Of a DNA stretch of 64,000 bases, positions 1 through 64,000 are shown one piece after another. This DNA is from Gaetbulibacter sp. S0825. Lineage in GTDB: Bacteria > Bacteroidota > Bacteroidia > Flavobacteriales > Flavobacteriaceae. The position numbers and the translations under genes are program-made. The notes beneath the pieces are model-generated. The model searched no databases. It saw nothing but the letters and a program-made list of their open reading frames with translations, and had not been told where the DNA came from. Numbering within the stretch: position 1 is the stretch's first letter; each line of letters starts with the position of its first letter. Location: contig NZ_JAATJT010000002.1 in the NCBI RefSeq assembly GCF_011777505.1, positions 186,001 through 250,000 of the forward strand. The letters are read 5' to 3'.

Positions 1-176
1 CCCATGACGCCGCGCATTCCGCCAGTGCCGAATTCTAAATTTTTATAAAAACTTTCTTTTAGTTGTTTTGGGTTTGAAGCAATTAATTCCTTTATTTTAT
101 TTTGTGTATCTGTATCAAAAGTTGGCGTTAACCACGCATTTACTTTTTCTAGAATTTGAGGTTCTATGTGAATCAT
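1..176 (-). CDS. Phosphosugar mutase (phosphoglucomutase/phosphomannomutase), N-terminal fragment
   Basis: Only the first 58 codons lie in the window; the rest continues beyond base 1. Translating the minus strand from the ATG at 176 gives an open frame whose residues about 47-58 read LEFGTGGMRGVMG, the conserved start of domain 1 in alpha-D-phosphohexomutases, just ahead of the phosphoserine loop (not in the window). Family members interconvert hexose 1- and 6-phosphates in the cytoplasm. Substrate (glucose, mannose or glucosamine phosphate) cannot be decided from this fragment. The GT2 gene follows upstream of it on the same strand after a 66-nt gap, with no terminator visible between them. 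Confidence 0.85.
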   Translation of the reverse strand, partial: MIHIEPQILEKVNAWLTPTFDTDTQNKIKELIASNPKQLKESFYKNLEFGTGGMRGVM

Positions 177-242
177 TAATTAAAATTTATATGCAAAAAT
201 AGCGAATTAACTAAGGTAATGTTGTTGATGAAACATTACAAC

Positions 243-1190
243 TTACAAATTCATTTTTTTATCAATTTTGTAGCGCTCTTTATCGTCTTTATTACGTAAA
301 ATAATTTCGCCTAAAAATCCAGCAACAAAAAATTGCGTCCCAATAATCATAGTTACTAAAGCGATGTAAAATTGAGGTCTTTGAGTTATTAATCGTCCTG
401 TAGGATTAATAAAAAGCTTATCAATACCTAAATAGATAGCAAAACAAAAACCTATAAAAAACATGAGGGCACCAAGAGCACCAAAAAAGTGCATTGGTCG
501 TTTCCCAAATTTGGATAAAAACCAAATGCTTATCAAATCTAAAAATCCATTAATAAATCGTTCCATACCAAATTTTGTTTTTCCGTATTTACGTGCTTGA
601 TGTTGTACCACTTTTTCGCCTATGTTACTAAACCCTTCATTTTTAGCTAATACGGGAATATAGCGATGCATTTCGCCATAAACATTGATGTTTTTTACAA
701 CCTCTTTATTGTAAGCCTTTAAACCACAATTAAAGTCATTTAGTTTAACACCTGAAGTTTTTCTGGCAGCCCAGTTAAAAAGTTTTGAAGGAATGTTTTT
801 TGAAATTACCGAGTCGTAACGTTTCTTTTTCCAACCAGAAACCAAGTCGTAACCCTTATCAGTAATCATTTTGTATAGTTCTGGGATTTCTTCAGGGTTG
901 TCCTGTAAATCGGCATCCATAGTAATAACTACATCACCTTTTGTTTCTAAGAAACCAGCATGAAGTGCTTGAGACTTCCCATAATTTTTAAAAAAACGAA
1001 TACCTTTTACAGCATTGTTTTTTTGTGAAAGCATTTCAATAGTTTCCCAGGACCCATCAGTACTACCATCGTCAATAAAAATAATCTCATACGAAAAATG
1101 ATTGGATTGCATAACGTTTGCAATCCAATCATGTAATTCGTTTAATGAGTCTTTCTCGTTAAGTAGTGGAATAACTACTGATATGTCCAT
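243..1190 (-). CDS. Family 2 glycosyltransferase, DPM1/GtrB-like, membrane-anchored
   Basis: 315 residues. The N-terminal GT-A domain has the nucleotide-binding IDDGSTDGSW at 39-48 and the metal-binding DAD at 92-94 within MDADLQDNPEE. Two C-terminal membrane helices (about 235-256 and 274-297) match bacterial polyisoprenyl-phosphate glycosyltransferases such as ArnC, GtrB and DPM1-like enzymes. The family moves a sugar from UDP- or GDP-sugar to undecaprenyl phosphate at the inner membrane face. The sugar is not predictable from sequence. Its upstream neighbour on the same strand encodes a DUF4199 membrane protein (45 nt apart), a pairing I know from other Flavobacteriia, so the two are probably co-transcribed. 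Confidence 0.9.
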   Translation of the reverse strand: MDISVVIPLLNEKDSLNELHDWIANVMQSNHFSYEIIFIDDGSTDGSWETIEMLSQKNNAVKGIRFFKNYGKSQALHAGFLETKGDVVITMDADLQDNPEEIPELYKMITDKGYDLVSGWKKKRYDSVISKNIPSKLFNWAARKTSGVKLNDFNCGLKAYNKEVVKNINVYGEMHRYIPVLAKNEGFSNIGEKVVQHQARKYGKTKFGMERFINGFLDLISIWFLSKFGKRPMHFFGALGALMFFIGFCFAIYLGIDKLFINPTGRLITQRPQFYIALVTMIIGTQFFVAGFLGEIILRNKDDKERYKIDKKMNL

Positions 1191-1234
1191 TTTTAAGTAA
1201 TTTCTATATTCTTTGTCAAAAGTAAAGAAATTAT

Positions 1235-1762
1235 TTAAGCATCAGGGTCAGATTTTTTCATAATTAAGGCTACTATTAGTCCTATAATTGCTTGAAATAA
1301 GAATCCCCAAGCCAAAGACTTAAGTGTGTTAACTATACTAAACTGGTTTTGACTTTCAATTTTTTCGACAGCTTCAGCTATGGCTTCAGCTGGTGCACCA
1401 AAACCTTCCATCATATTAATTGTTGATTCGACAGTAAGTTGCTGAATTTGTTTTGCAGCTTCTGGGTCTATATAGTTGAAGAGAATCATACTTACTATTG
1501 AGCTAATTCCTATTCCAATTGCAACAGTGATGAAGTAAGATGAAAAAGCTTCTTTAAATGATAAAAAACCACCATTCAAACTTTTTGATTTTGCAGTAGA
1601 AACAACTCCAAAAGCAATAATTGCTAGTAATAAAAATATCCCTAGCCACATATTTGCCATTAAATTAATGTCAACAAACCAAATGGCTATAGTTATCAAA
1701 GATAAAGCACCACCTAAATAGAGACCATAATTTATTGCACTAGATTTAATCGATTTTTCCAT
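1235..1762 (-). CDS. DUF4199 family membrane protein
   Basis: 175 residues with four predicted membrane helices (about 12-31, 36-54, 72-95 and 148-168). The sequence around GGFLSFKEAFSSYF between helices 2 and 3 and the variable loop with many Ala and Gln residues after helix 3 are typical of DUF4199. No catalytic motif is visible and the function of the family is unknown. It sits immediately upstream of the GT2 glycosyltransferase on the same strand, which suggests a role in envelope polysaccharide or lipid-linked sugar metabolism, but that is inference from position alone. Confidence 0.85.
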   Translation of the reverse strand: MEKSIKSSAINYGLYLGGALSLITIAIWFVDINLMANMWLGIFLLLAIIAFGVVSTAKSKSLNGGFLSFKEAFSSYFITVAIGIGISSIVSMILFNYIDPEAAKQIQQLTVESTINMMEGFGAPAEAIAEAVEKIESQNQFSIVNTLKSLAWGFLFQAIIGLIVALIMKKSDPDA

Positions 1763-1852
1763 AAATGTTATTTTTAGTTAATTTAATAGTTAGTATATGT
1801 TTGTTCTAAAATGTTACAATAAATATAGACGAATAAAAAAATAAATAATATG

Positions 1853-1882
1853 TTGTTGTTTTATGAAAAATTCTTAAATTTG
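1853..1882 (+). promoter_or_regulatory. Housekeeping promoter of rpmE2
   Basis: The -7 box TAAATTTG at 1875-1882 matches the Bacteroidota TAnnTTTG consensus exactly. TTG triplets at 1853-1855 and 1856-1858 lie 19 or 16 nt upstream as the -33 element. The start codon of L31 is at 1920, leaving a leader of about 30 nt. Confidence 0.7.
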
Positions 1883-1919
1883 CAGCTCGAAAAAAGAAAC
1901 GATTTTTAAAGTTTAAGTG

Positions 1920-2171
1920 ATGAAAAAAGGTATACATCCAGAAAATTATAGATTAGTAGCGTTTAAAGACATGTCTAACGACGATGTTTTTTTAACAAAA
2001 TCTACAGCTGATACTAGTGAAACAATAGAGGTTGATGGTGTTGAGTATCCATTGGTAAAAATGGAAATCTCAAGAACGTCTCATCCATATTATACAGGTA
2101 AGTCTAAATTAGTTGATACTGCTGGACGTATCGATAAGTTCAAGAACAAATACGCGAAATTCAAGAAGTAA
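1920..2171 (+). CDS. rpmE2: 50S ribosomal protein L31, type B
   Basis: 83 residues from the ATG at 1920. An in-frame GTG directly before it (1917) would add one Met, but the family begins [19 protein letters not shown], so ATG is preferred. This is the type B paralogue: it is longer than classical L31 and has no cysteine, so it lacks the zinc ribbon and works without zinc. It binds the central protuberance of the large subunit near the intersubunit bridge. It is a monocistronic gene with its own strong promoter (1853-1882) and a perfect hairpin terminator at 2192-2224. Confidence 0.97.
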
Positions 2172-2191
2172 TTTCTACGACTATAATATTT

Positions 2192-2224
2192 AAAGCCTTT
2201 CAATTATTGAAAGGCTTTTTTATT
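2192..2224 (+). terminator. Intrinsic terminator of rpmE2
   Basis: The sequence AAAGCCTTTCAAT/ATTGAAAGGCTTT forms a near-continuous stem with a minimal loop, followed by a run of T. It lies 20 nt after the rpmE2 stop codon. Confidence 0.85.
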
Positions 2225-2276
2225 TGGTATTAATTTTAAAATGTAACTTTGAGTTCTAAATATAGAAAACTATACA

Positions 2277-3452
2277 ATGAACTACATTCTTTTTGATGGT
2301 CCATCACGCAACAAATTATTACCATTCACTTATACGCGACCTGTAGCAGACATAAGAATTGGTATTTTAACCATTCGTGAAAAATGGGAGAAGTATCTAG
2401 GTTATACTACTTCTACAGTTACTGAGGAATACTTAACAGAAAAATTCCCAATGGTTGAATTAGAAGAGAATGTTATGGTTAACGCTTCCTATTTACCTAA
2501 TGCTGAACTTGTAGAGCTAATTAAGTCCTTAAGTGAAAAGCAGGCAATATTTAAAGGTGAAGACGTAATTGCATTTCACACGCAAGCTGAACAAGAAGAA
2601 GTGAATTTTGATGAATACGAAGCTATTGAGTTTGAAAGGGAGATTTTATGTATAGAAAATACTTGGGATATTTTTTCGAAGAATGGCGAAGCTATTCGTC
2701 AAGATTTTGAATTATTGACTAACGGAAGACAATCACAACCTATCCCAAAAAGCGTGAATGTTATTCACGCTGAAAATATTTTTATTGAAGAAGGTGCAAA
2801 GCTCGAATTTGTAACATTAAATGCGAGTTCTGGTCCAATTTATATTGGCGAAAATGCCGAAATTATGGAAGGTAGTATTATTCGTGGTCCTTTTGCTTTA
2901 TGTGAACATGCTATAGTAAAATTGGGAGCAAAAATTTATGGGCCAACGACTGTTGGACCCCATAGCAGAGTAGGAGGCGAAGTGAATAACTCGGTGCTAT
3001 TTGGTTATTCCAATAAAGGTCATGATGGGTTTTTAGGAAACTCTGTCCTAGGAGAATGGTGTAATTTGGGAGCAGACACAAATAATTCTAACCTAAAAAA
3101 TAATTATGCCGAAGTAAGACTTTGGGATTATGAAACCGAAGGATTTGCTAGAACTGGATTACAATTTTGTGGACTCATGATGGGAGATCATAGTAAATGT
3201 GGTATTAATACCATGTTTAATACAGGGACCGTTGTTGGTGTAAGCGCTAACATATTTGGAAGTGGTTTTCCTAGAAACTTTGTACCAAGTTTTAGTTGGG
3301 GAGGTAATAGTGGTTTTACTACTTACTTAACCAAAAAAGCTTTTGAGGTAGCAAAGGTAGTCATGAGTAGGAGAAACGTTGAGTTTACCCAGCAAGATGC
3401 CAAGATTTTAGAGCATATTTTCGAAGACACTAAAAGGTTTAGAAGAGAATAG
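2277..3452 (+). CDS. GlmU-like sugar nucleotidyltransferase / left-handed beta-helix protein (Bacteroidota type)
   Basis: 391 residues. The N-terminus (NYILFDGPSRNKLLPFTYTR) matches the Bacteroidota-specific GlmU-like family rather than true GlmU: the usual LAAGxGTRM nucleotide loop is absent. From about residue 165 the protein shows imperfect hexapeptide repeats of the left-handed beta-helix type (for example IYIGENAEIMEGSIIRGPF, then AKIYGPTTVGPHSRVGGEV), which in relatives carry acyl or acetyl transfer. It has been proposed to supply UDP-GlcNAc or a related nucleotide sugar. Whether the first domain is active here is uncertain. It lies convergent to the peptide-binding lipoprotein gene with no gap (3452/3453). 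Confidence 0.8.
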   Translation: MNYILFDGPSRNKLLPFTYTRPVADIRIGILTIREKWEKYLGYTTSTVTEEYLTEKFPMVELEENVMVNASYLPNAELVELIKSLSEKQAIFKGEDVIAFHTQAEQEEVNFDEYEAIEFEREILCIENTWDIFSKNGEAIRQDFELLTNGRQSQPIPKSVNVIHAENIFIEEGAKLEFVTLNASSGPIYIGENAEIMEGSIIRGPFALCEHAIVKLGAKIYGPTTVGPHSRVGGEVNNSVLFGYSNKGHDGFLGNSVLGEWCNLGADTNNSNLKNNYAEVRLWDYETEGFARTGLQFCGLMMGDHSKCGINTMFNTGTVVGVSANIFGSGFPRNFVPSFSWGGNSGFTTYLTKKAFEVAKVVMSRRNVEFTQQDAKILEHIFEDTKRFRRE

Positions 3453-5081
3453 TTAATTCTTTTTCACTCTTTTTACATCTAACAAGTTAATAGGGTTAAT
3501 GCCCAAACCAGTTACTTCTTTTCTAGTAAAGCGTACAACTTCATCATAAAACATATTTACTACAGGTGTTTTATCCATAACCAAAGAATCCATTTTCGCA
3601 TATAAAATCTCACGTTTTTTAGTGTCAGTTTCAGTAAATGCTTGTTCATACCATTCATCAAATTGAGCATCTTTAAAATGTGTGTAATTAGGACCATTGG
3701 GCGCAAAATTCTTGCTATAATATAAAGACAGATAGTTTTCGGCATCAGGATAATCGGCAATCCAACTGGCTCTAAACATATCTAATTTCCCATTTGCTTT
3801 TGCTTCTTTAAGAGTTGAAGGCGGAATAACATCCACATTAACCATAAGTCCGTGCTTTTGTAATTCACGTTGTATATATTCACAAAAGCTTAAATAATTA
3901 CTTGTGGTTGTTATTGTAATTTCAGGATTTTGATTTCCAGTTTCTTCAATATATTGTGCGATTAATGCTTTGGCTTTTTCTGGTTGATATGTAAAACCAA
4001 CTTTACTGTTAAAACCCGGTAGCCCTTTGGGAATAAAACCTCCATTAGCAGGAATTCCAATGCCATTACGCAAATAAGTCATCATTTTTTTTCTGTCAAA
4101 ACCATAATTTACAGCTTTTCTTAATAGGTCTGATTGAACCTCAGGAACATTTGAATCCATAAAAAATGCTAGGTATTCTGTATTCAAATAAGGTCCTCGA
4201 ATCATGTTTACATCATCTGCATAAAATTCACGTAATTCTCCCTTTGCAGTTAATATTTCGTCCTTATAAGATGCATCCAATCCAGAGACAAAGTCAATAT
4301 TTCCTTGAGCAAATTGCAAAAATTCACTTTGTTTGTCTGGTAAAAAGGTAATCGCTATCGCTTCTAAATAAGGCAATGAGTTTCCTTGAGCGTCTTTTTC
4401 AAAATAATTATGGTTCTTTCTAAAAACCAACTTTAAATTTTCTTCCCAACGTTTAAATTTAAAAGGTCCAGTGCCGATAGGATTAGATCTAAAATCGCTG
4501 CCATAATGTTCTACAATCTCTTTTGGAACTACAGAGCAATACTTCATGGTTAACAACCCTAAAAACGCTGGAAAAGGTTGATTTAATTGGATGTTAAATG
4601 TACTGTCGTTCACTGCTTTAAAAGTTTCTACCTTTCCTAAAACCCAACTTCCTGGAGAAGCTACTTGTTTGTCATTTAATCGATTAAAACTGTACTCAAA
4701 GTCTTTTGCAGTAACAGTTCTAGTAGAATCACTTCCAAATAAAGAATGCTTATGAAAATATACATCATTTCTTAAAGTAAATGTATAAGATAATGCGTCT
4801 TGAGAAATATGCCATGTTTTGGCAATACTTGGTTGAACGATTAAACTATCATCCATTTGCACCAAACCATTAAATAATTGGTTTGCTGCCCAAATATCAG
4901 ATAAATCTTTTGCAAATGCAGGGTCTAAGGATCCAATATTTTTGTGTTCATTGTACCTAAAAACTTGAGAATCGTTATTAGATTTATTTTTGGATGTGCA
5001 AGAGCAAAATACAATAGTGATACAAAAAAGCAATGTATATGCTTTAAAGTATTCTGAGGTGAGGGCAATTGGTTTTATCAT
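3453..5081 (-). CDS. ABC transporter substrate-binding lipoprotein, oligopeptide/nickel type (SBP_bac_5)
   Basis: 542 residues from the ATG at 5081. A longer open frame extends upstream to 5330 but overlaps mtaB and its promoter on the other strand. Starting at 5081 gives a proper lipoprotein signal: a hydrophobic stretch at 14-25 ending IVFCSC, with Cys28 as the likely lipidated residue. The mature part is a family 5 solute-binding protein (SLDPAFAKDLSDIWAANQLFNGLVQ near the N-terminus, PIGTGPFKFKRWEENLKL in the middle, then the second lobe). Such proteins deliver di- or oligopeptides to an Opp/Dpp permease, but no permease or ATPase gene is nearby, so it is an orphan here. Confidence 0.85.
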   Translation of the reverse strand: MIKPIALTSEYFKAYTLLFCITIVFCSCTSKNKSNNDSQVFRYNEHKNIGSLDPAFAKDLSDIWAANQLFNGLVQMDDSLIVQPSIAKTWHISQDALSYTFTLRNDVYFHKHSLFGSDSTRTVTAKDFEYSFNRLNDKQVASPGSWVLGKVETFKAVNDSTFNIQLNQPFPAFLGLLTMKYCSVVPKEIVEHYGSDFRSNPIGTGPFKFKRWEENLKLVFRKNHNYFEKDAQGNSLPYLEAIAITFLPDKQSEFLQFAQGNIDFVSGLDASYKDEILTAKGELREFYADDVNMIRGPYLNTEYLAFFMDSNVPEVQSDLLRKAVNYGFDRKKMMTYLRNGIGIPANGGFIPKGLPGFNSKVGFTYQPEKAKALIAQYIEETGNQNPEITITTTSNYLSFCEYIQRELQKHGLMVNVDVIPPSTLKEAKANGKLDMFRASWIADYPDAENYLSLYYSKNFAPNGPNYTHFKDAQFDEWYEQAFTETDTKKREILYAKMDSLVMDKTPVVNMFYDEVVRFTRKEVTGLGINPINLLDVKRVKKN

Positions 5082-5096
5082 TTGGCTTATAAATTG

Positions 5097-5104
5097 TAAA
5101 TTTG
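5097..5104 (+). promoter_or_regulatory. -7 box of the mtaB promoter
   Basis: TAAATTTG matches TAnnTTTG exactly and is followed by GCAC, as at other strong flavobacterial promoters. It lies 22 nt before the mtaB ATG. A clear TTG at the usual -33 distance is not obvious (a TTTGG occurs about 12 nt upstream), so only the -7 box is called. Confidence 0.55.
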
Positions 5105-5126
5105 CACGCTTGGTAAAAATACAAGA

Positions 5127-6455
5127 ATGAACGCTAGAAAAAAAGTCGCTTTTTATACACTTGGATGTAAACTTAATTTTTCTGAAACTTCCACAATTGC
5201 AAGGAGTTTTGAGAGCGAAGGGTTTGATCGTGTTGATTTTCAGGAGGTAGCAGATATTTATGTGATAAACACCTGCTCGGTTACTGAAAATGCAGATAAG
5301 CGTTTTAAAACTATTGTAAAGCAAGCACAAAAAGCAAATTCCAAAGCATTTGTGGCAGCAATTGGGTGTTATGCTCAGCTAAAACCAGAAGCGTTAGCAG
5401 ATGTTAATGGTGTAGATTTAGTTCTTGGGGCTACTGAGAAATTTAAAATCACCGATTATTTAAATGATTTAACCAAAAATGACTTTGGTGAAGTACATTC
5501 ATGCGAAATTGAAGATGCCGATTTTTATGTTGGTAGTTACTCTATTGGTGATCGTACTCGAGCATTTTTAAAAGTGCAAGATGGATGTGATTATAAGTGT
5601 ACGTATTGTACAATCCCATTAGCGAGAGGAATTTCTAGAAGTGATACACTTAACAATGTCTTAAAGAATGCCAAAGAAATTTCAGAACAAAATATTAAGG
5701 AAATTGTTCTTACAGGAGTCAATATTGGTGATTATGGTAAAGGAGAATTTGGAAACAAAAAGCATGAGCACACATTTTACGAATTAGTGCAGGCACTAGA
5801 TGAGGTTGAAGGGATTGAGCGTTTACGTATTTCGTCTATAGAGCCAAATTTATTAAAAAATGAGACCATAGATTTTGTTTCTAATAGTAAAACGTTTGTG
5901 CCTCATTTTCATATTCCATTACAAAGCGGAAGCAACGAACTACTAAAATTAATGCGTCGTCGTTATTTAAGGGAATTATATGTGGATCGTGTAAATAGGA
6001 TAAAACAAGTGATGCCTCATGCATGCATTGGAGTGGATGTTATTGTTGGTTTTCCAGGAGAAACAGATGAGCTTTTTTTAGAAACCTATAATTTTTTAGC
6101 AGATTTGGATATTTCATATTTACATGTATTTACCTATTCTGAAAGAGATAACACGTTAGCTGCCGACATGGAAGGTGTTGTGCCTAAAAATGTACGTTCT
6201 AAGCGTAGTAAAATGTTACGAGGGTTGTCTGTTAAAAAGCGTCGTGCATTTTACGAAAGTCAATTAGGAACTAATAGAACAGTATTATTTGAAGGTGAAA
6301 ATAAGGAAGGCTATATACATGGATTTACTGAGAATTATGTAAAAGTTAAAACCCCATGGAATCCTGAACTGGTTAATACATTGCATGAAGTAGAACTTTG
6401 TGAAATCGATGACGATGGTTTGGTTCGTTTTGAATTTCTAAAAGAATTTGCATAA
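5127..6455 (+). CDS. mtaB: tRNA (N6-threonylcarbamoyladenosine-37 C2)-methylthiotransferase
   Basis: 442 residues, the usual length for MtaB. The N-terminal UPF0004 domain holds three cluster cysteines at C14 (TLGCKLNFSE), C50 and C81. The radical SAM domain has C154-x3-C158-x2-C161 (CDYKCTYC) for the SAM-binding 4Fe-4S cluster, and a TRAM domain closes the protein (about 375-435). The enzyme turns t6A37 into ms2t6A37 in ANN-decoding tRNAs in the cytoplasm. The TLGCKLNFSE start separates it from MiaB and RimO, which begin differently. It is transcribed divergently from the peptide-binding lipoprotein and converges on a GNAT gene. Confidence 0.95.
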   Translation: MNARKKVAFYTLGCKLNFSETSTIARSFESEGFDRVDFQEVADIYVINTCSVTENADKRFKTIVKQAQKANSKAFVAAIGCYAQLKPEALADVNGVDLVLGATEKFKITDYLNDLTKNDFGEVHSCEIEDADFYVGSYSIGDRTRAFLKVQDGCDYKCTYCTIPLARGISRSDTLNNVLKNAKEISEQNIKEIVLTGVNIGDYGKGEFGNKKHEHTFYELVQALDEVEGIERLRISSIEPNLLKNETIDFVSNSKTFVPHFHIPLQSGSNELLKLMRRRYLRELYVDRVNRIKQVMPHACIGVDVIVGFPGETDELFLETYNFLADLDISYLHVFTYSERDNTLAADMEGVVPKNVRSKRSKMLRGLSVKKRRAFYESQLGTNRTVLFEGENKEGYIHGFTENYVKVKTPWNPELVNTLHEVELCEIDDDGLVRFEFLKEFA

Positions 6456-6480
6456 AAAAAACCGAAACTTTCGTTTCGGT
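6454..6480 (-). terminator. Terminator after the GNAT gene
   Basis: ACCGAAAC-TTTC-GTTTCGGT is a perfect 8-bp stem at 6461-6480. Read on the minus strand it is followed by seven T, so it ends transcription of the GNAT gene. On the plus strand there is no T tract after it, so it is a poor terminator for mtaB. Confidence 0.75.
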
Positions 6481-6486
6481 CTTCAA

Positions 6487-6783
6487 TTAAATTCTTACAC
6501 CAACAGGTAGCATACTTTTGTAGCGTCTGTTTCTGCGGATAAATTTTGCAATAGGAGGGCTCGTTGGCACCACACTAATGTTTCTATCTTGAATATTAGC
6601 CATCACAAGCTTTAAAAAGTCTTCAACAAACACCTCGTCCGCAACACATTCAGGAACAACAAGTTTTGTTAAAAAAATCTTTCGGTCTTGGAGGGAATAC
6701 TCAATAGTTGCTAAATTACCTTCTACTTCTAGTTGAAATTGTCTTAAAAAGGTATTGTCAATAAGTTCAGCTGCATCTATCAT
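6487..6783 (-). CDS. Small GNAT-like acetyltransferase (YjdJ/Gtn-type, COG2388-like)
   Basis: 98 residues. The order of short strands around FQLEVEGNLATIEYSLQD, then LTKLVVPECV, then a helix and NISVVPTSPPIAKFIRRN matches the minimal single-domain GNAT fold of the YjdJ group, which lacks several strands of classical GNATs. The segment VVPTSPPIAKFIRRNRRYK corresponds to the conserved C-terminal motif. The group is thought to bind acetyl-CoA; substrates are unknown. It has its own minus-strand promoter (TACCTTTG at 6838-6845) shared back to back with the hydrolase gene, and its own terminator. Confidence 0.75.
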   Translation of the reverse strand: MIDAAELIDNTFLRQFQLEVEGNLATIEYSLQDRKIFLTKLVVPECVADEVFVEDFLKLVMANIQDRNISVVPTSPPIAKFIRRNRRYKSMLPVGVRI

Positions 6784-6837
6784 AATTAGTCTGTTTTATT
6801 CAATGGAGAAAGAACTATTTTATATAGTTTTGTCGTG

Positions 6838-6845
6838 CAAAGGTA
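6838..6845 (-). promoter_or_regulatory. -7 box of the GNAT gene promoter
   Basis: On the minus strand the sequence is TACCTTTG followed by CACG, an exact TAnnTTTG match, about 55 nt upstream of the GNAT start at 6783. Confidence 0.55.
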
Positions 6846-6890
6846 CTAAAAAAATCATTACAAACCTTATAAACAGTGACTTAATTAATT

Positions 6891-7553
6891 ATGAGCCAAG
6901 ATTTAATACATGTTTACTTCATGCCTGGAATGGCTGCTAACCCTTCTATTTTTGAACACATACAACTCCCCAAGGAGGAGTATAGAGTCCATTTATTGGA
7001 ATGGTTTGTACCAAACCTTAATGAAACACTGGAGGAATATGCCAAACGAATGGCAGAAAAAATTGAGTACGATAATGTTATATTATTGGGTGTTTCCTTT
7101 GGGGGTGTTCTGGTTCAAGAGATGAGTAAATTCCTAAATCTAAAAAAGCTCATTATAGTTTCTAGCGTAAAAAACAAACATGAATTACCAAAAAGAATGA
7201 AGCTTGCAAAAATCACTAAAGCTTACAAATTATTGCCAACTCAGTTTGTAAGTAACTTTGAATCTTTTGCTAAATATACCTTTGGAGAAACTATTAAAAA
7301 GCGTGTAAACTTGTACAAAAAGTACTTGTCGGTTAATGATAAAAGGTATTTGGATTGGGCAATTCATAATATGATATGCTGGGAACAAGATGAAGTTATA
7401 TCAAACATTATTCATATTCATGGAGATAAAGATCCAGTATTTCCCATTAAGAATATTTCTGATAGTATTATTGTAAAAGGAGGTACTCATATCATGATTA
7501 TTAATAAATATAAATGGTTTAACGAGAACCTACCAAAATTGATTCTTAGTTAA
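6891..7553 (+). CDS. Alpha/beta hydrolase, unknown substrate
   Basis: 220 residues without a signal peptide, so cytoplasmic. The nucleophile elbow is GVSFGG (67-72, Ser69). The acid is probably the Asp in HGDKDPVFP and the His lies in GGTHIMI near the C-terminus, completing a Ser-Asp-His triad. The N-terminal FMPGMAANPSIF provides the oxyanion hole region. Short hydrolases of this type occur in many Flavobacteriaceae; no specific substrate is indicated. It lies 56 nt upstream of the lytic transglycosylase on the same strand and could be co-transcribed with it. Confidence 0.8.
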   Translation: MSQDLIHVYFMPGMAANPSIFEHIQLPKEEYRVHLLEWFVPNLNETLEEYAKRMAEKIEYDNVILLGVSFGGVLVQEMSKFLNLKKLIIVSSVKNKHELPKRMKLAKITKAYKLLPTQFVSNFESFAKYTFGETIKKRVNLYKKYLSVNDKRYLDWAIHNMICWEQDEVISNIIHIHGDKDPVFPIKNISDSIIVKGGTHIMIINKYKWFNENLPKLILS

Positions 7554-7609
7554 AATTTATTGCTATCTCAGTTTTTTCATTAATTTTAGTGCTTAATAAA
7601 CTTTTTAAA

Positions 7610-8539
7610 ATGATGAAGACAATAAAAAATATTTTAGCATGTCTTGGATTATTAAGTTTATCTGGACTGTTGATTTTTGCAGTTCAAGATGCTCCAAGTG
7701 ATGAAAATTTAGAAAAGAAAATTATTAACGATTATAATGTTTACGCATTAAACGTTCCAGAAAATTTGGATTTTGCTGGTGAAGCCTTGCCTTTAGGCAA
7801 TCCTGATATTTTAGAACGTATGGATCGAGAATTATTGGTAAACACCTATTGGCAATCTAACGCTCTGTTAATGTTTAAAAGAGCAAACAAGTATTTCCCT
7901 ATCATAGAACCAATTCTTGAAAAACATGGCATACCGAACGATTTTAAGTATTTGGCAGTCATAGAAAGTGGATTAACAAATGCTGTATCGCCTGCTGGAG
8001 CAAGAGGTGTATGGCAAATAATGAAAGCTACAGGGCGCGAAAATGGACTGGAAATTAACACAAACGTGGACGAGCGCTATAACCTTGAAAAATCTACCGA
8101 GGTAGCCTGTAAATATTTATTAGAAGCTAAAGAGCGTTTTGGAAGCTGGACACTAGCTGCAGCATCTTATAATGCTGGAAAAGCAGGAGTAGCTAGACGT
8201 TTAAAAGAGCAAAACGTTTCTGATTATTACGATTTATTACTTGGAGAAGAAACTGGACGTTACATGTTTAGAATTGTAGCTTTAAAAGAGATATTAAACC
8301 ATCCAGATAAATATGGATTTAACTTTAGACATAAAGATTTATACAAGCCAGTTCCAACTTATAAAGTAGCTGTAGATACTGCTGTGACCGATTTTGTAAA
8401 GTTTTCAGAGAATTTTGGCATTAACTACAAAATACTAAAACTGCATAACCCTTGGCTTCGAGAACCGCATCTTAATAACAAATCTCGTAAAGAGTATTTT
8501 ATAGACATCCCAGAAGCAGGTTATTACTCAAAACCTTAG
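7610..8539 (+). CDS. Membrane-bound lytic murein transglycosylase (SLT domain, MltD-like)
   Basis: 309 residues from the ATG at 7610. A GTG 21 nt upstream (7589) is in frame, but starting at 7610 puts the signal/anchor (about 5-25) right behind a short basic N-terminus; ATG 7613 is equally possible. The SLT domain spans about 100-225: catalytic Glu119 in VIESGL, the SPAGARGVWQ motif and the AAASYNAGKAG motif. Such enzymes cleave MurNAc-GlcNAc bonds with formation of 1,6-anhydro-MurNAc in the periplasm. Unlike MltD, no LysM repeats follow the catalytic domain; about 85 residues of unassigned C-terminus remain. It ends at a perfect bidirectional hairpin. Confidence 0.88.
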   Translation: MMKTIKNILACLGLLSLSGLLIFAVQDAPSDENLEKKIINDYNVYALNVPENLDFAGEALPLGNPDILERMDRELLVNTYWQSNALLMFKRANKYFPIIEPILEKHGIPNDFKYLAVIESGLTNAVSPAGARGVWQIMKATGRENGLEINTNVDERYNLEKSTEVACKYLLEAKERFGSWTLAAASYNAGKAGVARRLKEQNVSDYYDLLLGEETGRYMFRIVALKEILNHPDKYGFNFRHKDLYKPVPTYKVAVDTAVTDFVKFSENFGINYKILKLHNPWLREPHLNNKSRKEYFIDIPEAGYYSKP

Positions 8540-8554
8540 TAAGGGTAATTTTAA

Positions 8555-8594
8555 AACATAAAAAAAGCACTGATTTCAGTGCTTTTTTTATGTT
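8555..8594. terminator. Bidirectional terminator, lytic transglycosylase / TPR gene
   Basis: A perfect 19-bp inverted repeat with a TT loop carries A and T tracts on its two sides (GCACTGATTTCAGTGC core), so it can terminate both converging genes. Confidence 0.9.
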
Positions 8595-8595
8595 G

Positions 8596-9174
8596 TTATC
8601 TTCTGCTTTTACGATTTTGTCTAGCTGATGTTGGACTTCCGTAATGCTGTTTTGGTATTGAAGCACGCTTCATTTGCTCTTTCATCATTTTTATTTGGTC
8701 GGCTAACATATCACGTTTATCAAGCTTTTGGGCTTCACTCAAAAGTTTTTGTGCTTCTTGCTTACGACGTTTGCTAAAGGCGATTCCTGCTAAATTTAAC
8801 TTGGCCATTGCCATATCATGATCCATGGATAATCCTAAAGACACAGCATTCTTAAAATATTTTTCAGCCTCATTCATGTTAGTTTGAGAGACCATAATCC
8901 CATTTAAATAGTTGTAATACCCTTGTTGCTTTCTTGTTAATGCAGAGTTTGGGTATTTAATTTTATCTAACCATTTTTTTGCACCATCAAAATCTTGTTT
9001 TCTTAATTTTAAAAAAGCTAATAAAATAAATTCGTTTTTAAAATATAGAAACACAAATATTGACGACAGTAACACAAACATAATTCCGTTGCCAATAAAG
9101 CCTTCTGCGAATTGGTATACAGCATAAGCAAATATTAAAAGGGCAAGAATTAACTTAATAATTTTATTGTACAT
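8596..9174 (-). CDS. Membrane-anchored TPR protein (DUF2892-like N-terminus)
   Basis: 192 residues. Two hydrophobic helices (about 6-22 and 30-50) are followed by helical repeats that fit two to three tetratricopeptide units: FDGAKKWLDKIKYPN, then NEAEKYFKNAVSLGLSMDHDMAMAKLNLA, then KRRKQEAQKLLSEAQKLDKRD. The last 25 residues are basic and low in complexity. TPR units usually make protein contacts; no catalytic function is implied. The gene starts at a TACCTTTG promoter box (9199-9206) and is divergent from rpmH. The N-terminal helices place the repeats in the cytoplasm by the positive-inside pattern, with moderate certainty. Confidence 0.75.
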   Translation of the reverse strand: MYNKIIKLILALLIFAYAVYQFAEGFIGNGIMFVLLSSIFVFLYFKNEFILLAFLKLRKQDFDGAKKWLDKIKYPNSALTRKQQGYYNYLNGIMVSQTNMNEAEKYFKNAVSLGLSMDHDMAMAKLNLAGIAFSKRRKQEAQKLLSEAQKLDKRDMLADQIKMMKEQMKRASIPKQHYGSPTSARQNRKSRR

Positions 9175-9198
9175 TTTCCTTGTTTAAATTTAAGATTG

Positions 9199-9206
9199 CA
9201 AAGGTA
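9199..9206 (-). promoter_or_regulatory. -7 box of the TPR gene promoter
   Basis: The minus strand reads TACCTTTG then CAATC, an exact TAnnTTTG match, 25 nt upstream of the start codon at 9174. Confidence 0.55.
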
Positions 9207-9240
9207 GTAAAAACAATTAAAAATATTTTTAATATTAGGC

Positions 9241-9270
9241 TTGTCAAATAAAAAAGCCTTTGTATATTTG
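9241..9270 (+). promoter_or_regulatory. Promoter of rpmH
   Basis: TTG at 9241-9243 and TATATTTG at 9263-9270 are separated by 19 nt, the optimal Bacteroidota spacing. The distance to the rpmH ATG leaves a leader of about 55 nt. Confidence 0.75.
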
Positions 9271-9332
9271 CACCCAGTTTTGAGATAGATCTCAACTTAT
9301 AAAAAGAATATTAGTTTTTAAAAAATAAGACA

Positions 9333-9494
9333 ATGCCAAAAAGAACGTTTCAACCATCAAAGAGAAAGAGAAAAAACAAGCATGGTTTTAGAGAAAGAAT
9401 GGCTTCTGCTAATGGTAGAAAAGTCCTTGCACGTAGAAGAGCAAAGGGAAGAAAGAAATTATCTGTGTCTTCTGAATTAAAGCATAAAAAATAA
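9333..9494 (+). CDS. rpmH: 50S ribosomal protein L34
   Basis: 53 residues beginning [19 protein letters not shown] and ending in a short extension VSSELKHKK, with the invariant [19 protein letters not shown] core. L34 is a small, very basic protein bound to 23S rRNA near domain III. The family is normally 44-53 residues, so this is the long Bacteroidota form. In many bacteria rpmH lies by rnpA and dnaA, but here it is between a TPR gene and carB, as in other Flavobacteriia. It has a strong promoter (9241-9270) and a terminator right after it (9521-9549). Confidence 0.97.
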
Positions 9495-9520
9495 TGATTA
9501 ACAATTGTTAATATATTAAA

Positions 9521-9549
9521 GGTGTTACTGGTCGTAACGCCTTTTTTTA
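9521..9549 (+). terminator. Terminator of rpmH
   Basis: GGTGTTAC-TGGTC-GTAACGCC forms an 8-bp stem with one G-T pair, followed by TTTTTTT. It lies 26 nt after the rpmH stop. Confidence 0.85.
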
Positions 9550-9606
9550 TATCCTGTCGTTACCTATTTTTGAAAAATTTTAAAATAAAACAATAATAAA
9601 TTACCA

Positions 9607-12459
9607 ATGCCGAAAAGAAAAAATTTAAACTCCATTTTAATTATAGGTTCAGGACCAATTATTATTGGTCAAGCTTGCGAATTTGATTATTCTGGATCTC
9701 AAGCACTCCGTTCTCTACGTGAGGATGGAATTGAAACTGTTTTAATTAACTCTAATCCAGCAACAATCATGACAGATCCTTCCATGGCTGATCATATATA
9801 TTTGTTGCCTCTTAATACTAAGTCACTAATTAAAATCCTTAAAGAGCATCCACAAATTGATGCTGTGTTGCCAACAATGGGTGGACAAACAGCATTGAAT
9901 CTTTGTATTGAAGCCGACGAAAAAGGAATTTGGGAAGATTTCGGAGTAGAAATTATCGGTGTAGATATTGATGCCATAAACATTACTGAAGATAGAGAAC
10001 AGTTTAGAGAGTTAATGCTTAAAATAGGGATTCCTATGGCACCTCAGGCGACAGCAACGTCGTTTCTAAAAGGAAAAGAAATAGCCCAAGAATATGGTTT
10101 TCCGTTGGTTATTAGAGCTTCATTCACACTTGGAGGAGCTGGAGCATCAATAGTTTATAAAGAAGAAGATTTTGATGAATTACTAACTCGTGGTTTGGAA
10201 ATTTCTCCAATTCATGAAGTGATGATAGATAAAGCTTTAATTGGCTGGAAAGAATATGAACTTGAGCTTCTACGTGATGCAAATGATAATGTTGTTATTA
10301 TTTGTTCTATAGAAAATATGGATCCAATGGGTATTCATACAGGAGATTCCATTACTGTTGCGCCAGCAATGACATTAAGTGATAGAACCTACCAAAAAAT
10401 GCGTGATATGGCAATTCATATGATGCGAAGTATTGGTGATTTTGCAGGAGGATGTAATGTGCAATTTGCCGTTAGTCCAGATGAAAAAGAAGATATTATA
10501 GCTATTGAAATTAACCCTCGTGTGTCACGTTCTTCTGCGCTAGCTAGTAAAGCAACAGGATATCCAATTGCAAAAATTGCTTCAAAACTGGCTATAGGTT
10601 ATCATTTGGATGAGCTTCAAAACCAAATTACTAAATCAACGTCAGCCTTATTCGAGCCAACTTTAGATTATGTTATCGTAAAGATTCCTCGTTGGAATTT
10701 CGATAAATTTGAAGGGAGTGATAGAACTTTAGGCCTACAAATGAAGTCTGTTGGAGAAGTAATGGGAATTGGACGTTCATTTCAAGAAGCATTACATAAA
10801 GCAACACAATCTTTAGAAATAAAAAGAAATGGACTTGGTGCTGATGGTAAGGGTTATAAAGATTACGATCAAATTTTGAGTAAACTAAAGTATGCAAGTT
10901 GGGATCGTGTATTTGTAATTTATGATGCTATTCAAATGGGAATTCCGTTGAGTAGAATCCATGAGATTACAAAAATAGATATGTGGTTTTTGAAGCAATA
11001 TGAAGAATTATATTTTCTTGAAAAGGAGATTTCAACATTCACCATAGACACAATAGAACGCGAGTTGTTACTTGAAGCTAAACAAAAAGGTTATGGAGAC
11101 AGACAAATAGCACACATGTTAGGTTGTTTAGAGAGTCAAGTTTATAACAAACGTGATGAAATGAATGTTAATCGTGTGTATAAGTTAGTGGATACTTGTG
11201 CAGCTGAATTTGAAGCAAAAACGCCTTATTACTATTCGACTTTTGAAGGCGAAGTAGAAACTGCTGATGGTAAAAGATATTCTGATAACGAAAGTATTGT
11301 CACAGACAAGAAAAAAATTGTAGTTCTTGGATCTGGACCAAACAGAATTGGACAAGGAATTGAGTTTGATTATTGCTGTGTTCATGGTGTTTTGGCAGCT
11401 GCAGAGTGTGGATACGAAACCATAATGATTAACTGTAATCCTGAAACCGTTTCGACCGATTTTGATACTGCGGATAAACTATATTTTGAACCAGTTTTTT
11501 GGGAACATATTTACGATATTATTCGTCATGAAAAACCAGAAGGTGTCATTGTACAATTAGGAGGTCAAACTGCTTTAAAATTAGCCGAAAAATTAGATCG
11601 CTATGGCATAAAAATACTTGGTACTAGCTATCAAGCATTAGACTTAGCCGAAGACAGAGGAAGTTTTTCAACACTTTTAAAAGAACTCGATATTCCTTAC
11701 CCAGAATTTGATACAGCCGAAACAGCAGACCAAGCACTTGCTGTTGCAGATAAACTAGATTTTCCAATTTTGGTTCGTCCTTCTTATGTGTTGGGAGGTC
11801 AAGGCATGAAAATTGTAATCAACAAGAAAGAGCTTGAGAAACACGTGGTTGATTTACTACGTAAAATACCAAACAACAAATTGTTGTTAGACCATTATTT
11901 AGATGGAGCTATTGAGGCTGAAGCTGATGCTATTTGTGATGGAGAAAATGTTTATATCATTGGTATCATGGAACATATAGAGCCATGTGGTATTCACTCT
12001 GGAGATAGTAATGCGACATTACCACCTTTTAATTTAGGAGATTTGGTAATGCAACAAATTAAGGATCATACAAAAAGAATTGCATTAGCACTAAATACTG
12101 TTGGCTTAATCAATATTCAATTTGCTATAAAAGATGACAAGGTTTACATAATTGAAGCTAATCCAAGAGCGTCTAGAACAGTTCCTTTTATTGCAAAAGC
12201 TTATGGAGAGCCTTATGTAAATTACGCTACTAAGGTCATGTTAAGGGAAAAGAAGGTAACCGATTTCGATTTCAAACCGCATTTAGAAGGTTATGCTATC
12301 AAGCAACCTGTATTTTCATTTAATAAGTTTCCTAATGTTAACAAACAACTTGGACCAGAAATGAAGAGTACAGGAGAAAGTATTTTATTTATAGACAGTT
12401 TGAAGGATGATGAGTTTTACGACTTATACTCGAGACGCAAAATGTATTTAAGTAAGTAA
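9607..12459 (+). CDS. carB: Carbamoyl-phosphate synthase large subunit, lacking the allosteric domain
   Basis: 950 residues against about 1070 in E. coli. Two tandem ATP-grasp halves are intact: IIGSGPIIIGQACEFDYSG at the N-terminus with GGAGASIVYKEEDF, and a second copy from about 573 (VVLGSGPNRIGQGIEFDYCC, GGQGMKIVI). The first half makes carboxyphosphate, the second phosphorylates carbamate; ammonia comes from CarA. The protein stops just after LGPEMKSTGESI, where the MGS-like domain would begin, so the site for UMP and ornithine control in E. coli is absent. I recall flavobacterial CarB as commonly this short, so it is probably lineage-normal rather than truncated. carA is not in the window. 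Confidence 0.96.
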   Translation: MPKRKNLNSILIIGSGPIIIGQACEFDYSGSQALRSLREDGIETVLINSNPATIMTDPSMADHIYLLPLNTKSLIKILKEHPQIDAVLPTMGGQTALNLCIEADEKGIWEDFGVEIIGVDIDAINITEDREQFRELMLKIGIPMAPQATATSFLKGKEIAQEYGFPLVIRASFTLGGAGASIVYKEEDFDELLTRGLEISPIHEVMIDKALIGWKEYELELLRDANDNVVIICSIENMDPMGIHTGDSITVAPAMTLSDRTYQKMRDMAIHMMRSIGDFAGGCNVQFAVSPDEKEDIIAIEINPRVSRSSALASKATGYPIAKIASKLAIGYHLDELQNQITKSTSALFEPTLDYVIVKIPRWNFDKFEGSDRTLGLQMKSVGEVMGIGRSFQEALHKATQSLEIKRNGLGADGKGYKDYDQILSKLKYASWDRVFVIYDAIQMGIPLSRIHEITKIDMWFLKQYEELYFLEKEISTFTIDTIERELLLEAKQKGYGDRQIAHMLGCLESQVYNKRDEMNVNRVYKLVDTCAAEFEAKTPYYYSTFEGEVETADGKRYSDNESIVTDKKKIVVLGSGPNRIGQGIEFDYCCVHGVLAAAECGYETIMINCNPETVSTDFDTADKLYFEPVFWEHIYDIIRHEKPEGVIVQLGGQTALKLAEKLDRYGIKILGTSYQALDLAEDRGSFSTLLKELDIPYPEFDTAETADQALAVADKLDFPILVRPSYVLGGQGMKIVINKKELEKHVVDLLRKIPNNKLLLDHYLDGAIEAEADAICDGENVYIIGIMEHIEPCGIHSGDSNATLPPFNLGDLVMQQIKDHTKRIALALNTVGLINIQFAIKDDKVYIIEANPRASRTVPFIAKAYGEPYVNYATKVMLREKKVTDFDFKPHLEGYAIKQPVFSFNKFPNVNKQLGPEMKSTGESILFIDSLKDDEFYDLYSRRKMYLSK

Positions 12460-12537
12460 ATACTTCCTTTTACCGAATTTTTTAATGTTAATTAACTGAA
12501 ATTACTATTTTTACGTTTAATAAATCTCAAATTGACT

Positions 12538-13386
12538 ATGAAACAAAAATTACTTTTTTTATTCTTTTCAATATTAATCTCAAGCTCAGTTAGTGCGCAA
12601 ACCGTTGGGCAAGTTGATGATTTTGAAGATGGTACAGTGCAAGGATGGAGGATTGGTTTTAGTAATCCAAGTGATCCAACAAACCAAGCAACTGATGGTC
12701 CTGCAGGTGTTGATGATAATTTCTTGAGATATACTTCAAATGGAGGAAGTAATCAAGGCTCAAAGATGATAATTTTAAATACTGAAAGTAGATGGTCTGG
12801 TAATTTTACAAGTGCTGGAATCGTAAGAATCAAAATGGATGTAAGGGTGTCTACAGCTGATTTGGATTTAAGAGTAGCATTAACAGGTTCTGGTGGACGA
12901 ATAAGTACCACAAATGCTGTAACTGTAACTGCAGGTTCTGGATGGACCTCAGTAATAATCCCTATTGAAGCTGCAGATATGGAAACTGTGCCTGGTGGCT
13001 CTAGTGTTTCAGGAACATTAGCAAATGTTACTGAAATGAGAATATTAAGTAGCCCAAGCCCTTCATGGCAAGGAGAAACTATAGCTGCGACGTTAGACAT
13101 TGATAATATTGAAGCAGCTACTTTCCTTAACACAAGAGAAAGTAAATTAACTAATGCTTTTACTATATCACCAAATCCAGGAAGAGATAGATTGAACTTA
13201 AAACTATCTAAGCTTAATAATAATACAACTGTCGAAGTTTTTGACGTATTGGGTAAAAAGATTTATGCAGATAAAGTAAATGCAATTACTAAAACTGTAA
13301 ATGTATCTCAATGGAATAATGGCGTGTATTTAGTAAGATTAACAACAGATGCTGGCACACAAACTAAACGTTTTGTAAAACAATAG
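12538..13386 (+). CDS. Secreted protein with T9SS type A sorting tail
   Basis: 282 residues from the ATG at 12538 (an in-frame TTG two codons upstream is unlikely). Signal peptide MKQKLLFLFFSILISSSVSA, then Gln21. The body (about 27-195) begins DDFEDGTVQGWRIG and looks like a beta-sandwich of the carbohydrate-binding-like type seen in Bacteroidota surface proteins, but no known family is certain. Residues about 205-282 are a Por_Secre_tail: ISPNPGRDRLNLKLS, VFDVLGKKIY, WNNGVYLVRL. This directs type IX export and attachment or release at the cell surface. Its tail and terminator are nearly identical in DNA to those of the next gene. Confidence 0.8.
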   Translation: MKQKLLFLFFSILISSSVSAQTVGQVDDFEDGTVQGWRIGFSNPSDPTNQATDGPAGVDDNFLRYTSNGGSNQGSKMIILNTESRWSGNFTSAGIVRIKMDVRVSTADLDLRVALTGSGGRISTTNAVTVTAGSGWTSVIIPIEAADMETVPGGSSVSGTLANVTEMRILSSPSPSWQGETIAATLDIDNIEAATFLNTRESKLTNAFTISPNPGRDRLNLKLSKLNNNTTVEVFDVLGKKIYADKVNAITKTVNVSQWNNGVYLVRLTTDAGTQTKRFVKQ

Positions 13387-13439
13387 TTTACTTTAATATA
13401 TAATTTTACAAACCATCAGTTTTACTGGTGGTTTTTTTA
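13177..13439 (+). repeat. Direct repeat copy 1: T9SS tail and terminator
   Basis: The stretch from CCAGGAAGAG through the stop codon and on through the terminator matches 13891-14153 at a constant offset of 714 bases up to the stop codon, with only scattered, mostly synonymous differences. The upstream halves of the two genes are unrelated. Confidence 0.85.
13411..13439 (+). terminator. Terminator after the first T9SS gene
   Basis: AACCATCAGT-TTT-ACTGGTGGTT forms a 10-bp stem with one G-T pair, followed by TTTTTT. An almost identical hairpin follows the next gene. Confidence 0.85.
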
Positions 13440-13509
13440 TTACATTGTTTTCTAAAAGTTTTTATAATCAGAATATTAAATTGTTTTTTATTATCTTTAA
13501 AAAAAGATT

Positions 13510-14100
13510 ATGAAAACAAAACTACTTCTAATATTTTTATTTACTATTTATTTAGCACAAGGGCAAACAACCCACAATCTTAATTGGGAACGTTTTGCAA
13601 ATGGCTCAGAAATGGATATTACCATTGACATTGGAGATACAGTGCTTTGGACGTGGACAGATGCTTTTCCTCATACAGTTGAGAATTCAGTAGGTAACTC
13701 AGTTGAAACATTTAATAGTGGTACTCTTAGTGGAATTGGCCAAACTTTTTCTTACACGTTTACTGTTGAAGGAGTAAACGATTACCTCTGTGGTATTCAT
13801 GGTGCAGGAAATATGTCGGGTACTATTACAGTAGTTGATAATCTTGGTTTAGAGGATTTCGAAGAAAATAGTTTTGCAATTTCTCCTAATCCAGGAAGAG
13901 ATAAACTAAATTTAAAACTATCTAAGCTTAATAATAATACAACTATCGAAGTTTTTGATGTGTTAGGTAAAAAGATATATGCAGATAAAATAAATACAAT
14001 TACTAAAACTGTAAATGTATCTCAATGGAATAATGGTGTGTATTTAGTAAGATTAACAACAGATGCTGGCACACAAACTAAACGTTTTGTAAAGCAATAG
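13510..14100 (+). CDS. Cupredoxin (plastocyanin-like) domain protein with T9SS type A sorting tail
   Basis: 196 residues. Signal peptide (MKTKLLLIFLFTIYLAQG), then a single cupredoxin fold (about 20-110), then a Por_Secre_tail (about 120-196). A full type 1 copper set is visible: His55 in FPHTVEN, and Cys94-x2-His97-x4-Met102 in CGIHGAGNM, the plastocyanin spacing. It should therefore bind one copper and could carry electrons, but at the cell surface or outside the cell because the tail targets type IX export. No partner redox gene is adjacent. The gene may have arisen by joining a cupredoxin to a copy of the neighbouring tail. Confidence 0.88.
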   Translation: MKTKLLLIFLFTIYLAQGQTTHNLNWERFANGSEMDITIDIGDTVLWTWTDAFPHTVENSVGNSVETFNSGTLSGIGQTFSYTFTVEGVNDYLCGIHGAGNMSGTITVVDNLGLEDFEENSFAISPNPGRDKLNLKLSKLNNNTTIEVFDVLGKKIYADKINTITKTVNVSQWNNGVYLVRLTTDAGTQTKRFVKQ

Positions 14101-14153
14101 TTTTACTTTAATATAAAATTTCATAAACCATCAGTTTTACTGGTGGTTTTTTT
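13891..14153 (+). repeat. Direct repeat copy 2: T9SS tail and terminator
   Basis: This is the second copy of the repeat at 13177-13439. It covers the last 70 codons of the cupredoxin gene plus the following non-coding hairpin. There is no indel between the copies within the coding part. Confidence 0.85.
14126..14153 (+). terminator. Terminator after the cupredoxin gene
   Basis: It has the same AACCATCAGT-TTT-ACTGGTGGTT stem and T run as the hairpin after the first T9SS gene. It reaches the stop codon of the converging DUF3307 gene at 14152. Confidence 0.85.
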
Positions 14154-14856
14154 ATACAAGAGCATTAAAAATTAATCCAATAGTAATGGCAATTCCAAAA
14201 CTTATAAGTGTGCCAATTAGAACATATTCGGTGAGTTTTCGTTGTTTACTTTCTTTTAAATTACCAAAACTAAAAACCGATTTTGCTGTAATTAAAAACC
14301 CCACAGCCTCCCATTGATTAATTATTATAAAGATAAATACTAATAGACGTTCTAAAACACCTATATAAACCCCAGCATTTTTAAACGATCCATTTTTAGT
14401 TACAATTTGGCTAACATCCCATTTACTTAAAAAAACATCTATAATTAATGATGCTGGTTTAGTTAAAAATACTAGAGACGTTATTAACAGTATATTTTGT
14501 TCAGAAAATATGCTATTAAAATCTAAGTTAGCTTTGGTGTAAATAAAATAAGTGACAACAATAACCAAGACATGTAAAATTTGGTCCATAAAGAAAAATA
14601 AGCGTTTGTTTTTCTTATTTTGAAAAATAAGTTTAATTGTATCTATTATAAAATGTAAAAAACCAATAACTAGAATGATTGGCCAAAGTGACATATCCCA
14701 GAGTATCAAAAATAACAATGCAAAATGTATAGCGATATGAAGGTATAACTTTAAGGATTTTAGTTTTTTCTTTTCTTTTTCTTTCACCCATTTTTTAGGC
14801 TGTAAAAAGAAATCTCCAATAAGGTGTGCCAGTAAAAGTTTAATAAGTAACATCAT
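14152..14856 (-). CDS. DUF3307 multi-pass membrane protein
   Basis: 234 residues with about six to seven hydrophobic helices. The start LLAHLIGDFFLQPKKWVKEKE is the DUF3307 signature, with its HLIGDFFLQP motif, and a GFLHFIIDTIKLI segment follows in the second third. Its function is unknown. Its start codon overlaps the stop of the SatD gene by 4 nt (ATGA), so the two are translationally coupled; the same pairing is found in other phyla to my knowledge. This close linkage argues that the membrane protein works with, or is controlled by, SatD. Confidence 0.85.
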   Translation of the reverse strand: MMLLIKLLLAHLIGDFFLQPKKWVKEKEKKKLKSLKLYLHIAIHFALLFLILWDMSLWPIILVIGFLHFIIDTIKLIFQNKKNKRLFFFMDQILHVLVIVVTYFIYTKANLDFNSIFSEQNILLITSLVFLTKPASLIIDVFLSKWDVSQIVTKNGSFKNAGVYIGVLERLLVFIFIIINQWEAVGFLITAKSVFSFGNLKESKQRKLTEYVLIGTLISFGIAITIGLIFNALV

Positions 14857-15467
14857 AATTGACTTATTTTATGTTTGAATATTTTGTCTAACTCTAATAG
14901 ATGCTCTAAACCAGCACGTTTTTGGCGTTTGCTAATAGCTCCTTGTTTTGTTCCTAGTATGGTAGCTAATTCATGCTGTAAAGCATTTGGTTTTTCTATG
15001 CTTAGTTTTACTATTTCTGCCGAATTTACCGTCCAGTTATCCATGAAGGTTAATGCCAATTTAAAATAAAGATTGAGCTCTTCATTTAACTTAGAATTCT
15101 TTGTTTTTATAAGTAAATTTTGTCTATATTTTTTTAAAACTTCTAAGGTTTCTCCCGAAAAGATAAAGGCTTCTCCATTAGATTCACTTACCATTTTGCC
15201 TTGGTAAGTTTTATTGCCAAGACCTATTGCAAGTCTTACGTCTAATCCTTTAATCGTTTTTACATATGCTTTTATGTAGACTGCACTTATAAAACTTTTA
15301 TAAATATCAGTTATTTCAATTTGAAAACTGTCACCACGATATATTACCCAAAAAGCGTTGTTATCATTTAAGTTTGGTAATGCTTTTTTGAGTAATTTAA
15401 TCCATATTTCAGGATTGCTCTGAGCTTTAGATTTAATAATATCTCCTGTAATAACACTAGTTATCAT
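14853..15467 (-). CDS. SatD family protein with C-terminal helix-turn-helix
   Basis: 204 residues. It starts MITSVITGDIIKSK and has YRGDSFQIEI at 43-52, then DVRLAIGLGNKTYQG, in the order expected of SatD. The last 40 residues (ELATILGTKQGAISKRQKRAGLE) look like a helix-turn-helix that could bind DNA. The N-terminal motif order (acidic residue at the end of strand 1, Asp in a hairpin about 37 residues later) resembles nucleotidyl cyclase/GGDEF folds, though this is only inference. SatD was first named in a streptococcal acid-tolerance operon; its biochemical role is not known to me. It is coupled to DUF3307 by a 4-nt overlap. Confidence 0.8.
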   Translation of the reverse strand: MITSVITGDIIKSKAQSNPEIWIKLLKKALPNLNDNNAFWVIYRGDSFQIEITDIYKSFISAVYIKAYVKTIKGLDVRLAIGLGNKTYQGKMVSESNGEAFIFSGETLEVLKKYRQNLLIKTKNSKLNEELNLYFKLALTFMDNWTVNSAEIVKLSIEKPNALQHELATILGTKQGAISKRQKRAGLEHLLELDKIFKHKISQL

Positions 15468-15485
15468 ATATCAAATTTAAAAAGA

Positions 15486-16802
15486 TCAATTATCTTCAGC
15501 GCGTTTAATGATAGCTTCAGGAAGTGATTTTTTAGCTTTAGCGCCTAATTTTTTAAGTTTTTCAACACTAGTAATTAGGTTGCCTCGACCTTCAACGAGC
15601 TTATTCATTGCAGAAGAGTAGTCTTTTTTTGCATCATCAATCTTTTTACCTACACCTGTTAAATCGCTAACTAAACCTTCAAATTTATCATACAGTGCTC
15701 CAGCTTGTCGTGCAATTTCAATAGCGTTACGTTGCTGTTTTTCATTGTTCCACATGGTATCAATGGTACGTAGTGTTGCTAAAAGGGTAGAAGGCGTAAC
15801 AATAACAATGTTCTTTTCAAATGCTTTGTTATATAATGAGTTATCGTCATTTATAGCTATGGCAAAAGCTGGTTCTATAGGAATAAACATGAGCACAAAG
15901 TCTGGAGATTCAATGTCATATAAATCTTCATATTTCTTGTTAGATAACTGGTCTACGTGTTTTCTAATAGAATTCACGTGCGCTTTTAAAAATTGTGGTC
16001 TATCATCTTCGTCAGCATTTACATAACGCTCATAATCGGTTAATGATACTTTCGAGTCAATAATCATTTTTTTATTATCTGGTAAATGTAATACCACATC
16101 AGGTAGTACTCTTGAGCCTTCTGCAGTTGCAAAACTTTGTTGTACAAAATATTCTCTGTCTTTTTCTAACCCAGATTTTTCTAATACACGTTCCAATACT
16201 AATTCGCCCCAATTACCTTGCATCTTACTGTCGCCTTTTAATGCTCTGGTAAGGTTTGTAGCCTCTTTGGTCATTTGTTGGTTCAAATCTTTTAAACCTA
16301 ATAACTGTTCTTTTAAAGCTGAATGCATTGAAATACTTTCTTTTTGTGTATCCTCAACTTTTTTCTCAAATACTTGAATTTTTTCTTGAAGCGGATTCAA
16401 AATTTGCTTGATATTTTCTTTATTCTGAAGTGTAAATTTTTCAGATTTTTCATCTAAAATTTTTGTAGCAAGTAGTTCAAAATCTTTTCGAAGTTGTTCT
16501 TGCTGTTTAGCAAGTTCTTCATCTCTTTTTAAATTTTGCTGCTGGAGATTTTCGTATTCGGTATTTTTTCTGGTTAATTCAGAATTTAAAAATTCTTTTT
16601 CTCGTCTTATCTCTTCTCGTTCGTTTTCAATTTTGCCTAAGTTTTGCTTAAGTTCCTCAATAGTTGAACTCATTTGGTTTTGACGTTCGTTTGAAGCGCT
16701 TTGGTCACTTTTACTTTTTAGTTTATTTATGAGCATACCAACGTAAGCACCAATAGCTAATGAGAGAAGGATAGAAATTATTAAGAGAAGGCTTTCGTTC
16801 AT
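15486..16802 (-). CDS. rmuC: DNA recombination protein RmuC
   Basis: 438 residues. One N-terminal membrane helix (about 4-24) is followed by a long coiled coil (about 30-175) rich in Glu, Lys and Gln. The RmuC nuclease-like core then runs from about 190 to 390, with GNWGELVLERVLEKSGL and VVLHLPDNKKMIIDSKVSLTDYERY, where the DSK of the PD-(D/E)xK fold is visible. RmuC limits inversions at short inverted repeats in E. coli and is thought to be a nuclease. It lies 18 nt before the SatD gene on the same strand, which makes an operon rmuC-satD-DUF3307 possible. Confidence 0.92.
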   Translation of the reverse strand: MNESLLLIISILLSLAIGAYVGMLINKLKSKSDQSASNERQNQMSSTIEELKQNLGKIENEREEIRREKEFLNSELTRKNTEYENLQQQNLKRDEELAKQQEQLRKDFELLATKILDEKSEKFTLQNKENIKQILNPLQEKIQVFEKKVEDTQKESISMHSALKEQLLGLKDLNQQMTKEATNLTRALKGDSKMQGNWGELVLERVLEKSGLEKDREYFVQQSFATAEGSRVLPDVVLHLPDNKKMIIDSKVSLTDYERYVNADEDDRPQFLKAHVNSIRKHVDQLSNKKYEDLYDIESPDFVLMFIPIEPAFAIAINDDNSLYNKAFEKNIVIVTPSTLLATLRTIDTMWNNEKQQRNAIEIARQAGALYDKFEGLVSDLTGVGKKIDDAKKDYSSAMNKLVEGRGNLITSVEKLKKLGAKAKKSLPEAIIKRAEDN

Positions 16803-16810
16803 TTTTAAAT

Positions 16811-17665
16811 TTAATAAGTATTAGTCATATTATCATCCACACAAATAATAAAATCTGCTTTTCCTTTATGTTCTTCTTCGAGTTTATAAATATTATCTTG
16901 GGAAACGGTTGTTATTGTAGCATAATTTAGGGTGTTATCGGCTCTTTTTAAGTACCATAAAATACCTTCATAATGGTCGGAATGATAAGACCCATTATAA
17001 TGTATAAACGTATGGTTAGGTTTCATGTTATTAAAAATAAAGTGTGCCATAGTAGCATCTTTTGTTGCCTGAGACTCTACTAATTCTGGCGTACCATGAT
17101 CGCCCATCATTTTCAAAATGTTTTTATAGGTTGGCAATTCACTATCAAAAGCCATTGGCAAGGGAGCCATCAATTCTTTTTCTAGTGCTGAGAGAGTATC
17201 GAGAGCTTTAAAACCTTTTCTATAGACCAAGTTTGCATAACGCCTCGGAATGTTTGTAGCCACAAAATTTAGGTTATTTGATTTGGCAAAATCTACCAAA
17301 GGCGCATAGTCGGTTTTGTAATTTTTCCATAACCTTGCAAGTGTATCAAGACCTTTGTTGTCTATTTTTCCGCTTAGGTAGTCATTTAAAGGTGTTTGGT
17401 TATCTGCTTCAAACATTTCGGCACCAAGGATGAGTTTATTGGTTTTAAGCAAATCTGACGTTACTTCGAATTGCAGCCAGTGAGCAATGGCATTATTATG
17501 GGATTCGCCAAATAAAACAACTTCCTTACCTTTAAGATTCTTCAGCATTTTTTTATAGGATACTTTTTTCCCTTTTGCGTTGTAAATAACATATGCATCT
17601 TTATTTTGACTAACAGATAATTGGCAAACGAATAATAGTATTAAAGGAAGTATGACTTTTTTCAT
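16811..17665 (-). CDS. ChaN-family haem-binding-like protein, exported
   Basis: 284 residues. A signal peptide covers about 1-20 (LLFVCQLSVSQ); a lipidation site is unclear (Cys14 is a weak candidate). The ChaN domain starts GKEVVLFGESHNNAIAHWLQFE, then has the LILGAEMFEADNQTPLNDYL strand and NHTFIHYNGSYHSDHYEGI near the C-terminus. The Campylobacter ChaN relative binds two haems at its dimer interface. Here the gene overlaps the BtuD-like ATPase gene by 4 nt at the end of a probable corrinoid uptake operon, so a tetrapyrrole-related role is plausible, though substrate and reaction are unknown. Confidence 0.85.
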   Translation of the reverse strand: MKKVILPLILLFVCQLSVSQNKDAYVIYNAKGKKVSYKKMLKNLKGKEVVLFGESHNNAIAHWLQFEVTSDLLKTNKLILGAEMFEADNQTPLNDYLSGKIDNKGLDTLARLWKNYKTDYAPLVDFAKSNNLNFVATNIPRRYANLVYRKGFKALDTLSALEKELMAPLPMAFDSELPTYKNILKMMGDHGTPELVESQATKDATMAHFIFNNMKPNHTFIHYNGSYHSDHYEGILWYLKRADNTLNYATITTVSQDNIYKLEEEHKGKADFIICVDDNMTNTY

Positions 17666-18456
17666 TGAATAACTTTAAAGGAGTTGGTGGTTTTATCAAA
17701 AGTAATAAAATCCTTAGGAAATAATGTCTCGAAAGTCCCTCTTTCTATAAGTTTACTTGGAGTATCAGAAACTACAGTGTTTTCAGTCATCACAATAAGT
17801 TTATCACATAATTGAATGGCTAAATCTATTTCATGAGATGAAAATAGAATAGTCTTATTTGTGTTTTTAGCTAACTTTTGAAGAAGCCTTAAAATATATG
17901 CCTTATGGTACATATCTAGATGTGTTGTTGGCTCATCTAGTATTATTAAATTAGTGTCTTGTGCTAAAGCACGAGCAATCATAACTTTTTGTAGTTGCCC
18001 ATCGCTTAATTCGTAGCATTTTTTATGCTTAATATCATTTAAATTAGTTTCTGCTAGAGCATTATTGACGATATTAATATCAGCATCAGCAAGGTTACCT
18101 ACCCAGTTTGTGTAGGGTTGACGACCAAGAGCAACTAATTCAAAAACGGATAAGTTTTTTGATATCACAGATTCGGTTAAAACTAAACTCAACGCTTTAG
18201 CAAGCTCTAGGTTATTATACTGATCTAATGGTTTGTTGTTAATTTGTATTATGCCATTTAATGACGATTGAACACTAGTAAGTGTTCGTAATAGTGTGGA
18301 CTTTCCAATACCATTGGCCCCAACCAATCCAATTAGTTCACCAGAATGCAATTCGATATCAATATTAGAAGCTATAACAGTTTTTTCTTTCTTGGTTTGA
18401 TAACCTATAGAAAGATTGTGGGTTTTAAGGATGGTATGTTTGTTGAATTCTGTCAC
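17662..18456 (-). CDS. Corrinoid/iron ABC transporter ATPase (BtuD/FepC-like)
   Basis: 264 residues from a GTG at 18456. All ABC motifs are present: Walker A GANGIGKST, signature LSDGQ (Asp where most have Gly), Walker B LIILDEPTTHLD and the switch His in FSSHEIDLA. It belongs to the FecE/BtuD group that powers type II importers for cobalamin, haem or siderophores. It follows the unknown lipoprotein by 6 nt and overlaps ChaN by 4 nt. With the BtuF- and BtuC-like proteins and the riboswitch-controlled receptor next door, cobalamin or a related corrinoid is the best guess for the substrate. Confidence 0.88.
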   Translation of the reverse strand: MTEFNKHTILKTHNLSIGYQTKKEKTVIASNIDIELHSGELIGLVGANGIGKSTLLRTLTSVQSSLNGIIQINNKPLDQYNNLELAKALSLVLTESVISKNLSVFELVALGRQPYTNWVGNLADADINIVNNALAETNLNDIKHKKCYELSDGQLQKVMIARALAQDTNLIILDEPTTHLDMYHKAYILRLLQKLAKNTNKTILFSSHEIDLAIQLCDKLIVMTENTVVSDTPSKLIERGTFETLFPKDFITFDKTTNSFKVIQ

Positions 18457-18462
18457 TGATTT

Positions 18463-19131
18463 TTAAACTGTTTTTTTTATTTTCTTTTGAAGCTCCAATC
18501 TTCTTTTTTTTGTGTTTTCATCTCTTTCATTATTATCAACCAATGACAAAAAATATATGGAAATGATAATTTGATTGTTAAAATCATTAAAATCAATTTT
18601 ATCAAAATTTTCTAAGATATAATAGTCTAACATTAAATGATAAAAATCTCCAGACATTTCCATATTTTTCCAGCAATCTTTGGCTAATGAATTTGTTTGA
18701 CTTAAATATTTTAAGTACGATTGAAATTTTCCTTTATATTGAGGAAGTATATATTCTTCAGATGAAAACTCAACATCAGTATTTTGTTTAATTTCCCATA
18801 TTTCATCAAAAGTGGATTTTGATATTGAATTATATAACTTCAGTTGTTTTTTGAAGCCTACTTGGTTGATTAAGGCGTCAATGCCATTAAAATAAGTAAA
18901 CTCTTGCATTTTTTTATACGATTCCCCATAGTTATCACGAGTGCTATTCAAATGTTCAGAAATAAAGAAATTATTAATCTTATTCAAATCTCTTATTTGA
19001 CTTTTTGTGAAATATTTCTCCAATTCATTTGTTGATTTTATGCCTTTACAAGATGAAAATGAAACTATTAAAATGAATAATAAAACTATCTTTTGAATAG
19101 TAGAATAAATCTTTGCTCTTTTTTCTTGCAT
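18463..19131 (-). CDS. Unknown lipoprotein within the corrinoid uptake operon
   Basis: 222 residues. A hydrophobic stretch (about 15-25) ends in SFSSC with Cys28 as a good lipidation site. The mature part is rich in Asn, Lys, Tyr and Phe and probably all-helical; it contains FTKSQIRDLNKINNFFI near the start and ends in a basic helix (KKRRLELQKKIKKT). I recognise no family. It separates the permease gene (12 nt before it) from the ATPase gene (6 nt after it), genes normally adjacent in btu operons. It could be a species-specific insertion or an accessory substrate-handling protein. Its base composition is slightly more A/T-rich to the eye than the genes around it. Confidence 0.7.
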   Translation of the reverse strand: MQEKRAKIYSTIQKIVLLFILIVSFSSCKGIKSTNELEKYFTKSQIRDLNKINNFFISEHLNSTRDNYGESYKKMQEFTYFNGIDALINQVGFKKQLKLYNSISKSTFDEIWEIKQNTDVEFSSEEYILPQYKGKFQSYLKYLSQTNSLAKDCWKNMEMSGDFYHLMLDYYILENFDKIDFNDFNNQIIISIYFLSLVDNNERDENTKKRRLELQKKIKKTV

Positions 19132-19143
19132 CTTTTTTCTTAA

Positions 19144-20175
19144 TTAAAACACCATTTTTCGTTTTCTAACTAATAACCAAATTACCACAGGCGCACCAAT
19201 TATAGAGGTTATGGCATTAATTGGCAGCATATAATCGCTTGTTGGTAATTGCGCAATGCTATCACAAATTAGTAATACTATAGCTCCAAACAGTATTACA
19301 GCTGGAATCAATACTTTATGGTTTGAAGTATTAAATACTTGTCGTGTTATATGCGGAATGGCTAAACCAATAAATGCGATTGGACCAGCAAATGCTGTTA
19401 TGGTTCCAGCTAAAAGGCTTGTGGCAACTATAATTAACAAACGACTTTGTTTTATGTTCAACCCTAAACTTTTGGCATAGTTTTCACCTAATAACAAGGT
19501 GTTTAATGCTTTTATGGAAGCAATACTTAAAACAATACCAATAAAACAGACACTAAATAATACTAAAACTTCGTTCCAGCTAAGACTTCCTAAGCTTCCA
19601 AATCCCCAAAATATGTATTGCTGTAATTGTTCGGCTGAGGCAAAATAAGATAATACACTCACTACAGCAGCTGTAATACTTGCAAACATTAAACCTATTA
19701 TTAAAATTGCCATTGTGTCTCTTACTTTAGAAGATACAAGTATTACTGCTAGTAGTACTAAAAAACTTCCCAAACTTGAAGCAATAACTAAACTCCATTT
19801 GGAAGCTAATAGTATAGCCATCGAGCCTCCAAAAAAAGAGCTCCCCATGACTACTAAAGCAACTCCTAAACTTGCACCAGAACTAATCCCTAAAACGAAA
19901 GGCCCAGCCAATGGATTTCTAAAGAGTGTTTGCATTAACAACCCAGAAATTCCTAAACCAGAACCAACAAGAATTGCTGTAAAGGCTTTGGGAAGTCTAA
20001 AGTCTAAAACAATGTCTTTCCAATATTCCTTTTCGATTGGTGTGCCAATAATACTATTAAAAATATCCTTAAAAGGAATTGATACCGAACCCAAGCTAAT
20101 ATTCATAAAAAAACACAGCAGTAATACACTACTAAGTATGATGAACGAAAGCTTGTATGTTTTTTGAGTATGCAA
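19144..20175 (-). CDS. Corrinoid/iron ABC transporter permease (BtuC/FecCD family)
   Basis: 343 residues with about ten membrane helices and the family motifs GSGLGISGLLMQTLFRNPLA (helix 2 region) and FIGLAIPHITRQV (the loop that contacts the ATPase). The reading frame begins with TTG at 20175, directly after the TAA of the binding-protein gene (20178-20176). The next Met is inside the first helix, so I take TTG as the start, likely relying on coupling. BtuC homodimers form the channel of type II importers for vitamin B12, haem and iron chelates. Confidence 0.88.
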   Translation of the reverse strand: MHTQKTYKLSFIILSSVLLLCFFMNISLGSVSIPFKDIFNSIIGTPIEKEYWKDIVLDFRLPKAFTAILVGSGLGISGLLMQTLFRNPLAGPFVLGISSGASLGVALVVMGSSFFGGSMAILLASKWSLVIASSLGSFLVLLAVILVSSKVRDTMAILIIGLMFASITAAVVSVLSYFASAEQLQQYIFWGFGSLGSLSWNEVLVLFSVCFIGIVLSIASIKALNTLLLGENYAKSLGLNIKQSRLLIIVATSLLAGTITAFAGPIAFIGLAIPHITRQVFNTSNHKVLIPAVILFGAIVLLICDSIAQLPTSDYMLPINAITSIIGAPVVIWLLVRKRKMVF

Positions 20176-21330
20176 TTATTTTAATGGTTTGAAAAAGTAA
20201 GTCTGATAGTTTGGAAGTAAATTTGGATGGCAAATTTTAATAATATCCTTTAATACTAAATCTGGTCTAGCGGTACCTAATTCGTAATATAAAACACCAC
20301 CGTTTGCACCTGTGGTATTAGCAAATGAATATACTTGTTTATTTTTAAAAGCAGAAAATTTGACATAATGCTGACTAGCTTTTTCTAGGTCATTTAAACT
20401 TCTATAATACGATGGACTTAACCAAATCTTAGCATTATATCCTTTTTCGAATACACTTTCAAAGCTTAATGCTAAACTTCCTTTTTGGTCAGTGTCACTC
20501 CAAAGATAATTGACGTTGGCATCTTTTAAAAATTGAGCTTCGGGGCTTGTACCACTTGGTAAATACCATACATCTTTATGTAAAGCACCACTTAAAACAG
20601 TTGGTTGTTTTGTTGCCTGAGCTGCTAAATTCTTTGCTTCTAAATAGTTAGCTTCAATTTCATTAAAAATAGAATCTGCTTCCTTTTCTTTATTATAAAG
20701 TACTCCAAAAAACTTAATCCATTCAGCTTTTGCAAGTGCAGACGTTTCTACCCAATCACCATTATAGATTACTGGAACTCCTAATTTATTAATCGTTTCA
20801 AGAGTTTTGTTACTGCTACTTACACCATAACCAATCACAGCATTAGGTTTTAGTTCTAATAAAACTTCAGTATTTATATCTCCATTTTTTCCTAATTCTC
20901 GAACCTGATTATTCGCTATTCTTTTTATGGTTTTTTCTGATGACACATAATCTGTTCCAGGAAAACCAACTAAGGTTTGTTCTACACTTAAGAGTTCTAG
21001 AGCAGGAATGTGTGTGGTTGAGGTAACCACAATTTCTTCAATAGGAATTGTTACTATGCCATCATATTCTTCTTTATTAAAAGCGCTAACCATAGCTTGC
21101 TCCTTTGTAAGAAGTAAATAGCTGTAATTTTTTTCAGACTTTGGCCAAGGGCTGTTAATTTCTAATACTTTATAATTGTTGTAGTTAGTTATAGAAAACC
21201 CAGTAGCATATTTTAAGTTTGATTCTTGCCCTGTTGTAATTGAGTTTGCTTGCTTCGAAACGTCATTTTTACAGTTTAATACAAGGGTCAAAAACAGTAG
21301 TAATAATGAAAATTTATGGTAATGTTTCAT
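20176..21330 (-). CDS. Corrinoid/iron ABC transporter substrate-binding lipoprotein (BtuF-like)
   Basis: 384 residues. The lipoprotein signal ends LTLVLNC with Cys20. The mature protein is a class III binding protein of the BtuF/FecB type: two lobes joined by a long helix, with ELLSVEQTLVGFPGTDYV and VLLELKPNAVIGYGVSS in lobe 1 and a C-terminal lobe from about 245. At 384 residues it is longer than E. coli BtuF (266), as usual for Bacteroidota. It delivers ligand to the permease encoded right after it. It is the first gene of a minus-strand operon (btuF-btuC-unknown lipoprotein-btuD-chaN) divergent from the riboswitch-controlled receptor. Confidence 0.87.
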   Translation of the reverse strand: MKHYHKFSLLLLFLTLVLNCKNDVSKQANSITTGQESNLKYATGFSITNYNNYKVLEINSPWPKSEKNYSYLLLTKEQAMVSAFNKEEYDGIVTIPIEEIVVTSTTHIPALELLSVEQTLVGFPGTDYVSSEKTIKRIANNQVRELGKNGDINTEVLLELKPNAVIGYGVSSSNKTLETINKLGVPVIYNGDWVETSALAKAEWIKFFGVLYNKEKEADSIFNEIEANYLEAKNLAAQATKQPTVLSGALHKDVWYLPSGTSPEAQFLKDANVNYLWSDTDQKGSLALSFESVFEKGYNAKIWLSPSYYRSLNDLEKASQHYVKFSAFKNKQVYSFANTTGANGGVLYYELGTARPDLVLKDIIKICHPNLLPNYQTYFFKPLK

Positions 21331-21392
21331 AAGTAACTTTAGTAACTAAATCTCTCATTTTTGTATAGTAATTTTACATAAAATTAGTTCTT

Positions 21393-21500
21393 ATGAGAGG
21401 CGATTCAAATTTAACAATATATATAGTTGCAGGAATTATTATTGCACATTTTTTAATTGGATTTGTTTATTTAATTTATAAAATGAATAAGAAAAAATAA
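21393..21500 (+). CDS. Possible 35-residue single-pass membrane protein
   Basis: The frame starts MRGDSNLTIYIVAG and ends YKMNKKK. It has a short polar N-terminus, one hydrophobic helix (about 9-29) and a basic C-terminus, a normal layout for a small inner-membrane protein with the C-terminus inside. It lies alone between the divergent btuF gene and the cobalamin riboswitch. No ribosome binding site can be identified with certainty, and no family is recognised. A composition effect in A/T-rich DNA cannot be ruled out, but the charge pattern and lack of rare codons favour a real gene. Confidence 0.45.
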   Translation: MRGDSNLTIYIVAGIIIAHFLIGFVYLIYKMNKKK

Positions 21501-21545
21501 ATTCTTGCATTATTTCAATTCTTAATATATACTTTCGCAACGAAT

Positions 21546-21731
21546 TTAGGTTCTTTTCTTTTTTAGAAAAGATTAAAAGGGAATCTGGTGCGATTATTAT
21601 TGTCAAGTCCAGAACTGTTCCCGCAACTGTAAGCTACAAAGCTTCATGTTAAACTACAAGCCACTGTTTCAATATTAGAAATGGGAAGGCACATAGACAT
21701 GAAGACGTAAGTCAGGAGACCTGCCAAATTC
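21546..21731 (+). ncRNA. Cobalamin riboswitch
   Basis: Conserved blocks appear in the right order on the plus strand. GGGAATCTGGTGCGA is at 21579-21593 and TCCAGAACTGTTCCCGCAACTGTAA follows from 21608. AAGCCACTG is at about 21659, GGGAAGGC at 21683-21690, and GTAAGTCAGGAGACCTGCC at 21707-21725. These are the core and B12-box of the family. It lies 79 nt upstream of the TonB receptor gene. B12 class riboswitches switch expression off when adenosyl- or other cobalamins are abundant. I could not assign a terminator or a clear anti-Shine-Dalgarno stem, so the mechanism (translation or transcription) is open. Confidence 0.95.
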
Positions 21732-21809
21732 AAACAAATAAGTCAAACTTTCGGGATAGAAGTTTTGGTATGATATAAACATACTACTCTCGAGCAATTA
21801 GTAATTAAA

Positions 21810-23738
21810 ATGAACAAAAAAACATGTGTTTTAAGTGTCTGTTGTACGCTTATGTCTGCTTTTGGTTTTTCACAAGAAGATGAAGTTTCCAAAACAGAAC
21901 AATTAGACGAAGTGGTAATAACCAACTCTCGTTTTGAAATTAAAAGAGAAGATTCTGGTAAAGTAATTACAAAAATCACACAAAAAGAGTTAGAGAAACT
22001 ACAAGGTAAAAGTATTGCTGAGATTATTAACAATACTGTTGGCATTGAGATTAATGGAGCAAAAAGTAATGCTGGACAAAATTTAAGTTATTTTGTGCGA
22101 GGTGGTAGAAATAGACAAGTTTTAATTCTAATAGATGGAATTGCCCTTTCGGATGCATCGCAAATAGCTAACGATTACGATTTACGATTACTTAACGCTA
22201 ATCAAGTTGAAAGCATTGAAATTTTAAAAGGAGCTTCCAGTGCTTTATATGGTTCTGGAGCTGCTACTGCAGTGATTGATATTAAGCTAAAAGAAGCTTC
22301 AAAGAAGACTATATCGGCAAATTTTAGAAGTGTGCTAGGGAGTAATCAATCGCAAAATGATAATGATTATCATTTAGAAAATTTTAAAAATAGTGTTTCA
22401 ATAAATGGAACTGTAAACAAATTTAATTATTTAGCGAGTTTTGGTAATCAGTTTGCAGATGGCTTGTCTGCTATAAAATTAGGCTCTGAAAAGGATGCTT
22501 TTAATACAATTAATGGGCATCTAAAAATGGGTTATAAGTTTTCCAATGTTTTTAACTTTAGTATGTATGGAAGTTTTGATAAATACAAAGCTGATTTTGA
22601 TGATGGTTTCATGTTTCAAGATGCAGATAATATGATTAAAACTAATCAACATAGAATTGGTATGTCATCTAACTATAAATATAAAAACGGAAGCATAATA
22701 GTCAATGCAGCTACAAATAATATTGAACGCGATGTTACATCCAATTATCCAAATATTTACAAAGCAAAAAGCTACCTGATGGATTTATATAATAAGTATA
22801 ATTTCAATGATACATTTTATACTGTGCTTGGTATGAATTATCAAGATAATAGAATGGAAAGTTTTGAAGTCCCTTTTGGAAGCACAAGTTTAGAACAATC
22901 TATAAGTCCAAATGATGCAACATTTACTATTGTAGACCCTTATGTGAATGTTGTCTATACATCAAATTTTGGCCTGAATATTAATTCTGGATTGCGATTT
23001 AATAACCATAGTGAATATGGGTCGCATTTTGTATACAGTATCAACCCTTCATTTAAAAAGAATTTTACTTTTGGTTATATAAAAGGATTAGTAAGTTATA
23101 GCACCGCTTATATTACACCTTCGTTATACCAACTTTTTGAGCCTACTTATGGAAACATTAATTTAAAACCTGAAGAAAACGCTACTTTAGAAATAGGAGC
23201 AGAGTTAAACATAACCAATAAAATGACTACTAGTATCGTATATTTTAATAGAAAAGAAACTAATTTCATTGATTTTGTGGATTTAGGAAACTGGGTGTTT
23301 CAGTATAAAAATACAGATGAATCATTTACAGCTAGTGGTGTAGAGGTTATTGCCGATTATAAGATTTCGAGTAAAGTATCAATAAAAGCAAACGCAACTT
23401 ATACTAAAGTAGAAGACGATTTAAACCTACGTATTCCTAAAATTAAGGTAAATACAAAGTTAAACTATCAAGTAAACGACCATTTTTTTATGAGTGCATC
23501 TTACCAGTTTAATGATGATAGAAATGATACTTTTTATAATAATGTAACCTTTGCGAATGAAGACGTTACTTTAAAAAGTTATAGTTTATTAGATTTTTAC
23601 GCAAGTCATAAACTAATCAATAATAAAGTGACCTTGTTTACTAATGTTACAAATATTTTGAATTCTAATTATGAAGAACTTTATGGATATTCAACTAAAG
23701 GGCGGAATATAACCTTTGGATTCAATTTAAGTTTTTAG
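21810..23738 (+). CDS. btuB: TonB-dependent outer membrane receptor, BtuB-like
   Basis: 642 residues. Signal peptide (about 1-21), TonB box-like LDEVVITNSRF at 32-42, plug domain with GKVITKITQKELEKLQGKSIAEIINN, NLSYFVRGGRNRQVLILIDGIAL and ESIEILKGASSALYGSGAATAVIDI, then a 22-strand barrel ending in Phe (GRNITFGFNLSF). The length and plug sequence resemble BtuB rather than the larger SusC type, and no carboxypeptidase-like N-terminal domain is present. The cobalamin riboswitch directly upstream is strong evidence that it imports cobalamin or another corrinoid. The divergent operon supplies the inner-membrane part. Confidence 0.9.
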   Translation: MNKKTCVLSVCCTLMSAFGFSQEDEVSKTEQLDEVVITNSRFEIKREDSGKVITKITQKELEKLQGKSIAEIINNTVGIEINGAKSNAGQNLSYFVRGGRNRQVLILIDGIALSDASQIANDYDLRLLNANQVESIEILKGASSALYGSGAATAVIDIKLKEASKKTISANFRSVLGSNQSQNDNDYHLENFKNSVSINGTVNKFNYLASFGNQFADGLSAIKLGSEKDAFNTINGHLKMGYKFSNVFNFSMYGSFDKYKADFDDGFMFQDADNMIKTNQHRIGMSSNYKYKNGSIIVNAATNNIERDVTSNYPNIYKAKSYLMDLYNKYNFNDTFYTVLGMNYQDNRMESFEVPFGSTSLEQSISPNDATFTIVDPYVNVVYTSNFGLNINSGLRFNNHSEYGSHFVYSINPSFKKNFTFGYIKGLVSYSTAYITPSLYQLFEPTYGNINLKPEENATLEIGAELNITNKMTTSIVYFNRKETNFIDFVDLGNWVFQYKNTDESFTASGVEVIADYKISSKVSIKANATYTKVEDDLNLRIPKIKVNTKLNYQVNDHFFMSASYQFNDDRNDTFYNNVTFANEDVTLKSYSLLDFYASHKLINNKVTLFTNVTNILNSNYEELYGYSTKGRNITFGFNLSF

Positions 23739-23741
23739 AAC

Positions 23742-23780
23742 TAAACAAAAAGCCGCTTCTTGAAGCGGCTTTTTGTTTAG
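23742..23780. terminator. Bidirectional terminator between btuB and the S41 peptidase gene
   Basis: Perfect 19-bp inverted repeat with core AAGCCGCTTC-TT-GAAGCGGCTT and A/T runs at both sides. The peptidase stop codon (23777-23779) is inside its right arm. Confidence 0.92.
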
Positions 23781-25240
23781 TCTTGTTGTAAGTTATTTTT
23801 TTGTAAGTCTATTAAAATACCTTCGTCAATATACATTTCGTTAACATGAGGAATTAAATCATGGCTGCTAGCTTTTGGTTTTACTTTGTTTAACGCAGAA
23901 AAATTAAATCTTCCAGTACCTTGTATATCTGCAATAGCAGCTGCTAACATAGGTTCGTTTACATTTCCTAAAGCGCCATAATTTGCTGGGTTTTCTATTA
24001 AATTTAATGTAGGAGTTAACCCATTAGAAGGAACAGAGTTGTTGAGTTTGTTTAACGTATTTGCTACTAAAGGCTGCATGGCATATGTATGGTTTGGGTT
24101 AGCTCCTTCACGTTGTAAATTAGGAGAATCGTAAACTGTGATAGATGCTTGAGATTTTCCTGTCGTATTATCACCAATTTGAACAACTTCAATATAAGGG
24201 TTTAAGCTATTAATAATCATTTCACTTGCAGAAGCAGAATCTTCAGTGGTTAGTACATAGATTTTATCTAAATTCAAACTGTTTATAGCTTCACTATTAT
24301 CTATTAATGATTCAAATTCAAAATCATAATTATTGGCTTGTAACTCACTGTTATAAACTAGTTTTGCAAAGACTTCTCCATTAAATTGACCAGTTATCAT
24401 ACTTCCTAAATAGGATGCGGTTAGTACAGAGCCTCCAGGATTATATCTTAAATCCAAAACTAAATGCTGCACATTACTGGATTTGAAATTATTAAAAGCA
24501 GTATTTAATTGGCTGTTATAATCTGGAGTAAAACCATTATACATCAAGTATCCTAAATTTTCACCATCAACATCAATAATTGCAGTTTTAAATATTGGAT
24601 TTTCAGAAAGTATAGTTTTTGTAAGTGTTATATTTTGACCGTTAGACGTAATAATATCATCATTTAAGTTTTCAAGTGTGCCGTTATCATCATAGTCGGC
24701 TAATGCTATGGTATAAGAATCTGGTCTGACTAATGTACGATAATTAGCTTCGGTTAAAGCAACTCCATCAATAGAGGTAAACACTTGTCCTCGAGTTAAA
24801 TTATTGTCTTCAGCATTACTATTTGGTAGCACTAAGCGCACAATACCAAACATGTTAGTTGCGCTACCAGGAATTGGGTACATATCAAATTCGTAACCAC
24901 TTCGTTTAGAAACACCACTAAAAAGTTGCTCAAGAGCAATATAATCATCAACAATCCAACTAAACCTATCTACAGTTTGTCTTTGGTAAATTAAACTTTC
25001 AAAAAGCTCTTCAGGGGCACTAAAACTGTTTAAATAATCAGCATATTCTGAAGTGGAAGGAAATCTATCATTTGCAAGATCTGGAATATTGTCTTTATAT
25101 AAATAGACAGCATTCATACCTTTCCAAACAAAATCATTAATTTCACTAGCAGATATGGCATTGTCGTCCATATCGTCAAAGCAACTATAGGTAAATGCTG
25201 TCAATACAAGGCAACATAAAAGGGTTTTAGAGAATTTCAT
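23777..25240 (-). CDS. S41 family C-terminal-processing-like peptidase, lipoprotein
   Basis: 487 residues. The lipoprotein signal ends AFTYSC with Cys20. An N-terminal helical part, a PDZ-like segment (about 110-180; RGQVFTSIDGVALTEANY) and the S41 catalytic core follow: NVQHLVLDLRYNPGGSV, TEDSASASEMIINSL (nucleophile Ser in SAS) and TTGKSQAS with the general-base Lys. Substrates are likely to be outer or periplasmic proteins, since it is membrane-anchored. Many Bacteroidota carry several such peptidases. It is divergent from the ECF sigma gene, with an intergenic region of 142 nt holding an ECF-like promoter in the other direction. Confidence 0.88.
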   Translation of the reverse strand: MKFSKTLLCCLVLTAFTYSCFDDMDDNAISASEINDFVWKGMNAVYLYKDNIPDLANDRFPSTSEYADYLNSFSAPEELFESLIYQRQTVDRFSWIVDDYIALEQLFSGVSKRSGYEFDMYPIPGSATNMFGIVRLVLPNSNAEDNNLTRGQVFTSIDGVALTEANYRTLVRPDSYTIALADYDDNGTLENLNDDIITSNGQNITLTKTILSENPIFKTAIIDVDGENLGYLMYNGFTPDYNSQLNTAFNNFKSSNVQHLVLDLRYNPGGSVLTASYLGSMITGQFNGEVFAKLVYNSELQANNYDFEFESLIDNSEAINSLNLDKIYVLTTEDSASASEMIINSLNPYIEVVQIGDNTTGKSQASITVYDSPNLQREGANPNHTYAMQPLVANTLNKLNNSVPSNGLTPTLNLIENPANYGALGNVNEPMLAAAIADIQGTGRFNFSALNKVKPKASSHDLIPHVNEMYIDEGILIDLQKNNLQQD

Positions 25241-25312
25241 AGCAAATAGTGTTTTCTTTTTAACTCTAAATTTAGTACTAATATTATAAAGTAAAAATTA
25301 TTTTTAAAGTTC

Positions 25313-25342
25313 TTGTAACAAAATAGAAAGTACATCGTCGTA
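25313..25342 (+). promoter_or_regulatory. ECF-type promoter candidate in front of the sigma factor gene
   Basis: TTGTAACA (25313-25320) and CGTCGTA (25336-25342) are 15 nt apart. TGTAAC plus CGTC is the usual look of ECF promoters, not of the housekeeping TAnnTTTG type. The placement 40 nt before the sigma gene suggests autoregulation. Confidence 0.5.
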
Positions 25343-25382
25343 ATAACAAATAGCCATAATAAGCTATAAGCTAACCAAAAAA

Positions 25383-25892
25383 ATGACACAGGCTGAGTTT
25401 TTAAACATAGTAATGCCTTTTAAGGATAAAGTATTTCGTTTGGCAAAACGCATATTGGTTTCGCAAGAAGAAGCCGAAGACGCTACCCAAGAAATCTTAT
25501 TAAAGTTGTGGAAAAACAAACTTAAGATTAGCGAATACAAAAATGTAGAAGCATTTTCTATGACTATGACGAAGAATTTTTGTTTAGACAAATTAAAATC
25601 TAAGCACTCTCAAAATTTAAAGATTGTGCATAGTAATTACCAAGATAAAAATGTGTCGTTACAGAAACAAGTGGAGTTGAATGATAGTGTAGGTTGGGTT
25701 TCTAAAATAATGGAAGAGTTGCCAGAGCAACAAAAAATAATATTGCAGCTAAGAGATATTGAGCAATATGACTTTGAGGAAATAGGTAAAATGTTAGACA
25801 TGAACCAAACAGCCATTAGAGTAGCCTTATCAAGAGCAAGAAAAACATTAAGAGAAAAATTAACTAAAACACATAGTTATGGTGTTAAATAA
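25383..25892 (+). CDS. ECF RNA polymerase sigma factor
   Basis: 169 residues with region 2 (about 10-80: LNIVMPFKDKVFRLAKRILVSQEEAEDATQEILLKLW, the last part matching the region 2.2 core) and region 4 (about 105-165: LPEQQKIILQLRDIEQYDFEEIGKMLDMNQTAIRVALSRARKTL). No other domain is present, so it is a plain group IV sigma factor. The gene overlaps the next one by 14 nt, and the downstream genes code for a membrane anti-sigma candidate and two DUF4252 proteins, an arrangement seen in many Flavobacteriia. The ECF-like promoter at 25313 fits positive autoregulation. The inducing signal is unknown. Confidence 0.92.
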   Translation: MTQAEFLNIVMPFKDKVFRLAKRILVSQEEAEDATQEILLKLWKNKLKISEYKNVEAFSMTMTKNFCLDKLKSKHSQNLKIVHSNYQDKNVSLQKQVELNDSVGWVSKIMEELPEQQKIILQLRDIEQYDFEEIGKMLDMNQTAIRVALSRARKTLREKLTKTHSYGVK

Positions 25893-26382
25893 TATAGAGA
25901 AATTAATAGAAAAGTACGACAACGGAGAAACTACTTTAAAAGAAGAGCAGCAGTTAAAAGACTATTTTTCGCAAGAGACTGTTCCGCCACACTTAGAAGT
26001 TTACAAATCGATGTTTCAGTATTTTTTGCACACCCACGAAGAACAGTTTACTAAAGACGTTCCATTAAAATCTAAGAAAACATATAGTTTGTATCAATGG
26101 ATTTCAGTCGCAGCAGTAGCAGTTATAATGTTGGGTATTTTTACTCAGGTTGATTTATTTCAATCTCAAACTCAAACTTTAGCGGATTTAACACCGCAAG
26201 AACGAGTAGAATATGAAGATGCCAAAGAGGTATTAGCTCTTTTTTCTTCAACATTCAGCAAGGGAACAGATAAGTTAATGGCATTGAATATGGTGTCTGA
26301 TAACTTTGACAAAGGCGCAGATAACATTGCTTACCTTGGTGAAATTACAAACACAACAAATAAAATTTTAAAAGCAAATTAG
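25879..26382 (+). CDS. Probable anti-sigma factor, single-pass membrane protein
   Basis: 167 residues. A cytoplasmic N-terminus (about 1-70; IEKLIEKYDNGETTLKEEQQLKDYF is the usual start of Bacteroidota anti-sigma proteins) is followed by one membrane helix at about 75-92 (ISVAAVAVIMLGIF) and an outside part of about 70 residues. There is no zinc-binding motif. The start overlaps the sigma factor gene by 14 nt, so both should be made together, and a membrane protein encoded directly after an ECF sigma gene is normally its anti-sigma. The sequence itself is too diverged to prove binding. Confidence 0.75.
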   Translation: MVLNNIEKLIEKYDNGETTLKEEQQLKDYFSQETVPPHLEVYKSMFQYFLHTHEEQFTKDVPLKSKKTYSLYQWISVAAVAVIMLGIFTQVDLFQSQTQTLADLTPQERVEYEDAKEVLALFSSTFSKGTDKLMALNMVSDNFDKGADNIAYLGEITNTTNKILKAN

Positions 26383-26405
26383 TAGAATATTAAAAACAAG
26401 TAAAC

Positions 26406-26981
26406 ATGAAAAAATTAGTATTAATAATCGCAATTTTAATGACACCTTTAATGTCTTTTGCACAAGGAGGGTTGTTCGACAAGTATGAAGATATGGATGG
26501 TGTTGGATCTGGTGTTGTAAACAGTAAAATGTTTCAAATGATTTCAAGTATCGACATTGATATGGACGATCCAGATGCAGCAGCAATGTTCGAAATGATA
26601 AAAAAGATTAAAAGTTTAAAATTCTTAACAACTGGAGATAAATCAATATCATCTCAAATGGCAGCCGATGTAAATAAATACATTTCTAGTTCAAAACTGG
26701 AAGAGTTAATGCGTTTTAAGGACGGTAACCAAAATGTAAAATTTTATGTAAGAGAAGGTTCTAGCCCTAATCAAGTTAAAGAACTTTTAATGTTTGTAAG
26801 TGGTTTAGACGAACTTACAAAAGATCAAAACATAACAATTAATGGTGAAAAGCGTGAAATAGAAACTGTAATTGTATCTCTTCTTGGAGATATTAATCTT
26901 AGTGAAATTTCTAAGCTTACTAAATCTATGAATATTCCTGGAGGAGAGCACTTAAAGAAAGCAGGAGATAAAAAGAACTAA
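26406..26981 (+). CDS. DUF4252 protein, periplasmic
   Basis: 191 residues. The signal peptide ends MSFAQ, and the mature part (from about 21) begins GLFDKYEDMDGVGSGVVNSKMFQMI, the DUF4252 signature, and contains IKKIKSLKFLTTGDKSIS, VKFYVREGSSPNQVKELLMFV and ETVIVSLLGDINLSEISKLT. The family function is unknown. It follows the anti-sigma gene by 23 nt and precedes a second DUF4252 gene by 28 nt, so it is probably both co-transcribed with the sigma factor and its target. Confidence 0.85.
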   Translation: MKKLVLIIAILMTPLMSFAQGGLFDKYEDMDGVGSGVVNSKMFQMISSIDIDMDDPDAAAMFEMIKKIKSLKFLTTGDKSISSQMAADVNKYISSSKLEELMRFKDGNQNVKFYVREGSSPNQVKELLMFVSGLDELTKDQNITINGEKREIETVIVSLLGDINLSEISKLTKSMNIPGGEHLKKAGDKKN

Positions 26982-27009
26982 GACATTATTAAAAAGAAGA
27001 ATTATCATC

Positions 27010-27606
27010 ATGAATACATCAATCAAAAACATTGTAGCGTCACTTCTTATAACTGCAACTTTATTTAGTTGCGGTTATGGAGGAGAGACCTTACAAGGGT
27101 ATTATGTTGTAAATCAGGAAGCGCCAAATTTTATTTCGGTAGATATCCCTGTGAGTTTTGTTAGCATTGAAAAAGCAAAACTTACAGATGTACAACGAGA
27201 AGCATACGAGTCTATAGATAAACTCAATATGTTAGGATACCGTAAAAGTGATGATAATATTGAAGAATATAAAGCAGAGTTAGCTAAAGTACAAACCATC
27301 CTTAAAGATGAGCGCTATCAAGAATTATTTAGAGGAGGTAACTCTACTGATGGAAGAATAATTGTAAAATACATTGGTACAGATACTACAATAGATGAAC
27401 TGATTATTTTTGGTGCCATGAGTGATGCAGGTTTTGGTATCATTAGGGTATTGGGAGATAATATGGAGCCAGCTAAAATAATGAAGCTTGGTGAAGTAGT
27501 AGATCAATTATCTTCTGAGGAAAATTCGGTTGGAGATTTTATGCAATTCTTTAGACCTGGTAGCTCAGGAAATGATATTGATGATTTCTCGGAAGTTTTC
27601 GATTAA
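27010..27606 (+). CDS. DUF4252 lipoprotein
   Basis: 198 residues. The lipoprotein signal ends TLFSC with Cys21. The mature part carries the DUF4252 pattern in a more divergent form: FISVDIPVSFVSI at the start, then EAYESIDKLNMLGYRKSD, DGRIIVKYIGTDTTIDELIIFGAMSDAGFGIIRVLGDNMEPAKIM. Sequence similarity with the preceding DUF4252 protein is low but the motif order is the same, so one is secreted to the periplasm and the other anchored to a membrane. Function unknown. It ends the operon; a strong terminator follows at 27655. Confidence 0.8.
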   Translation: MNTSIKNIVASLLITATLFSCGYGGETLQGYYVVNQEAPNFISVDIPVSFVSIEKAKLTDVQREAYESIDKLNMLGYRKSDDNIEEYKAELAKVQTILKDERYQELFRGGNSTDGRIIVKYIGTDTTIDELIIFGAMSDAGFGIIRVLGDNMEPAKIMKLGEVVDQLSSEENSVGDFMQFFRPGSSGNDIDDFSEVFD

Positions 27607-27654
27607 TCACTAAAAAATTACTATCAATCAAAAAGTGATAAAATGTTAATGTTT

Positions 27655-27683
27655 AAAACCTGCCTATTTGGGCAGGTTTTTTT
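27655..27683 (+). terminator. Terminator after the DUF4252 operon
   Basis: AAAACCTGCC-TATTTG-GGCAGGTTTT forms a 10-bp stem followed by TTT. It lies 48 nt after the last stop codon of the operon and abuts the stop of the small membrane protein on the other strand. Confidence 0.85.
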
Positions 27684-27852
27684 ATGACTGGTCGTCTCTA
27701 GATTTTATAATTATAATATTAACAACTATACCAATAAAGCCTAGAAAAAGTAACATCATTACAATAAAATTATCAAGCCATTCTAAAAGCCCTGCTATAA
27801 AAAAGAAGACTACTAGAAATCCAGATGCTAATAATGTTATGTTACTTCTCAT
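27682..27852 (-). CDS. Small two-helix membrane protein downstream of purB
   Basis: 56 residues from the ATG at 27852: MRSNITLLASGFLVVFF, a second hydrophobic stretch (about 28-50) and a polar end KSRDDQS. The gene begins immediately after the purB stop codon (27855-27853) on the same strand and ends at the terminator hairpin, exactly the geometry expected for the last gene of a purB transcript. No family is recognised. It is too short for most default gene callers, and a non-coding frame is possible, but the start, two clean helices and tight spacing support it. Confidence 0.6.
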   Translation of the reverse strand: MRSNITLLASGFLVVFFFIAGLLEWLDNFIVMMLLFLGFIGIVVNIIIIKSRDDQS

Positions 27853-29196
27853 TTAAATACCAGTATAATTACTTGGTGTAATGGCTTTAAGCTCATTTTT
27901 AATGTCATTACTTACCTCTAAGGTGTCAATAAAGTTAGCAATAGATTGTTGGTTAATAACCTCATTGGTTCTAGTTAAACCTTTAAGCGCTTCATAGGGA
28001 TTTGGATAACCTTCACGTCTCAAAATAGTTTGAATAGCTTCAGCAGCTACTGCCCAATTATTTTCTAAATCTTCAGCAAATTTAGGCTCGTTTAATAATA
28101 ATTTATTTAACCCTTTTAAAGTAGATTTAAAACCAATTAATGTATGTCCAAAAGGCACTCCTACATTCCTTAAAACTGTACTGTCTGTAAGATCACGTTG
28201 TAATCTTGATATTGGTAATTTAGCCGACAGATGCTCAAAAACAGCATTGGCAATTCCAAGGTTTCCTTCGCTATTTTCAAAGTCGATAGGATTTACTTTA
28301 TGTGGCATTGCACTACTTCCAACTTCACCTTTTTTAATCTTTTGTTTAAAATAGTCCATCGATACGTAGGTCCAAATGTCTCTATCTAAATCTATTAAAA
28401 TAGTATTAATACGTTTTAAGCAATCAAACAGCGCAGCCATGTGGTCGTAATGTTCAATTTGAGTAGTTGGAAAGGAGTGATACAATCCTAATTTTTCTTG
28501 AACAAATTTCCCTCCAAATTCTTTCCAATCTATGTTCGAATAAGCTACATGATGGGCATTAAAATTCCCTGTAGCACCACCAAACTTGGCAGCACTTGGT
28601 ATGTCGTTCAATAAATTAAATTGTTCTTTTAATCGTACTACAAATACTTCAATTTCTTTCCCTAAACGAGTAGGAGATGCTGGTTGACCATGTGTTCTTG
28701 CTAACATTGGAATATCTTTCCATTCTGTAGCAAGTGCTTCCAATTTGTTTAAAATGGTAAAATATTCAGGAACGTACACATCGTTCATCGCATCTTTAAT
28801 ACTTAACGGAACTGCAGTATTGTTAATGTCTTGTGAGGTTAACCCAAAATGAATAAATTCCTTGTATTGTGAGATATTTAAAGCATCAAATTTTTCTTTA
28901 ATAAAGTATTCAACGGCTTTTACATCGTGGTTAGTTACTTTTTCTATGTCTTTAATTGCAGTCGCATTTTCAGATGAAAAATTTCTGTAAATATTTCGTA
29001 ATTCATCAAACAGACTTTTGTCAAAATCTTTTAGTTGAGGTAGAGGGATTTCACAAAGCGCAATAAAGTATTCAATTTCTACTTGAACACGATATTTTAT
29101 TAATGCTTCCTCTGAAAAATATGGTGCTAAGGACTCTGTTTTGCTTCTATAACGACCATCTATTGGAGAAATGGCATTGAGTATTGATAAAGACAT
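27853..29196 (-). CDS. purB: Adenylosuccinate lyase
   Basis: 447 residues. The fumarase/aspartase superfamily signature is GSSAMPHKVNPIDFENSEGNL (the SxxMPxKxNP loop with the catalytic serine). The substrate-binding stretches AISPIDGRYRS, FIHFGLTSQDINNTA and LARTHGQPASPTRLGKE are intact. It catalyses both fumarate-releasing steps of purine synthesis (SAICAR to AICAR, adenylosuccinate to AMP). It is the E. coli-like long form. It has a promoter box at 29223-29230 and a 56-residue membrane protein gene directly behind it. Confidence 0.96.
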   Translation of the reverse strand: MSLSILNAISPIDGRYRSKTESLAPYFSEEALIKYRVQVEIEYFIALCEIPLPQLKDFDKSLFDELRNIYRNFSSENATAIKDIEKVTNHDVKAVEYFIKEKFDALNISQYKEFIHFGLTSQDINNTAVPLSIKDAMNDVYVPEYFTILNKLEALATEWKDIPMLARTHGQPASPTRLGKEIEVFVVRLKEQFNLLNDIPSAAKFGGATGNFNAHHVAYSNIDWKEFGGKFVQEKLGLYHSFPTTQIEHYDHMAALFDCLKRINTILIDLDRDIWTYVSMDYFKQKIKKGEVGSSAMPHKVNPIDFENSEGNLGIANAVFEHLSAKLPISRLQRDLTDSTVLRNVGVPFGHTLIGFKSTLKGLNKLLLNEPKFAEDLENNWAVAAEAIQTILRREGYPNPYEALKGLTRTNEVINQQSIANFIDTLEVSNDIKNELKAITPSNYTGI

Positions 29197-29206
29197 ATCT
29201 TATGTG

Positions 29207-29230
29207 TTGATTTTTGAAGTTGCAAAGATA
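29207..29230 (-). promoter_or_regulatory. -7 region of the purB promoter
   Basis: On the minus strand TATCTTTG (29230-29223) matches TAnnTTTG. A TTG lies 17 nt further upstream on that strand, close to the standard spacing. The purB start is at 29196. Confidence 0.65.
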
Positions 29231-29284
29231 ATTCTTTTAAAAAGAAGCAAGAAGCTTATGTCTTGAAGTTTTTAACTAAAATAG

Positions 29285-29848
29285 TTACTTTTTCAACTTT
29301 TTAAGCAAATGTCTTGCACGTGCCTTAAATGCAGCAGTACCTGAATTAAAATCACGCTCTAAAATCATAGCCAGTTCTGGGTGAATCCAATCGTATTCTT
29401 TTCCCAGAAGGTATAGAGAATGCATAGAATACGCTTTTGCTGCTACTTTTTGATTAGTTATCATATAATCAAAACTAAGCTCAATAATTTTTTCTTTGTG
29501 TGCTGGTTTTAAATAATCTTTTGTGTGGTTAATATCTCTATGGTAATAAGCTTCAATAAGATATTCACAAATTTTAGCAATAGGACGGACAGCAGGGTCG
29601 AGGTGAACCGTATGCATGTTTTTCGTAAACTCGTCCAAATATGGTAAAATACTGTCTAAATTTTCACGAGCTACAAACTCAAGCAACCATGCTGCTCTAC
29701 ATGATGTTTTATCGTTAACCTGAAATAGTATATCCATTACTTTTGGGATTAAATCCGGATTAGAAATTACAAGTAACGCATACTTTTTTCTGTTTTCCCT
29801 TGAATGGTTTACGTAAGATAACTCCTTGTATAATTCTTCTTTAGTCAA
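29285..29848 (-). CDS. Helical-repeat (HEAT-like) cytoplasmic protein, unknown function
   Basis: 187 residues, all helical, with repeating pairs such as SRENRKKYALLVISNPDLIPKVMDIL, CRAAWLLEFVARENLDSILPYLDEF and VAAKAYSMHSLYLLGKEYDWIHPELAMIL; the last helix is very basic (KARARHLLKKLKK). The start is a TTG at 29848; no ATG is available before residue 38. The family is common next to purB in Flavobacteriaceae and is sometimes mislabelled as adenylosuccinate lyase from proximity. No catalytic residues are visible. It may be a binding scaffold; its true role is unknown. Confidence 0.65.
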   Translation of the reverse strand: MTKEELYKELSYVNHSRENRKKYALLVISNPDLIPKVMDILFQVNDKTSCRAAWLLEFVARENLDSILPYLDEFTKNMHTVHLDPAVRPIAKICEYLIEAYYHRDINHTKDYLKPAHKEKIIELSFDYMITNQKVAAKAYSMHSLYLLGKEYDWIHPELAMILERDFNSGTAAFKARARHLLKKLKK

Positions 29849-29890
29849 TGAATATTTTTATTACTTTTATTAACACTAAAATTACTAATT

Positions 29891-30364
29891 ATGAAGATTC
29901 TAAAAAAGATATTGTTACTCCTTTTAATTGTGTTTGTTATAGCCCAATTTTTTGGTCCAGAAAAAAACGAAGGAGACCTTACTTCAATTGACCATTTCTT
30001 AGCTGAAACTAATCCGCCGGAAGATATAAAAGTAATTTTAAAAGAATCATGTTTTGACTGTCATAGTTCTAGCACACGATATCCTTGGTATAATAGTATA
30101 ACACCTGTAAACTATTGGATGGCAGAACACGTGAAAAACGGAAAAAAGCATTTTAATGTATCCGACTGGAAAGATGCGTCACTAAAGAAAAGGGACCATA
30201 AGTTTGATGAACTCATAGAAATGGTTGAAAAGCAAGAAATGCCATTGCCTTCGTACACATGGACACATTCTGAAGCAAAGCTTACAGAAGAACAACGAGC
30301 TAGTATAGTTGCTTGGGGCAAAAAAGTAAGAGCTATGTATGCTGAACAAAAAACAACAGAATAA
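29891..30364 (+). CDS. Haem-binding-domain protein (Haem_bd), membrane-anchored
   Basis: 157 residues. One N-terminal hydrophobic segment (about 5-20) is followed by a soluble part with a cytochrome c-type haem motif, CFDCH at 54-58, then HSSSTRYPWYNSITPVNYW, ending LTEEQRASIVAWGKKVRAM. This matches the single-haem Haem_bd family often found in Bacteroidota. If the cysteines are haem-ligated it is a periplasmic mono-haem protein, otherwise a structural relative. It is 3 nt before the glycosyltransferase gene, with which it is presumably co-transcribed, but no functional link is known. Confidence 0.85.
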   Translation: MKILKKILLLLLIVFVIAQFFGPEKNEGDLTSIDHFLAETNPPEDIKVILKESCFDCHSSSTRYPWYNSITPVNYWMAEHVKNGKKHFNVSDWKDASLKKRDHKFDELIEMVEKQEMPLPSYTWTHSEAKLTEEQRASIVAWGKKVRAMYAEQKTTE

Positions 30365-30367
30365 TAC

Positions 30368-31600
30368 GTGGCTAAACTTTTAATCATTGGGTTTGTGTGG
30401 CCTGAACCTAAGAGTTCTGCAGCTGGAAGTCGAATGATGCAGTTAATTAACGTCTTTTTATTAGAAGGATATACTATTACTTTTGCGAGTCCTTGTGCTA
30501 AATCTGAAAATGCATTTAATCTTGAATCTTTAGGAGTAACTCAGAAAGAAATCGAACTAAATAATTCTAGTTTTGATGATTTTATCTCAGAATTTAAACC
30601 AGATATTGTTGTTTATGATAGATTTATGATAGAAGAACAGTTCGGTTGGCGAGTCGCTGAAAATTGTCCAGAAGCACTCCGTATTCTAGATACCGAAGAT
30701 TTACATTGCTTAAGAAAAGGAAGAGAGCAAGCCTTTAAAGATAAAAAGCCTTTTGATAAAACCTATTTATTTAGAGACGTTGCAAAGCGAGAAATTGCAA
30801 GTATTTATAGATGCGATTTAAGTTTAATTATTTCAGAAGCAGAAATGACCATATTGCAAAACGATTTTGGTGTTAACGAAAGTTTATTGCACTATTTACC
30901 ATTTTTAATGGATGATGTTGCAGAAGAAAAAAGAAAGAGCTTGCCATTATTTAAGGAGCGTAAAAACTTTGTAACTATTGGTAATTTTTTACATCCTCCA
31001 AATTTTGATTCTGTTAGGTTTTTAAAAGAAAACATTTGGTCAAAAATTAAATCAGAATTAAAAGATGCAGAGCTTCATATTTATGGAGCTTACGCTAATG
31101 AGAAGGTTAAGCAATATGAAGATAAAAAATACGGCTTTATCATTAAAGGTTTTGCAGACGATGTAAATGAGGTAATGGCTAATGCTAGAGTGTGTTTATC
31201 TCCTTTACGATTTGGTGCTGGATTAAAAGGAAAGTTTTTTGATGCTATACATAACGGGACACCTTTTATCACAACTTCTGTTGGAGCTGAAGGAATCGTA
31301 AATGAAAATAATCGACATGATTTTGTGGCTGATTCTGTTGATGATATTGTAAAATACGCTGTCACCTTATATCAAAATGAAGAAATCTGGTTACAACAAC
31401 AAGAACTTGGTTTCAATCTGCTTTCTAAAAAATTTAATAAAATACTTAATACTAGACGTTTTTTAAATAGGCTAGAGGATGCTCTTGCAAATAAAGAAGC
31501 AAATCGTTTAAATAATTTTTTGGGAAGTATGTTGCAGCATCATAGTATGCAAAGCACTAAATTTATGTCACGCTGGATTGAAGAAAAAAACAAACAATAA
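30368..31600 (+). CDS. Family 4-type glycosyltransferase
   Basis: 410 residues from a GTG at 30368, 3 nt after the previous stop; no ATG exists before residue 23. GT-B fold: the N-terminal half begins AKLLIIGFVWPEPKSSAAGSRM, and the C-terminal half contains FVTIGNFLHPPNFDSVRF, VCLSPLRFGAGLKGKFFDAI and GTPFITTSVGAEGI, the retaining-GT nucleotide-sugar binding block (about 275-310). It is likely to transfer a sugar to a cell-envelope acceptor. No lipopolysaccharide or capsule cluster surrounds it, so the acceptor is unknown. Confidence 0.82.
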   Translation: MAKLLIIGFVWPEPKSSAAGSRMMQLINVFLLEGYTITFASPCAKSENAFNLESLGVTQKEIELNNSSFDDFISEFKPDIVVYDRFMIEEQFGWRVAENCPEALRILDTEDLHCLRKGREQAFKDKKPFDKTYLFRDVAKREIASIYRCDLSLIISEAEMTILQNDFGVNESLLHYLPFLMDDVAEEKRKSLPLFKERKNFVTIGNFLHPPNFDSVRFLKENIWSKIKSELKDAELHIYGAYANEKVKQYEDKKYGFIIKGFADDVNEVMANARVCLSPLRFGAGLKGKFFDAIHNGTPFITTSVGAEGIVNENNRHDFVADSVDDIVKYAVTLYQNEEIWLQQQELGFNLLSKKFNKILNTRRFLNRLEDALANKEANRLNNFLGSMLQHHSMQSTKFMSRWIEEKNKQ

Positions 31601-31617
31601 GTAACAAATAATTAATT

Positions 31618-32307
31618 ATGAAAGTAGCAGATCATATCTTGCTAAATGGATACAAACATGTGTTGTACGACTCTGTTAAGTTAACGCAAGATGAATCAAT
31701 TAAAAAAAGTAAAGCGTTTTACGATTGGTTAGAAACTAGACGGTCAGTGAGAGAATATTCTAGCCAAGATATTCCAAAAGAAGTTATAGAAAATATTATA
31801 AAATCAGCTTCTACGGCACCATCAGGAGCACACAAGCAACCATGGACATTTTGTGCAGTCTCTAATCCTGAGTTGAAACACCAAATCCGATTGGCAGCCG
31901 AAGTTGAAGAACGTGAAACTTATAGTAAACGAATGAGTGAGCGATGGAGAAAAGACCTAGCACCTTTAGGTACCGATACTAATAAACCTTTTATAGATGA
32001 GGCCCCTTGGATTATTGTTGGTTTTAAACGTGTGTATGAACATGATGGAGATGAACGTTATAATAATTATTACGTTAACGAATCTATTGGTATTGCAAGT
32101 GGCTTTTTAATTACCGCTATACATAATGCAGGTTTGGTAACATTAACACATACACCAAGCCCTATGAACTTTTTAACCAAAATGCTTAATAGACCAATTA
32201 ACGAGCGTGCATATTTATTATTACCAATTGGTTATCCAAAACAACCAGCTTATGTGCCAGATTTAGATCGTAAACCTTTAGAAGAAGTTGCAGTTTTTTA
32301 TGAATAA
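31618..32307 (+). CDS. Iodotyrosine deiodinase-like flavin reductase (nitroreductase superfamily)
   Basis: 229 residues. The nitroreductase core is clear (RRSVREYSS, ASTAPSGAHKQPWTF, GLVTLTHTPSP, LPIGYP). A lid insertion reads EERETYSKRMSERWRKDL, as in human and bacterial iodotyrosine deiodinase (IYD). Within it the three residues that in IYD bind the zwitterion of halotyrosine and stack on FMN are in register: Glu98, Tyr102 and Lys123 (spacing x3 and x20). Known relatives remove iodine or bromine from mono- and dihalotyrosine with FMN. It has no signal peptide. The cupin gene overlaps its end by 8 nt. Confidence 0.88.
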   Translation: MKVADHILLNGYKHVLYDSVKLTQDESIKKSKAFYDWLETRRSVREYSSQDIPKEVIENIIKSASTAPSGAHKQPWTFCAVSNPELKHQIRLAAEVEERETYSKRMSERWRKDLAPLGTDTNKPFIDEAPWIIVGFKRVYEHDGDERYNNYYVNESIGIASGFLITAIHNAGLVTLTHTPSPMNFLTKMLNRPINERAYLLLPIGYPKQPAYVPDLDRKPLEEVAVFYE

Positions 32308-32683
32308 ACTATTTAATAATTATATAGGATTTGCAGCTTTAATATTTGTTTTAGTATTTTCTTGCAAACAAGAACAGAATTTACCAGACCCTTATCAAGC
32401 TGGATGGAATGGTGAAAAAGTATGCGAAGTCTTGGAAGATAATGATTACTTACGAGTATTAAAATGCACATTTCCTGCTGGTGTTGGTCATGAAAAACAT
32501 TATCACGAACCACATTTTGGATATGCACTTGTTGGTGGAACTTTTAAATTAGAAGAGGCAACTGGCACCAGAGAAGTAAGCTTTCCAACAGGATATTCTT
32601 GGAGTAAAGATGAAGTGTCTGAGCACCAAGTGTTAAATGTAGGGGACAGTGCTTCGGTATTTTTGATTATTGAGTATAAATAG
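32300..32683 (+). CDS. Cupin-domain lipoprotein
   Basis: 127 residues from the ATG at 32300, inside the last codons of the deiodinase-like gene; upstream in-frame codons (from 32288) would spoil the signal peptide. The lipoprotein signal ends VLVFSC with Cys22. The rest is a single cupin: metal-binding GHEKHYHEPHFGYALVGG (two His-x-His type positions and a Glu), followed by the second cupin motif near HQVLNVGDSASVFL. Small lipid-anchored cupins have no assigned reaction. Overlap with the IYD-like gene means they are probably transcribed together, and a linked role cannot be excluded. Confidence 0.78.
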   Translation: MNKLFNNYIGFAALIFVLVFSCKQEQNLPDPYQAGWNGEKVCEVLEDNDYLRVLKCTFPAGVGHEKHYHEPHFGYALVGGTFKLEEATGTREVSFPTGYSWSKDEVSEHQVLNVGDSASVFLIIEYK

Positions 32684-32689
32684 GGTGTT

Positions 32690-32701
32690 TTCGTTTAACG
32701 G
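32690..32701 (+). repeat. 12-mer inverted repeat, left copy
   Basis: TTCGTTTAACGG here is the exact reverse complement of CCGTTAAACGAA at 35238-35249. Between the copies lie five small genes. This copy has no matching partner arm nearby. Confidence 0.45.
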
Positions 32702-32787
32702 AATTAGTAGCATAGTTATTACGCAAAGTTACATTTAAGCAACCAGGATAGTAATGGGTTATAGTTGTTTCTGTATCCTGTTTTTAT

Positions 32788-33144
32788 TCAATTAAATAAA
32801 AAAACTAAACCTATACATACGTTAATCAAAATACTTACTAAACCTAAAGTAAATTTTAAATTGGGTTTTGCTCCAACAGACGACAAATATAGAATAAGAA
32901 CCAATATTCCGAAAATACTGGGTCTAATTATATAATCAAATCCACCATAACCAATACTTTGAGGCATATCTGCATTTAAAGCTATTACAACGGAAAGAAT
33001 TATTGATATAAAAATCGCAAATGACATAAGTGCTGTAACTGATGTAAATGCCTTTTTTCGATTGTCTTCAATTAGTTGATTTTTTGCAGAAAGAATTGCG
33101 TAAAATAGAAAAATCAATATTATTCCAATTAATAAGTAATTCAA
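32788..33144 (-). CDS. Small hydrophobic membrane protein, unknown
   Basis: 118 residues with four likely membrane helices (about 2-18, 36-58, 70-88 and 98-116) joined by short loops. It starts from a TTG at 33144; no closer ATG exists, so the N-terminus is uncertain. No family is recognised and no motif is visible. It is flanked by the peroxiredoxin-like gene on one side (120 nt away) and by a possible hairpin on the other (CAGGATA and TATCCTG at 32742 and 32775). Codon use is A/T-rich as for its neighbours. Confidence 0.55.
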   Translation of the reverse strand: MNYLLIGIILIFLFYAILSAKNQLIEDNRKKAFTSVTALMSFAIFISIILSVVIALNADMPQSIGYGGFDYIIRPSIFGILVLILYLSSVGAKPNLKFTLGLVSILINVCIGLVFLFN

Positions 33145-33264
33145 TTTTTTATTTTTTAACGTTACACAATGCTATAATATGAACTTTTTTAATTGTTTAT
33201 AGCAAAAGTTAACCGAAGTTAATTGTTTTTTATATTAAAATCTATATATGTTTCTATCTATCAG

Positions 33265-33867
33265 CTACTTTACATTCTGTAAAACTGCCAACAACAATTC
33301 TGGTGAAATCCGTTGTTTGTAATTAGGTGATATGTACTCAAATAAAATCTCACCTTTAGTATTTAACACTAACACTGTTGGTACAGGTAATACATCAGTG
33401 GTTTTTCCAGTGGTTTTTTTAGCAATATAAGATGTTGTTCCCTCAGAAGGTGTAAATCCAATCCCTATGTTTTTAATAAAACTACCATCTGCATCACTAT
33501 ATAATTTATAACTCGTTTTGTTTTTCTCTACTGAAGGTTTTAAATTCCTGTAATCATCTGGGCTTACTGCAATGATTTGATAGCCTAATTCTAGTATTTC
33601 TTTTTCGGTGGCTGCTAAACTCGATAATTGCATGTTGCAATAAGGACACCAACCACCACGATAAAATACCAATACGGTTTTCTTTTTGGCAATCTCTGCA
33701 TTTAAATTAATGCTTTTGCCATTTTCGTCAAGTAATGTAGCCTCTGGTAGTGTTTCGCCAATAAGTAAAGGCGAAATATCTTCGGCATTTTGAGGTAATT
33801 GAGCGTTTCCTATAGCGCTGACAAATAGAAATAATAATAATAGTTGAATTGATTTTACTTTAGTCAT
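33265..33867 (-). CDS. Exported thioredoxin-fold / peroxiredoxin-like protein (AhpC-TSA)
   Basis: 200 residues. The signal peptide (about 1-22) ends AIGNAQ. The thioredoxin fold has FYRGGWCPYCNMQLSSL with a CPYC motif (about 73-76), then a helix and IIAVSPDDYRNLKPS, and ends VPTVLVLNTKGEILFEYI. The GGWCPYC form is shared by the peroxiredoxin-like bcp/TlpA relatives used for disulfide or peroxide reduction in the periplasm. No partner gene is adjacent. Confidence 0.82.
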   Translation of the reverse strand: MTKVKSIQLLLLFLFVSAIGNAQLPQNAEDISPLLIGETLPEATLLDENGKSINLNAEIAKKKTVLVFYRGGWCPYCNMQLSSLAATEKEILELGYQIIAVSPDDYRNLKPSVEKNKTSYKLYSDADGSFIKNIGIGFTPSEGTTSYIAKKTTGKTTDVLPVPTVLVLNTKGEILFEYISPNYKQRISPELLLAVLQNVK

Positions 33868-33906
33868 GATTTTTGTGTTGGTATTTATTTTAGTGTTTAG
33901 ACGAAA

Positions 33907-34350
33907 TTAATCTTGTTTCTCTACAAAGGTTTTAAAATTTTGCAACCATTTTTGCACTTGCTTCTTAAACATGCTTGGAAATACTGTTTTCATAACATTT
34001 ATAACAAAGCCTCTAAAAGCCGTGTATTCCACTTCCCAATCACATTGAGTCGTATTACTGTCTAATTCTTTAAATGTACATAACATGGTATTGTCGGTAT
34101 GTTTATGGTGGTATTGTCCTGAAAAAAAATCTGGGAGGCTATTGTTTGTAATGGTTTCGGTAAGTTCCATTTCACCTTTTCTCATTTTATAATACATTTT
34201 TGAGATGGCTCCTGTTTGCCCTTCGTTCCCAGAAATATGAGTTTTTCTTATAAATCCTTCTTGATATTCTTTTAAATATTTTGGATTAGAAAAATACGCT
34301 GCAACTTGTGCTTTAGGTTTATTAATAGTTACTGAACATGTAAATTTCAT
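33907..34350 (-). CDS. SRPBCC (START-like) family protein
   Basis: 147 residues from the ATG at 34350; two upstream codons of the frame begin with TTG and are not needed. The START/Bet v1-like fold is seen in KFTCSVTINKPKAQVAAYFSNPKYLKEY at the start, a central beta region (MELTETITNNSLPDFFSGQYHHK) and a long C-terminal helix (MFKKQVQKWLQNFKTFVEKQ). Such domains bind hydrophobic ligands in a central cavity. The ligand is unknown. It lies 40 nt upstream of the peroxiredoxin-like gene on the same strand and may be co-transcribed. Confidence 0.75.
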   Translation of the reverse strand: MKFTCSVTINKPKAQVAAYFSNPKYLKEYQEGFIRKTHISGNEGQTGAISKMYYKMRKGEMELTETITNNSLPDFFSGQYHHKHTDNTMLCTFKELDSNTTQCDWEVEYTAFRGFVINVMKTVFPSMFKKQVQKWLQNFKTFVEKQD

Positions 34351-34479
34351 TGACAATGATTTATGAAAAGATTAAAGATAACTATTTTTTAAATTAAAAC
34401 TTGTATAACATTAAAATGTAAAGTACATTTGTCATATAGAAAAGAATATTTTACATAATATAAAGTTAATTTGTCAATT

Positions 34480-34929
34480 ATGAATACAGAAAAAATTATG
34501 GATTGTGAGCGCAATCGATTAGAAAAATTAACCAACTTTAGATTGCCTCAATATTTTTACAAAGTTGGAATTATGATAGGAGCAATAACAATTATAATGA
34601 TGTTTGTTAGAGCTTTTGCTATGGAAGGTGATACTGAGTGGTTAAAGCATTTATTGCAAAAAACACTTTTAGTTGCAATGTTATTGATGTCTATTGCAAG
34701 AGATAAAGAAGAAGATGAACTCACTGTAAAACTCAGAATGCAATCCTACGCTTGGGCATTTATTACAGGCGTTGTGTATGCGTTAGTTATGCCTTATGTA
34801 GAATTTGGAGTATCTAATGTTGTAAATAATGGAGGAGAAGCTTATAAAGACCTCGGCGATTTTCAGATTTTAATGTTTATGCTAATGATTCAATTAATGT
34901 CCTACCACATTTTAAAACGTTATAGATAA
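34480..34929 (+). CDS. Membrane protein paired with an HTH regulator
   Basis: 149 residues from the ATG at 34480. A polar N-terminus (about 1-25) precedes four membrane helices, at about 27-43, 63-80, 91-107 and 129-145. A charged RDKEEDELTVKLRMQS loop joins helices 2 and 3. I know no named family. Its stop codon overlaps the ATG of the HTH gene by one base (TAATG), so the two are translationally coupled. Pairs of this type (small membrane protein with a Cro-like regulator) are common in Bacteroidota and Firmicutes and are mostly unstudied. Confidence 0.65.
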   Translation: MNTEKIMDCERNRLEKLTNFRLPQYFYKVGIMIGAITIIMMFVRAFAMEGDTEWLKHLLQKTLLVAMLLMSIARDKEEDELTVKLRMQSYAWAFITGVVYALVMPYVEFGVSNVVNNGGEAYKDLGDFQILMFMLMIQLMSYHILKRYR

Positions 34930-35129
34930 TGCAAAATACAATAAAGGTAGAGCGTGCAATTATGAATCTTACACAAGATGACTTGGCCAAAAAAATTGGT
35001 GTGTCTAGGCAAACCATAAACTCTATAGAAGCTAATAGATATGTGCCTTCAACGGTTTTAGCTCTTAAGCTCTCTCAACTATTTAATAAGCCAGTTAATG
35101 ACTTTTTTAAACTGAGTGATGATGATTAA
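34929..35129 (+). CDS. Short Cro/CI-type helix-turn-helix regulator
   Basis: 66 residues, nearly all HTH: VERAIMNLTQDDLAKKIGVSRQ, then TINSIEANRYVPSTVLALKLSQLFNKPVNDFFKL. The recognition helix is VSRQTINSIE (about 25-34). Size and sequence resemble YgzD/YozG-type regulators. It begins on the last base of the membrane protein gene. It probably represses its own operon and may respond to the membrane protein, but no operator can be named from sequence alone. Confidence 0.88.
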   Translation: MQNTIKVERAIMNLTQDDLAKKIGVSRQTINSIEANRYVPSTVLALKLSQLFNKPVNDFFKLSDDD

Positions 35130-35192
35130 GGTTTGCGTGTTTTTAATTGTTTACTTGGTTAGTCTCGTGCTTATAATGATTTTTTAAGAGAG

Positions 35193-35249
35193 TTCGTTTA
35201 ATGCGATGATATGCAACGTTTCAATGTTTTATATCAGCCGTTAAACGAA
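35193..35249. repeat. 57-nt imperfect palindrome (hairpin)
   Basis: TTCGTTTAA (35193-35201) pairs with TTAAACGAA (35241-35249), and TGATAT (35207-35212) pairs with ATATCA (35231-35236). An internal loop of 5/4 nt separates the two stems and an 18-nt loop caps them. It sits between the HTH gene and the sirtuin gene. The right outer arm contains the same 12-mer as 32690-32701 in reverse orientation. No T tract follows, so it is not a plain terminator. Confidence 0.55.
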
Positions 35250-35281
35250 GGTAGCTGTTTTTTCTTACAAAGTCAAGGCGG

Positions 35282-35956
35282 TTAATTTAAATCCTTTATT
35301 ACCTTATCAACTCCAATAGTTGCCTTTTCAGCAATCACAGTCACTTGAGAGTTGCTACTCATTGCTGGTTTTGGATCAATGTAAAAAATGTTGGTTTCTG
35401 GATTTACATAATGCATTAAACTAGCAGCAGGATATACTTGCATTGAAGTGCCAATAATTATTAAAACATCAGCCGTTTGGCAAATATCCACAGCTTTTTC
35501 TATCATTGGTACTGCTTCACCAAACCACACAATATGTGGGCGTAATTGATGACCTTTACTACATACATCTCCTAGTACTAAATCATGCTTCCAGACTCGA
35601 ATATCAAATTCATCATAAGTGCTACGTACTTTTAGGAGTTCACCATGTAAATGTAACACATTACTACTTCCAGCACGTTCATGTAAATCGTCCACATTTT
35701 GTGTGACAATGGTTACATTATAATCTTTTTCTAAATTGGCTAAAGCTTTATGCGCATGATTTGGTTGCACTTCAAATAATTGTTTGCGACGCTGATTGTA
35801 AAAATCTAAAACCAATTCTGGGTTGGCAGCAAACCCTTGAGGTGATGCCACTTCCATAACATCATGTCCTTCCCACAAACCATCAGCATCCCTAAAGGTT
35901 TTAATACCACTTTCGGCACTTATTCCTGCGCCTGTAAGTACAACAATGTGTTTCAT
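35282..35956 (-). CDS. cobB: Sirtuin-family NAD-dependent deacylase (SIRT5/CobB-like)
   Basis: 224 residues. NAD-binding motifs GAGISAESGIKTFRD (9-23) and TQNVDDLHERAGS, the catalytic His in LHLHGEL, and the PHIVWFGE loop. FYNQRRKQL has the Tyr-x2-Arg pair that in SIRT5 and E. coli CobB binds succinyl- and malonyl-lysine, so it should prefer such substrates. Only two cysteines occur, and the four-Cys zinc site is missing. The protein removes acyl groups from lysines with NAD use, in the cytoplasm. It is convergent with the HTH gene and divergent from trmH. Confidence 0.9.
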   Translation of the reverse strand: MKHIVVLTGAGISAESGIKTFRDADGLWEGHDVMEVASPQGFAANPELVLDFYNQRRKQLFEVQPNHAHKALANLEKDYNVTIVTQNVDDLHERAGSSNVLHLHGELLKVRSTYDEFDIRVWKHDLVLGDVCSKGHQLRPHIVWFGEAVPMIEKAVDICQTADVLIIIGTSMQVYPAASLMHYVNPETNIFYIDPKPAMSSNSQVTVIAEKATIGVDKVIKDLN

Positions 35957-35980
35957 ATGTTACCAAGTTACTATTTTATT

Positions 35981-35988
35981 TATATTTG
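35981..35988 (+). promoter_or_regulatory. -7 box of trmH
   Basis: TATATTTG is an exact TAnnTTTG match. The ATG of trmH lies only 7 nt later (35995), so a transcript starting at the normal distance would have almost no leader. Confidence 0.5.
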
Positions 35989-35994
35989 AAAATA

Positions 35995-36651
35995 ATGATT
36001 GATGAAAAATTAGTAGCTTATTTGGAGTCCTATTTAACAGAGCACCGTCAGGAGCGTTTTGAACAAGTGCTTGCACTGCGCACAAAGCATTTTACAGTTG
36101 CTACCGAAGATGTTTATCAGTTACACAATACAAGCGCAGTCATGCGTAGTTGTGATGTTTTTGGTATTCAAGAGCTGCATGTTATTGAAGAAGTGAATGT
36201 AAAACGCATTGATAGGGAAATTGCTATGGGAGCTCAAAAATGGGTAGACTTACATCGTTATCATTCTGCAAAAAACTGTATGGATTCGTTAAAAAAACAA
36301 GGCTACCAAATTGTAGCGACAACACCACACACAAACGATTGTCTATTGCATGATTTTGATGTTACCAAAAAGTCTTGTTTCTTTTTTGGTAGAGAAACTG
36401 AAGGTTTGTCTAATGAGGTTATAGATAATGCAGATTGTTTTTTAAAAATACCAATGGTTGGTTTTACCGAGAGTTTGAATATATCTGTTTCTGCAGCTAT
36501 TATTCTGCAATACGTTACTACTAAATTAAAACAAAGTGATGTTAAATGGCAACTTTCTGAAAGTGAAATACTTAATAAGCGTTACGATTGGTGTACAAAA
36601 ACCATAAAAAGCATCGACCAAATTTTGGAACACTATAAAAATCAAACATAA
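35995..36651 (+). CDS. trmH: tRNA (guanosine-18 2'-O)-methyltransferase (TrmH/SPOUT)
   Basis: 218 residues from the ATG at 35995; the three extra upstream codons would fall inside the promoter. SPOUT methyltransferase motifs: TSAVMRSCDVFGIQELHVIEE (motif 1), FFFGRETEGLSNEVIDNAD (motif 2) and IPMVGFTESLNISVSAAIIL (motif 3, the knotted SAM site). N- and C-terminal helical extensions match TrmH rather than RlmB. It methylates the ribose of G18 in the D-loop. It is the first gene of a possible operon with SRPBCC (45 nt) and VOC (2 nt). Confidence 0.9.
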   Translation: MIDEKLVAYLESYLTEHRQERFEQVLALRTKHFTVATEDVYQLHNTSAVMRSCDVFGIQELHVIEEVNVKRIDREIAMGAQKWVDLHRYHSAKNCMDSLKKQGYQIVATTPHTNDCLLHDFDVTKKSCFFFGRETEGLSNEVIDNADCFLKIPMVGFTESLNISVSAAIILQYVTTKLKQSDVKWQLSESEILNKRYDWCTKTIKSIDQILEHYKNQT

Positions 36652-36696
36652 TTTTGTAAGTTTATAACTGTCAATTATTGATTAATACAACTAACC

Positions 36697-37227
36697 ATGG
36701 AAATTTTTTTATATGTGCTTGCTGCAATCGTAGCACTTATTATCGTTTTAGGACTTATTGCGCCTAATAGTTATCAAGTAAAGAGAAGCATCATTATCAA
36801 CCACACACTTCCAGAAACCTTTACGTATTTAAAATCTATTAAAAATCAAGATAATTGGTCACCTTGGAAGAAAAAAGATCCAAATATGACCCAAACTTTT
36901 GAAGGGACTGATGGCGAAATTGGTTTTATATCTAAATGGAAAGGAAATAAAGATGTAGGCGAAGGTGAGCAAGAAATAGTTTCTATTGTTGAAAACGAAT
37001 CGATTGATACCGAATTACGCTTTTTTAAGCCCTGGAAATCACATTCTATTGGGCATTTATTAGTTGATAAAGTTGATGATAATCAAACCTTAGTGACTTG
37101 GGGATTTTCAGGTAGAAATCCGTTTCCATTTAATATATTTATGCTGTTTTTCAATTTTGAAAAAGCAGTTGGAAAAGATTTTGAAGAAGGATTGAAAAGT
37201 TTAAAAAATATATTAGAAAATAAATAA
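36697..37227 (+). CDS. Membrane-anchored SRPBCC (START-like) protein
   Basis: 176 residues. An N-terminal helix (about 3-22, VLAAIVALIIVLGLIAP) is followed by a START-like fold with VKRSIIINHTLPETFTYLKS, NWSPWKKKDPNMTQTFEGTDGEIGF and a C-terminal helix (EKAVGKDFEEGLKSL). The polyketide-cyclase-like proteins of this type bind unknown lipophilic ligands. The anchor is probably in the inner membrane, with the fold either outside or in the cytoplasm. The VOC gene starts 2 nt after its stop, so it is probably co-transcribed. Confidence 0.8.
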   Translation: MEIFLYVLAAIVALIIVLGLIAPNSYQVKRSIIINHTLPETFTYLKSIKNQDNWSPWKKKDPNMTQTFEGTDGEIGFISKWKGNKDVGEGEQEIVSIVENESIDTELRFFKPWKSHSIGHLLVDKVDDNQTLVTWGFSGRNPFPFNIFMLFFNFEKAVGKDFEEGLKSLKNILENK

Positions 37228-37229
37228 TT

Positions 37230-37607
37230 ATGGAACGAAATATGATTGGCTGGTTTGAAATACCAGTGACAGATATGGAACGTGCAAAAGCGTTTTACGA
37301 GGCTGTATTTAAAGTTGAGATTAACGTGGTTGATTTTGGAGGTATCTTGATGGGATGGTTTCCAGCTAGCGATATGAGTTCTTATGGAGCTTCTGGATCG
37401 TTAATAAAGCAAGAAACCTACATACCTAGTCAAGAAGGTACGACAGTATATTTTATGAGTGATGATGTTCAAAACGAATTAGATAGAATTGAAGCTGCTG
37501 GCGGAAAAATCTATCAGCCTAAAACTCAAATTTCCGAAGAACATGGTTACATGGGTGTTTTTATTGATACCGAAGGGAATAGGGTAGCCTTACATTCGCA
37601 AAATTAG
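37230..37607 (+). CDS. VOC (glyoxalase/bleomycin-resistance) family protein
   Basis: 125 residues: two beta-alpha-beta-beta-beta units beginning IGWFEIPVTDMERAKAFYEAVF and VYFMSDDVQNELDRIEAAGG, ending HGYMGVFIDTEGNRVALHSQ. Metal ligand candidates are few (His and Glu in the second half), so enzymatic activity is uncertain. Single-domain VOC proteins act on small molecules as dimers. Its stop overlaps the converging carboxypeptidase-like gene by 4 nt. Confidence 0.85.
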   Translation: MERNMIGWFEIPVTDMERAKAFYEAVFKVEINVVDFGGILMGWFPASDMSSYGASGSLIKQETYIPSQEGTTVYFMSDDVQNELDRIEAAGGKIYQPKTQISEEHGYMGVFIDTEGNRVALHSQN

Positions 37608-38380
37608 AGTCTTGATCGACTTTTGCTTAGTACTTTGTATTCTTCATAACACTCGCTTATAGCATCCAGTATTTGAAGGTCGTTAGCTGCTCGTATAAAG
37701 TCTTTAGAGTAGTTACATTCGCTAATCAATAAGTCAAGGTCTACTTTATCAACTTTTAAAAGAGCAGTGAGCATTTCACGGTCAAAACGAGAGGCTAATA
37801 AGTTTCGTATTTCATCATCAGCTTTCATTTGTCGTAGCTTACGCATTTCACGAGGTTTTTTGCCAAACATTTTATGTAAGAAATCTGCAGGATTAAAAAT
37901 AGCACCTAAAACTTTACTTACCATACTTGGTGAGTTGGTGCGCCCTTCATACCCAGAGCTTGGAAGTCCAGAAATACTGTATCGTGTATCACGACGTAAT
38001 GGTACTTGCTGTATATCGATTTCTAAATAGCCAGTTAATCGTAATTGGTTTACAACTACTTTTTCTAGAGCCAAAGCAAGCTCAGTCATTTCTATGGATG
38101 TTGCAGCACCAAATACAATCCAGTCATTGGTTACTCGAACTTTAATAGATTTGAAACCTAAATACGAAAGGTGTAGTGTATCGTTTACATTGGCTTTTAT
38201 TTCAAAGTCTCCTATACCATCGGTAGATGTACCAATAACTTGATTTAGGTTAACAATGTTAACGCTCTCAAGAGGCGATCCATCATCGGCACGAATCACT
38301 TTACCTTTTACATAGGTATCTTGAGCATAACCAAATGCTGATATTAGTATTAAGCTACATAGTAGGAAAAGCTTTTTCAT
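37604..38380 (-). CDS. Exported carboxypeptidase-like regulatory domain protein
   Basis: 258 residues. Signal peptide MKKLFLLCSLILISAFGYA. The N-terminal domain (about 22-105) is the CarboxypepD_reg-like beta-sandwich (VKGKVIRADDGSPLESVNIVNL, GTSTDGIGDFEI, LHLSYLGFKSIKVRV) familiar from SusC-type receptors, here without a plug or barrel. The C-terminal half is a helical region with many Lys and Arg (FGKKPREMRKLRQMKADDEIRNLL) and no known domain. It is likely to be periplasmic or outer-membrane associated. The gene converges on the VOC gene with a 4-nt overlap. Confidence 0.8.
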   Translation of the reverse strand: MKKLFLLCSLILISAFGYAQDTYVKGKVIRADDGSPLESVNIVNLNQVIGTSTDGIGDFEIKANVNDTLHLSYLGFKSIKVRVTNDWIVFGAATSIEMTELALALEKVVVNQLRLTGYLEIDIQQVPLRRDTRYSISGLPSSGYEGRTNSPSMVSKVLGAIFNPADFLHKMFGKKPREMRKLRQMKADDEIRNLLASRFDREMLTALLKVDKVDLDLLISECNYSKDFIRAANDLQILDAISECYEEYKVLSKSRSRL

Positions 38381-38552
38381 CTGCTATTTTTTATTCTTTT
38401 TTAAAGTAAGATGAAATGCGCAATTAAAACCTTTTCTTGATTTTGGATTTGTCAAGCTCATTTCATGCAATGACTTTAGAGTATAAAAGTACTAAACAAA
38501 ACGTATATAATTAGAATTGCTTACTATTTTGACTTAAAATTAACAAGAAAGT

Positions 38553-40415
38553 TTATTTTCTACGGCTTCGTCTTGGTCTAGATGATGCAAAATCTCCAGA
38601 TTTATTTCCAGAATCAGATCGTCTTGAGCTTGATTTGTTCTCAGAACCTCTTCTTTCGCTTCGATTACTACTACCGCTTCTAGAGCTTGAGCGTCTTTCG
38701 CCGCTCCTTCTATCATTTCTTGATCCAGAATCATTTCTTGGCTTTGAACGTCGTCCTCCGCTGCGTCTATCATTGCGTCTTCCGCCGCCTCTGCCACCAC
38801 GGCCTTTGTCTTCGCTAACTTCTACATTTACAAAACGACCATTGTGCTTAAAATCGGTGAAAAATGCTAGTACTTTTTCTTGTAGTGCTTTTTCAGTATT
38901 GAAGAATGAAAAACTTTCTTTAACGTCCACTTTAAATACATCGTCTTTTCCTAATTCTAAAGTTTCTTTTAAGAAATCTTTTAATGACATCCAATCGTAA
39001 CCATCTTTACGACCAACGTTAATAAAGTAACGTGAATCGTTAGAACTTTTACGATAATCACGATCACCATCACGATCATCACCACGAGAATCGGTAAGGT
39101 TTAAATTTTTTGTTTTTTGATAATAATTATAGAAGCGCGTAAACTCTACTGAGAAGAATTTTTTAATCAATTCATCTTTTGAAGTGTCTTCAAATAACTC
39201 ATTTATACTAGTAAGGTACTTGTCAATTTCATGATTTACTTCGGTATTATGAATTTTATTTGCTAGTGACATCAATTGGACTTCGCAAATTTCCATACCA
39301 TCAGGAATTTCCTTTTTCTCAAACTGCTTCTTAATGATACGCTCAATACTTTTTATTTTACGTACTTCACTTTTAGACACAATTACCATAGAGATACCTG
39401 TTTTTCCTGCACGTCCAGTTCTACCAGAACGGTGTGTGTAAATTTCAGGTTCATCTGGAAGTTGGTAATTAATTACGTGAGTAATATCATCTACATCAAT
39501 ACCACGAGCAGCTACGTCTGTGGCTACTAACATTTGTATTTGTTTGTTTCTAAACGACTTCATTACCAAATCACGTTGGTTCTGGCTTAAATCACCATGT
39601 AATGCTCCAGCACTATAACCATCTTCAATTAAGTTTTCTGCCACTTTTTGAGTATCTCGCTTAGTACGACAGAAAATCACAGAAAAAATATCTGGATTAG
39701 CATCAGATAAACGTTTTAAGGCTTGATAGCGGTCTCTTGCGTTTACTAAATAATATTCGTGAGAAACTTGATTTGTACTTTCGTTTTTGTTTCCTACAGT
39801 AATTTCAATAGGGCTGTTCATGAATTTCTTTGCAATAGTTGAGACCTCTTTTGGCATCGTTGCAGAAAATAACCATGTGCTTTTGTCTATTGGTGTATAC
39901 GATAAAATATCGGTGATATCTTCATAGAATCCCATATTTAGCATTTCATCGGCTTCATCTAAAACGGCATATTCAATTTTAGAAATATCAACCAAACGTC
40001 TGCTAATCATATCTTTCATACGACCAGGAGTTGCAACAATTATTTGTGCACCTCGTTTTACTTCTCTAGCTTGATCTGTAATACTGGCGCCTCCATAAAT
40101 TGCTGTAACGTTTAAGCCTTTGCAATATTTACCATATTGCTTCATCTCGTTAGTTATTTGTAAACAAAGTTCACGTGTTGGAGATAAAATTAAACCTTGA
40201 GTTGTTCGACTATTAACATCAATTTTTTGTAGCATTGGAAAACCAAAAGCTGCAGTTTTTCCTGTTCCTGTTTGTGCTAAGGCTACTAAATCGGATTCTT
40301 TTTCTAAAAGAATAGGAATGGCTTTGTCTTGTACTTCGCTGGGTTTTGTAAAACCCATATCTGTAATTGCTTGTAAAAGGTCTTCATTAAGACCTAAATC
40401 TTGGAATGTGTTCAT
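38553..40415 (-). CDS. DEAD-box RNA helicase with DbpA-type RNA-binding domain
   Basis: 620 residues. The helicase core has all motifs: Q motif (FTKPSEVQDKAIP), AQTGTGKTAAFG, VLDEADEMLNMGF, FSATMP, HGDLSQNQRDLVMKSF, and HRSGRTGRAGKTG. Residues about 460-545 resemble the DbpA RNA-binding domain (DGYDWMSLKDFLKETLEL, then SFSFFNTEKALQEKVL). The tail (about 550-620) is rich in Arg, Gly and Ser. Such proteins unwind RNA during ribosome assembly or decay, often in the cold. Transcription probably starts near 40540, giving a leader of about 130 nt with two hairpins. Confidence 0.93.
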   Translation of the reverse strand: MNTFQDLGLNEDLLQAITDMGFTKPSEVQDKAIPILLEKESDLVALAQTGTGKTAAFGFPMLQKIDVNSRTTQGLILSPTRELCLQITNEMKQYGKYCKGLNVTAIYGGASITDQAREVKRGAQIIVATPGRMKDMISRRLVDISKIEYAVLDEADEMLNMGFYEDITDILSYTPIDKSTWLFSATMPKEVSTIAKKFMNSPIEITVGNKNESTNQVSHEYYLVNARDRYQALKRLSDANPDIFSVIFCRTKRDTQKVAENLIEDGYSAGALHGDLSQNQRDLVMKSFRNKQIQMLVATDVAARGIDVDDITHVINYQLPDEPEIYTHRSGRTGRAGKTGISMVIVSKSEVRKIKSIERIIKKQFEKKEIPDGMEICEVQLMSLANKIHNTEVNHEIDKYLTSINELFEDTSKDELIKKFFSVEFTRFYNYYQKTKNLNLTDSRGDDRDGDRDYRKSSNDSRYFINVGRKDGYDWMSLKDFLKETLELGKDDVFKVDVKESFSFFNTEKALQEKVLAFFTDFKHNGRFVNVEVSEDKGRGGRGGGRRNDRRSGGRRSKPRNDSGSRNDRRSGERRSSSRSGSSNRSERRGSENKSSSRRSDSGNKSGDFASSRPRRSRRK

Positions 40416-40501
40416 TCGAGTAATAAGTATTCGATTATGTTATGTGGTGTTACATAAAGAAGCGAATCGACATACTTAAACCTAAACTTCTAGTAACACA
40501 T

Positions 40502-40540
40502 CCTCACCCTGAGGAATTATTGAACTCAGTCTTCTGAGTT
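40502..40540 (-). promoter_or_regulatory. Two hairpins in the DEAD-box gene leader
   Basis: On the minus strand AACTCAG-AAGA-CTGAGTT (40540-40523) and CCTCA-GGG-TGAGG (40514-40502) are perfect stems near the 5' end of a leader of about 130 nt. No known riboswitch fits. Leaders of DEAD-box helicase mRNAs are often temperature- or autoregulation-linked, so this is a candidate. Confidence 0.5.
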
Positions 40541-40548
40541 TCAGCGTG

Positions 40549-40556
40549 CAAATATA
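40549..40556 (-). promoter_or_regulatory. -7 box of the DEAD-box gene promoter
   Basis: The minus strand reads TATATTTG, an exact TAnnTTTG match, followed by CACG. A TTG at the usual distance is not convincing. Confidence 0.55.
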
Positions 40557-40597
40557 GTGTTATTTTTAAGAACTAGCTTTAAAAAGGTGTTTTAGGA

Positions 40598-40966
40598 TTA
40601 TTTTAGAATCAATTCCTCACGTAACTCATAGTGTTGAGCAGTTTGTTCATATCGTAAAAGAACACGCTTTGCATTTTCTGGGATATAAGCTGTTTTATAA
40701 TCTTCTCCAGCAAAGAGCTTTACAGATTCAAGGTTATCAAATTGAAGCACAAGAAAGAATTCCACTTCATTTTCATGATACTTTGTAGAAATACTAACTT
40801 TTTCTAATCCTTTAACACCCTTCTTTTTTACTTCAGGAAACACTTCATTGATAAGCATATCTTCATAAATTGGTGCATTTTCTTTGGTAGTCCAACCTTT
40901 CCAGATACGTATAATTTTTGATGCTTTTTTCATTCCATTGATGTTTAAAAATCTCAGAGGATTCAT
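40598..40966 (-). CDS. Antibiotic biosynthesis monooxygenase-like (ABM) domain protein
   Basis: 122 residues from the ATG at 40966; an ATG at 40933 would give a 111-residue protein beginning MKKASKIIRIWKGW and is equally likely, because that is where the conserved part begins. A dimeric ferredoxin-like beta-alpha-beta fold: IIRIWKGWTTKENAPIYEDML, helix, KVSISTKYHENEVEFFLVLQFDNLESVKLF. Family members include heme-degrading and quinol monooxygenases, but no haem-binding residue is evident. No neighbour suggests a substrate. Confidence 0.75.
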   Translation of the reverse strand: MNPLRFLNINGMKKASKIIRIWKGWTTKENAPIYEDMLINEVFPEVKKKGVKGLEKVSISTKYHENEVEFFLVLQFDNLESVKLFAGEDYKTAYIPENAKRVLLRYEQTAQHYELREELILK

Positions 40967-41053
40967 CTAATATATGAAAAGCTAGAGTTATTGAATAGTG
41001 AACCCTAGCTTTTGTGTTATTATAAATTACTGTTGAAAGTGATTAATAAATAC

Positions 41054-41563
41054 TTATTTTTTTAGTGGCGAATGATGCTCATGTACCATTTTCCAACCAT
41101 CTTCAGTTTTAACAAATAGTAAAGTGATTTGATCGTTTACTGTTACCAAATCTTCACCAAATTTTAATTGAAAATCGGAATGAAAAGTTAAGTTTGCTAC
41201 ATCTCCATATACTGCTATTTGTAAATCTTTAGCATCGAATTTTACTACTTCGGTTACAGAACCAAATACACTACGTTCGTGAGCTTCATTTGCCTCTCTA
41301 CCATTCCTTGGTTCTCCATTTTTAAACTCTGTAAACTTAGGCCCATAAGCATGAAATGAAATAAGTTTGTCCATATCCCCATCCTTAATACTTTGTGCAA
41401 TGGCTCCGAAGGTTTCCATAACTTCTTGTTTAGCTTCAGGAAATTCATCGTTAATAAGGTCAATTTCTACTTTTTCAATTTCAACTTCCTCTTCTTTTTG
41501 TTTACATCCTAAAATTATAATTCCAAAAATTAAAATTAAGGCAAGTGTCAATTTAGTTTTCAT
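41054..41563 (-). CDS. SnoaL/NTF2-like lipoprotein
   Basis: 169 residues. The lipoprotein signal ends IIILGC with Cys20 and is followed by an acidic linker (KEEEVEIEKVEIDL). From about 45 an NTF2-like cone fold follows: MDKLISFHAYGPKFTEFKNGEP, then FDAKDLQIAVYGDVANLTFHSDF and DQITLLFVKTEDGWKMVHEHHS. Members of this group bind small ligands or act as cyclases and dehydratases; here no catalytic pair is clear. The protein is probably in the periplasm. Confidence 0.82.
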   Translation of the reverse strand: MKTKLTLALILIFGIIILGCKQKEEEVEIEKVEIDLINDEFPEAKQEVMETFGAIAQSIKDGDMDKLISFHAYGPKFTEFKNGEPRNGREANEAHERSVFGSVTEVVKFDAKDLQIAVYGDVANLTFHSDFQLKFGEDLVTVNDQITLLFVKTEDGWKMVHEHHSPLKK

Positions 41564-41762
41564 AATATTATATTTAATTGGTTGGTTAGTAGCTAGTAAG
41601 ATACAATATTAATTATTGAGATTGCCTCATAATCTCATTTACTTTTTTTCTGTCTATTCAGTAGAAGGATGTTCTACATTGTTATGATATGTAGTTTTTC
41701 AATAGTTAATATCTATAAATAAGCTGCTTATACATATAAACCAATAAATAATAGAATTAATA

Positions 41763-42332
41763 CTAGTTTAAGAAATCCACCAATTGTTTTACAGCTTTCC
41801 CACGATGCCCAATTTGATTCTTGAGTTTCAAATCCATTTCGGCAAACGTTTGTGTATAGCCATTAGGTTGGAAAATAGGGTCATAGCCAAAACCATGTTC
41901 GCCACTTTTTTCAATGGTGATGTGTCCTTCGCAAATCCCAGTAAACGTTTTTAATTCGCCATTAATTTGCAAAGCTATAACCGTTTTAAACTGTGCGCTT
42001 CTATCATCTTTAAGTTGCAGTTCGGTTAAAAGTTTAGTCATGTTATCATTGGCATCTCGTTGCTCTCCCGCATATCTAGCTGAGTAAACTCCAGGAGCAC
42101 CGTTTAAAGCGCTTACTTCTAAGCCTGTATCATCAGCAAAGCAATCGTAGCCATAATGCGTTTTAATATAGCTTGCTTTTTGCATGGCATTTCCTTCTAT
42201 GGTTAGTTGGGTTTCAGGAATGTCTTCTAAACAGCCAATGTCTTGTAAGCTTAGTAATGTGATGTTTTTTGGCAGCAAAGCTTGAACTTCTTTAAGTTTA
42301 TTAGAATTGTTCGTGGCAAAAACGAGCTTCAT
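41763..42332 (-). CDS. rdgB: Non-canonical purine NTP pyrophosphatase (RdgB/HAM1)
   Basis: 189 residues from the ATG at 42332. The open frame extends to 42353 but the promoter box (42351-42358) sits there, so the internal ATG, which starts [16 protein letters not shown], is right. The ITPase motifs [36 protein letters not shown] and [21 protein letters not shown] are intact. The enzyme removes dITP, dXTP and ITP to their monophosphates plus pyrophosphate, keeping damaged purines out of nucleic acid. Confidence 0.95.
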
Positions 42333-42350
42333 ATTTTGAGAGTTAAAGCA

Positions 42351-42358
42351 CAAAAATA
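42351..42358 (-). promoter_or_regulatory. -7 box of rdgB
   Basis: On the minus strand TATTTTTG matches TAnnTTTG. It is 19 nt upstream of the ATG at 42332 and fixes the start choice. Confidence 0.55.
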
Positions 42359-42417
42359 ATTTAATATTTATCTAAATCTAAAATTTTACTATCTTGATAC
42401 AAACAAAACTATTCCTT

Positions 42418-43305
42418 ATGAGTTTATTAAAAAAAGAAGATATCAAACAAGAAGTATTTGATCTTTACGACGATTATGCACATAATAAAATTGACAGAAG
42501 ACAATTTGCAGAAAAACTCTCGCTATATGCTATTGGAGGGTTAACTGTATCGTCTCTACTAAGTTTTGTGTCTCCAAATTATGTAGACACTATTACAGTT
42601 AAGAAAGATGACCCTAGATTAGAATCTAAGTATGTCAATTACGATTCTCCAAAAGGTGGAGGGTCTATAAAAGGGCTATTGTCTAAGCCATCCAATACAA
42701 AAAAGAAGCTACCAGGTATTGTTGTTGTTCATGAGAACAGAGGATTGAATCCTTATATTGAAGATACTGGCAGAAGAGCTGCTTTAGAAGGTTTTATCTC
42801 TATTGCACCTGATGCTTTAACACCTCTTGGAGGTTATCCTGGAAATGATGATGAAGGAAGAACAATGCAACGAAAGCGAGATAGAAATGAAATGCTAGAA
42901 GATTTTATTGCGGCCTTTAATTATTTAAAAAATCACAAGGATTGTGATGGAAATGTTGGTGTTGTAGGGTTTTGTTTTGGAGGATGGATTTCTAATATGA
43001 TGGCTGTTCGTGTACCTGATTTAAAAGGAGCAGTTCCGTTTTATGGTGGTCAACCGTCTGATGAAGATGCAGCAAAAATAAAATCACCTTTATTACTGCA
43101 ATTTGCAGGATTGGATAAACGAGTAAATGCTGGATGGGAAGATTATGAAAAAGTATTAAAGGCTAATAAGATTGAGCATACTGCACATTTTTACCCAGAT
43201 GTAAATCATGGATTTCATAATAACACAACACCAAGATATGACGAAGCTGCAGCAAATTTAGCTTGGATAAGAACTATCGATTTTTTCAAGAAACATCTCA
43301 AATAA
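42418..43305 (+). CDS. Dienelactone hydrolase family protein with RR-type N-terminus
   Basis: 295 residues from the ATG at 42418. The N-terminal 60 residues hold a DRRQFAEKL motif (27-34) and a hydrophobic run after it (SLYAIGGLTVSSLLSF), resembling a late Tat-type signal or a hidden membrane anchor. The hydrolase follows, with a Cys nucleophile in GFCFGG, Asp in AGLDKRVNAG and His in VNHGFH, the DLH triad. It is related to the YghX-like subgroup. DLH enzymes open lactones or hydrolyse esters. It lies 9 nt before the epimerase gene, which carries a similar RR motif, so the two may share the export route. Confidence 0.82.
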   Translation: MSLLKKEDIKQEVFDLYDDYAHNKIDRRQFAEKLSLYAIGGLTVSSLLSFVSPNYVDTITVKKDDPRLESKYVNYDSPKGGGSIKGLLSKPSNTKKKLPGIVVVHENRGLNPYIEDTGRRAALEGFISIAPDALTPLGGYPGNDDEGRTMQRKRDRNEMLEDFIAAFNYLKNHKDCDGNVGVVGFCFGGWISNMMAVRVPDLKGAVPFYGGQPSDEDAAKIKSPLLLQFAGLDKRVNAGWEDYEKVLKANKIEHTAHFYPDVNHGFHNNTTPRYDEAAANLAWIRTIDFFKKHLK

Positions 43306-43314
43306 TTTTATAGA

Positions 43315-44499
43315 ATGACAAAAAAACCAACCACTAGAAGGCAATTTATTGAAAGAGGAGCAAAACTTGGAATTGCAATTCCATTAATAAGTTCAGGTTT
43401 ATTAGGGTGTAATTTTAATGAAGAAAAAAAAGTAGCCACAACTAAGGCTTCTTCAAAAAAACTAAACATACTAATTTTAGGCGGAACTAGTTTTCTGGGA
43501 CCACATCAAATAGCTTATGCTTTAGGTCGCGGACATTCAGTATCGACTTTCACTAGAGGGAAAACAAAACCAACAATTCATCAAGAGTTATTTAAAAATG
43601 TAACATCATTAGTTGGAGATAGAAATAATGATTTATCAGCTTTAGAAACTGGTACTTGGGACGTGGTGATTGATAACTCTGGGCGAGATGTTGAGTGGAC
43701 TAAAAATTCAGCTGAATTATTAAAGGATAGAACAGACTTGTATTTATATACATCATCTACAGGCGTATATTATCCTTATTTAACAGATGATATTAATGAG
43801 GATACAAAAGTTCTTTTAGAAGAACCAGAAACACTTGAAGATGAAGAAATGCGCATCGAGTATTGGTATGGTGTGATGAAAGCTAATTCAGAATTAGCAG
43901 CAAAAAAAGCCTATGGAGAAGATAGAACCATTATCGTAAGACCTACATATATGTTTGGACCTGCCGATAAAACCAACAGGTTTGTACATTGGCCTTTGCG
44001 ATTATCTAAAGGAGGAGAGGTTTTAGTTCTAGGAAAGCCTCAAGACCCTGTACAATATATAGATGTACGTGATGTGGCAGAGTTTATGATTCGCCTAATT
44101 GAAGAAAAACATACAGATACTTTTAATGCGGCTGGTCCTAAAACTGCTCAGAATATGTATGATTTTGTTGAAGAAGCTAGTAAGGCGTTTGATGTAGAAC
44201 ATACCTTTGTAAAAGTTGATGACTATGAGTTTTTAAAAGCAAATAAAGTACCTTACTTAGTGCCATGGATAATGCCTGAAGGCAATAACTATGGGTCTGC
44301 TAGAGCAAATATAGATAAAGCTTTGGCTGCTGGTTTAACCTATAGAGATTTACCAACTTCTATTAGAGAGACTTATAATTGGTGGCATTCTGATGGAGTG
44401 ACCGACGAAATACGTCAAAAATTTGAAGGAAATACCAAGAATGTTTTTAACCGGGAAGCAGAAATTATTGCCGCATGGAAAAAGCATAAAAACAGTTGA
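43315..44499 (+). CDS. Exported NAD-dependent epimerase/dehydratase-like protein (Tat lipoprotein)
   Basis: 394 residues. The start TTRRQFIERGAKLGIAIPL ... LLGC is a Tat signal with RR at 8-9 and a lipobox Cys32. A short-chain/extended SDR fold follows (ILILGGTSFLGPHQIAYALGRGH near 53, TSSTGVY, YWYGVMKANSEL, i.e. a Tyr-x3-Lys-like YGVMK). A Tat-exported SDR normally carries its bound nucleotide from the cytoplasm. The active site looks intact except that the usual Ser-Tyr-Lys is not fully certain. It is probably a twin of the DLH-family gene 9 nt upstream. Confidence 0.82.
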   Translation: MTKKPTTRRQFIERGAKLGIAIPLISSGLLGCNFNEEKKVATTKASSKKLNILILGGTSFLGPHQIAYALGRGHSVSTFTRGKTKPTIHQELFKNVTSLVGDRNNDLSALETGTWDVVIDNSGRDVEWTKNSAELLKDRTDLYLYTSSTGVYYPYLTDDINEDTKVLLEEPETLEDEEMRIEYWYGVMKANSELAAKKAYGEDRTIIVRPTYMFGPADKTNRFVHWPLRLSKGGEVLVLGKPQDPVQYIDVRDVAEFMIRLIEEKHTDTFNAAGPKTAQNMYDFVEEASKAFDVEHTFVKVDDYEFLKANKVPYLVPWIMPEGNNYGSARANIDKALAAGLTYRDLPTSIRETYNWWHSDGVTDEIRQKFEGNTKNVFNREAEIIAAWKKHKNS

Positions 44500-44557
44500 T
44501 TTTAATTAATTACTATCCCAGACATAAAAGCTTAACTGACTAACTAACTCAAAACTG

Positions 44558-46198
44558 ATGTCAAAATTTAAAACACCTTTAGAAGCTTTCCTGTACTGGG
44601 AAAAGCATACTCCAGATATTATTTTTTTAAAACAACCTATAGATGGTAAGTATATTACGCATACCTACAAAGAAGCTGGTATTGAAATAAGAAAAATTGT
44701 ATCGGCATTAAAAACATATAACTTATCTGAAAGGAGTCATGTTGCTTTGTTATCAAAAAACTGTGCGCATTGGATTATGGCTGATATTGCTATTATGATG
44801 GCAGGGTTTGTATCAATTCCTATTTACCCAACGCTAAATGCGTCATCTATAAACCAAATATTAGTACATAGCGAATCTAAAGCCATCATTATCGGGAAGC
44901 TTGATGATTATGAATCACAAAAATCGGGTGTTCCAGACATTCCAAAAATTAGTGTTGGGTTACATGGGCAATCTGATGGGGAGCTTTGGGAAGAATTAAT
45001 AAAGAAACATTCACCATCAGAATCAATTCATACACAACAACCAGATGATTTGCATACCATAATTTATACATCTGGAACCACAGGAGTGCCAAAAGGAGTA
45101 ATGCATACTTCAGGTAATTTAATGGTAAGTGCGCACACACTTACCGAGATTTTCAAGTTGCCAAATAACATTAAATTATTCTCGTATTTACCTTTAGCAC
45201 ATGTTGCTGAACGCGTATTGATTAACGCAGGAGTAAATCTTGGAGGCACCGTTGCCTTTGCCGAGTCTTTGGAAACTTTTGCATCTGATTTAGAAAAAAC
45301 ACAACCTCAAATTTTCTTTGCTGTACCGCGTATTTGGACAAAATTTAGAGAGAAAATTCTAGAATCAATTCCGCAAAAAAAGCTTAATGTGTTATTAAAA
45401 ATTCCAATTCTTAATGGAATTATTAAGAACAAGTTAAAGCAAAAGTTAGGCCTTAAGGAGGCTGTTTTTATTTGTTCTGCTGCTGCACCAATAGCCTCGA
45501 GTTTAGTAAAGTGGTATAGGAAATTGGGCATCACAATTTATCAAGGCTATGGTATGACCGAGGATTGCTGTGTGTCACATTTTAATACTATTCGTGATGA
45601 TAAAATTGGCACTGTCGGTAAAACGCTGTTTAATGTGAAAGCTAAACTATCTGAAGTAGGAGAGATTTGTGTTAAAAACGACTGCTTAATGAAGGGCTAT
45701 TATAAAGAGCCAGAAATAACTGCTTCTGTTTTTGATGATGAAGGCTACTTAAAAACTGGTGATATTGGTGAATTTGACCACGATGGCTTTTTAACCATTA
45801 CTGGACGTGTGAAAGACCAGTTTAAAACCGATAAAGGAAAATATATTTCACCATCTCATATAGAGCTTATACTATCAAAAAATACTGACATTGAACAAAT
45901 ATGTGTTGTAGGGACAGGAATTCCTCAGCCTATAGCATTAATAACCCTCAGTGAGTTAGGCAAAGTGAAAGACAAAAATGCTTTATCTGAAAGTTTACTA
46001 GAGAGTGTTGATGGTATGAACCCAACACTTGAAAAGCATGAGAAAATTGAAAAAGTGGTGATTATGAAAGAGGATTGGAATGTTGAAAATGGCTTAACGA
46101 CACCAACCATGAAAGTAAAAAGAAATAGCATCGAGAAAATCCATGAAGAGTTTTACAAGGAGTGGTTCGAATTGGATGACAAAGTCATTTTTGAATAA
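44558..46198 (+). CDS. AMP-dependent acyl-CoA synthetase (long-chain fatty acid type)
   Basis: 546 residues. Adenylate-forming motifs: IIYTSGTTGVPKGVMHTSGN (A3), YGMTEDCC (A5), GYLKTGDIGEFDHDGFL (A7), TGRVKDQFKTDKGKYISP (A8 and linker), and Lys in TPTMKVKRNSI near the end (A10). The length is a little short of long-chain FadD types (about 560-600), and it lacks extra N-terminal domains. It activates a fatty acid to acyl-AMP and then acyl-CoA at the inner membrane. No fad genes surround it. Confidence 0.88.
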   Translation: MSKFKTPLEAFLYWEKHTPDIIFLKQPIDGKYITHTYKEAGIEIRKIVSALKTYNLSERSHVALLSKNCAHWIMADIAIMMAGFVSIPIYPTLNASSINQILVHSESKAIIIGKLDDYESQKSGVPDIPKISVGLHGQSDGELWEELIKKHSPSESIHTQQPDDLHTIIYTSGTTGVPKGVMHTSGNLMVSAHTLTEIFKLPNNIKLFSYLPLAHVAERVLINAGVNLGGTVAFAESLETFASDLEKTQPQIFFAVPRIWTKFREKILESIPQKKLNVLLKIPILNGIIKNKLKQKLGLKEAVFICSAAAPIASSLVKWYRKLGITIYQGYGMTEDCCVSHFNTIRDDKIGTVGKTLFNVKAKLSEVGEICVKNDCLMKGYYKEPEITASVFDDEGYLKTGDIGEFDHDGFLTITGRVKDQFKTDKGKYISPSHIELILSKNTDIEQICVVGTGIPQPIALITLSELGKVKDKNALSESLLESVDGMNPTLEKHEKIEKVVIMKEDWNVENGLTTPTMKVKRNSIEKIHEEFYKEWFELDDKVIFE

Positions 46199-46263
46199 AA
46201 AATATTCAACATCGAGCTATCGTTAATTTTTCGGTTATATTAGAAGTAAAAAGCGCACTTTAC

Positions 46264-47376
46264 ATGTCACTTAATTTTTTAAACTTTCAGCAAATTAGTA
46301 ATGAGATTCTTTCTTTTTATGGTTGGTGGCAATTTTCAGTTTGCCTTTTTGCGTTTATAGCTTTAATCGCTATTTGGTGGCATATTGGCAAAAAACAAAA
46401 CGATTTTGGGCAAGTATGGCTCGCACTTTCAGTGTTATGTTGGAGCTTATCTGGAGCATTTGAAATTTATTTTATTGAAACAAATACGACATCAGAAATA
46501 GTTGTAGATGGTTGGCGGAGCGTATGGTCTTTGCTAAATAGCTTATTTATTTTATTGGCTTTGCCTTGGTTTAGATATTTACCAGAACCTATTGGTCATA
46601 TCATAAAATCAAAGTATTGGATTTATATTGTTGGTATTCCTTTTTTGTTTTCAATTTTACCAACCCTAAGTCGTATGGTATCAGGTACAGTGATTACAAT
46701 GATAAATGAACTAGATGTCTACTATGCTATATTTACCTTAGGTTTCTTAGGATATGTTTTATGGGAGTCTTTTTTAAAACGACGACTAAAAGCACTAGCT
46801 TTTTTATCATTAGTTTGTATTCTGGTTGTTTTAGTTGCTCAAGTCTATAAACTTTCAGGCAACGATATTAACTTAACATTATTTTCGGCCATATTTAAAA
46901 CATCCTTGATTATGATTTTCTTTGCTTTGGCATTAAGCTGGGTGAAAGAATTAGCCGAAAACGTCATTCCTGATTCTGATGACTTGCAGATAAAATTTCT
47001 TAAAAATAAATTATCATCTGGAAAGATGGAATATTTGGTGTTTTTGAAAGGTTTTCCAGGAGCTGAAAAGCGTAAAGTAAAATTAACTCCTGCGTTATTT
47101 GAGTTGTTTTCAAAATTTGCACAACGTAGACTATCTGATTATGAATGGTTAGAAATTAAACCTAAAAACTTTACTATGTCTAATAAAATCTTTGATATTA
47201 ACGACTATAACGAAGTTAAAAGGTTGCTCATTGCTTTGTTGGATGGTGTTTATGGAAAAGACAGTTGGACTACAGACCATCACTTAAATCCACTAAAAGC
47301 ATCGCTTTTTGAAATGTCTGAAAAGCGAGACAGAAAAATTCGTTTAAAAATTCCACAAGAGAATATTTCTTTGTAA
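46264..47376 (+). CDS. Seven-helix membrane protein with soluble C-terminal domain, unknown
   Basis: 370 residues. Seven hydrophobic helices fill about 20-225 (SVCLFAFIALIAIWW, WLALSVLCWSLSGAFEIYF and so on, with the last ending SWVKELAENV). The remaining 140 residues are cytoplasmic, with KVKLTPALFELFSKFAQRR and DYNEVKRLLIALLDGVYGKD, which look like a helical or winged-helix domain. There is no histidine kinase, GGDEF or other catalytic motif. No family is recognised. The layout (7-TM input plus small output domain) suggests a sensor, but this is only a guess. Confidence 0.6.
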   Translation: MSLNFLNFQQISNEILSFYGWWQFSVCLFAFIALIAIWWHIGKKQNDFGQVWLALSVLCWSLSGAFEIYFIETNTTSEIVVDGWRSVWSLLNSLFILLALPWFRYLPEPIGHIIKSKYWIYIVGIPFLFSILPTLSRMVSGTVITMINELDVYYAIFTLGFLGYVLWESFLKRRLKALAFLSLVCILVVLVAQVYKLSGNDINLTLFSAIFKTSLIMIFFALALSWVKELAENVIPDSDDLQIKFLKNKLSSGKMEYLVFLKGFPGAEKRKVKLTPALFELFSKFAQRRLSDYEWLEIKPKNFTMSNKIFDINDYNEVKRLLIALLDGVYGKDSWTTDHHLNPLKASLFEMSEKRDRKIRLKIPQENISL

Positions 47377-47396
47377 TTCAGTGTCTTGTGTGTTTT

Positions 47397-47424
47397 TGTC
47401 AGTAGTTTTTTTACTGACATTTTC
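47397..47424 (+). terminator. Terminator after the 7-TM gene
   Basis: TGTCAGTA-GTTTTTT-TACTGACA forms a perfect 8-bp stem followed by a short T run (TTTTC), 20 nt after the stop codon of the 7-TM gene. Confidence 0.6.
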
Positions 47425-47498
47425 ATATTCTTTCTGATAAAGTCATTATAAAAAAAATCAATTTAAAACATTGCGCTCAAAATCATAACAATAGAATT

Positions 47499-49127
47499 AT
47501 GGCTTCGAGACAGCGCATACTTACCATTATTTTAATTATAATTCCATTTATCAATCAAGCACAATCTAGGGGATTTGACGAACAGATTAATGATGCTTTT
47601 ATGCCTTTTGCAACTTGGTGGGAAGGATTTATACTTTCCACTGTAAATATTTTCGGATTTGGAATTCCGATTGTATTAATTTTGTTGTTGCTCGGAGCCT
47701 TATTCTTTACTATTTACTTTGGTTTTGTTAATATCAAGCACTTTCCAACTGCTATTCAAGTGGTTCGAGGGAAGTATGATGATTTAGAGTCTTTAGATAT
47801 AGAAACAACTTCTCATGTCCATGAAGTTGAAGGCGATATTATAGATACCATAAAAGACGAAAGCCATCATGGAGAGGTTAATCACTTTCAAGCTTTGGCA
47901 ACTGCGGTTTCTGGAACCGTTGGATTGGGGAATATTGCTATGGTTGCAGTTGCTATTTCTATTGGAGGACCAGGCGCTACTTTTTGGATGATTATTGCTG
48001 GATTACTAGGTATGTCATCAAAATTCGTGGAGTGTACTTTAGGTGTGAAGTACAGAGATATTGATAGTGAAGGTAATGTCTATGGAGGTCCAATGTATTA
48101 TTTATCCCGAGGACTTAAAGAAAGAAGGCTTGTTAGATTAGGAAAATTTTTAGCAATAGTTTTTTCTATACTTTGTATTGGAGCTTCGTTTGGCGGAGGA
48201 AATGCATTTCAAACCAATCAAGCAGCGGCACAAATTATTGAAAGATTTGGAATTGAAGGTTCAGCATCAGGCAGTATTATTGGAGTTGTTTTTGCTATAA
48301 TTGTTGGTATTGTAATTATTGGAGGGATTAAGCGTATAGCAAAAGTGACTGAGAAGGTGGTTCCGTTAATGGCTGTGTTATATGTGGCTTCAGCATTATT
48401 TATTATTTTTTCAAATTTCAGCTTTGTCGATGATGCTATTAGTTTAATCATCACTGAAGCTTTCACACCTAAAGCGACTATTACTGGTGGCTTTATAGGA
48501 GTTATGATTCAAGGGTTTCGTCGTGCAGCATTTTCAAATGAAGCAGGTGCAGGCTCAGCAGCTATTGCCCATTCGGCTGTAAATACAAAGTATGCGGCTT
48601 CAGAGGGTCTTGTAGGTTTGTTAGAACCTTTTATTGATACTGTAGTTGTATGTTCTATGACGGCTATTATTATTGTCATGTTTAATATGGATGGTGCTTT
48701 TGTGTATGGAGATGTGTTAAATGGTCAAGCCTTAATGGCTGATGGTTCAAGACTTGGTGGAGTTAACTTAACTTCTATGGCATTTGATAATGCTATTCCT
48801 GGTTCGTCTTATGTTCTAGTGGTTGCTGTAACGTTATTTGCATTTTCTACTATTCTATCATGGTCGTATTATGGATTGCAATCTTGGAAGTATTTATTTG
48901 GAAGAGGAAAGTGGATTGACCTTTCTTATAAAATCATTTTTTTAATGTTTACAGTTCTGGGAGCAGCAATAACTTTGGATGCAGTTATTAAATTTTCCGA
49001 TGCAATGATACTAGCTTTGGTTTTTCCTAATATGATTGGGTTATTACTATTATTTCCAAAGGTGAGAAATGAAATGAAACGTTATTTAAAAGCAATTAAA
49101 ATGCTAAAGTTAAAAAATGCTGAATAA
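47499..49127 (+). CDS. Sodium/alanine (AGCS family) symporter
   Basis: 542 residues with about eleven helices. Family signatures: ALATAVSGTVGLGNIAMVAVAI, GPMYYLSRGL and FSNEAGAGSAAIAHSA. An N-terminal hydrophobic stretch (about 6-20) resembles a signal sequence, and an unusual hydrophilic insert at about 98-127 (TTSHVHEVEGDIIDTIKDE) precedes the first AGCS signature. The family moves alanine, glycine or D-amino acids with Na+ or H+. A specific substrate is not predictable. Confidence 0.9.
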   Translation: MASRQRILTIILIIIPFINQAQSRGFDEQINDAFMPFATWWEGFILSTVNIFGFGIPIVLILLLLGALFFTIYFGFVNIKHFPTAIQVVRGKYDDLESLDIETTSHVHEVEGDIIDTIKDESHHGEVNHFQALATAVSGTVGLGNIAMVAVAISIGGPGATFWMIIAGLLGMSSKFVECTLGVKYRDIDSEGNVYGGPMYYLSRGLKERRLVRLGKFLAIVFSILCIGASFGGGNAFQTNQAAAQIIERFGIEGSASGSIIGVVFAIIVGIVIIGGIKRIAKVTEKVVPLMAVLYVASALFIIFSNFSFVDDAISLIITEAFTPKATITGGFIGVMIQGFRRAAFSNEAGAGSAAIAHSAVNTKYAASEGLVGLLEPFIDTVVVCSMTAIIIVMFNMDGAFVYGDVLNGQALMADGSRLGGVNLTSMAFDNAIPGSSYVLVVAVTLFAFSTILSWSYYGLQSWKYLFGRGKWIDLSYKIIFLMFTVLGAAITLDAVIKFSDAMILALVFPNMIGLLLLFPKVRNEMKRYLKAIKMLKLKNAE

Positions 49128-49212
49128 TTTGTTAATCATATGATAATTGTCATCTAACTATTGAAATAAGTCTTGTATTTTTATGCTATTGTTAAACTTA
49201 ATACAAAACACT

Positions 49213-49512
49213 ATGACAATTAATATTCAATATGTGCATATGGCAACGAGTGAAGCTATGAACGAATATGTGACAGAAAAATTAAACAAACTTGGAAAAA
49301 AATACGATTGGATTATTGGAGCTGAAGTACAATTTGCAGTCGAACATAATGATAAAACTAAAGGGAAAATATGTAAAATGGAGTTGAGTTTACCTGGTCC
49401 AAGAATTTTTGCATCATCTAATGAAGGCAATTATGAAGATGCTGTAAAAAACACCATAAGCGATTTAGGAAAACAACTTAAAAAACGCAAGGAAATATAC
49501 AAAACACATTAA
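49213..49512 (+). CDS. hpf: Ribosome hibernation-promoting factor / RaiA family
   Basis: 99 residues from the ATG at 49213. The in-frame ATG at 49183 would add ten residues (LLLNLIQNT) that do not match the family and would overlap the presumed promoter region. The short-form HPF fold: TINIQYVHMATSEAMNEYVTEKL, then VQFAVEHNDKTKGKICKMEL and IFASSNEGNYEDAVKNTISDLGKQLKKRK. It binds the 30S decoding site and stalls ribosomes in stationary phase. It lacks the C-terminal dimerisation domain of long HPF. A strong bidirectional hairpin follows. Confidence 0.9.
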   Translation: MTINIQYVHMATSEAMNEYVTEKLNKLGKKYDWIIGAEVQFAVEHNDKTKGKICKMELSLPGPRIFASSNEGNYEDAVKNTISDLGKQLKKRKEIYKTH

Positions 49513-49513
49513 T

Positions 49514-49555
49514 GTAATAAAAAAGGGAGCTAATTTTAGCTCCCTTTTTTATTAC
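49514..49555. terminator. Bidirectional terminator between hpf and rlmH
   Basis: The perfect stem has core AAAAGGGAGCTA-ATTT-TAGCTCCCTTTT with A/T tracts on both sides, so it can stop both converging genes. Confidence 0.92.
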
Positions 49556-50025
49556 CTATGGTGGTAAGGCTCATTTTTTAATATTGTGAACCCTCGATAC
49601 AGTTGCTCAATAAAAAACAAGCGTACCATTTGGTGTGAAAATGTCATTTTAGATAAACTTAATTTTCCTTGTGCTTTTTGGTAAACCTCTTGAGAAAAAC
49701 CATAGGGGCCACCAATTACAAAAATGAGTTGCTTAATGCCAGAATTCATGTGTTTTTGTAAGTAGTTAGAAAACCCAATGGAGTCTAGTTGTTTTCCGTT
49801 TTCATCTAATAAAATAAGCACATCTGATGTGTTTACTTTATTTAAAATTAAATCACCTTCTTTTTGTTTTTGTTGGGCTTCACTTAGATTTTTTGAGTTT
49901 TTTATATCAGGTATTATCTCAAGATTAAACTTAATATAAAAGCCTAAACGCTTTGTGTACCCATCTATGAGTTGTTGTAATTGTTTGTTGTCGGTTTTGC
50001 CAATGGCTAGAAGCGTGATTTGCAT
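49552..50025 (-). CDS. rlmH: 23S rRNA (pseudouridine-1915 N3)-methyltransferase
   Basis: 157 residues, the exact size of RlmH. SPOUT motifs: VLILLDENGKQLDSIGFSNYL, FVIGGPYGFSQEVYQKA (SAM-binding knot) and LSKMTFSHQMVRLFFIEQLYRGFTILKNEPYHHR at the C-terminus, with the conserved YHHR end. It methylates pseudouridine 1915 in helix 69 of 23S rRNA on assembled 70S ribosomes. It ends inside the bidirectional terminator and is preceded by the DoxX gene by 9 nt. Confidence 0.95.
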   Translation of the reverse strand: MQITLLAIGKTDNKQLQQLIDGYTKRLGFYIKFNLEIIPDIKNSKNLSEAQQKQKEGDLILNKVNTSDVLILLDENGKQLDSIGFSNYLQKHMNSGIKQLIFVIGGPYGFSQEVYQKAQGKLSLSKMTFSHQMVRLFFIEQLYRGFTILKNEPYHHR

Positions 50026-50034
50026 ATAGTAATA

Positions 50035-50475
50035 TTACCTTTCAAATATAATAGAAACTATTTGTTTCAGCTTTTCATAATCCCAAAATAATAGATATAG
50101 ATTTGCTAGTAGCATTAACCCAGCAATTATTGGAGTGCCCTTAAAATTCATAGACACCACAATAATAAAAATATTAATGATTATTGGTAAGTAGAGTATG
50201 GCTCCAAAAAACGCTGTCCTAGGTATTAATAGCAATACACCTACTAGTAGCTGCATAAAACCTAAGAAATTCCAGTAAAATCCAGTGCGATATAAGCCTT
50301 CAAAAAAGAAACCAACAGATGTGTCTATTCCTAAAATAGTAAAGCGTTCTCCCAATACCTTTTTTAAACCAGAAGGCAAAAAAACTAAGAATAATAATAT
50401 TCTCGTTCCCCAAGTAAAAAGTACAAATAGGCGTTTATTGTGTATACGATTATGAAGTTTTTCAATGTTAGTCAT
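50035..50475 (-). CDS. DoxX-like membrane protein
   Basis: 146 residues with four membrane helices (about 24-44, 67-86, 92-112 and 117-134). [22 protein letters not shown] after helix 1 and [25 protein letters not shown] agree with the DoxX/DoxD-like group of small quinone-linked membrane proteins. Function in most relatives is not established. It is 9 nt upstream of rlmH on the same strand, probably co-transcribed, and divergent from nadC. Confidence 0.8.
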
Positions 50476-50574
50476 TGTAATCGTTTATTTTAAGACGAAT
50501 AATATCAATTGTTGTTACTTTTTGACTGTAAATTATAAAAATCAATCACTATTTTAGCACTAAAGTTTTAGAAA

Positions 50575-51432
50575 ATGATATCGCAAGCGCAATTTCAAAA
50601 AGAAATAGATTTAATAATAACTAATGCCGTTAGGGAAGATGTTGGCGATGGTGACCATAGCTCATTATCGTGTATTCCAAGTGCAGCAAAAGGAAAAGCG
50701 AAACTACTAGTTAAAGACAAAGGCGTTATAGCTGGTGTTGAATTTGCAAAGCAAGTATTTGCTTATGTTGATGAAAATATGACTGTTGAAACATTAATTG
50801 AAGATGGAAGCTCTGTTAATTATGGAGATATTGTGTTTTATGTAGAAGGTGCATCACAATCTATTTTAAAAGCAGAACGTTTAGTTTTAAATGCTATGCA
50901 GCGCATGAGTGCGATTGCAACTAAAACCAAAACATTTGTTGATTTATTAGAAGGAACTGGAACGAAAATATTAGACACTAGAAAGACTACTCCTGGTATT
51001 AGGGCTCTGGAAAAATGGGCTGTAAAAATTGGAGGAGGTGAAAATCATAGGTTTGCATTGTACGACATGATTATGTTAAAAGACAACCATATAGACTTTG
51101 CCGGAGGTATCACAAAAGCTATTAATAAAACCAAAACGTATTTAAAAGAAACCAATAGGGATTTAAAAATTATTGTTGAAGCAAGAAGTCTTAAAGAAAT
51201 TGAAGAAATTTTAGAAAGCGATGGTATTTACCGAATTTTAATTGATAATTTTAATTATGAAGATACGCGTAATGCGGTTGAGTTAATTGGAGATAAGTGT
51301 TTAACAGAATCTTCTGGAGGCATTAACGAAAAAACTGTACGTAAATATGCAGAGTGTGGTGTAGACTTCATTTCTAGTGGAGCTTTAACACATTCGGTGT
51401 ATAATATGGATTTAAGCTTAAAAGCTGTGTAA
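50575..51432 (+). CDS. nadC: Nicotinate-nucleotide pyrophosphorylase (carboxylating)
   Basis: 285 residues. Quinolinate phosphoribosyltransferase motifs: EDVGDGDHSSLSCIP, NAMQRMSAIATKT, DTRKTTPGIRALEKWAVKIGGGENHRFALYDMIMLKDNH and IIVEARSLKEI. The TRKTTPG and IGGGxNHR stretches bind PRPP and quinolinate. The enzyme makes nicotinate mononucleotide in de novo NAD synthesis. It is immediately followed, with no gap, by the YihY gene (TAA then ATG), so they form an operon with priA. Confidence 0.95.
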   Translation: MISQAQFQKEIDLIITNAVREDVGDGDHSSLSCIPSAAKGKAKLLVKDKGVIAGVEFAKQVFAYVDENMTVETLIEDGSSVNYGDIVFYVEGASQSILKAERLVLNAMQRMSAIATKTKTFVDLLEGTGTKILDTRKTTPGIRALEKWAVKIGGGENHRFALYDMIMLKDNHIDFAGGITKAINKTKTYLKETNRDLKIIVEARSLKEIEEILESDGIYRILIDNFNYEDTRNAVELIGDKCLTESSGGINEKTVRKYAECGVDFISSGALTHSVYNMDLSLKAV

Positions 51433-52371
51433 ATGACCAAACATATTGAAGAACGATTAGATAAGATTCCTGTTATTAACTTGGTAGTTAGGTTTTTAAA
51501 AAACATTAAGCTTCCAGGTTTTGAGGGATTGTCTTTGTATGATCTTCTAGAGATGTACACGATTGGTATAGTTCAAGGCGCTTTAACAACACGAGCAAGC
51601 GCTATAGCTTTTAATTTTTTTACAGCTATTTTCCCTTTTTTACTGTTTATTATTATCATTATTCCAGTAATACCATTTGAGAATTTTCAAGTAGACTTTT
51701 TAGATTTTCTCGACTCTTTTTTACCACCTCAAACATCCGATTTTTTTAACGAAAATATATTTAACAATATTAGTGTAGATAGCCAAGGAGGTTTGCTTTG
51801 GGCAATACTTATCTTGTCTATTATATTAATGGCAAATGGTGTAAGTGCTGTGTTTTCAGGGTTTGAGTACTCATACCATAAGCAACTCACCAGAAGCGTG
51901 TTTAAACAGTATTTATACGCTTTAGGAGTTGCAATAATCCTAGCGTTTTTATTAATTGTTACTGTTGGAGTGTTTGGGTATTTCCAAATTTATATCATTC
52001 AGCCACTATATGAAGGAATAAGTGGTCAAGATATTGAAACCTCATCTGGTTTGTCTTGGATAATTTTTGGGAAATACATGTTCTTTACGGTTATGTTATA
52101 TATAGCAACCGCTACTTTGTATTATTTTGGAACAAAAGAAGGAAAACACTCTAAGTTCTTTTCGGTAGGTGCTTTGTTTACAACTTTACTAATTCTATTA
52201 ACTTCCTATCTTTTTGGAGTATATATAGAGAATTTTTCTAAGTATAACGAGTTGTATGGTTCTATTGGAGCTTTGTTGATTTTGTTATTCTACTTATGGT
52301 TAAATTCAAATATTTTGCTCTTGGGGTATGAACTTAATGCTTCTTTGCAGCAATTAAAGCGTAAGTTTTAG
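51433..52371 (+). CDS. YihY/BrkB family membrane protein
   Basis: 312 residues with six membrane helices starting at about 55. Family motifs: TTRASAIAFNFFTAIFPFLLFI in the first helix pair, and YGSIGALLILLFYLWLNSNILLLGYELNA in the last. The N-terminal cytoplasmic part (about 1-30) is basic. The family is not RNase BN, though sometimes labelled so; its function in envelope transport is unproven. It starts right after the nadC stop codon, and priA follows after one base. Confidence 0.9.
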   Translation: MTKHIEERLDKIPVINLVVRFLKNIKLPGFEGLSLYDLLEMYTIGIVQGALTTRASAIAFNFFTAIFPFLLFIIIIIPVIPFENFQVDFLDFLDSFLPPQTSDFFNENIFNNISVDSQGGLLWAILILSIILMANGVSAVFSGFEYSYHKQLTRSVFKQYLYALGVAIILAFLLIVTVGVFGYFQIYIIQPLYEGISGQDIETSSGLSWIIFGKYMFFTVMLYIATATLYYFGTKEGKHSKFFSVGALFTTLLILLTSYLFGVYIENFSKYNELYGSIGALLILLFYLWLNSNILLLGYELNASLQQLKRKF

Positions 52372-52372
52372 T

Positions 52373-54838
52373 ATGTTTAATTCAAGCTATTTTATAGACG
52401 TCATACTACCAATTCCACTAGAAAAACAATTCACTTATGCTATAACTAAAGCAGAATCAGGATTTTTAAAAACAGGAATGCATGTTGCTGTACCTTTTGG
52501 AAAACGTAAAATATATACAGCACTTGTTTTAAGCATCCATCAAAATGCTCCTGAAGCCTACGAAGCAAAAGAAATTCACCAAATCCTCGATGAGCAACCC
52601 ATAGTTAATGAGTTTCAAATAACTCTTTGGCAATGGATGGCCAATTACTATATGTGTACGCTTGGCGATATTTTAAGAGCTGCATTACCTAGTGCTTTTT
52701 TATTGGAAAGTGAGACAAATATTATTTTAAATAAGGATGAGGAGGTTGACGATTTACAACTAAAAGACGATGAATTCTTGGTTTTTGAAGCGTTGCAATA
52801 TCAGTCTAGTTTAAAGATTGAAGATATTAGCAATATCCTTGATAAAAAAAATGTATTTCCAGTTATAAAAAGACTTTTAGAAAAAAGTGTCATAAATGTT
52901 GAAGAGGAGTTATATGAAAAATACAAACCAAAATTAATTAGGTATGTAAAATTGAATGATATTTATAGTGTAGATGATACTCTAAATGTGTTGATGGAAA
53001 CTTTAAGTCGTGCACCAAAACAACGAGAAATAATCATGTCGCTTTTCATGTTAAAATCGGCTTCAAAAAAACCAATAAAAGTATCCGATGTATTAGAAAA
53101 AAGTAAGGCTTCTTCAGCTCAGGTAAAAGCGTTAATTGATAAAGAAATATTAGAAGAATACTATTTAAAAACTGATAGGGTTTCCTTTGAAAAGGATGAG
53201 ATTTCAGAGTCAAAGTCTTTAAATAAAGACCAAGAAATTACTTTAAATGAGATAATTAAATCATTTGAAAATCAAAATGTTAATTTATTACATGGCGTTA
53301 CATCATCTGGAAAAACAGAAATCTATGTAAAGCTTATTGAAGAGGTTTTAAAACAAGAAAAACAGGTATTGTATTTAGTGCCAGAAATCGCGTTAACCTC
53401 TCAATTAGTAAACAGATTAAGCACGTATTTTGGTAATCAAATTGCGGTATATCATTCACGTTATTCTTTGAATGAACGTGTTGAGGTTTGGAATCAGGTA
53501 TTAGACAATTCTGACAAGGCAAAAGTGATCCTTGGTGCACGTTCATCCGTGTTTTTGCCTTTTAGTAATTTAGGGTTAATTATTGTCGATGAAGAACATG
53601 AGCAATCTTATAAACAATTCGACCCAGCACCACGCTATAATGCAAGAGATACTGCTATAGTGCTTGCTAATTTATTTAAAGCCAAAACACTCTTGGGTTC
53701 TGCTACGCCAAGTATTGAGAGCTACTATAATGCAGTTAAAGAGAAAAAGTACGGTTTTACTGAGTTACATACACGTTATAATGATGTGTTAATGCCAGAA
53801 ATTGAACTTGTGGATATTAAAGACAAGCAGAAGCGTAAACGTATGCAAGGTCATTTTAGTGATAGGCTTATTGAAGAAATAAACGAAGCTTTAGACAATG
53901 ATAATCAAATAATATTATTCCAAAATCGTAGAGGGTTTTCGCCAATTATTGAGTGTAACACTTGTGGTCATTCACCACAATGCTCTAATTGTGATGTGAG
54001 TTTAACTTATCACCAATATAAAAATCAATTACGTTGTCATTATTGTGGGTATGCTATTGCAATGCCTAAAAATTGTGCGGCTTGCGGTAGTAGTGAGCTA
54101 GACAATAAAGGTTTTGGTACTGAGCAAATAGAGGAGGAGGTTAAAACGTTGTTCCCAAAAGTAAGAGTGGCTAGAATGGATTTAGATACCACTAGAGGGA
54201 AATATAGTTACGAACGTATAATTCATTCTTTTGAACAGCATGAGGTAGATGTACTAGTAGGTACACAAATGGTAACTAAAGGCTTAGATTTTAGAAATGT
54301 GAAACTAGTTGGTATTATGAATGCTGATAGTCTATTGAATTTTCCTGATTTTAGAGCTCATGAGCGTAGTTTTCAATTGATGCAGCAAGTAGCAGGGAGA
54401 GCAGGTAGAACTGATGTAAGAGGAAAAGTGCTTATTCAAACCTACAATCCTTATCATAAAATTTTACAACAAGTATCTACTAATGATTATCTAGGAATGT
54501 TTTATGAGCAATTGGATGAACGACATAATTATAAATACCCACCAATTTACAGACTTATTAAAATAACCTTAAAACATAGAGATTATAATAAAGTAAACGA
54601 TGGAGCAGAGTGGATGGCAAAATCTTTTAGACAAGTGTTTAAACAACATGTGTTAGGTCCTGAGTTTCCACCAATTTCTAGAATTAGAAATCAGTATCAT
54701 AAAAACATACTTATAAAAATCCCTCAAAATCAATCTTTATCAAAAACAAAAGAAGCTATTCTTAAAATAAAGAACAGCTTCTTAAGTATCAAAGATTTTC
54801 GTCCGATTAAAGTAATTTTAAATGTCGATAATTATTAA
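52373..54838 (+). CDS. priA: Primosomal replication protein N' (PriA helicase)
   Basis: 821 residues. N-terminal DNA-binding part, then helicase with Walker A GVTSSGKTEIY, VPEIALTSQLV, DEEHEQSYKQ, GSATPSIESYYN and the zinc-binding CNTCGHSPQCSNCDVSL plus CHYCGYA and CAACGS cysteines. The last motif KGLDFRNVKLVGIMNADS and the GRAGRT box complete it. PriA restarts stalled forks by loading DnaB. It ends 4 nt before the converging LytTR regulator. Confidence 0.95.
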   Translation: MFNSSYFIDVILPIPLEKQFTYAITKAESGFLKTGMHVAVPFGKRKIYTALVLSIHQNAPEAYEAKEIHQILDEQPIVNEFQITLWQWMANYYMCTLGDILRAALPSAFLLESETNIILNKDEEVDDLQLKDDEFLVFEALQYQSSLKIEDISNILDKKNVFPVIKRLLEKSVINVEEELYEKYKPKLIRYVKLNDIYSVDDTLNVLMETLSRAPKQREIIMSLFMLKSASKKPIKVSDVLEKSKASSAQVKALIDKEILEEYYLKTDRVSFEKDEISESKSLNKDQEITLNEIIKSFENQNVNLLHGVTSSGKTEIYVKLIEEVLKQEKQVLYLVPEIALTSQLVNRLSTYFGNQIAVYHSRYSLNERVEVWNQVLDNSDKAKVILGARSSVFLPFSNLGLIIVDEEHEQSYKQFDPAPRYNARDTAIVLANLFKAKTLLGSATPSIESYYNAVKEKKYGFTELHTRYNDVLMPEIELVDIKDKQKRKRMQGHFSDRLIEEINEALDNDNQIILFQNRRGFSPIIECNTCGHSPQCSNCDVSLTYHQYKNQLRCHYCGYAIAMPKNCAACGSSELDNKGFGTEQIEEEVKTLFPKVRVARMDLDTTRGKYSYERIIHSFEQHEVDVLVGTQMVTKGLDFRNVKLVGIMNADSLLNFPDFRAHERSFQLMQQVAGRAGRTDVRGKVLIQTYNPYHKILQQVSTNDYLGMFYEQLDERHNYKYPPIYRLIKITLKHRDYNKVNDGAEWMAKSFRQVFKQHVLGPEFPPISRIRNQYHKNILIKIPQNQSLSKTKEAILKIKNSFLSIKDFRPIKVILNVDNY

Positions 54839-54842
54839 TGTT

Positions 54843-55538
54843 TTAAATATTATTTAAAGCATCTACCAATTGGGTCTTTTTATTCCTACTTAAAGGAATT
54901 TCGTAAGCTCCAACTTCAACATTTTTACTATTAAAGCGATCAATTTTATCTAAATTAACGATATAAGATTTATGAATTCTTAAGAATTTACCTTCTGGTA
55001 ACTCTGCTTCAAAAGCCTTCATAGTAGATAATACCACTAAGCTATTTTCTTCGGTCACTAATTTTACATAGTCACCAAGAGCTTCAATCCATTTTATATC
55101 CTTAATGTAAACCTTTCTCTTTTTTAAATTACTCTTTACAAAAATGTGCTCACCATCAGTCTCTTTAAAGTCCAGCGTTAGTTTATGCTGCTCTAGAGCT
55201 TTATCTACGGCAGTATTAAAGCGTTCTCTTGTAATTGGTTTTTGTAGATAATCTGTAGCATCGTAATTAAATGCTTTAAATGCATACTCTGTTTTACCTG
55301 TGACGAAAATAATTTGGGGTTTATTATTTAGTACGTCTAGTAATTCAAAGCCATTTAAAACAGGCATTTCGATATCCAGAAAGATTAAGTCTACTTTGTG
55401 AGTATTGAGTCCGTTCTTAGTTTCCAGGGCGCTGCTATATTCTGCAATCAAGTTAAGAGAAGGGTGATTCTCAATAAGCTTGACTATAGATAAGCGTTGG
55501 ATTGCGGAGTCATCTACAACAACACAGTTTAAAGTCAT
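54843..55538 (-). CDS. LytTR-type response regulator
   Basis: 231 residues. The receiver domain has the acidic DD at 9-10, the phospho-accepting Asp55 in FLDIEMPVLNGFE, Thr in VTGKTEYA and Lys in DYLQKPITRERF. The LytTR DNA-binding domain (about 130-231) includes IFVKSNLKKRKVYIKDIKWIEALGDYVKLVTE and LRIHKSYIVNLDKIDRF. No histidine kinase gene is adjacent, so it is an orphan regulator or its partner is elsewhere. The target is unknown. Confidence 0.92.
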   Translation of the reverse strand: MTLNCVVVDDSAIQRLSIVKLIENHPSLNLIAEYSSALETKNGLNTHKVDLIFLDIEMPVLNGFELLDVLNNKPQIIFVTGKTEYAFKAFNYDATDYLQKPITRERFNTAVDKALEQHKLTLDFKETDGEHIFVKSNLKKRKVYIKDIKWIEALGDYVKLVTEENSLVVLSTMKAFEAELPEGKFLRIHKSYIVNLDKIDRFNSKNVEVGAYEIPLSRNKKTQLVDALNNI

Positions 55539-55670
55539 AACATTTCTTGTTTTAGGTTAAGATATCGACAATAGTACAAAAAATTCGGTTAAAAACCAAA
55601 AAACGTCGATAAACTGTTTTGATTAACAAAATTTTAACATTTATTTAGGAATGAAAAAATACCTATAAAA

Positions 55671-55704
55671 TTGTTGCCATAACAATAAAAAATACCTATT
55701 TTTG
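55671..55704 (+). promoter_or_regulatory. Promoter of the rpsF operon
   Basis: TTG triplets at 55671-55676 and TATTTTTG at 55697-55704 (a TAnnTTTG match) are about 20 nt apart. The rpsF ATG is at 55737, leaving a leader of about 25 nt. Confidence 0.65.
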
Positions 55705-55736
55705 CAGCCATTTTAAACATAAATAAATAATTTAAT

Positions 55737-56075
55737 ATGAATCATTACGAAACTGTTTTCATCTTGAATCCCGTTTTATCTGAAGACCAGATAAAGGAAA
55801 CAGTAAAGAAATACGAAGATTTTCTTGTTTCTAAAGGTGCAAAGATGATAGCTAAAGAAGATTGGGGACTAAAAAAATTAGCCTACCCAATTCAAAACAA
55901 AAAGAGTGGATTTTATCACTTATTCGAATACCAAGTAGCTGGCGAAGTTATTGACCCTCTTGAGGTAGAATTTAGAAGAGACGAGCGTTTTATGCGTTAT
56001 TTAACGGTAGCTTTAGATAAGCATGCTGTGTCTTGGGCAGAAAGAAGAAGAGTTAAACTTAAAGAAAAAGCGTAA
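55737..56075 (+). CDS. rpsF: 30S ribosomal protein S6
   Basis: 112 residues starting [28 protein letters not shown], with [24 protein letters not shown] and [18 protein letters not shown], the standard S6 pattern. It binds the 30S platform with S18. It heads an S6-S18-L9 operon with tight spacing (2 nt to rpsR, 13 nt to rplI). No ssb gene lies between S6 and S18, unlike in many Proteobacteria and Firmicutes. Confidence 0.97.
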
Positions 56076-56077
56076 TT

Positions 56078-56374
56078 ATGTCATCTATAGAACAACAATC
56101 TAAAGGAAAAAAAGAAGGGGAAATTAGATATTTAACTCCTCTTAACATAGATACTAGCAAGAAAAAGAAGTATTGTATGTTTCAGAAGACTGGAATCAAG
56201 TATGTTGATTACAAAGATCCAGACTTTTTAATGAGATTTATAAACGAACAAGGGAAGATTTTACCAAGACGTCTTACAGGTACTTCATTGAAATACCAAC
56301 GTAAAGTTGCTGTTGCAGTAAAAAGAGCGCGTCACTTGGCGTTAATGCCTTACGTAGCCGATTTATTAAAATAA
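56078..56374 (+). CDS. rpsR: 30S ribosomal protein S18
   Basis: 98 residues: [63 protein letters not shown]. The C-terminal ALLPY-like end and the RRxTG segment are diagnostic. The N-terminal 20 residues are a Bacteroidota-style extension (about 20 more than E. coli). It pairs with S6 on the platform of the small subunit. It begins 2 nt after rpsF. Confidence 0.97.
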
Positions 56375-56387
56375 AATACCGATAACA

Positions 56388-56837
56388 ATGGAACTTATAT
56401 TAAAACAAGACGTTGAAAATTTAGGATTTAAAGACGAGATTGTAACAGTTAAGAACGGTTATGGTAGAAATTTTTTAATTCCTCAAGGACAAGCAATTTT
56501 AGCAACAGCTTCTGCAAAGAAGGTATTAGCTGAAAACTTAAAGCAACGCGCTTTTAAAGAGAAAAAAATTGTTGATGACGCTAATAAAGTGGCAGAAGCA
56601 ATTAAAGCATTAGAAATTAAGATTGCTGCTAAAGTAGGATCTGGTGATAAGTTATTTGGATCTGTAAATAACATCAATGTTTCTGAAGCTTTAGAAAAAG
56701 AAGGTCAAGAAATTGATAAAAAATATATCACTATTCCTGGTGGTAGTATTAAGCGTTTAGGAAAGTACACAGCAGTAGTTAGATTACACAGAGAAGTATC
56801 TGTTGATTTAGATTTCGAAATTGTACCACAAGCTTAA
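56388..56837 (+). CDS. rplI: 50S ribosomal protein L9
   Basis: 149 residues starting MELILKQDVENLGFKDEIVTVKNGYGRNFLIPQGQA, the N-terminal RNA-binding domain, followed by the long connecting helix (about 40-75) and the C-terminal domain ending FEIVPQA. L9 contacts helix 76 of 23S rRNA near the L1 stalk. It closes the operon; a terminator follows at 56861. Confidence 0.97.
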   Translation: MELILKQDVENLGFKDEIVTVKNGYGRNFLIPQGQAILATASAKKVLAENLKQRAFKEKKIVDDANKVAEAIKALEIKIAAKVGSGDKLFGSVNNINVSEALEKEGQEIDKKYITIPGGSIKRLGKYTAVVRLHREVSVDLDFEIVPQA

Positions 56838-56860
56838 ATAGCTTTTCACAATATAAAACT

Positions 56861-56893
56861 AACCGTTTAGATACTATTTCTAGACGGTTTTTT
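56861..56893 (+). terminator. Terminator of the rpsF-rpsR-rplI operon
   Basis: AACCGTTTAGA-TACTATT-(TCTAGACGGTT) forms an 11-bp stem with one G-T wobble, followed by six T. It lies 23 nt after the rplI stop. Confidence 0.85.
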
Positions 56894-56912
56894 AATTTTT
56901 AACCATCATATT

Positions 56913-57800
56913 ATGTCACGTATTACTCTTTTTATTGCCTTTTTAATCATTTTTTCTTGTAAAGGAAAACCTAATCAAATCAAAGAAGTTGTAACTAACG
57001 AAGCGAAAAAATCAGCTTTAATAGATACTTTTAAGTATACCGAAGGTAGTGAACCAATAATAAGTGTGCATCGTGGAGGTGTTGGACTAGTAAATTATCC
57101 TGAGAATTGCTTAGAGACTATAGAATATGTAAACGATAGTATCTCGGCAGTATTTGAAATAGATGTAGCCAAAACCAAAGATGGTGTTTTGGTGTTAATG
57201 CACGATAATACACTTGAACGAACCACTACTGGAACAGATAGAATAGAGAAGTATACATATCAAGAATTACAAGCATTTAATTTAGTAGATGATTTTGGAA
57301 CAGAAACCACTTTTAAAATCCCAAAATTTACAGATGTATTAGCATGGGCTAAAAAAAACAAGGCCATTCTTACTGTCGATATCAAGAGAAGTGTTGATGT
57401 TGCTAATGTTATAGAAGCAATTAGAGAACAACAAGCCGAAGACGTTTCAGTTATTATCACTTATGATGTGATGCAAGCTCTTAAAGCTTATAAATTAGCT
57501 CCAGATTTATTGTTATCAGTTTCAGCTAGAAACCTTGAAGAATTAAACTGGTTGTTAGAAACTGAGATTCCAACAGAAAATATGTTAGCTTTTACTGGAA
57601 CCAGATTATCTGATGCTAAATTGTACAACGAATTACATAATTTGGGTGTCACAACAATGCTAGGAACGCTTGGTAACCTTGATAAGCAAGCTGAAGCTAG
57701 AGGAGATAACTTATATATGACATGGCGCAAACTGGGAATAGATGTGTTTGCAACCGACAGACCATTTCAAGCAGCTGCAGCACTAAATATTGTAAAGTAG
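56913..57800 (+). CDS. Glycerophosphodiester phosphodiesterase, lipoprotein
   Basis: 295 residues. The lipoprotein signal ends IFSC with Cys16. GDPD core: HRGGVGLVNYPENCLETIEYVNDSISAVFEIDVAKTKDGVLVLMHDNTLERTT, with HRG, the ExD pair and the catalytic His, then YQELQAFNL and ILTVDIK. The substrate should be a glycerophosphodiester or a related phosphodiester hydrolysed at the outer side of a membrane. It is followed closely (24 nt) by the DUF6495 gene on the same strand. Confidence 0.9.
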   Translation: MSRITLFIAFLIIFSCKGKPNQIKEVVTNEAKKSALIDTFKYTEGSEPIISVHRGGVGLVNYPENCLETIEYVNDSISAVFEIDVAKTKDGVLVLMHDNTLERTTTGTDRIEKYTYQELQAFNLVDDFGTETTFKIPKFTDVLAWAKKNKAILTVDIKRSVDVANVIEAIREQQAEDVSVIITYDVMQALKAYKLAPDLLLSVSARNLEELNWLLETEIPTENMLAFTGTRLSDAKLYNELHNLGVTTMLGTLGNLDKQAEARGDNLYMTWRKLGIDVFATDRPFQAAAALNIVK

Positions 57801-57824
57801 AAATTATAAAATAGTATAGTTACG

Positions 57825-58295
57825 ATGAAATACGCGAGATTATCCAAAGAACAATTTGAAGAACTACACCAAGAATTCATAAACTTTTTGGCAACACAGT
57901 CTATAACAGCGGACGAGTGGCAAGATATTAAAGCTAATAAACCAGAAGTTGCTGAACAAGAATTAGACGTTTTTAGCGATTTAGTTTGGGAAGGTGTACT
58001 AACCAAAGCCGAATATTTAGAAAATATATCACCACAACATATATACCTATTTCATTTAGCCGAAGCACAAATAGAGCTCATAGGTTTAAAAGTTACCAAT
58101 ACAACTATAGATTTAACGACTAGAGAAGGGTTTTCGTGGTTACGTGAAAATTTAATGGACGATACTGTTGAACTCTTTCAGGCAAAAAAAGAGTATTCAG
58201 AAGATAAACAACTAGATAAGTTTGCTTTAATACAGCAAGGCTCTGTTATTACAAAAGGAGATTTGTTTAAGTATTTTGATAAATTGGTTGGCTAG
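57825..58295 (+). CDS. DUF6495 family protein
   Basis: 156 residues beginning MKYARLSKEQFEELHQEFINFLATQSITADEW, which I recognise as the DUF6495 signature found across Flavobacteriia. It is mostly helical and acidic, with no signal peptide or membrane segment. Function unknown. The gene lies between GDPD and hisS and ends 41 nt before hisS, so it is possibly co-transcribed with it. Confidence 0.82.
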   Translation: MKYARLSKEQFEELHQEFINFLATQSITADEWQDIKANKPEVAEQELDVFSDLVWEGVLTKAEYLENISPQHIYLFHLAEAQIELIGLKVTNTTIDLTTREGFSWLRENLMDDTVELFQAKKEYSEDKQLDKFALIQQGSVITKGDLFKYFDKLVG

Positions 58296-58336
58296 GTTTA
58301 TAAAAAAGTAAGATATTTGTTTTATAAGACATTATA

Positions 58337-59707
58337 ATGGCGCAAAAACCAAGCATTCCAAAAGGGACTAGAGATTTTAATCCAGAGCAAGTTGCAAAAC
58401 GTAACTATATATTTAATACTATTAAATCTAGTTTTGAACGTTTTGGATTTCAACCTATTGAAACGCCAAGTTTTGAGAATTCGGATACGTTGATGGGGAA
58501 ATATGGTGAGGAAGGTGACCGATTGATTTTTAAGATTTTGAATTCTGGAGATTACTTGTCTAAAGCAAATGAAAATGCTTATAACGAGAAAGATTCAAAT
58601 AAATTAACTCCAAGTATCTCTGAAAAAGCCCTACGCTACGACCTAACTGTGCCTTTTGCTCGCTACGTCGTACAACACCAAAACGATATTGTATTTCCGT
58701 TTAAACGTTATCAAATACAACCAGTTTGGAGAGCCGATAGACCACAAAAAGGGCGTTTTAGAGAGTTTTACCAATGTGATGCAGATGTGGTTGGTTCTAC
58801 ATCGTTATGGCAAGAAGTAGAGTTTGTGCAACTGTATGATGAGGTATTCACCAACTTAGGTTTAAAGGGTACTACAATAAAAATAAATAACCGTAAAATT
58901 TTATCAGGAATTGCCGAAGTTATTGGTGCTCAAGATAAACTCATTGACTTTACCGTAGCACTTGATAAACTGGATAAAATAGGTGAGGAGAAGGTAAAAG
59001 AGGAAATGTTAAGTAAAGAAATTACCGAAGAAGGTATTTCTAAGCTTCAACCTCTATTCACTTTAAAAGGCGATTTTGGTGACCAAGTTGATGGCTTAAA
59101 AACGATTTTAAGCACTTCAGAAGTTGGCTTAAAAGGTATTGAAGAATTAGAGTTTATTGATAAAGCAATTTCTACTTTACAATTAAAGTCGGCATCATTG
59201 CAACTAGATGTTACCCTTGCAAGAGGCTTAAATTACTACACAGGCGCTATATTTGAAGTGTCAGCACCAAAAGGCGTACATATGGGTTCTATTGGTGGAG
59301 GAGGTCGTTACGATGACCTAACGGGGATTTTTGGATTAAAAGATGTGAGTGGCGTTGGTATTAGTTTTGGTTTAGATAGAATTTACTTGGTTCTTGAAGA
59401 GTTAGATTTATTTCCAGAAACTGTGAGCAACAAAGTAGATGTGTTGTTTATAAACTTTGGCGAAAAAGAAGCGCTGTTTGGTCTTAAAGCTATTAAAGCT
59501 ATTAGGGAAAAAGGTCTTAATGCCGAATTGTATCCTGATGCTGCTAAAATGAAAAAACAAATGACTTATGCCAACCGAAGAGCTATTCCTTATGTTGTTT
59601 TGGTAGGCGAGGAGGAGCTTAATAATAATCAATATACGCTTAAGGATATGAGCTCTGGTGAGCAACAAAAATACTCGCTAGACGAACTACTAAATAAAAT
59701 AAAATAA
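58337..59707 (+). CDS. hisS: Histidine-tRNA ligase
   Basis: 456 residues. Class II aaRS motifs: [20 protein letters not shown] (start of the catalytic core), [12 protein letters not shown] and [32 protein letters not shown] (motif 2), [14 protein letters not shown] and [13 protein letters not shown] (His A/B and motif 3). The anticodon-binding domain follows from about 350 ([35 protein letters not shown]). It aminoacylates tRNA-His. The convergent T9SS gene lies 81 nt away behind a hairpin. Confidence 0.96.
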
Positions 59708-59737
59708 TAAATGGCTCCAAGAAATTGGAGCCATTTA
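59708..59737. terminator. Hairpin between hisS and the large T9SS gene
   Basis: TAAATGGCTCCA-AGAAAT-TGGAGCCATTTA is a perfect 12-bp stem. It starts one base after the hisS stop. T tracts are weak on the plus side but better on the minus side, so it may act mainly for the T9SS gene. Confidence 0.65.
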
Positions 59738-59788
59738 AGTTTAGTGAACTAACTAACAAAATAAAGTTTCAGTTTCCTAGCAATTTTT

Positions 59789-62700
59789 TTATTCAATAAT
59801 AACTTTCTTTATCACCACGCCTTTATCTGTTGCTGCTTTTATAATATATGCACCAGTACTAAGCTTTCTAGGTTTTATGGTTGAATAACTCTCAGAGCCA
59901 ATATCTTCAGCAAAAAAGACTTCTTGGCCTAGTAAATTAGTAATAGCCATTGTTTTTATTAAGTTATTTTCTGGGTTAATAATAATGATATTATTTTGAG
60001 CATTCGAATAAAGAATATTTAAAGCAGTTGATTTATCATCATCAATTGATAAGCTCTTGTTATGAAATACTATTTCGAACCTATCCAAATATTCGCCTAC
60101 AGGAAGGTTTATTTTATATGGCATTAAGTTTAGATCATGAAAAGTTGTTGAATCTTTATCTCTTAAGAAAATATCAAATGAACTAGTTATATTTTCTAAC
60201 TCTTGAATTTTAATAGTAATTTCACCTTCTTCATCTATTTTAATACCTAAAGGGAAAACATTACTGTCGATAAAATTCTCAACACCTTGTATGACATACT
60301 TTCCTCCATCAAGAGTCCAAAACACATCCTCGACGTTATCTTCAATAAGTGGTGCATCATAGCCTCTATCAAACAATGGAGAGGCATTTTGATCAGCTCC
60401 TAATAATAACTCACGATGATATCCTTTAGGAGAATCAAACATTAATCTTAGTTTTTGGCGTGTATCAATAGTTGCACTTCTAGAAGCTGAATTATTTATT
60501 TTTTCTTTTTTACTTCCAGCTGCTCTCATGAATGTTGATGGATCAGAAGCTTCAGTTTTAAAAGTACGTTGACTATTTTTAAAAGTGATAGTTCCACCAG
60601 TATCTGCAGTAACAAAAAAGCCTTGTCCTACAGGAATATATTGTTGAGGAGCACCCTTACTGCTAACTAATCCACCAGTATGGTTTATTCTAGTATCACT
60701 TAAAATTGCTGCTGTAGAACCCATTAAATTATATACGCCATAACCTCCTTGATATTCTCTTAAAATATGTGTGGAACTTGCAAAGTGTTCCCAGAAATAT
60801 AAAGAACCATCAATAATATTTGAAGCTGCTCTTCCAACACCATCACTAACATTATCTAATATAAACTCATTTGCATCAATAGCCGAGGCATAAGGATTTC
60901 CAATCAAATAATCGTTACCAGCCGATAGTGTTAAAGTGATATTACCATTATGTGGTTTACCATTAAATACATAGTTTTGTTCGGTAGAAATCGCGCCACC
61001 AGTATTAGTAGTGCCTTTCATGGTGTAACCTTCACCAGGTTGTAGTGAACCAGTACTGCGTACATGTTGCCAAGACGGATAATCATCACTTATTTGATTA
61101 GCATATTTCCATATCCAATAATCAGCGATGCCAACTGGCGATCCTGAAGTTCCATCATAACCAGATGCAATCCAATTAATAGCTACAGGTGCTGCAGCAG
61201 TTGTTCCATCTCTAAGTATATTAGGAAGTGTATAGTTGTTATTGTTACTTACAATACTTGTAGCACCTACTGGAGCAGCCCAGTAATTATAAGTGTATAA
61301 ATCGGCTGTACCTTGTTGGTCACGTTCAATATATCCTTTACTTGTAACATCTAACATACTATCGTCACCTTGAACCAATTGAGACTCGCCTTCAAGGTCA
61401 ATAAACCCGTCAAGTTTTAAATACCAACTTACATTTAGCTCTGAATCGTTTTGAACATGATATTCTATTGGGTTTGTTCCTGCATCCAATTCGTTTATAA
61501 TCAATCCTAAATGTTTTTGATTTGCATTGTAAGTGACATCGTCATGTTCTACTCTAACAATGGACCAATCGTAAGTTGTAGCGTCCAAGCCTCTAACACC
61601 ATCAGAAGGTATATCGACGGCAGTACTTAATACGCCGCTTGATTGTGTTATAAATGGTAAAGGTGCCGTTTGATAGTCTATTACTTTAAAGTTATGCATT
61701 TTTGCACCTGTTCCAGTATCTATTGGAGCAGTGGTTAAATCGTCGGTGATATCGTCTTTATATATATCGAACATAAAATATCTAGACACATCACTCCAAT
61801 CTAAAGTTGCTATATCTCTTGGGATTACAGCGCCTCTTACTAGTGTGTTGTCTTCAATTTCTTGATAGACATTTTTTTGGTATTCATCGTCAGTTAAAGC
61901 TTTCGCGAAAATTTTGGCTTCATCTATATAGCCCATGAAATAACCAGAATCTGTATCAGGTTCACGGCCTATGGTAAACGACGAAGTATCGCTTGCTAGA
62001 TTTCCAGAAATAGCATCATTTGCAACTTCTTGACCATTGATGTATAGCTTGAGAAGACTGCTTGAAGTACTATAAGTGGCACCAACATGAATCCATCTAT
62101 TGGTTGCTAATGGAGATCCATTATTGACGGTAACTCCTTTCGCAGTTGTAGAAATGCTTAAATCTGCATTTAATGTAATATAGAAATTGTCCTGTCCCAT
62201 GATGACTTTGCTGCCACTTGTTGCAGGATCAATTTTTATCCAACCCATTTGAGTAGCCTCTCCCCATGTTCCCATGACGGTAGTATCTTCTATATAATCG
62301 TTTCTACCATCAAAGTAGAGTTCTAATTTTCTGTTTAAATCTCTTGGTGAGCCAAATATAGCATCATTTGTATCGAATAAATCTACTATACCGTCACCTT
62401 CAGCATCGTTAGTGTCATCTATAACACCATCGTTATTGGCATCTAAGCTAGCATAGAGTGTATGTGAAATATCGTAAGTACTGCCATCTGAAGTGGTGTC
62501 CATATAATCAGGTAAACCATCTAAGTCACTATCTAGAACATAATAGATACTTCCTAAACCTTGATTGATGTTTCCATATCCTGTGGCATAAGTACCTCCG
62601 TTAAAATAATCGTAAATGTCTAATATACCATCTGTATAATATTCTAATGTCCCATCTGAGTCGACGTCGGTTTCTCTAAAGGCATCAGTATCAAGACCAT

Positions 62701-64000
62701 CACCAACACCATCACCATTAATATCACCATCACCGTTTTGATACAATGGATCTGCTGTATTTCCAGCCCCAGATTCATCTACATCAAAAATCGTATCGTT
62801 ATCACTGTCTAAGTCTAAATAGTTTGGTACGCCATCATCATCAGAATCTAGTACAATATTTCCTTCAATCAAATCATGCATGCCGTTACCATTTACATCT
62901 ACCCAAGCAGCAATTGAGGTTAGCGTTGCTTCTCCTTCGCTGTGATTTCCTAAACCAGCTTCAACAACATCTGGAATACCATCGTTATCTGAATCTAAAT
63001 CAAATAAATCGGCTACACCGTCACTATCAGTATCACATAGCGTTTGTGAGATCACAATATCATCGATAGCTAAATCATTACCTTGTCCACCAGTTTCATT
63101 GTTTATAAAATACACATAAAATTCAGTTACATTTAATGTTAAATCGGCAGTAAATTCATGCCAACTGTTTGCTGGGTCTCCATTGATTGATGGAGGAATG
63201 TCTCCAGTAGTAATAGATGCCAATACGTTGTTGTTTACATCACGAAATTCTACTAAAATATCTGGTCGTAATCTTGTTGCAATCCCTGGAGCTAGCGTTG
63301 TATCTAAGTTTAGCACCCAGAAACTATATGTGATTGGTACATTTGGAAGTGAACCTGTAATAGAGGCAGTGTAAAAAACGCCAGGATCATACGAGGCATT
63401 AAACATGGCCATTCTTCCATCTGTGTCTCCTGGTGTATGATCTTCGCCTGTGTACCAATAGGTGTCTGCCCATGAAGCGACCTCACCAATTGGTGTATCG
63501 TTTGTTCCATCACCATCAGCAGCTTTATAATATACTGTATATTCACCATCATTCAAATCGATACCTCCAAAGCAACCTGAACCAGCACCATCCTCGTAAC
63601 AATAGGTTGTAATAGCATCGTAAGTGGTATTTATAGTTGCTCTACTGGTTCCTTCACCAAAAGTTTCATTTAAAAACTTATAGTTTACCGTTGTTGATAT
63701 TCCAGATACTTGACAAGCCAATTCTTCATCAGAATCGACAATGCCATCATTGTCATCGTCTATATCAATATTATCGTATACACCATCACCATCGCTATCA
63801 AAGAAATTTTGTTCCGAACGTGCTTCAATACCAAATTGATAGGTAAACTCGTCTGAATCATTATTTGTAATAGTTACTGTAGATGTTTTTGTGCCTAAAG
63901 TGAGTGCATTATAACGAACTGTAAAAGTTGTACTGCCTCCAAAAGCCACAGGAGTTGCATGAAAAGGAGCTATTATTGTAAAATCTGTAGTATTGGATAA
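59789..64000 (-). CDS. Large secreted multi-domain protein with T9SS tail, 5' part outside the window
   Basis: More than 1400 residues; the open frame runs past 64000, so the N-terminus is missing (the GTG at 63949 is not the start). The order seen is: a choice-of-anchor-D-like beta domain (through DSDEFTYQFGIEAR), thrombospondin type 3-like calcium repeats (DSDGDGVYDNIDIDDDNDGI), a galactose-binding-like domain, further DSDGD-type repeats, a LamG/concanavalin-like domain (WIHVGATYSTSSSLLKLYINGQ), a long unassigned stretch and a Por_Secre_tail (ILYSNAQNNIII, LLGQEVFFAED, LSTGAYIIKA). This is an adhesin- or enzyme-like surface protein delivered by type IX secretion; the activity is not determined. 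Confidence 0.85.
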   Translation of the reverse strand, partial: LSNTTDFTIIAPFHATPVAFGGSTTFTVRYNALTLGTKTSTVTITNNDSDEFTYQFGIEARSEQNFFDSDGDGVYDNIDIDDDNDGIVDSDEELACQVSGISTTVNYKFLNETFGEGTSRATINTTYDAITTYCYEDGAGSGCFGGIDLNDGEYTVYYKAADGDGTNDTPIGEVASWADTYWYTGEDHTPGDTDGRMAMFNASYDPGVFYTASITGSLPNVPITYSFWVLNLDTTLAPGIATRLRPDILVEFRDVNNNVLASITTGDIPPSINGDPANSWHEFTADLTLNVTEFYVYFINNETGGQGNDLAIDDIVISQTLCDTDSDGVADLFDLDSDNDGIPDVVEAGLGNHSEGEATLTSIAAWVDVNGNGMHDLIEGNIVLDSDDDGVPNYLDLDSDNDTIFDVDESGAGNTADPLYQNGDGDINGDGVGDGLDTDAFRETDVDSDGTLEYYTDGILDIYDYFNGGTYATGYGNINQGLGSIYYVLDSDLDGLPDYMDTTSDGSTYDISHTLYASLDANNDGVIDDTNDAEGDGIVDLFDTNDAIFGSPRDLNRKLELYFDGRNDYIEDTTVMGTWGEATQMGWIKIDPATSGSKVIMGQDNFYITLNADLSISTTAKGVTVNNGSPLATNRWIHVGATYSTSSSLLKLYINGQEVANDAISGNLASDTSSFTIGREPDTDSGYFMGYIDEAKIFAKALTDDEYQKNVYQEIEDNTLVRGAVIPRDIATLDWSDVSRYFMFDIYKDDITDDLTTAPIDTGTGAKMHNFKVIDYQTAPLPFITQSSGVLSTAVDIPSDGVRGLDATTYDWSIVRVEHDDVTYNANQKHLGLIINELDAGTNPIEYHVQNDSELNVSWYLKLDGFIDLEGESQLVQGDDSMLDVTSKGYIERDQQGTADLYTYNYWAAPVGATSIVSNNNNYTLPNILRDGTTAAAPVAINWIASGYDGTSGSPVGIADYWIWKYANQISDDYPSWQHVRSTGSLQPGEGYTMKGTTNTGGAISTEQNYVFNGKPHNGNITLTLSAGNDYLIGNPYASAIDANEFILDNVSDGVGRAASNIIDGSLYFWEHFASSTHILREYQGGYGVYNLMGSTAAILSDTRINHTGGLVSSKGAPQQYIPVGQGFFVTADTGGTITFKNSQRTFKTEASDPSTFMRAAGSKKEKINNSASRSATIDTRQKLRLMFDSPKGYHRELLLGADQNASPLFDRGYDAPLIEDNVEDVFWTLDGGKYVIQGVENFIDSNVFPLGIKIDEEGEITIKIQELENITSSFDIFLRDKDSTTFHDLNLMPYKINLPVGEYLDRFEIVFHNKSLSIDDDKSTALNILYSNAQNNIIIINPENNLIKTMAITNLLGQEVFFAEDIGSESYSTIKPRKLSTGAYIIKAATDKGVVIKKVIIE

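Follow-up and report, generated by a model that had tools for sequence, protein, structure and literature searches.

Known iodotyrosine deiodinases

The catalytic scheme of iodotyrosine deiodinases (IYDs) comes from the literature on the mammalian enzymes and on HhIYD, the enzyme of Haliscomenobacter hydrossis. Animal IYD carries a membrane anchor. By the numbering that we assume for the human protein, the triad that binds the substrate zwitterion consists of Glu157, Tyr161 and Lys182. Structures are available for human and mouse IYD/DEHAL1 (4ttc, 3gfd and 3gh8) and for a short bacterial IYD of 192 aa (6pz0), which we take to be from Thermotoga. The first-pass annotation of the DNA analysed here stated that IYDs of Bacteroidota were already known, and this is correct, as HhIYD is present in the PDB (5ko7, 5ko8 and 5krd). 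Phatarphekar, Buss and Rokita, in a reference cited by PMC3930498, are said to have described IYDs in diverse phyla in 2014. A search of the open-access literature gave no title on a bacterial IYD among the matches listed, the main papers being in subscription journals; one paper (PMC8076288) mentions both Haliscomenobacter and iodotyrosine deiodinase.

The window gene and its protein

The window, that is, the whole stretch of 64,000 nucleotides of Gaetbulibacter sp. S0825 that was analysed, holds at positions 31618..32307 of the + strand an open reading frame of 229 aa, with an ATG start and a TAA stop, whose product belongs to the FMN-dependent nitroreductase superfamily. It is the single IYD copy of the genome. 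The protein is a genuine bacterial IYD and is new as a sequence only; the enzyme class has already been described, and the gene adds to it one well-supported bacterial member. On the basis of its sequence and a structural model, we regard it as probably (about 0.85) a soluble, FMN-dependent reductive halotyrosine dehalogenase of the Bacteroidota type. This reading is supported by fold, residue conservation and dN/dS, and also by the presence in the genome of a 4-hydroxyphenylpyruvate dioxygenase (HPPD) beside a protein similar to homogentisate dioxygenase (HgmA-like). Its chemistry, dimeric state, substrate, electron donor and physiological role are inferred by analogy with the described enzymes.

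When PDB sequences were searched with phmmer, the best match was HhIYD (5ko7, E 2.9e-77), followed by human (4ttb, 1.9e-56) and mouse IYD (3gb5, 1.5e-55); lower down came the short bacterial IYD 6pz0 (2.8e-23) and general nitroreductases (1.7e-13 or worse). A profile built from 61 relatives left this ranking unchanged (HhIYD 2.7e-113, 6pz0 9.4e-29, first other nitroreductase 5.4e-20). HhIYD shares with the window protein a near full-length fold, the lid, the triad and the sequence THTPSPMNFL at 55% identity, and the difference seen between the two proteins is sequence divergence. The human and mouse enzymes (~44% identity) have in common with it the lid, the triad, the FMN arginines and the equivalent of Thr239, but they exhibit TTTPLNCG where the window protein has THTPSPMNF. 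In contrast to the animal enzyme with its anchor, the window protein begins directly at the enzyme domain.

The triad residues Glu98 (31909..31911, +), Tyr102 (31921..31923, +) and Lys123 (31984..31986, +), identified by alignment to IYDs, are each invariant in the 61 rows of the alignment of relatives (A1). Their spacing (x3, x20), which had been read by eye, was confirmed, and the stretch aligns ungapped with HhIYD and with human and mouse IYD. The same 61/61 invariance was found for R41, R42 and R45 of the motif RRSVR (residues 41-45; 31738..31752, +), which presumably are FMN-binding arginines by homology, and for S69, G70 and A71 of SGAH (residues 69-72; 31822..31833, +), a segment that we take, again by homology, to be the flavin/phenolate loop and whose His is found in 55/61 rows. 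T177, H178, T179, P180 and R218 are also invariant. Thr179 (32152..32154, +) is the equivalent of human Thr239, both of them presumably located near the flavin N5, and it appears together with all four putative FMN arginines (R41, R42, R45 and R218). The 61 rows were gathered by six exact peptide patterns taken from the query, so that conservation inside those patterns (e.g., residues 54-61) is partly selected, while the triad residues fall outside them. PMC3930498 names R101, I116 and A220 as disease positions of the human enzyme, which correspond to R42, I57 and A160 of the window protein; each of the latter is invariant in 61/61 rows, even though for I57, which lies within a fetch pattern, the invariance is partly selected.

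Predicted structure

The AlphaFold2 model, calculated from the 61-row alignment as a monomer without flavin, reached a mean pLDDT of 92.2 and a pTM of 0.88. The lid segment (about residues 96-123; 31903..31986, +) is modelled as the end of helix 84-104 plus helix 108-117, and holds the weakest 10-residue block of the model (101-110, pLDDT 77).

VIA-align comparison of the model with known structures placed IYD entries at ranks 1 to 12, headed by HhIYD with FMN and iodotyrosine (5ko8; Z 27.4, rmsd 1.5 Å over 217 residues, 55% identity), with human 4ttc at Z 26.8 and 44% identity. Among the 50 rows listed, the best non-IYD structure scored Z 18.5 at 12% identity, compared with at least 22.6 for the IYDs. 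BluB and general nitroreductases (2isj, 3of4 and 3eof), which share the flavoprotein superfamily with the window protein, showed lower Z values of 17.7-18.5 and identities of 12-23%. Foldseek concurs, giving a TMq of 0.90 to 5ko8_B. The HhIYD, human and mouse entries with a tyrosine-type ligand aligned over 216-219 residues versus 183-200 for those without it, because fewer residues are ordered in the ligand-free chains. The shorter 6pz0, with tyrosine bound, also has the IYD fold and aligned over 184 residues (Z 23.2, 32% identity). The structural alignment has an offset of 59 (model residue 12 matching residue 71 of 4ttc), in agreement with the human triad numbers given above. The triad is predicted to face the flavin, a placement that rests on alignment to ligand-bound structures.

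The first-pass annotation read the gene as a bacterial homologue of IYD that has the lid and the full triad and is of a class known in Bacteroidota, and this is borne out by sequence, fold and conservation; the part of its interpretation that did not stand is the proposed cupin partner, discussed below.

Proposed mechanism and alternative functions

By homology with the described enzymes, each active site would be built by two subunits. Glu98, Tyr102 and Lys123 would clamp the amino acid group of the substrate over the flavin, upon which the lid would close, and the SGAH loop, together with the ribityl chain of the flavin, would hold the phenolate. A hydrogen bond from Thr179 to the flavin N5 may favour stepwise one-electron transfer from reduced FMN, and the expected products are halide and tyrosine. 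The tyrosine could then be used in general metabolism or be channelled into the 4-hydroxyphenylpyruvate/homogentisate route apparently encoded elsewhere in the genome.

An unlikely alternative is that this is an IYD-type enzyme whose true substrate is another ring-substituted tyrosine or a zwitterionic phenol of a related kind, with iodotyrosine as an incidental one. Nitro-, chloro- and bromotyrosine originated by oxidative damage are candidates, and the wide presence of relatives, found in 115/395 sampled genomes of the phylum (E 1e-40, one match each, window genome counted), is in line with such a substrate. So are the occurrence of a relative in a groundwater metagenome-assembled genome (L046) and the fact that none of the neighbours examined shows a theme of halogenated substrates. 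Against it, the substrate-site residues match those of enzymes crystallised with iodotyrosine. The host of HhIYD, H. hydrossis, is presumably a sludge organism, and the connection with marine halogen chemistry and halotyrosine ecology that had been suggested for the gene is unproven. As a broader and quite speculative proposal, to which we give little credence, the Bacteroidota IYDs would be tightly constrained, repeatedly lost enzymes that act in nature not on iodotyrosine but on a different phenolic amino acid or ring-substituted tyrosine. If this were true, bacterial IYD would serve in damage repair or detoxification, and the thyroid function would have been derived from it at a later time.

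It is very improbable that the protein is a generic nitroreductase or NAD(P)H:flavin reductase: PF00881 (Nitroreductase; 72.1 bits versus a gathering cut-off of 23.5) is the sole Pfam family well above its cut-off and general nitroreductases do match, albeit weakly, but two nitroreductase-like controls (L072 and L073) have G and F in place of Glu98, and L and I in place of Tyr102 (with a Lys aligned with K123 in both), and the structural scores given above separate non-IYD entries from IYDs. The first-pass annotation stated that most nitroreductases lack the lid. The gaps of these controls (13 and 10 residues) sit in the helix that immediately precedes the lid and none falls across 95-123; therefore, this comparison is no demonstration that they lack the lid. 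PF14512 was barely above its cut-off (28.2 bits versus 27), the BluB equivalog TIGR02476 scored 51.2 bits versus a cut-off of 150, and no NCBIfam family was found above its cut-off.

Genomic neighbourhood and possible partners

The window gene order is a heme-binding protein (PF14376), a group 1 glycosyltransferase (GT; 30368..31600, +), IYD and a cupin-like putative lipoprotein (32300..32683, +) with a weak Cupin_2 match under the Pfam cut-off. The GT ends 17 bp before IYD, and the cupin gene begins within the end of IYD, with an 8 bp overlap.

GT-IYD adjacency was seen only in the window and in relatives close to it (L002, L003, L004, L074, L075, L076 and L078; L003 and L074, whose IYDs are equally identical to the query, may be one organism). 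As the GT is present in 6/6 sampled genomes of the genus, including the four without IYD, this arrangement reads as shared synteny, and a functional partnership with the GT was discarded.

The cupin had been put forward as the partner of IYD, and this was not borne out. That the two form a module, with the IYD substrate or product being processed by the cupin, is highly doubtful: their genes overlap in the window and adjoin in the same way in relative L075, but the cupin is retained near the GT in all four sampled congeners without IYD (directly after it in G002, G004 and G005, and with one opposite-strand ORF in between in G001), a gene for a SnoaL-like putative lipoprotein separates it from IYD in the congener G003 (L002:2261-2818), no cupin match was found at L003 and L004 or, within flanks of only ~1.5 kb, at L074, L076 and L078, and the cupin exhibits an apparent lipobox (LVFSC, recognised by eye), whereas IYD has no signal peptide.

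Clustering of the neighbours across 68 loci revealed no widely shared operon partner or dedicated reductase. The widest cluster (ABC transporter-like) occurs at 17/68 loci, at positions scattered from -8 to +6, and a cluster of alpha/beta-hydrolases is found at seven loci, five of them from Flammeovirga, directly beside IYD in six. Same-strand neighbours at 100 bp or less, with a maximum of two per side, amounted to 90 in 63 loci, with none at 16 loci. A Pfam scan of 88 of these 90 (a short ORF of L041 and another of L044 were left out) showed the commonest family, among the best 25 of 129 families, in 7/88. A short-chain-dehydrogenase-like cluster was also observed in distant Bacteroidota, with 15 listed positions at 11 loci, seven directly beside IYD.

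Candidate fusions were discarded. The one very long frame, of 610 codons in G490, reads as an upstream extension of an IYD of normal size in GC-rich DNA, and the other longer frames examined, at L094-L098, hold no second domain recognisable by eye. No recognised neighbour and no fusion among these frames points to the electron donor.

Regarding pathway context, the best halogenase match in the window genome reached 19.7 bits, below the PF04820 cut-off of 21. The HPPD of the genome (TIGR01263, 455.4 bits versus a cut-off of 277) is encoded beside the HgmA-like protein (L089:1495-2652), which is above the PF04209 cut-off but scores only 71.8 bits versus 510.75 for TIGR01015, and is possibly a divergent homogentisate dioxygenase of Bacteroidota. 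As both are encoded, the tyrosine that IYD releases could be broken down. Nevertheless, HgmA-like proteins occur in 33/40 IYD-positive and 281/357 IYD-negative genomes of the family (Fisher p 0.68), and this lack of association gives no support to a dedicated pathway. Relatives of the HgmA-like protein were observed in 314/397 family genomes.

Distribution, descent and selection

IYD was found in 2/6 sampled genomes of the genus and in 40/397 of the family (E 1e-30, one match each), the window genome being counted in both cases. Since it is missing from four of the six genus members, it is dispensable; it is an optional gene at the GT-cupin site. Repeated loss is a simpler account of this pattern than gain, because the more distant relatives L003, L004, L075, L076 and L078 also have the GT-IYD arrangement. 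Congeneric species with and without IYD at one site offer a natural contrast, so that the use of IYD to bacteria becomes testable through a single gene.

The tree groups the window IYD with that of its congener, then with L003, and then with L004 and other Flavobacteriaceae. HhIYD is located on an unresolved branch among Bacteroidota, and the long branch of mouse IYD meets the outgroup, which makes its placement unreliable.

IYD is under purifying selection. When six genes were compared between the window and G003, its dN/dS was the lowest, about 0.02 (0.018/0.77). The corresponding dN/dS entries are 0.157/1.14 for the cupin, 0.079/0.50 for the GT, 0.047/1.31 for the HEAT-like gene, 0.063/1.01 for the heme-binding gene, and 0.039/0.69 for the first 108 codons of purB (HEAT-like and purB are names from our own reading of the proteins). 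A recent transfer of IYD between the window genome and G003 was also considered but is not supported, as its dS (0.77) resembles that of the neighbours (0.50-1.31).

Over positions 29285-31600 of the window, the two upstream genes are near those of G002 (L085; dS 0.21 and 0.26) and far from those of G003 (L084; dS 1.31 and 1.01). For the GT, the distance to the two genomes is the same (dS 0.50), a contrast that hints at recombination within the locus. Finally, the IYD of a distant relative (L099; G540:C12) is interrupted by in-frame stops and is apparently a pseudogene.
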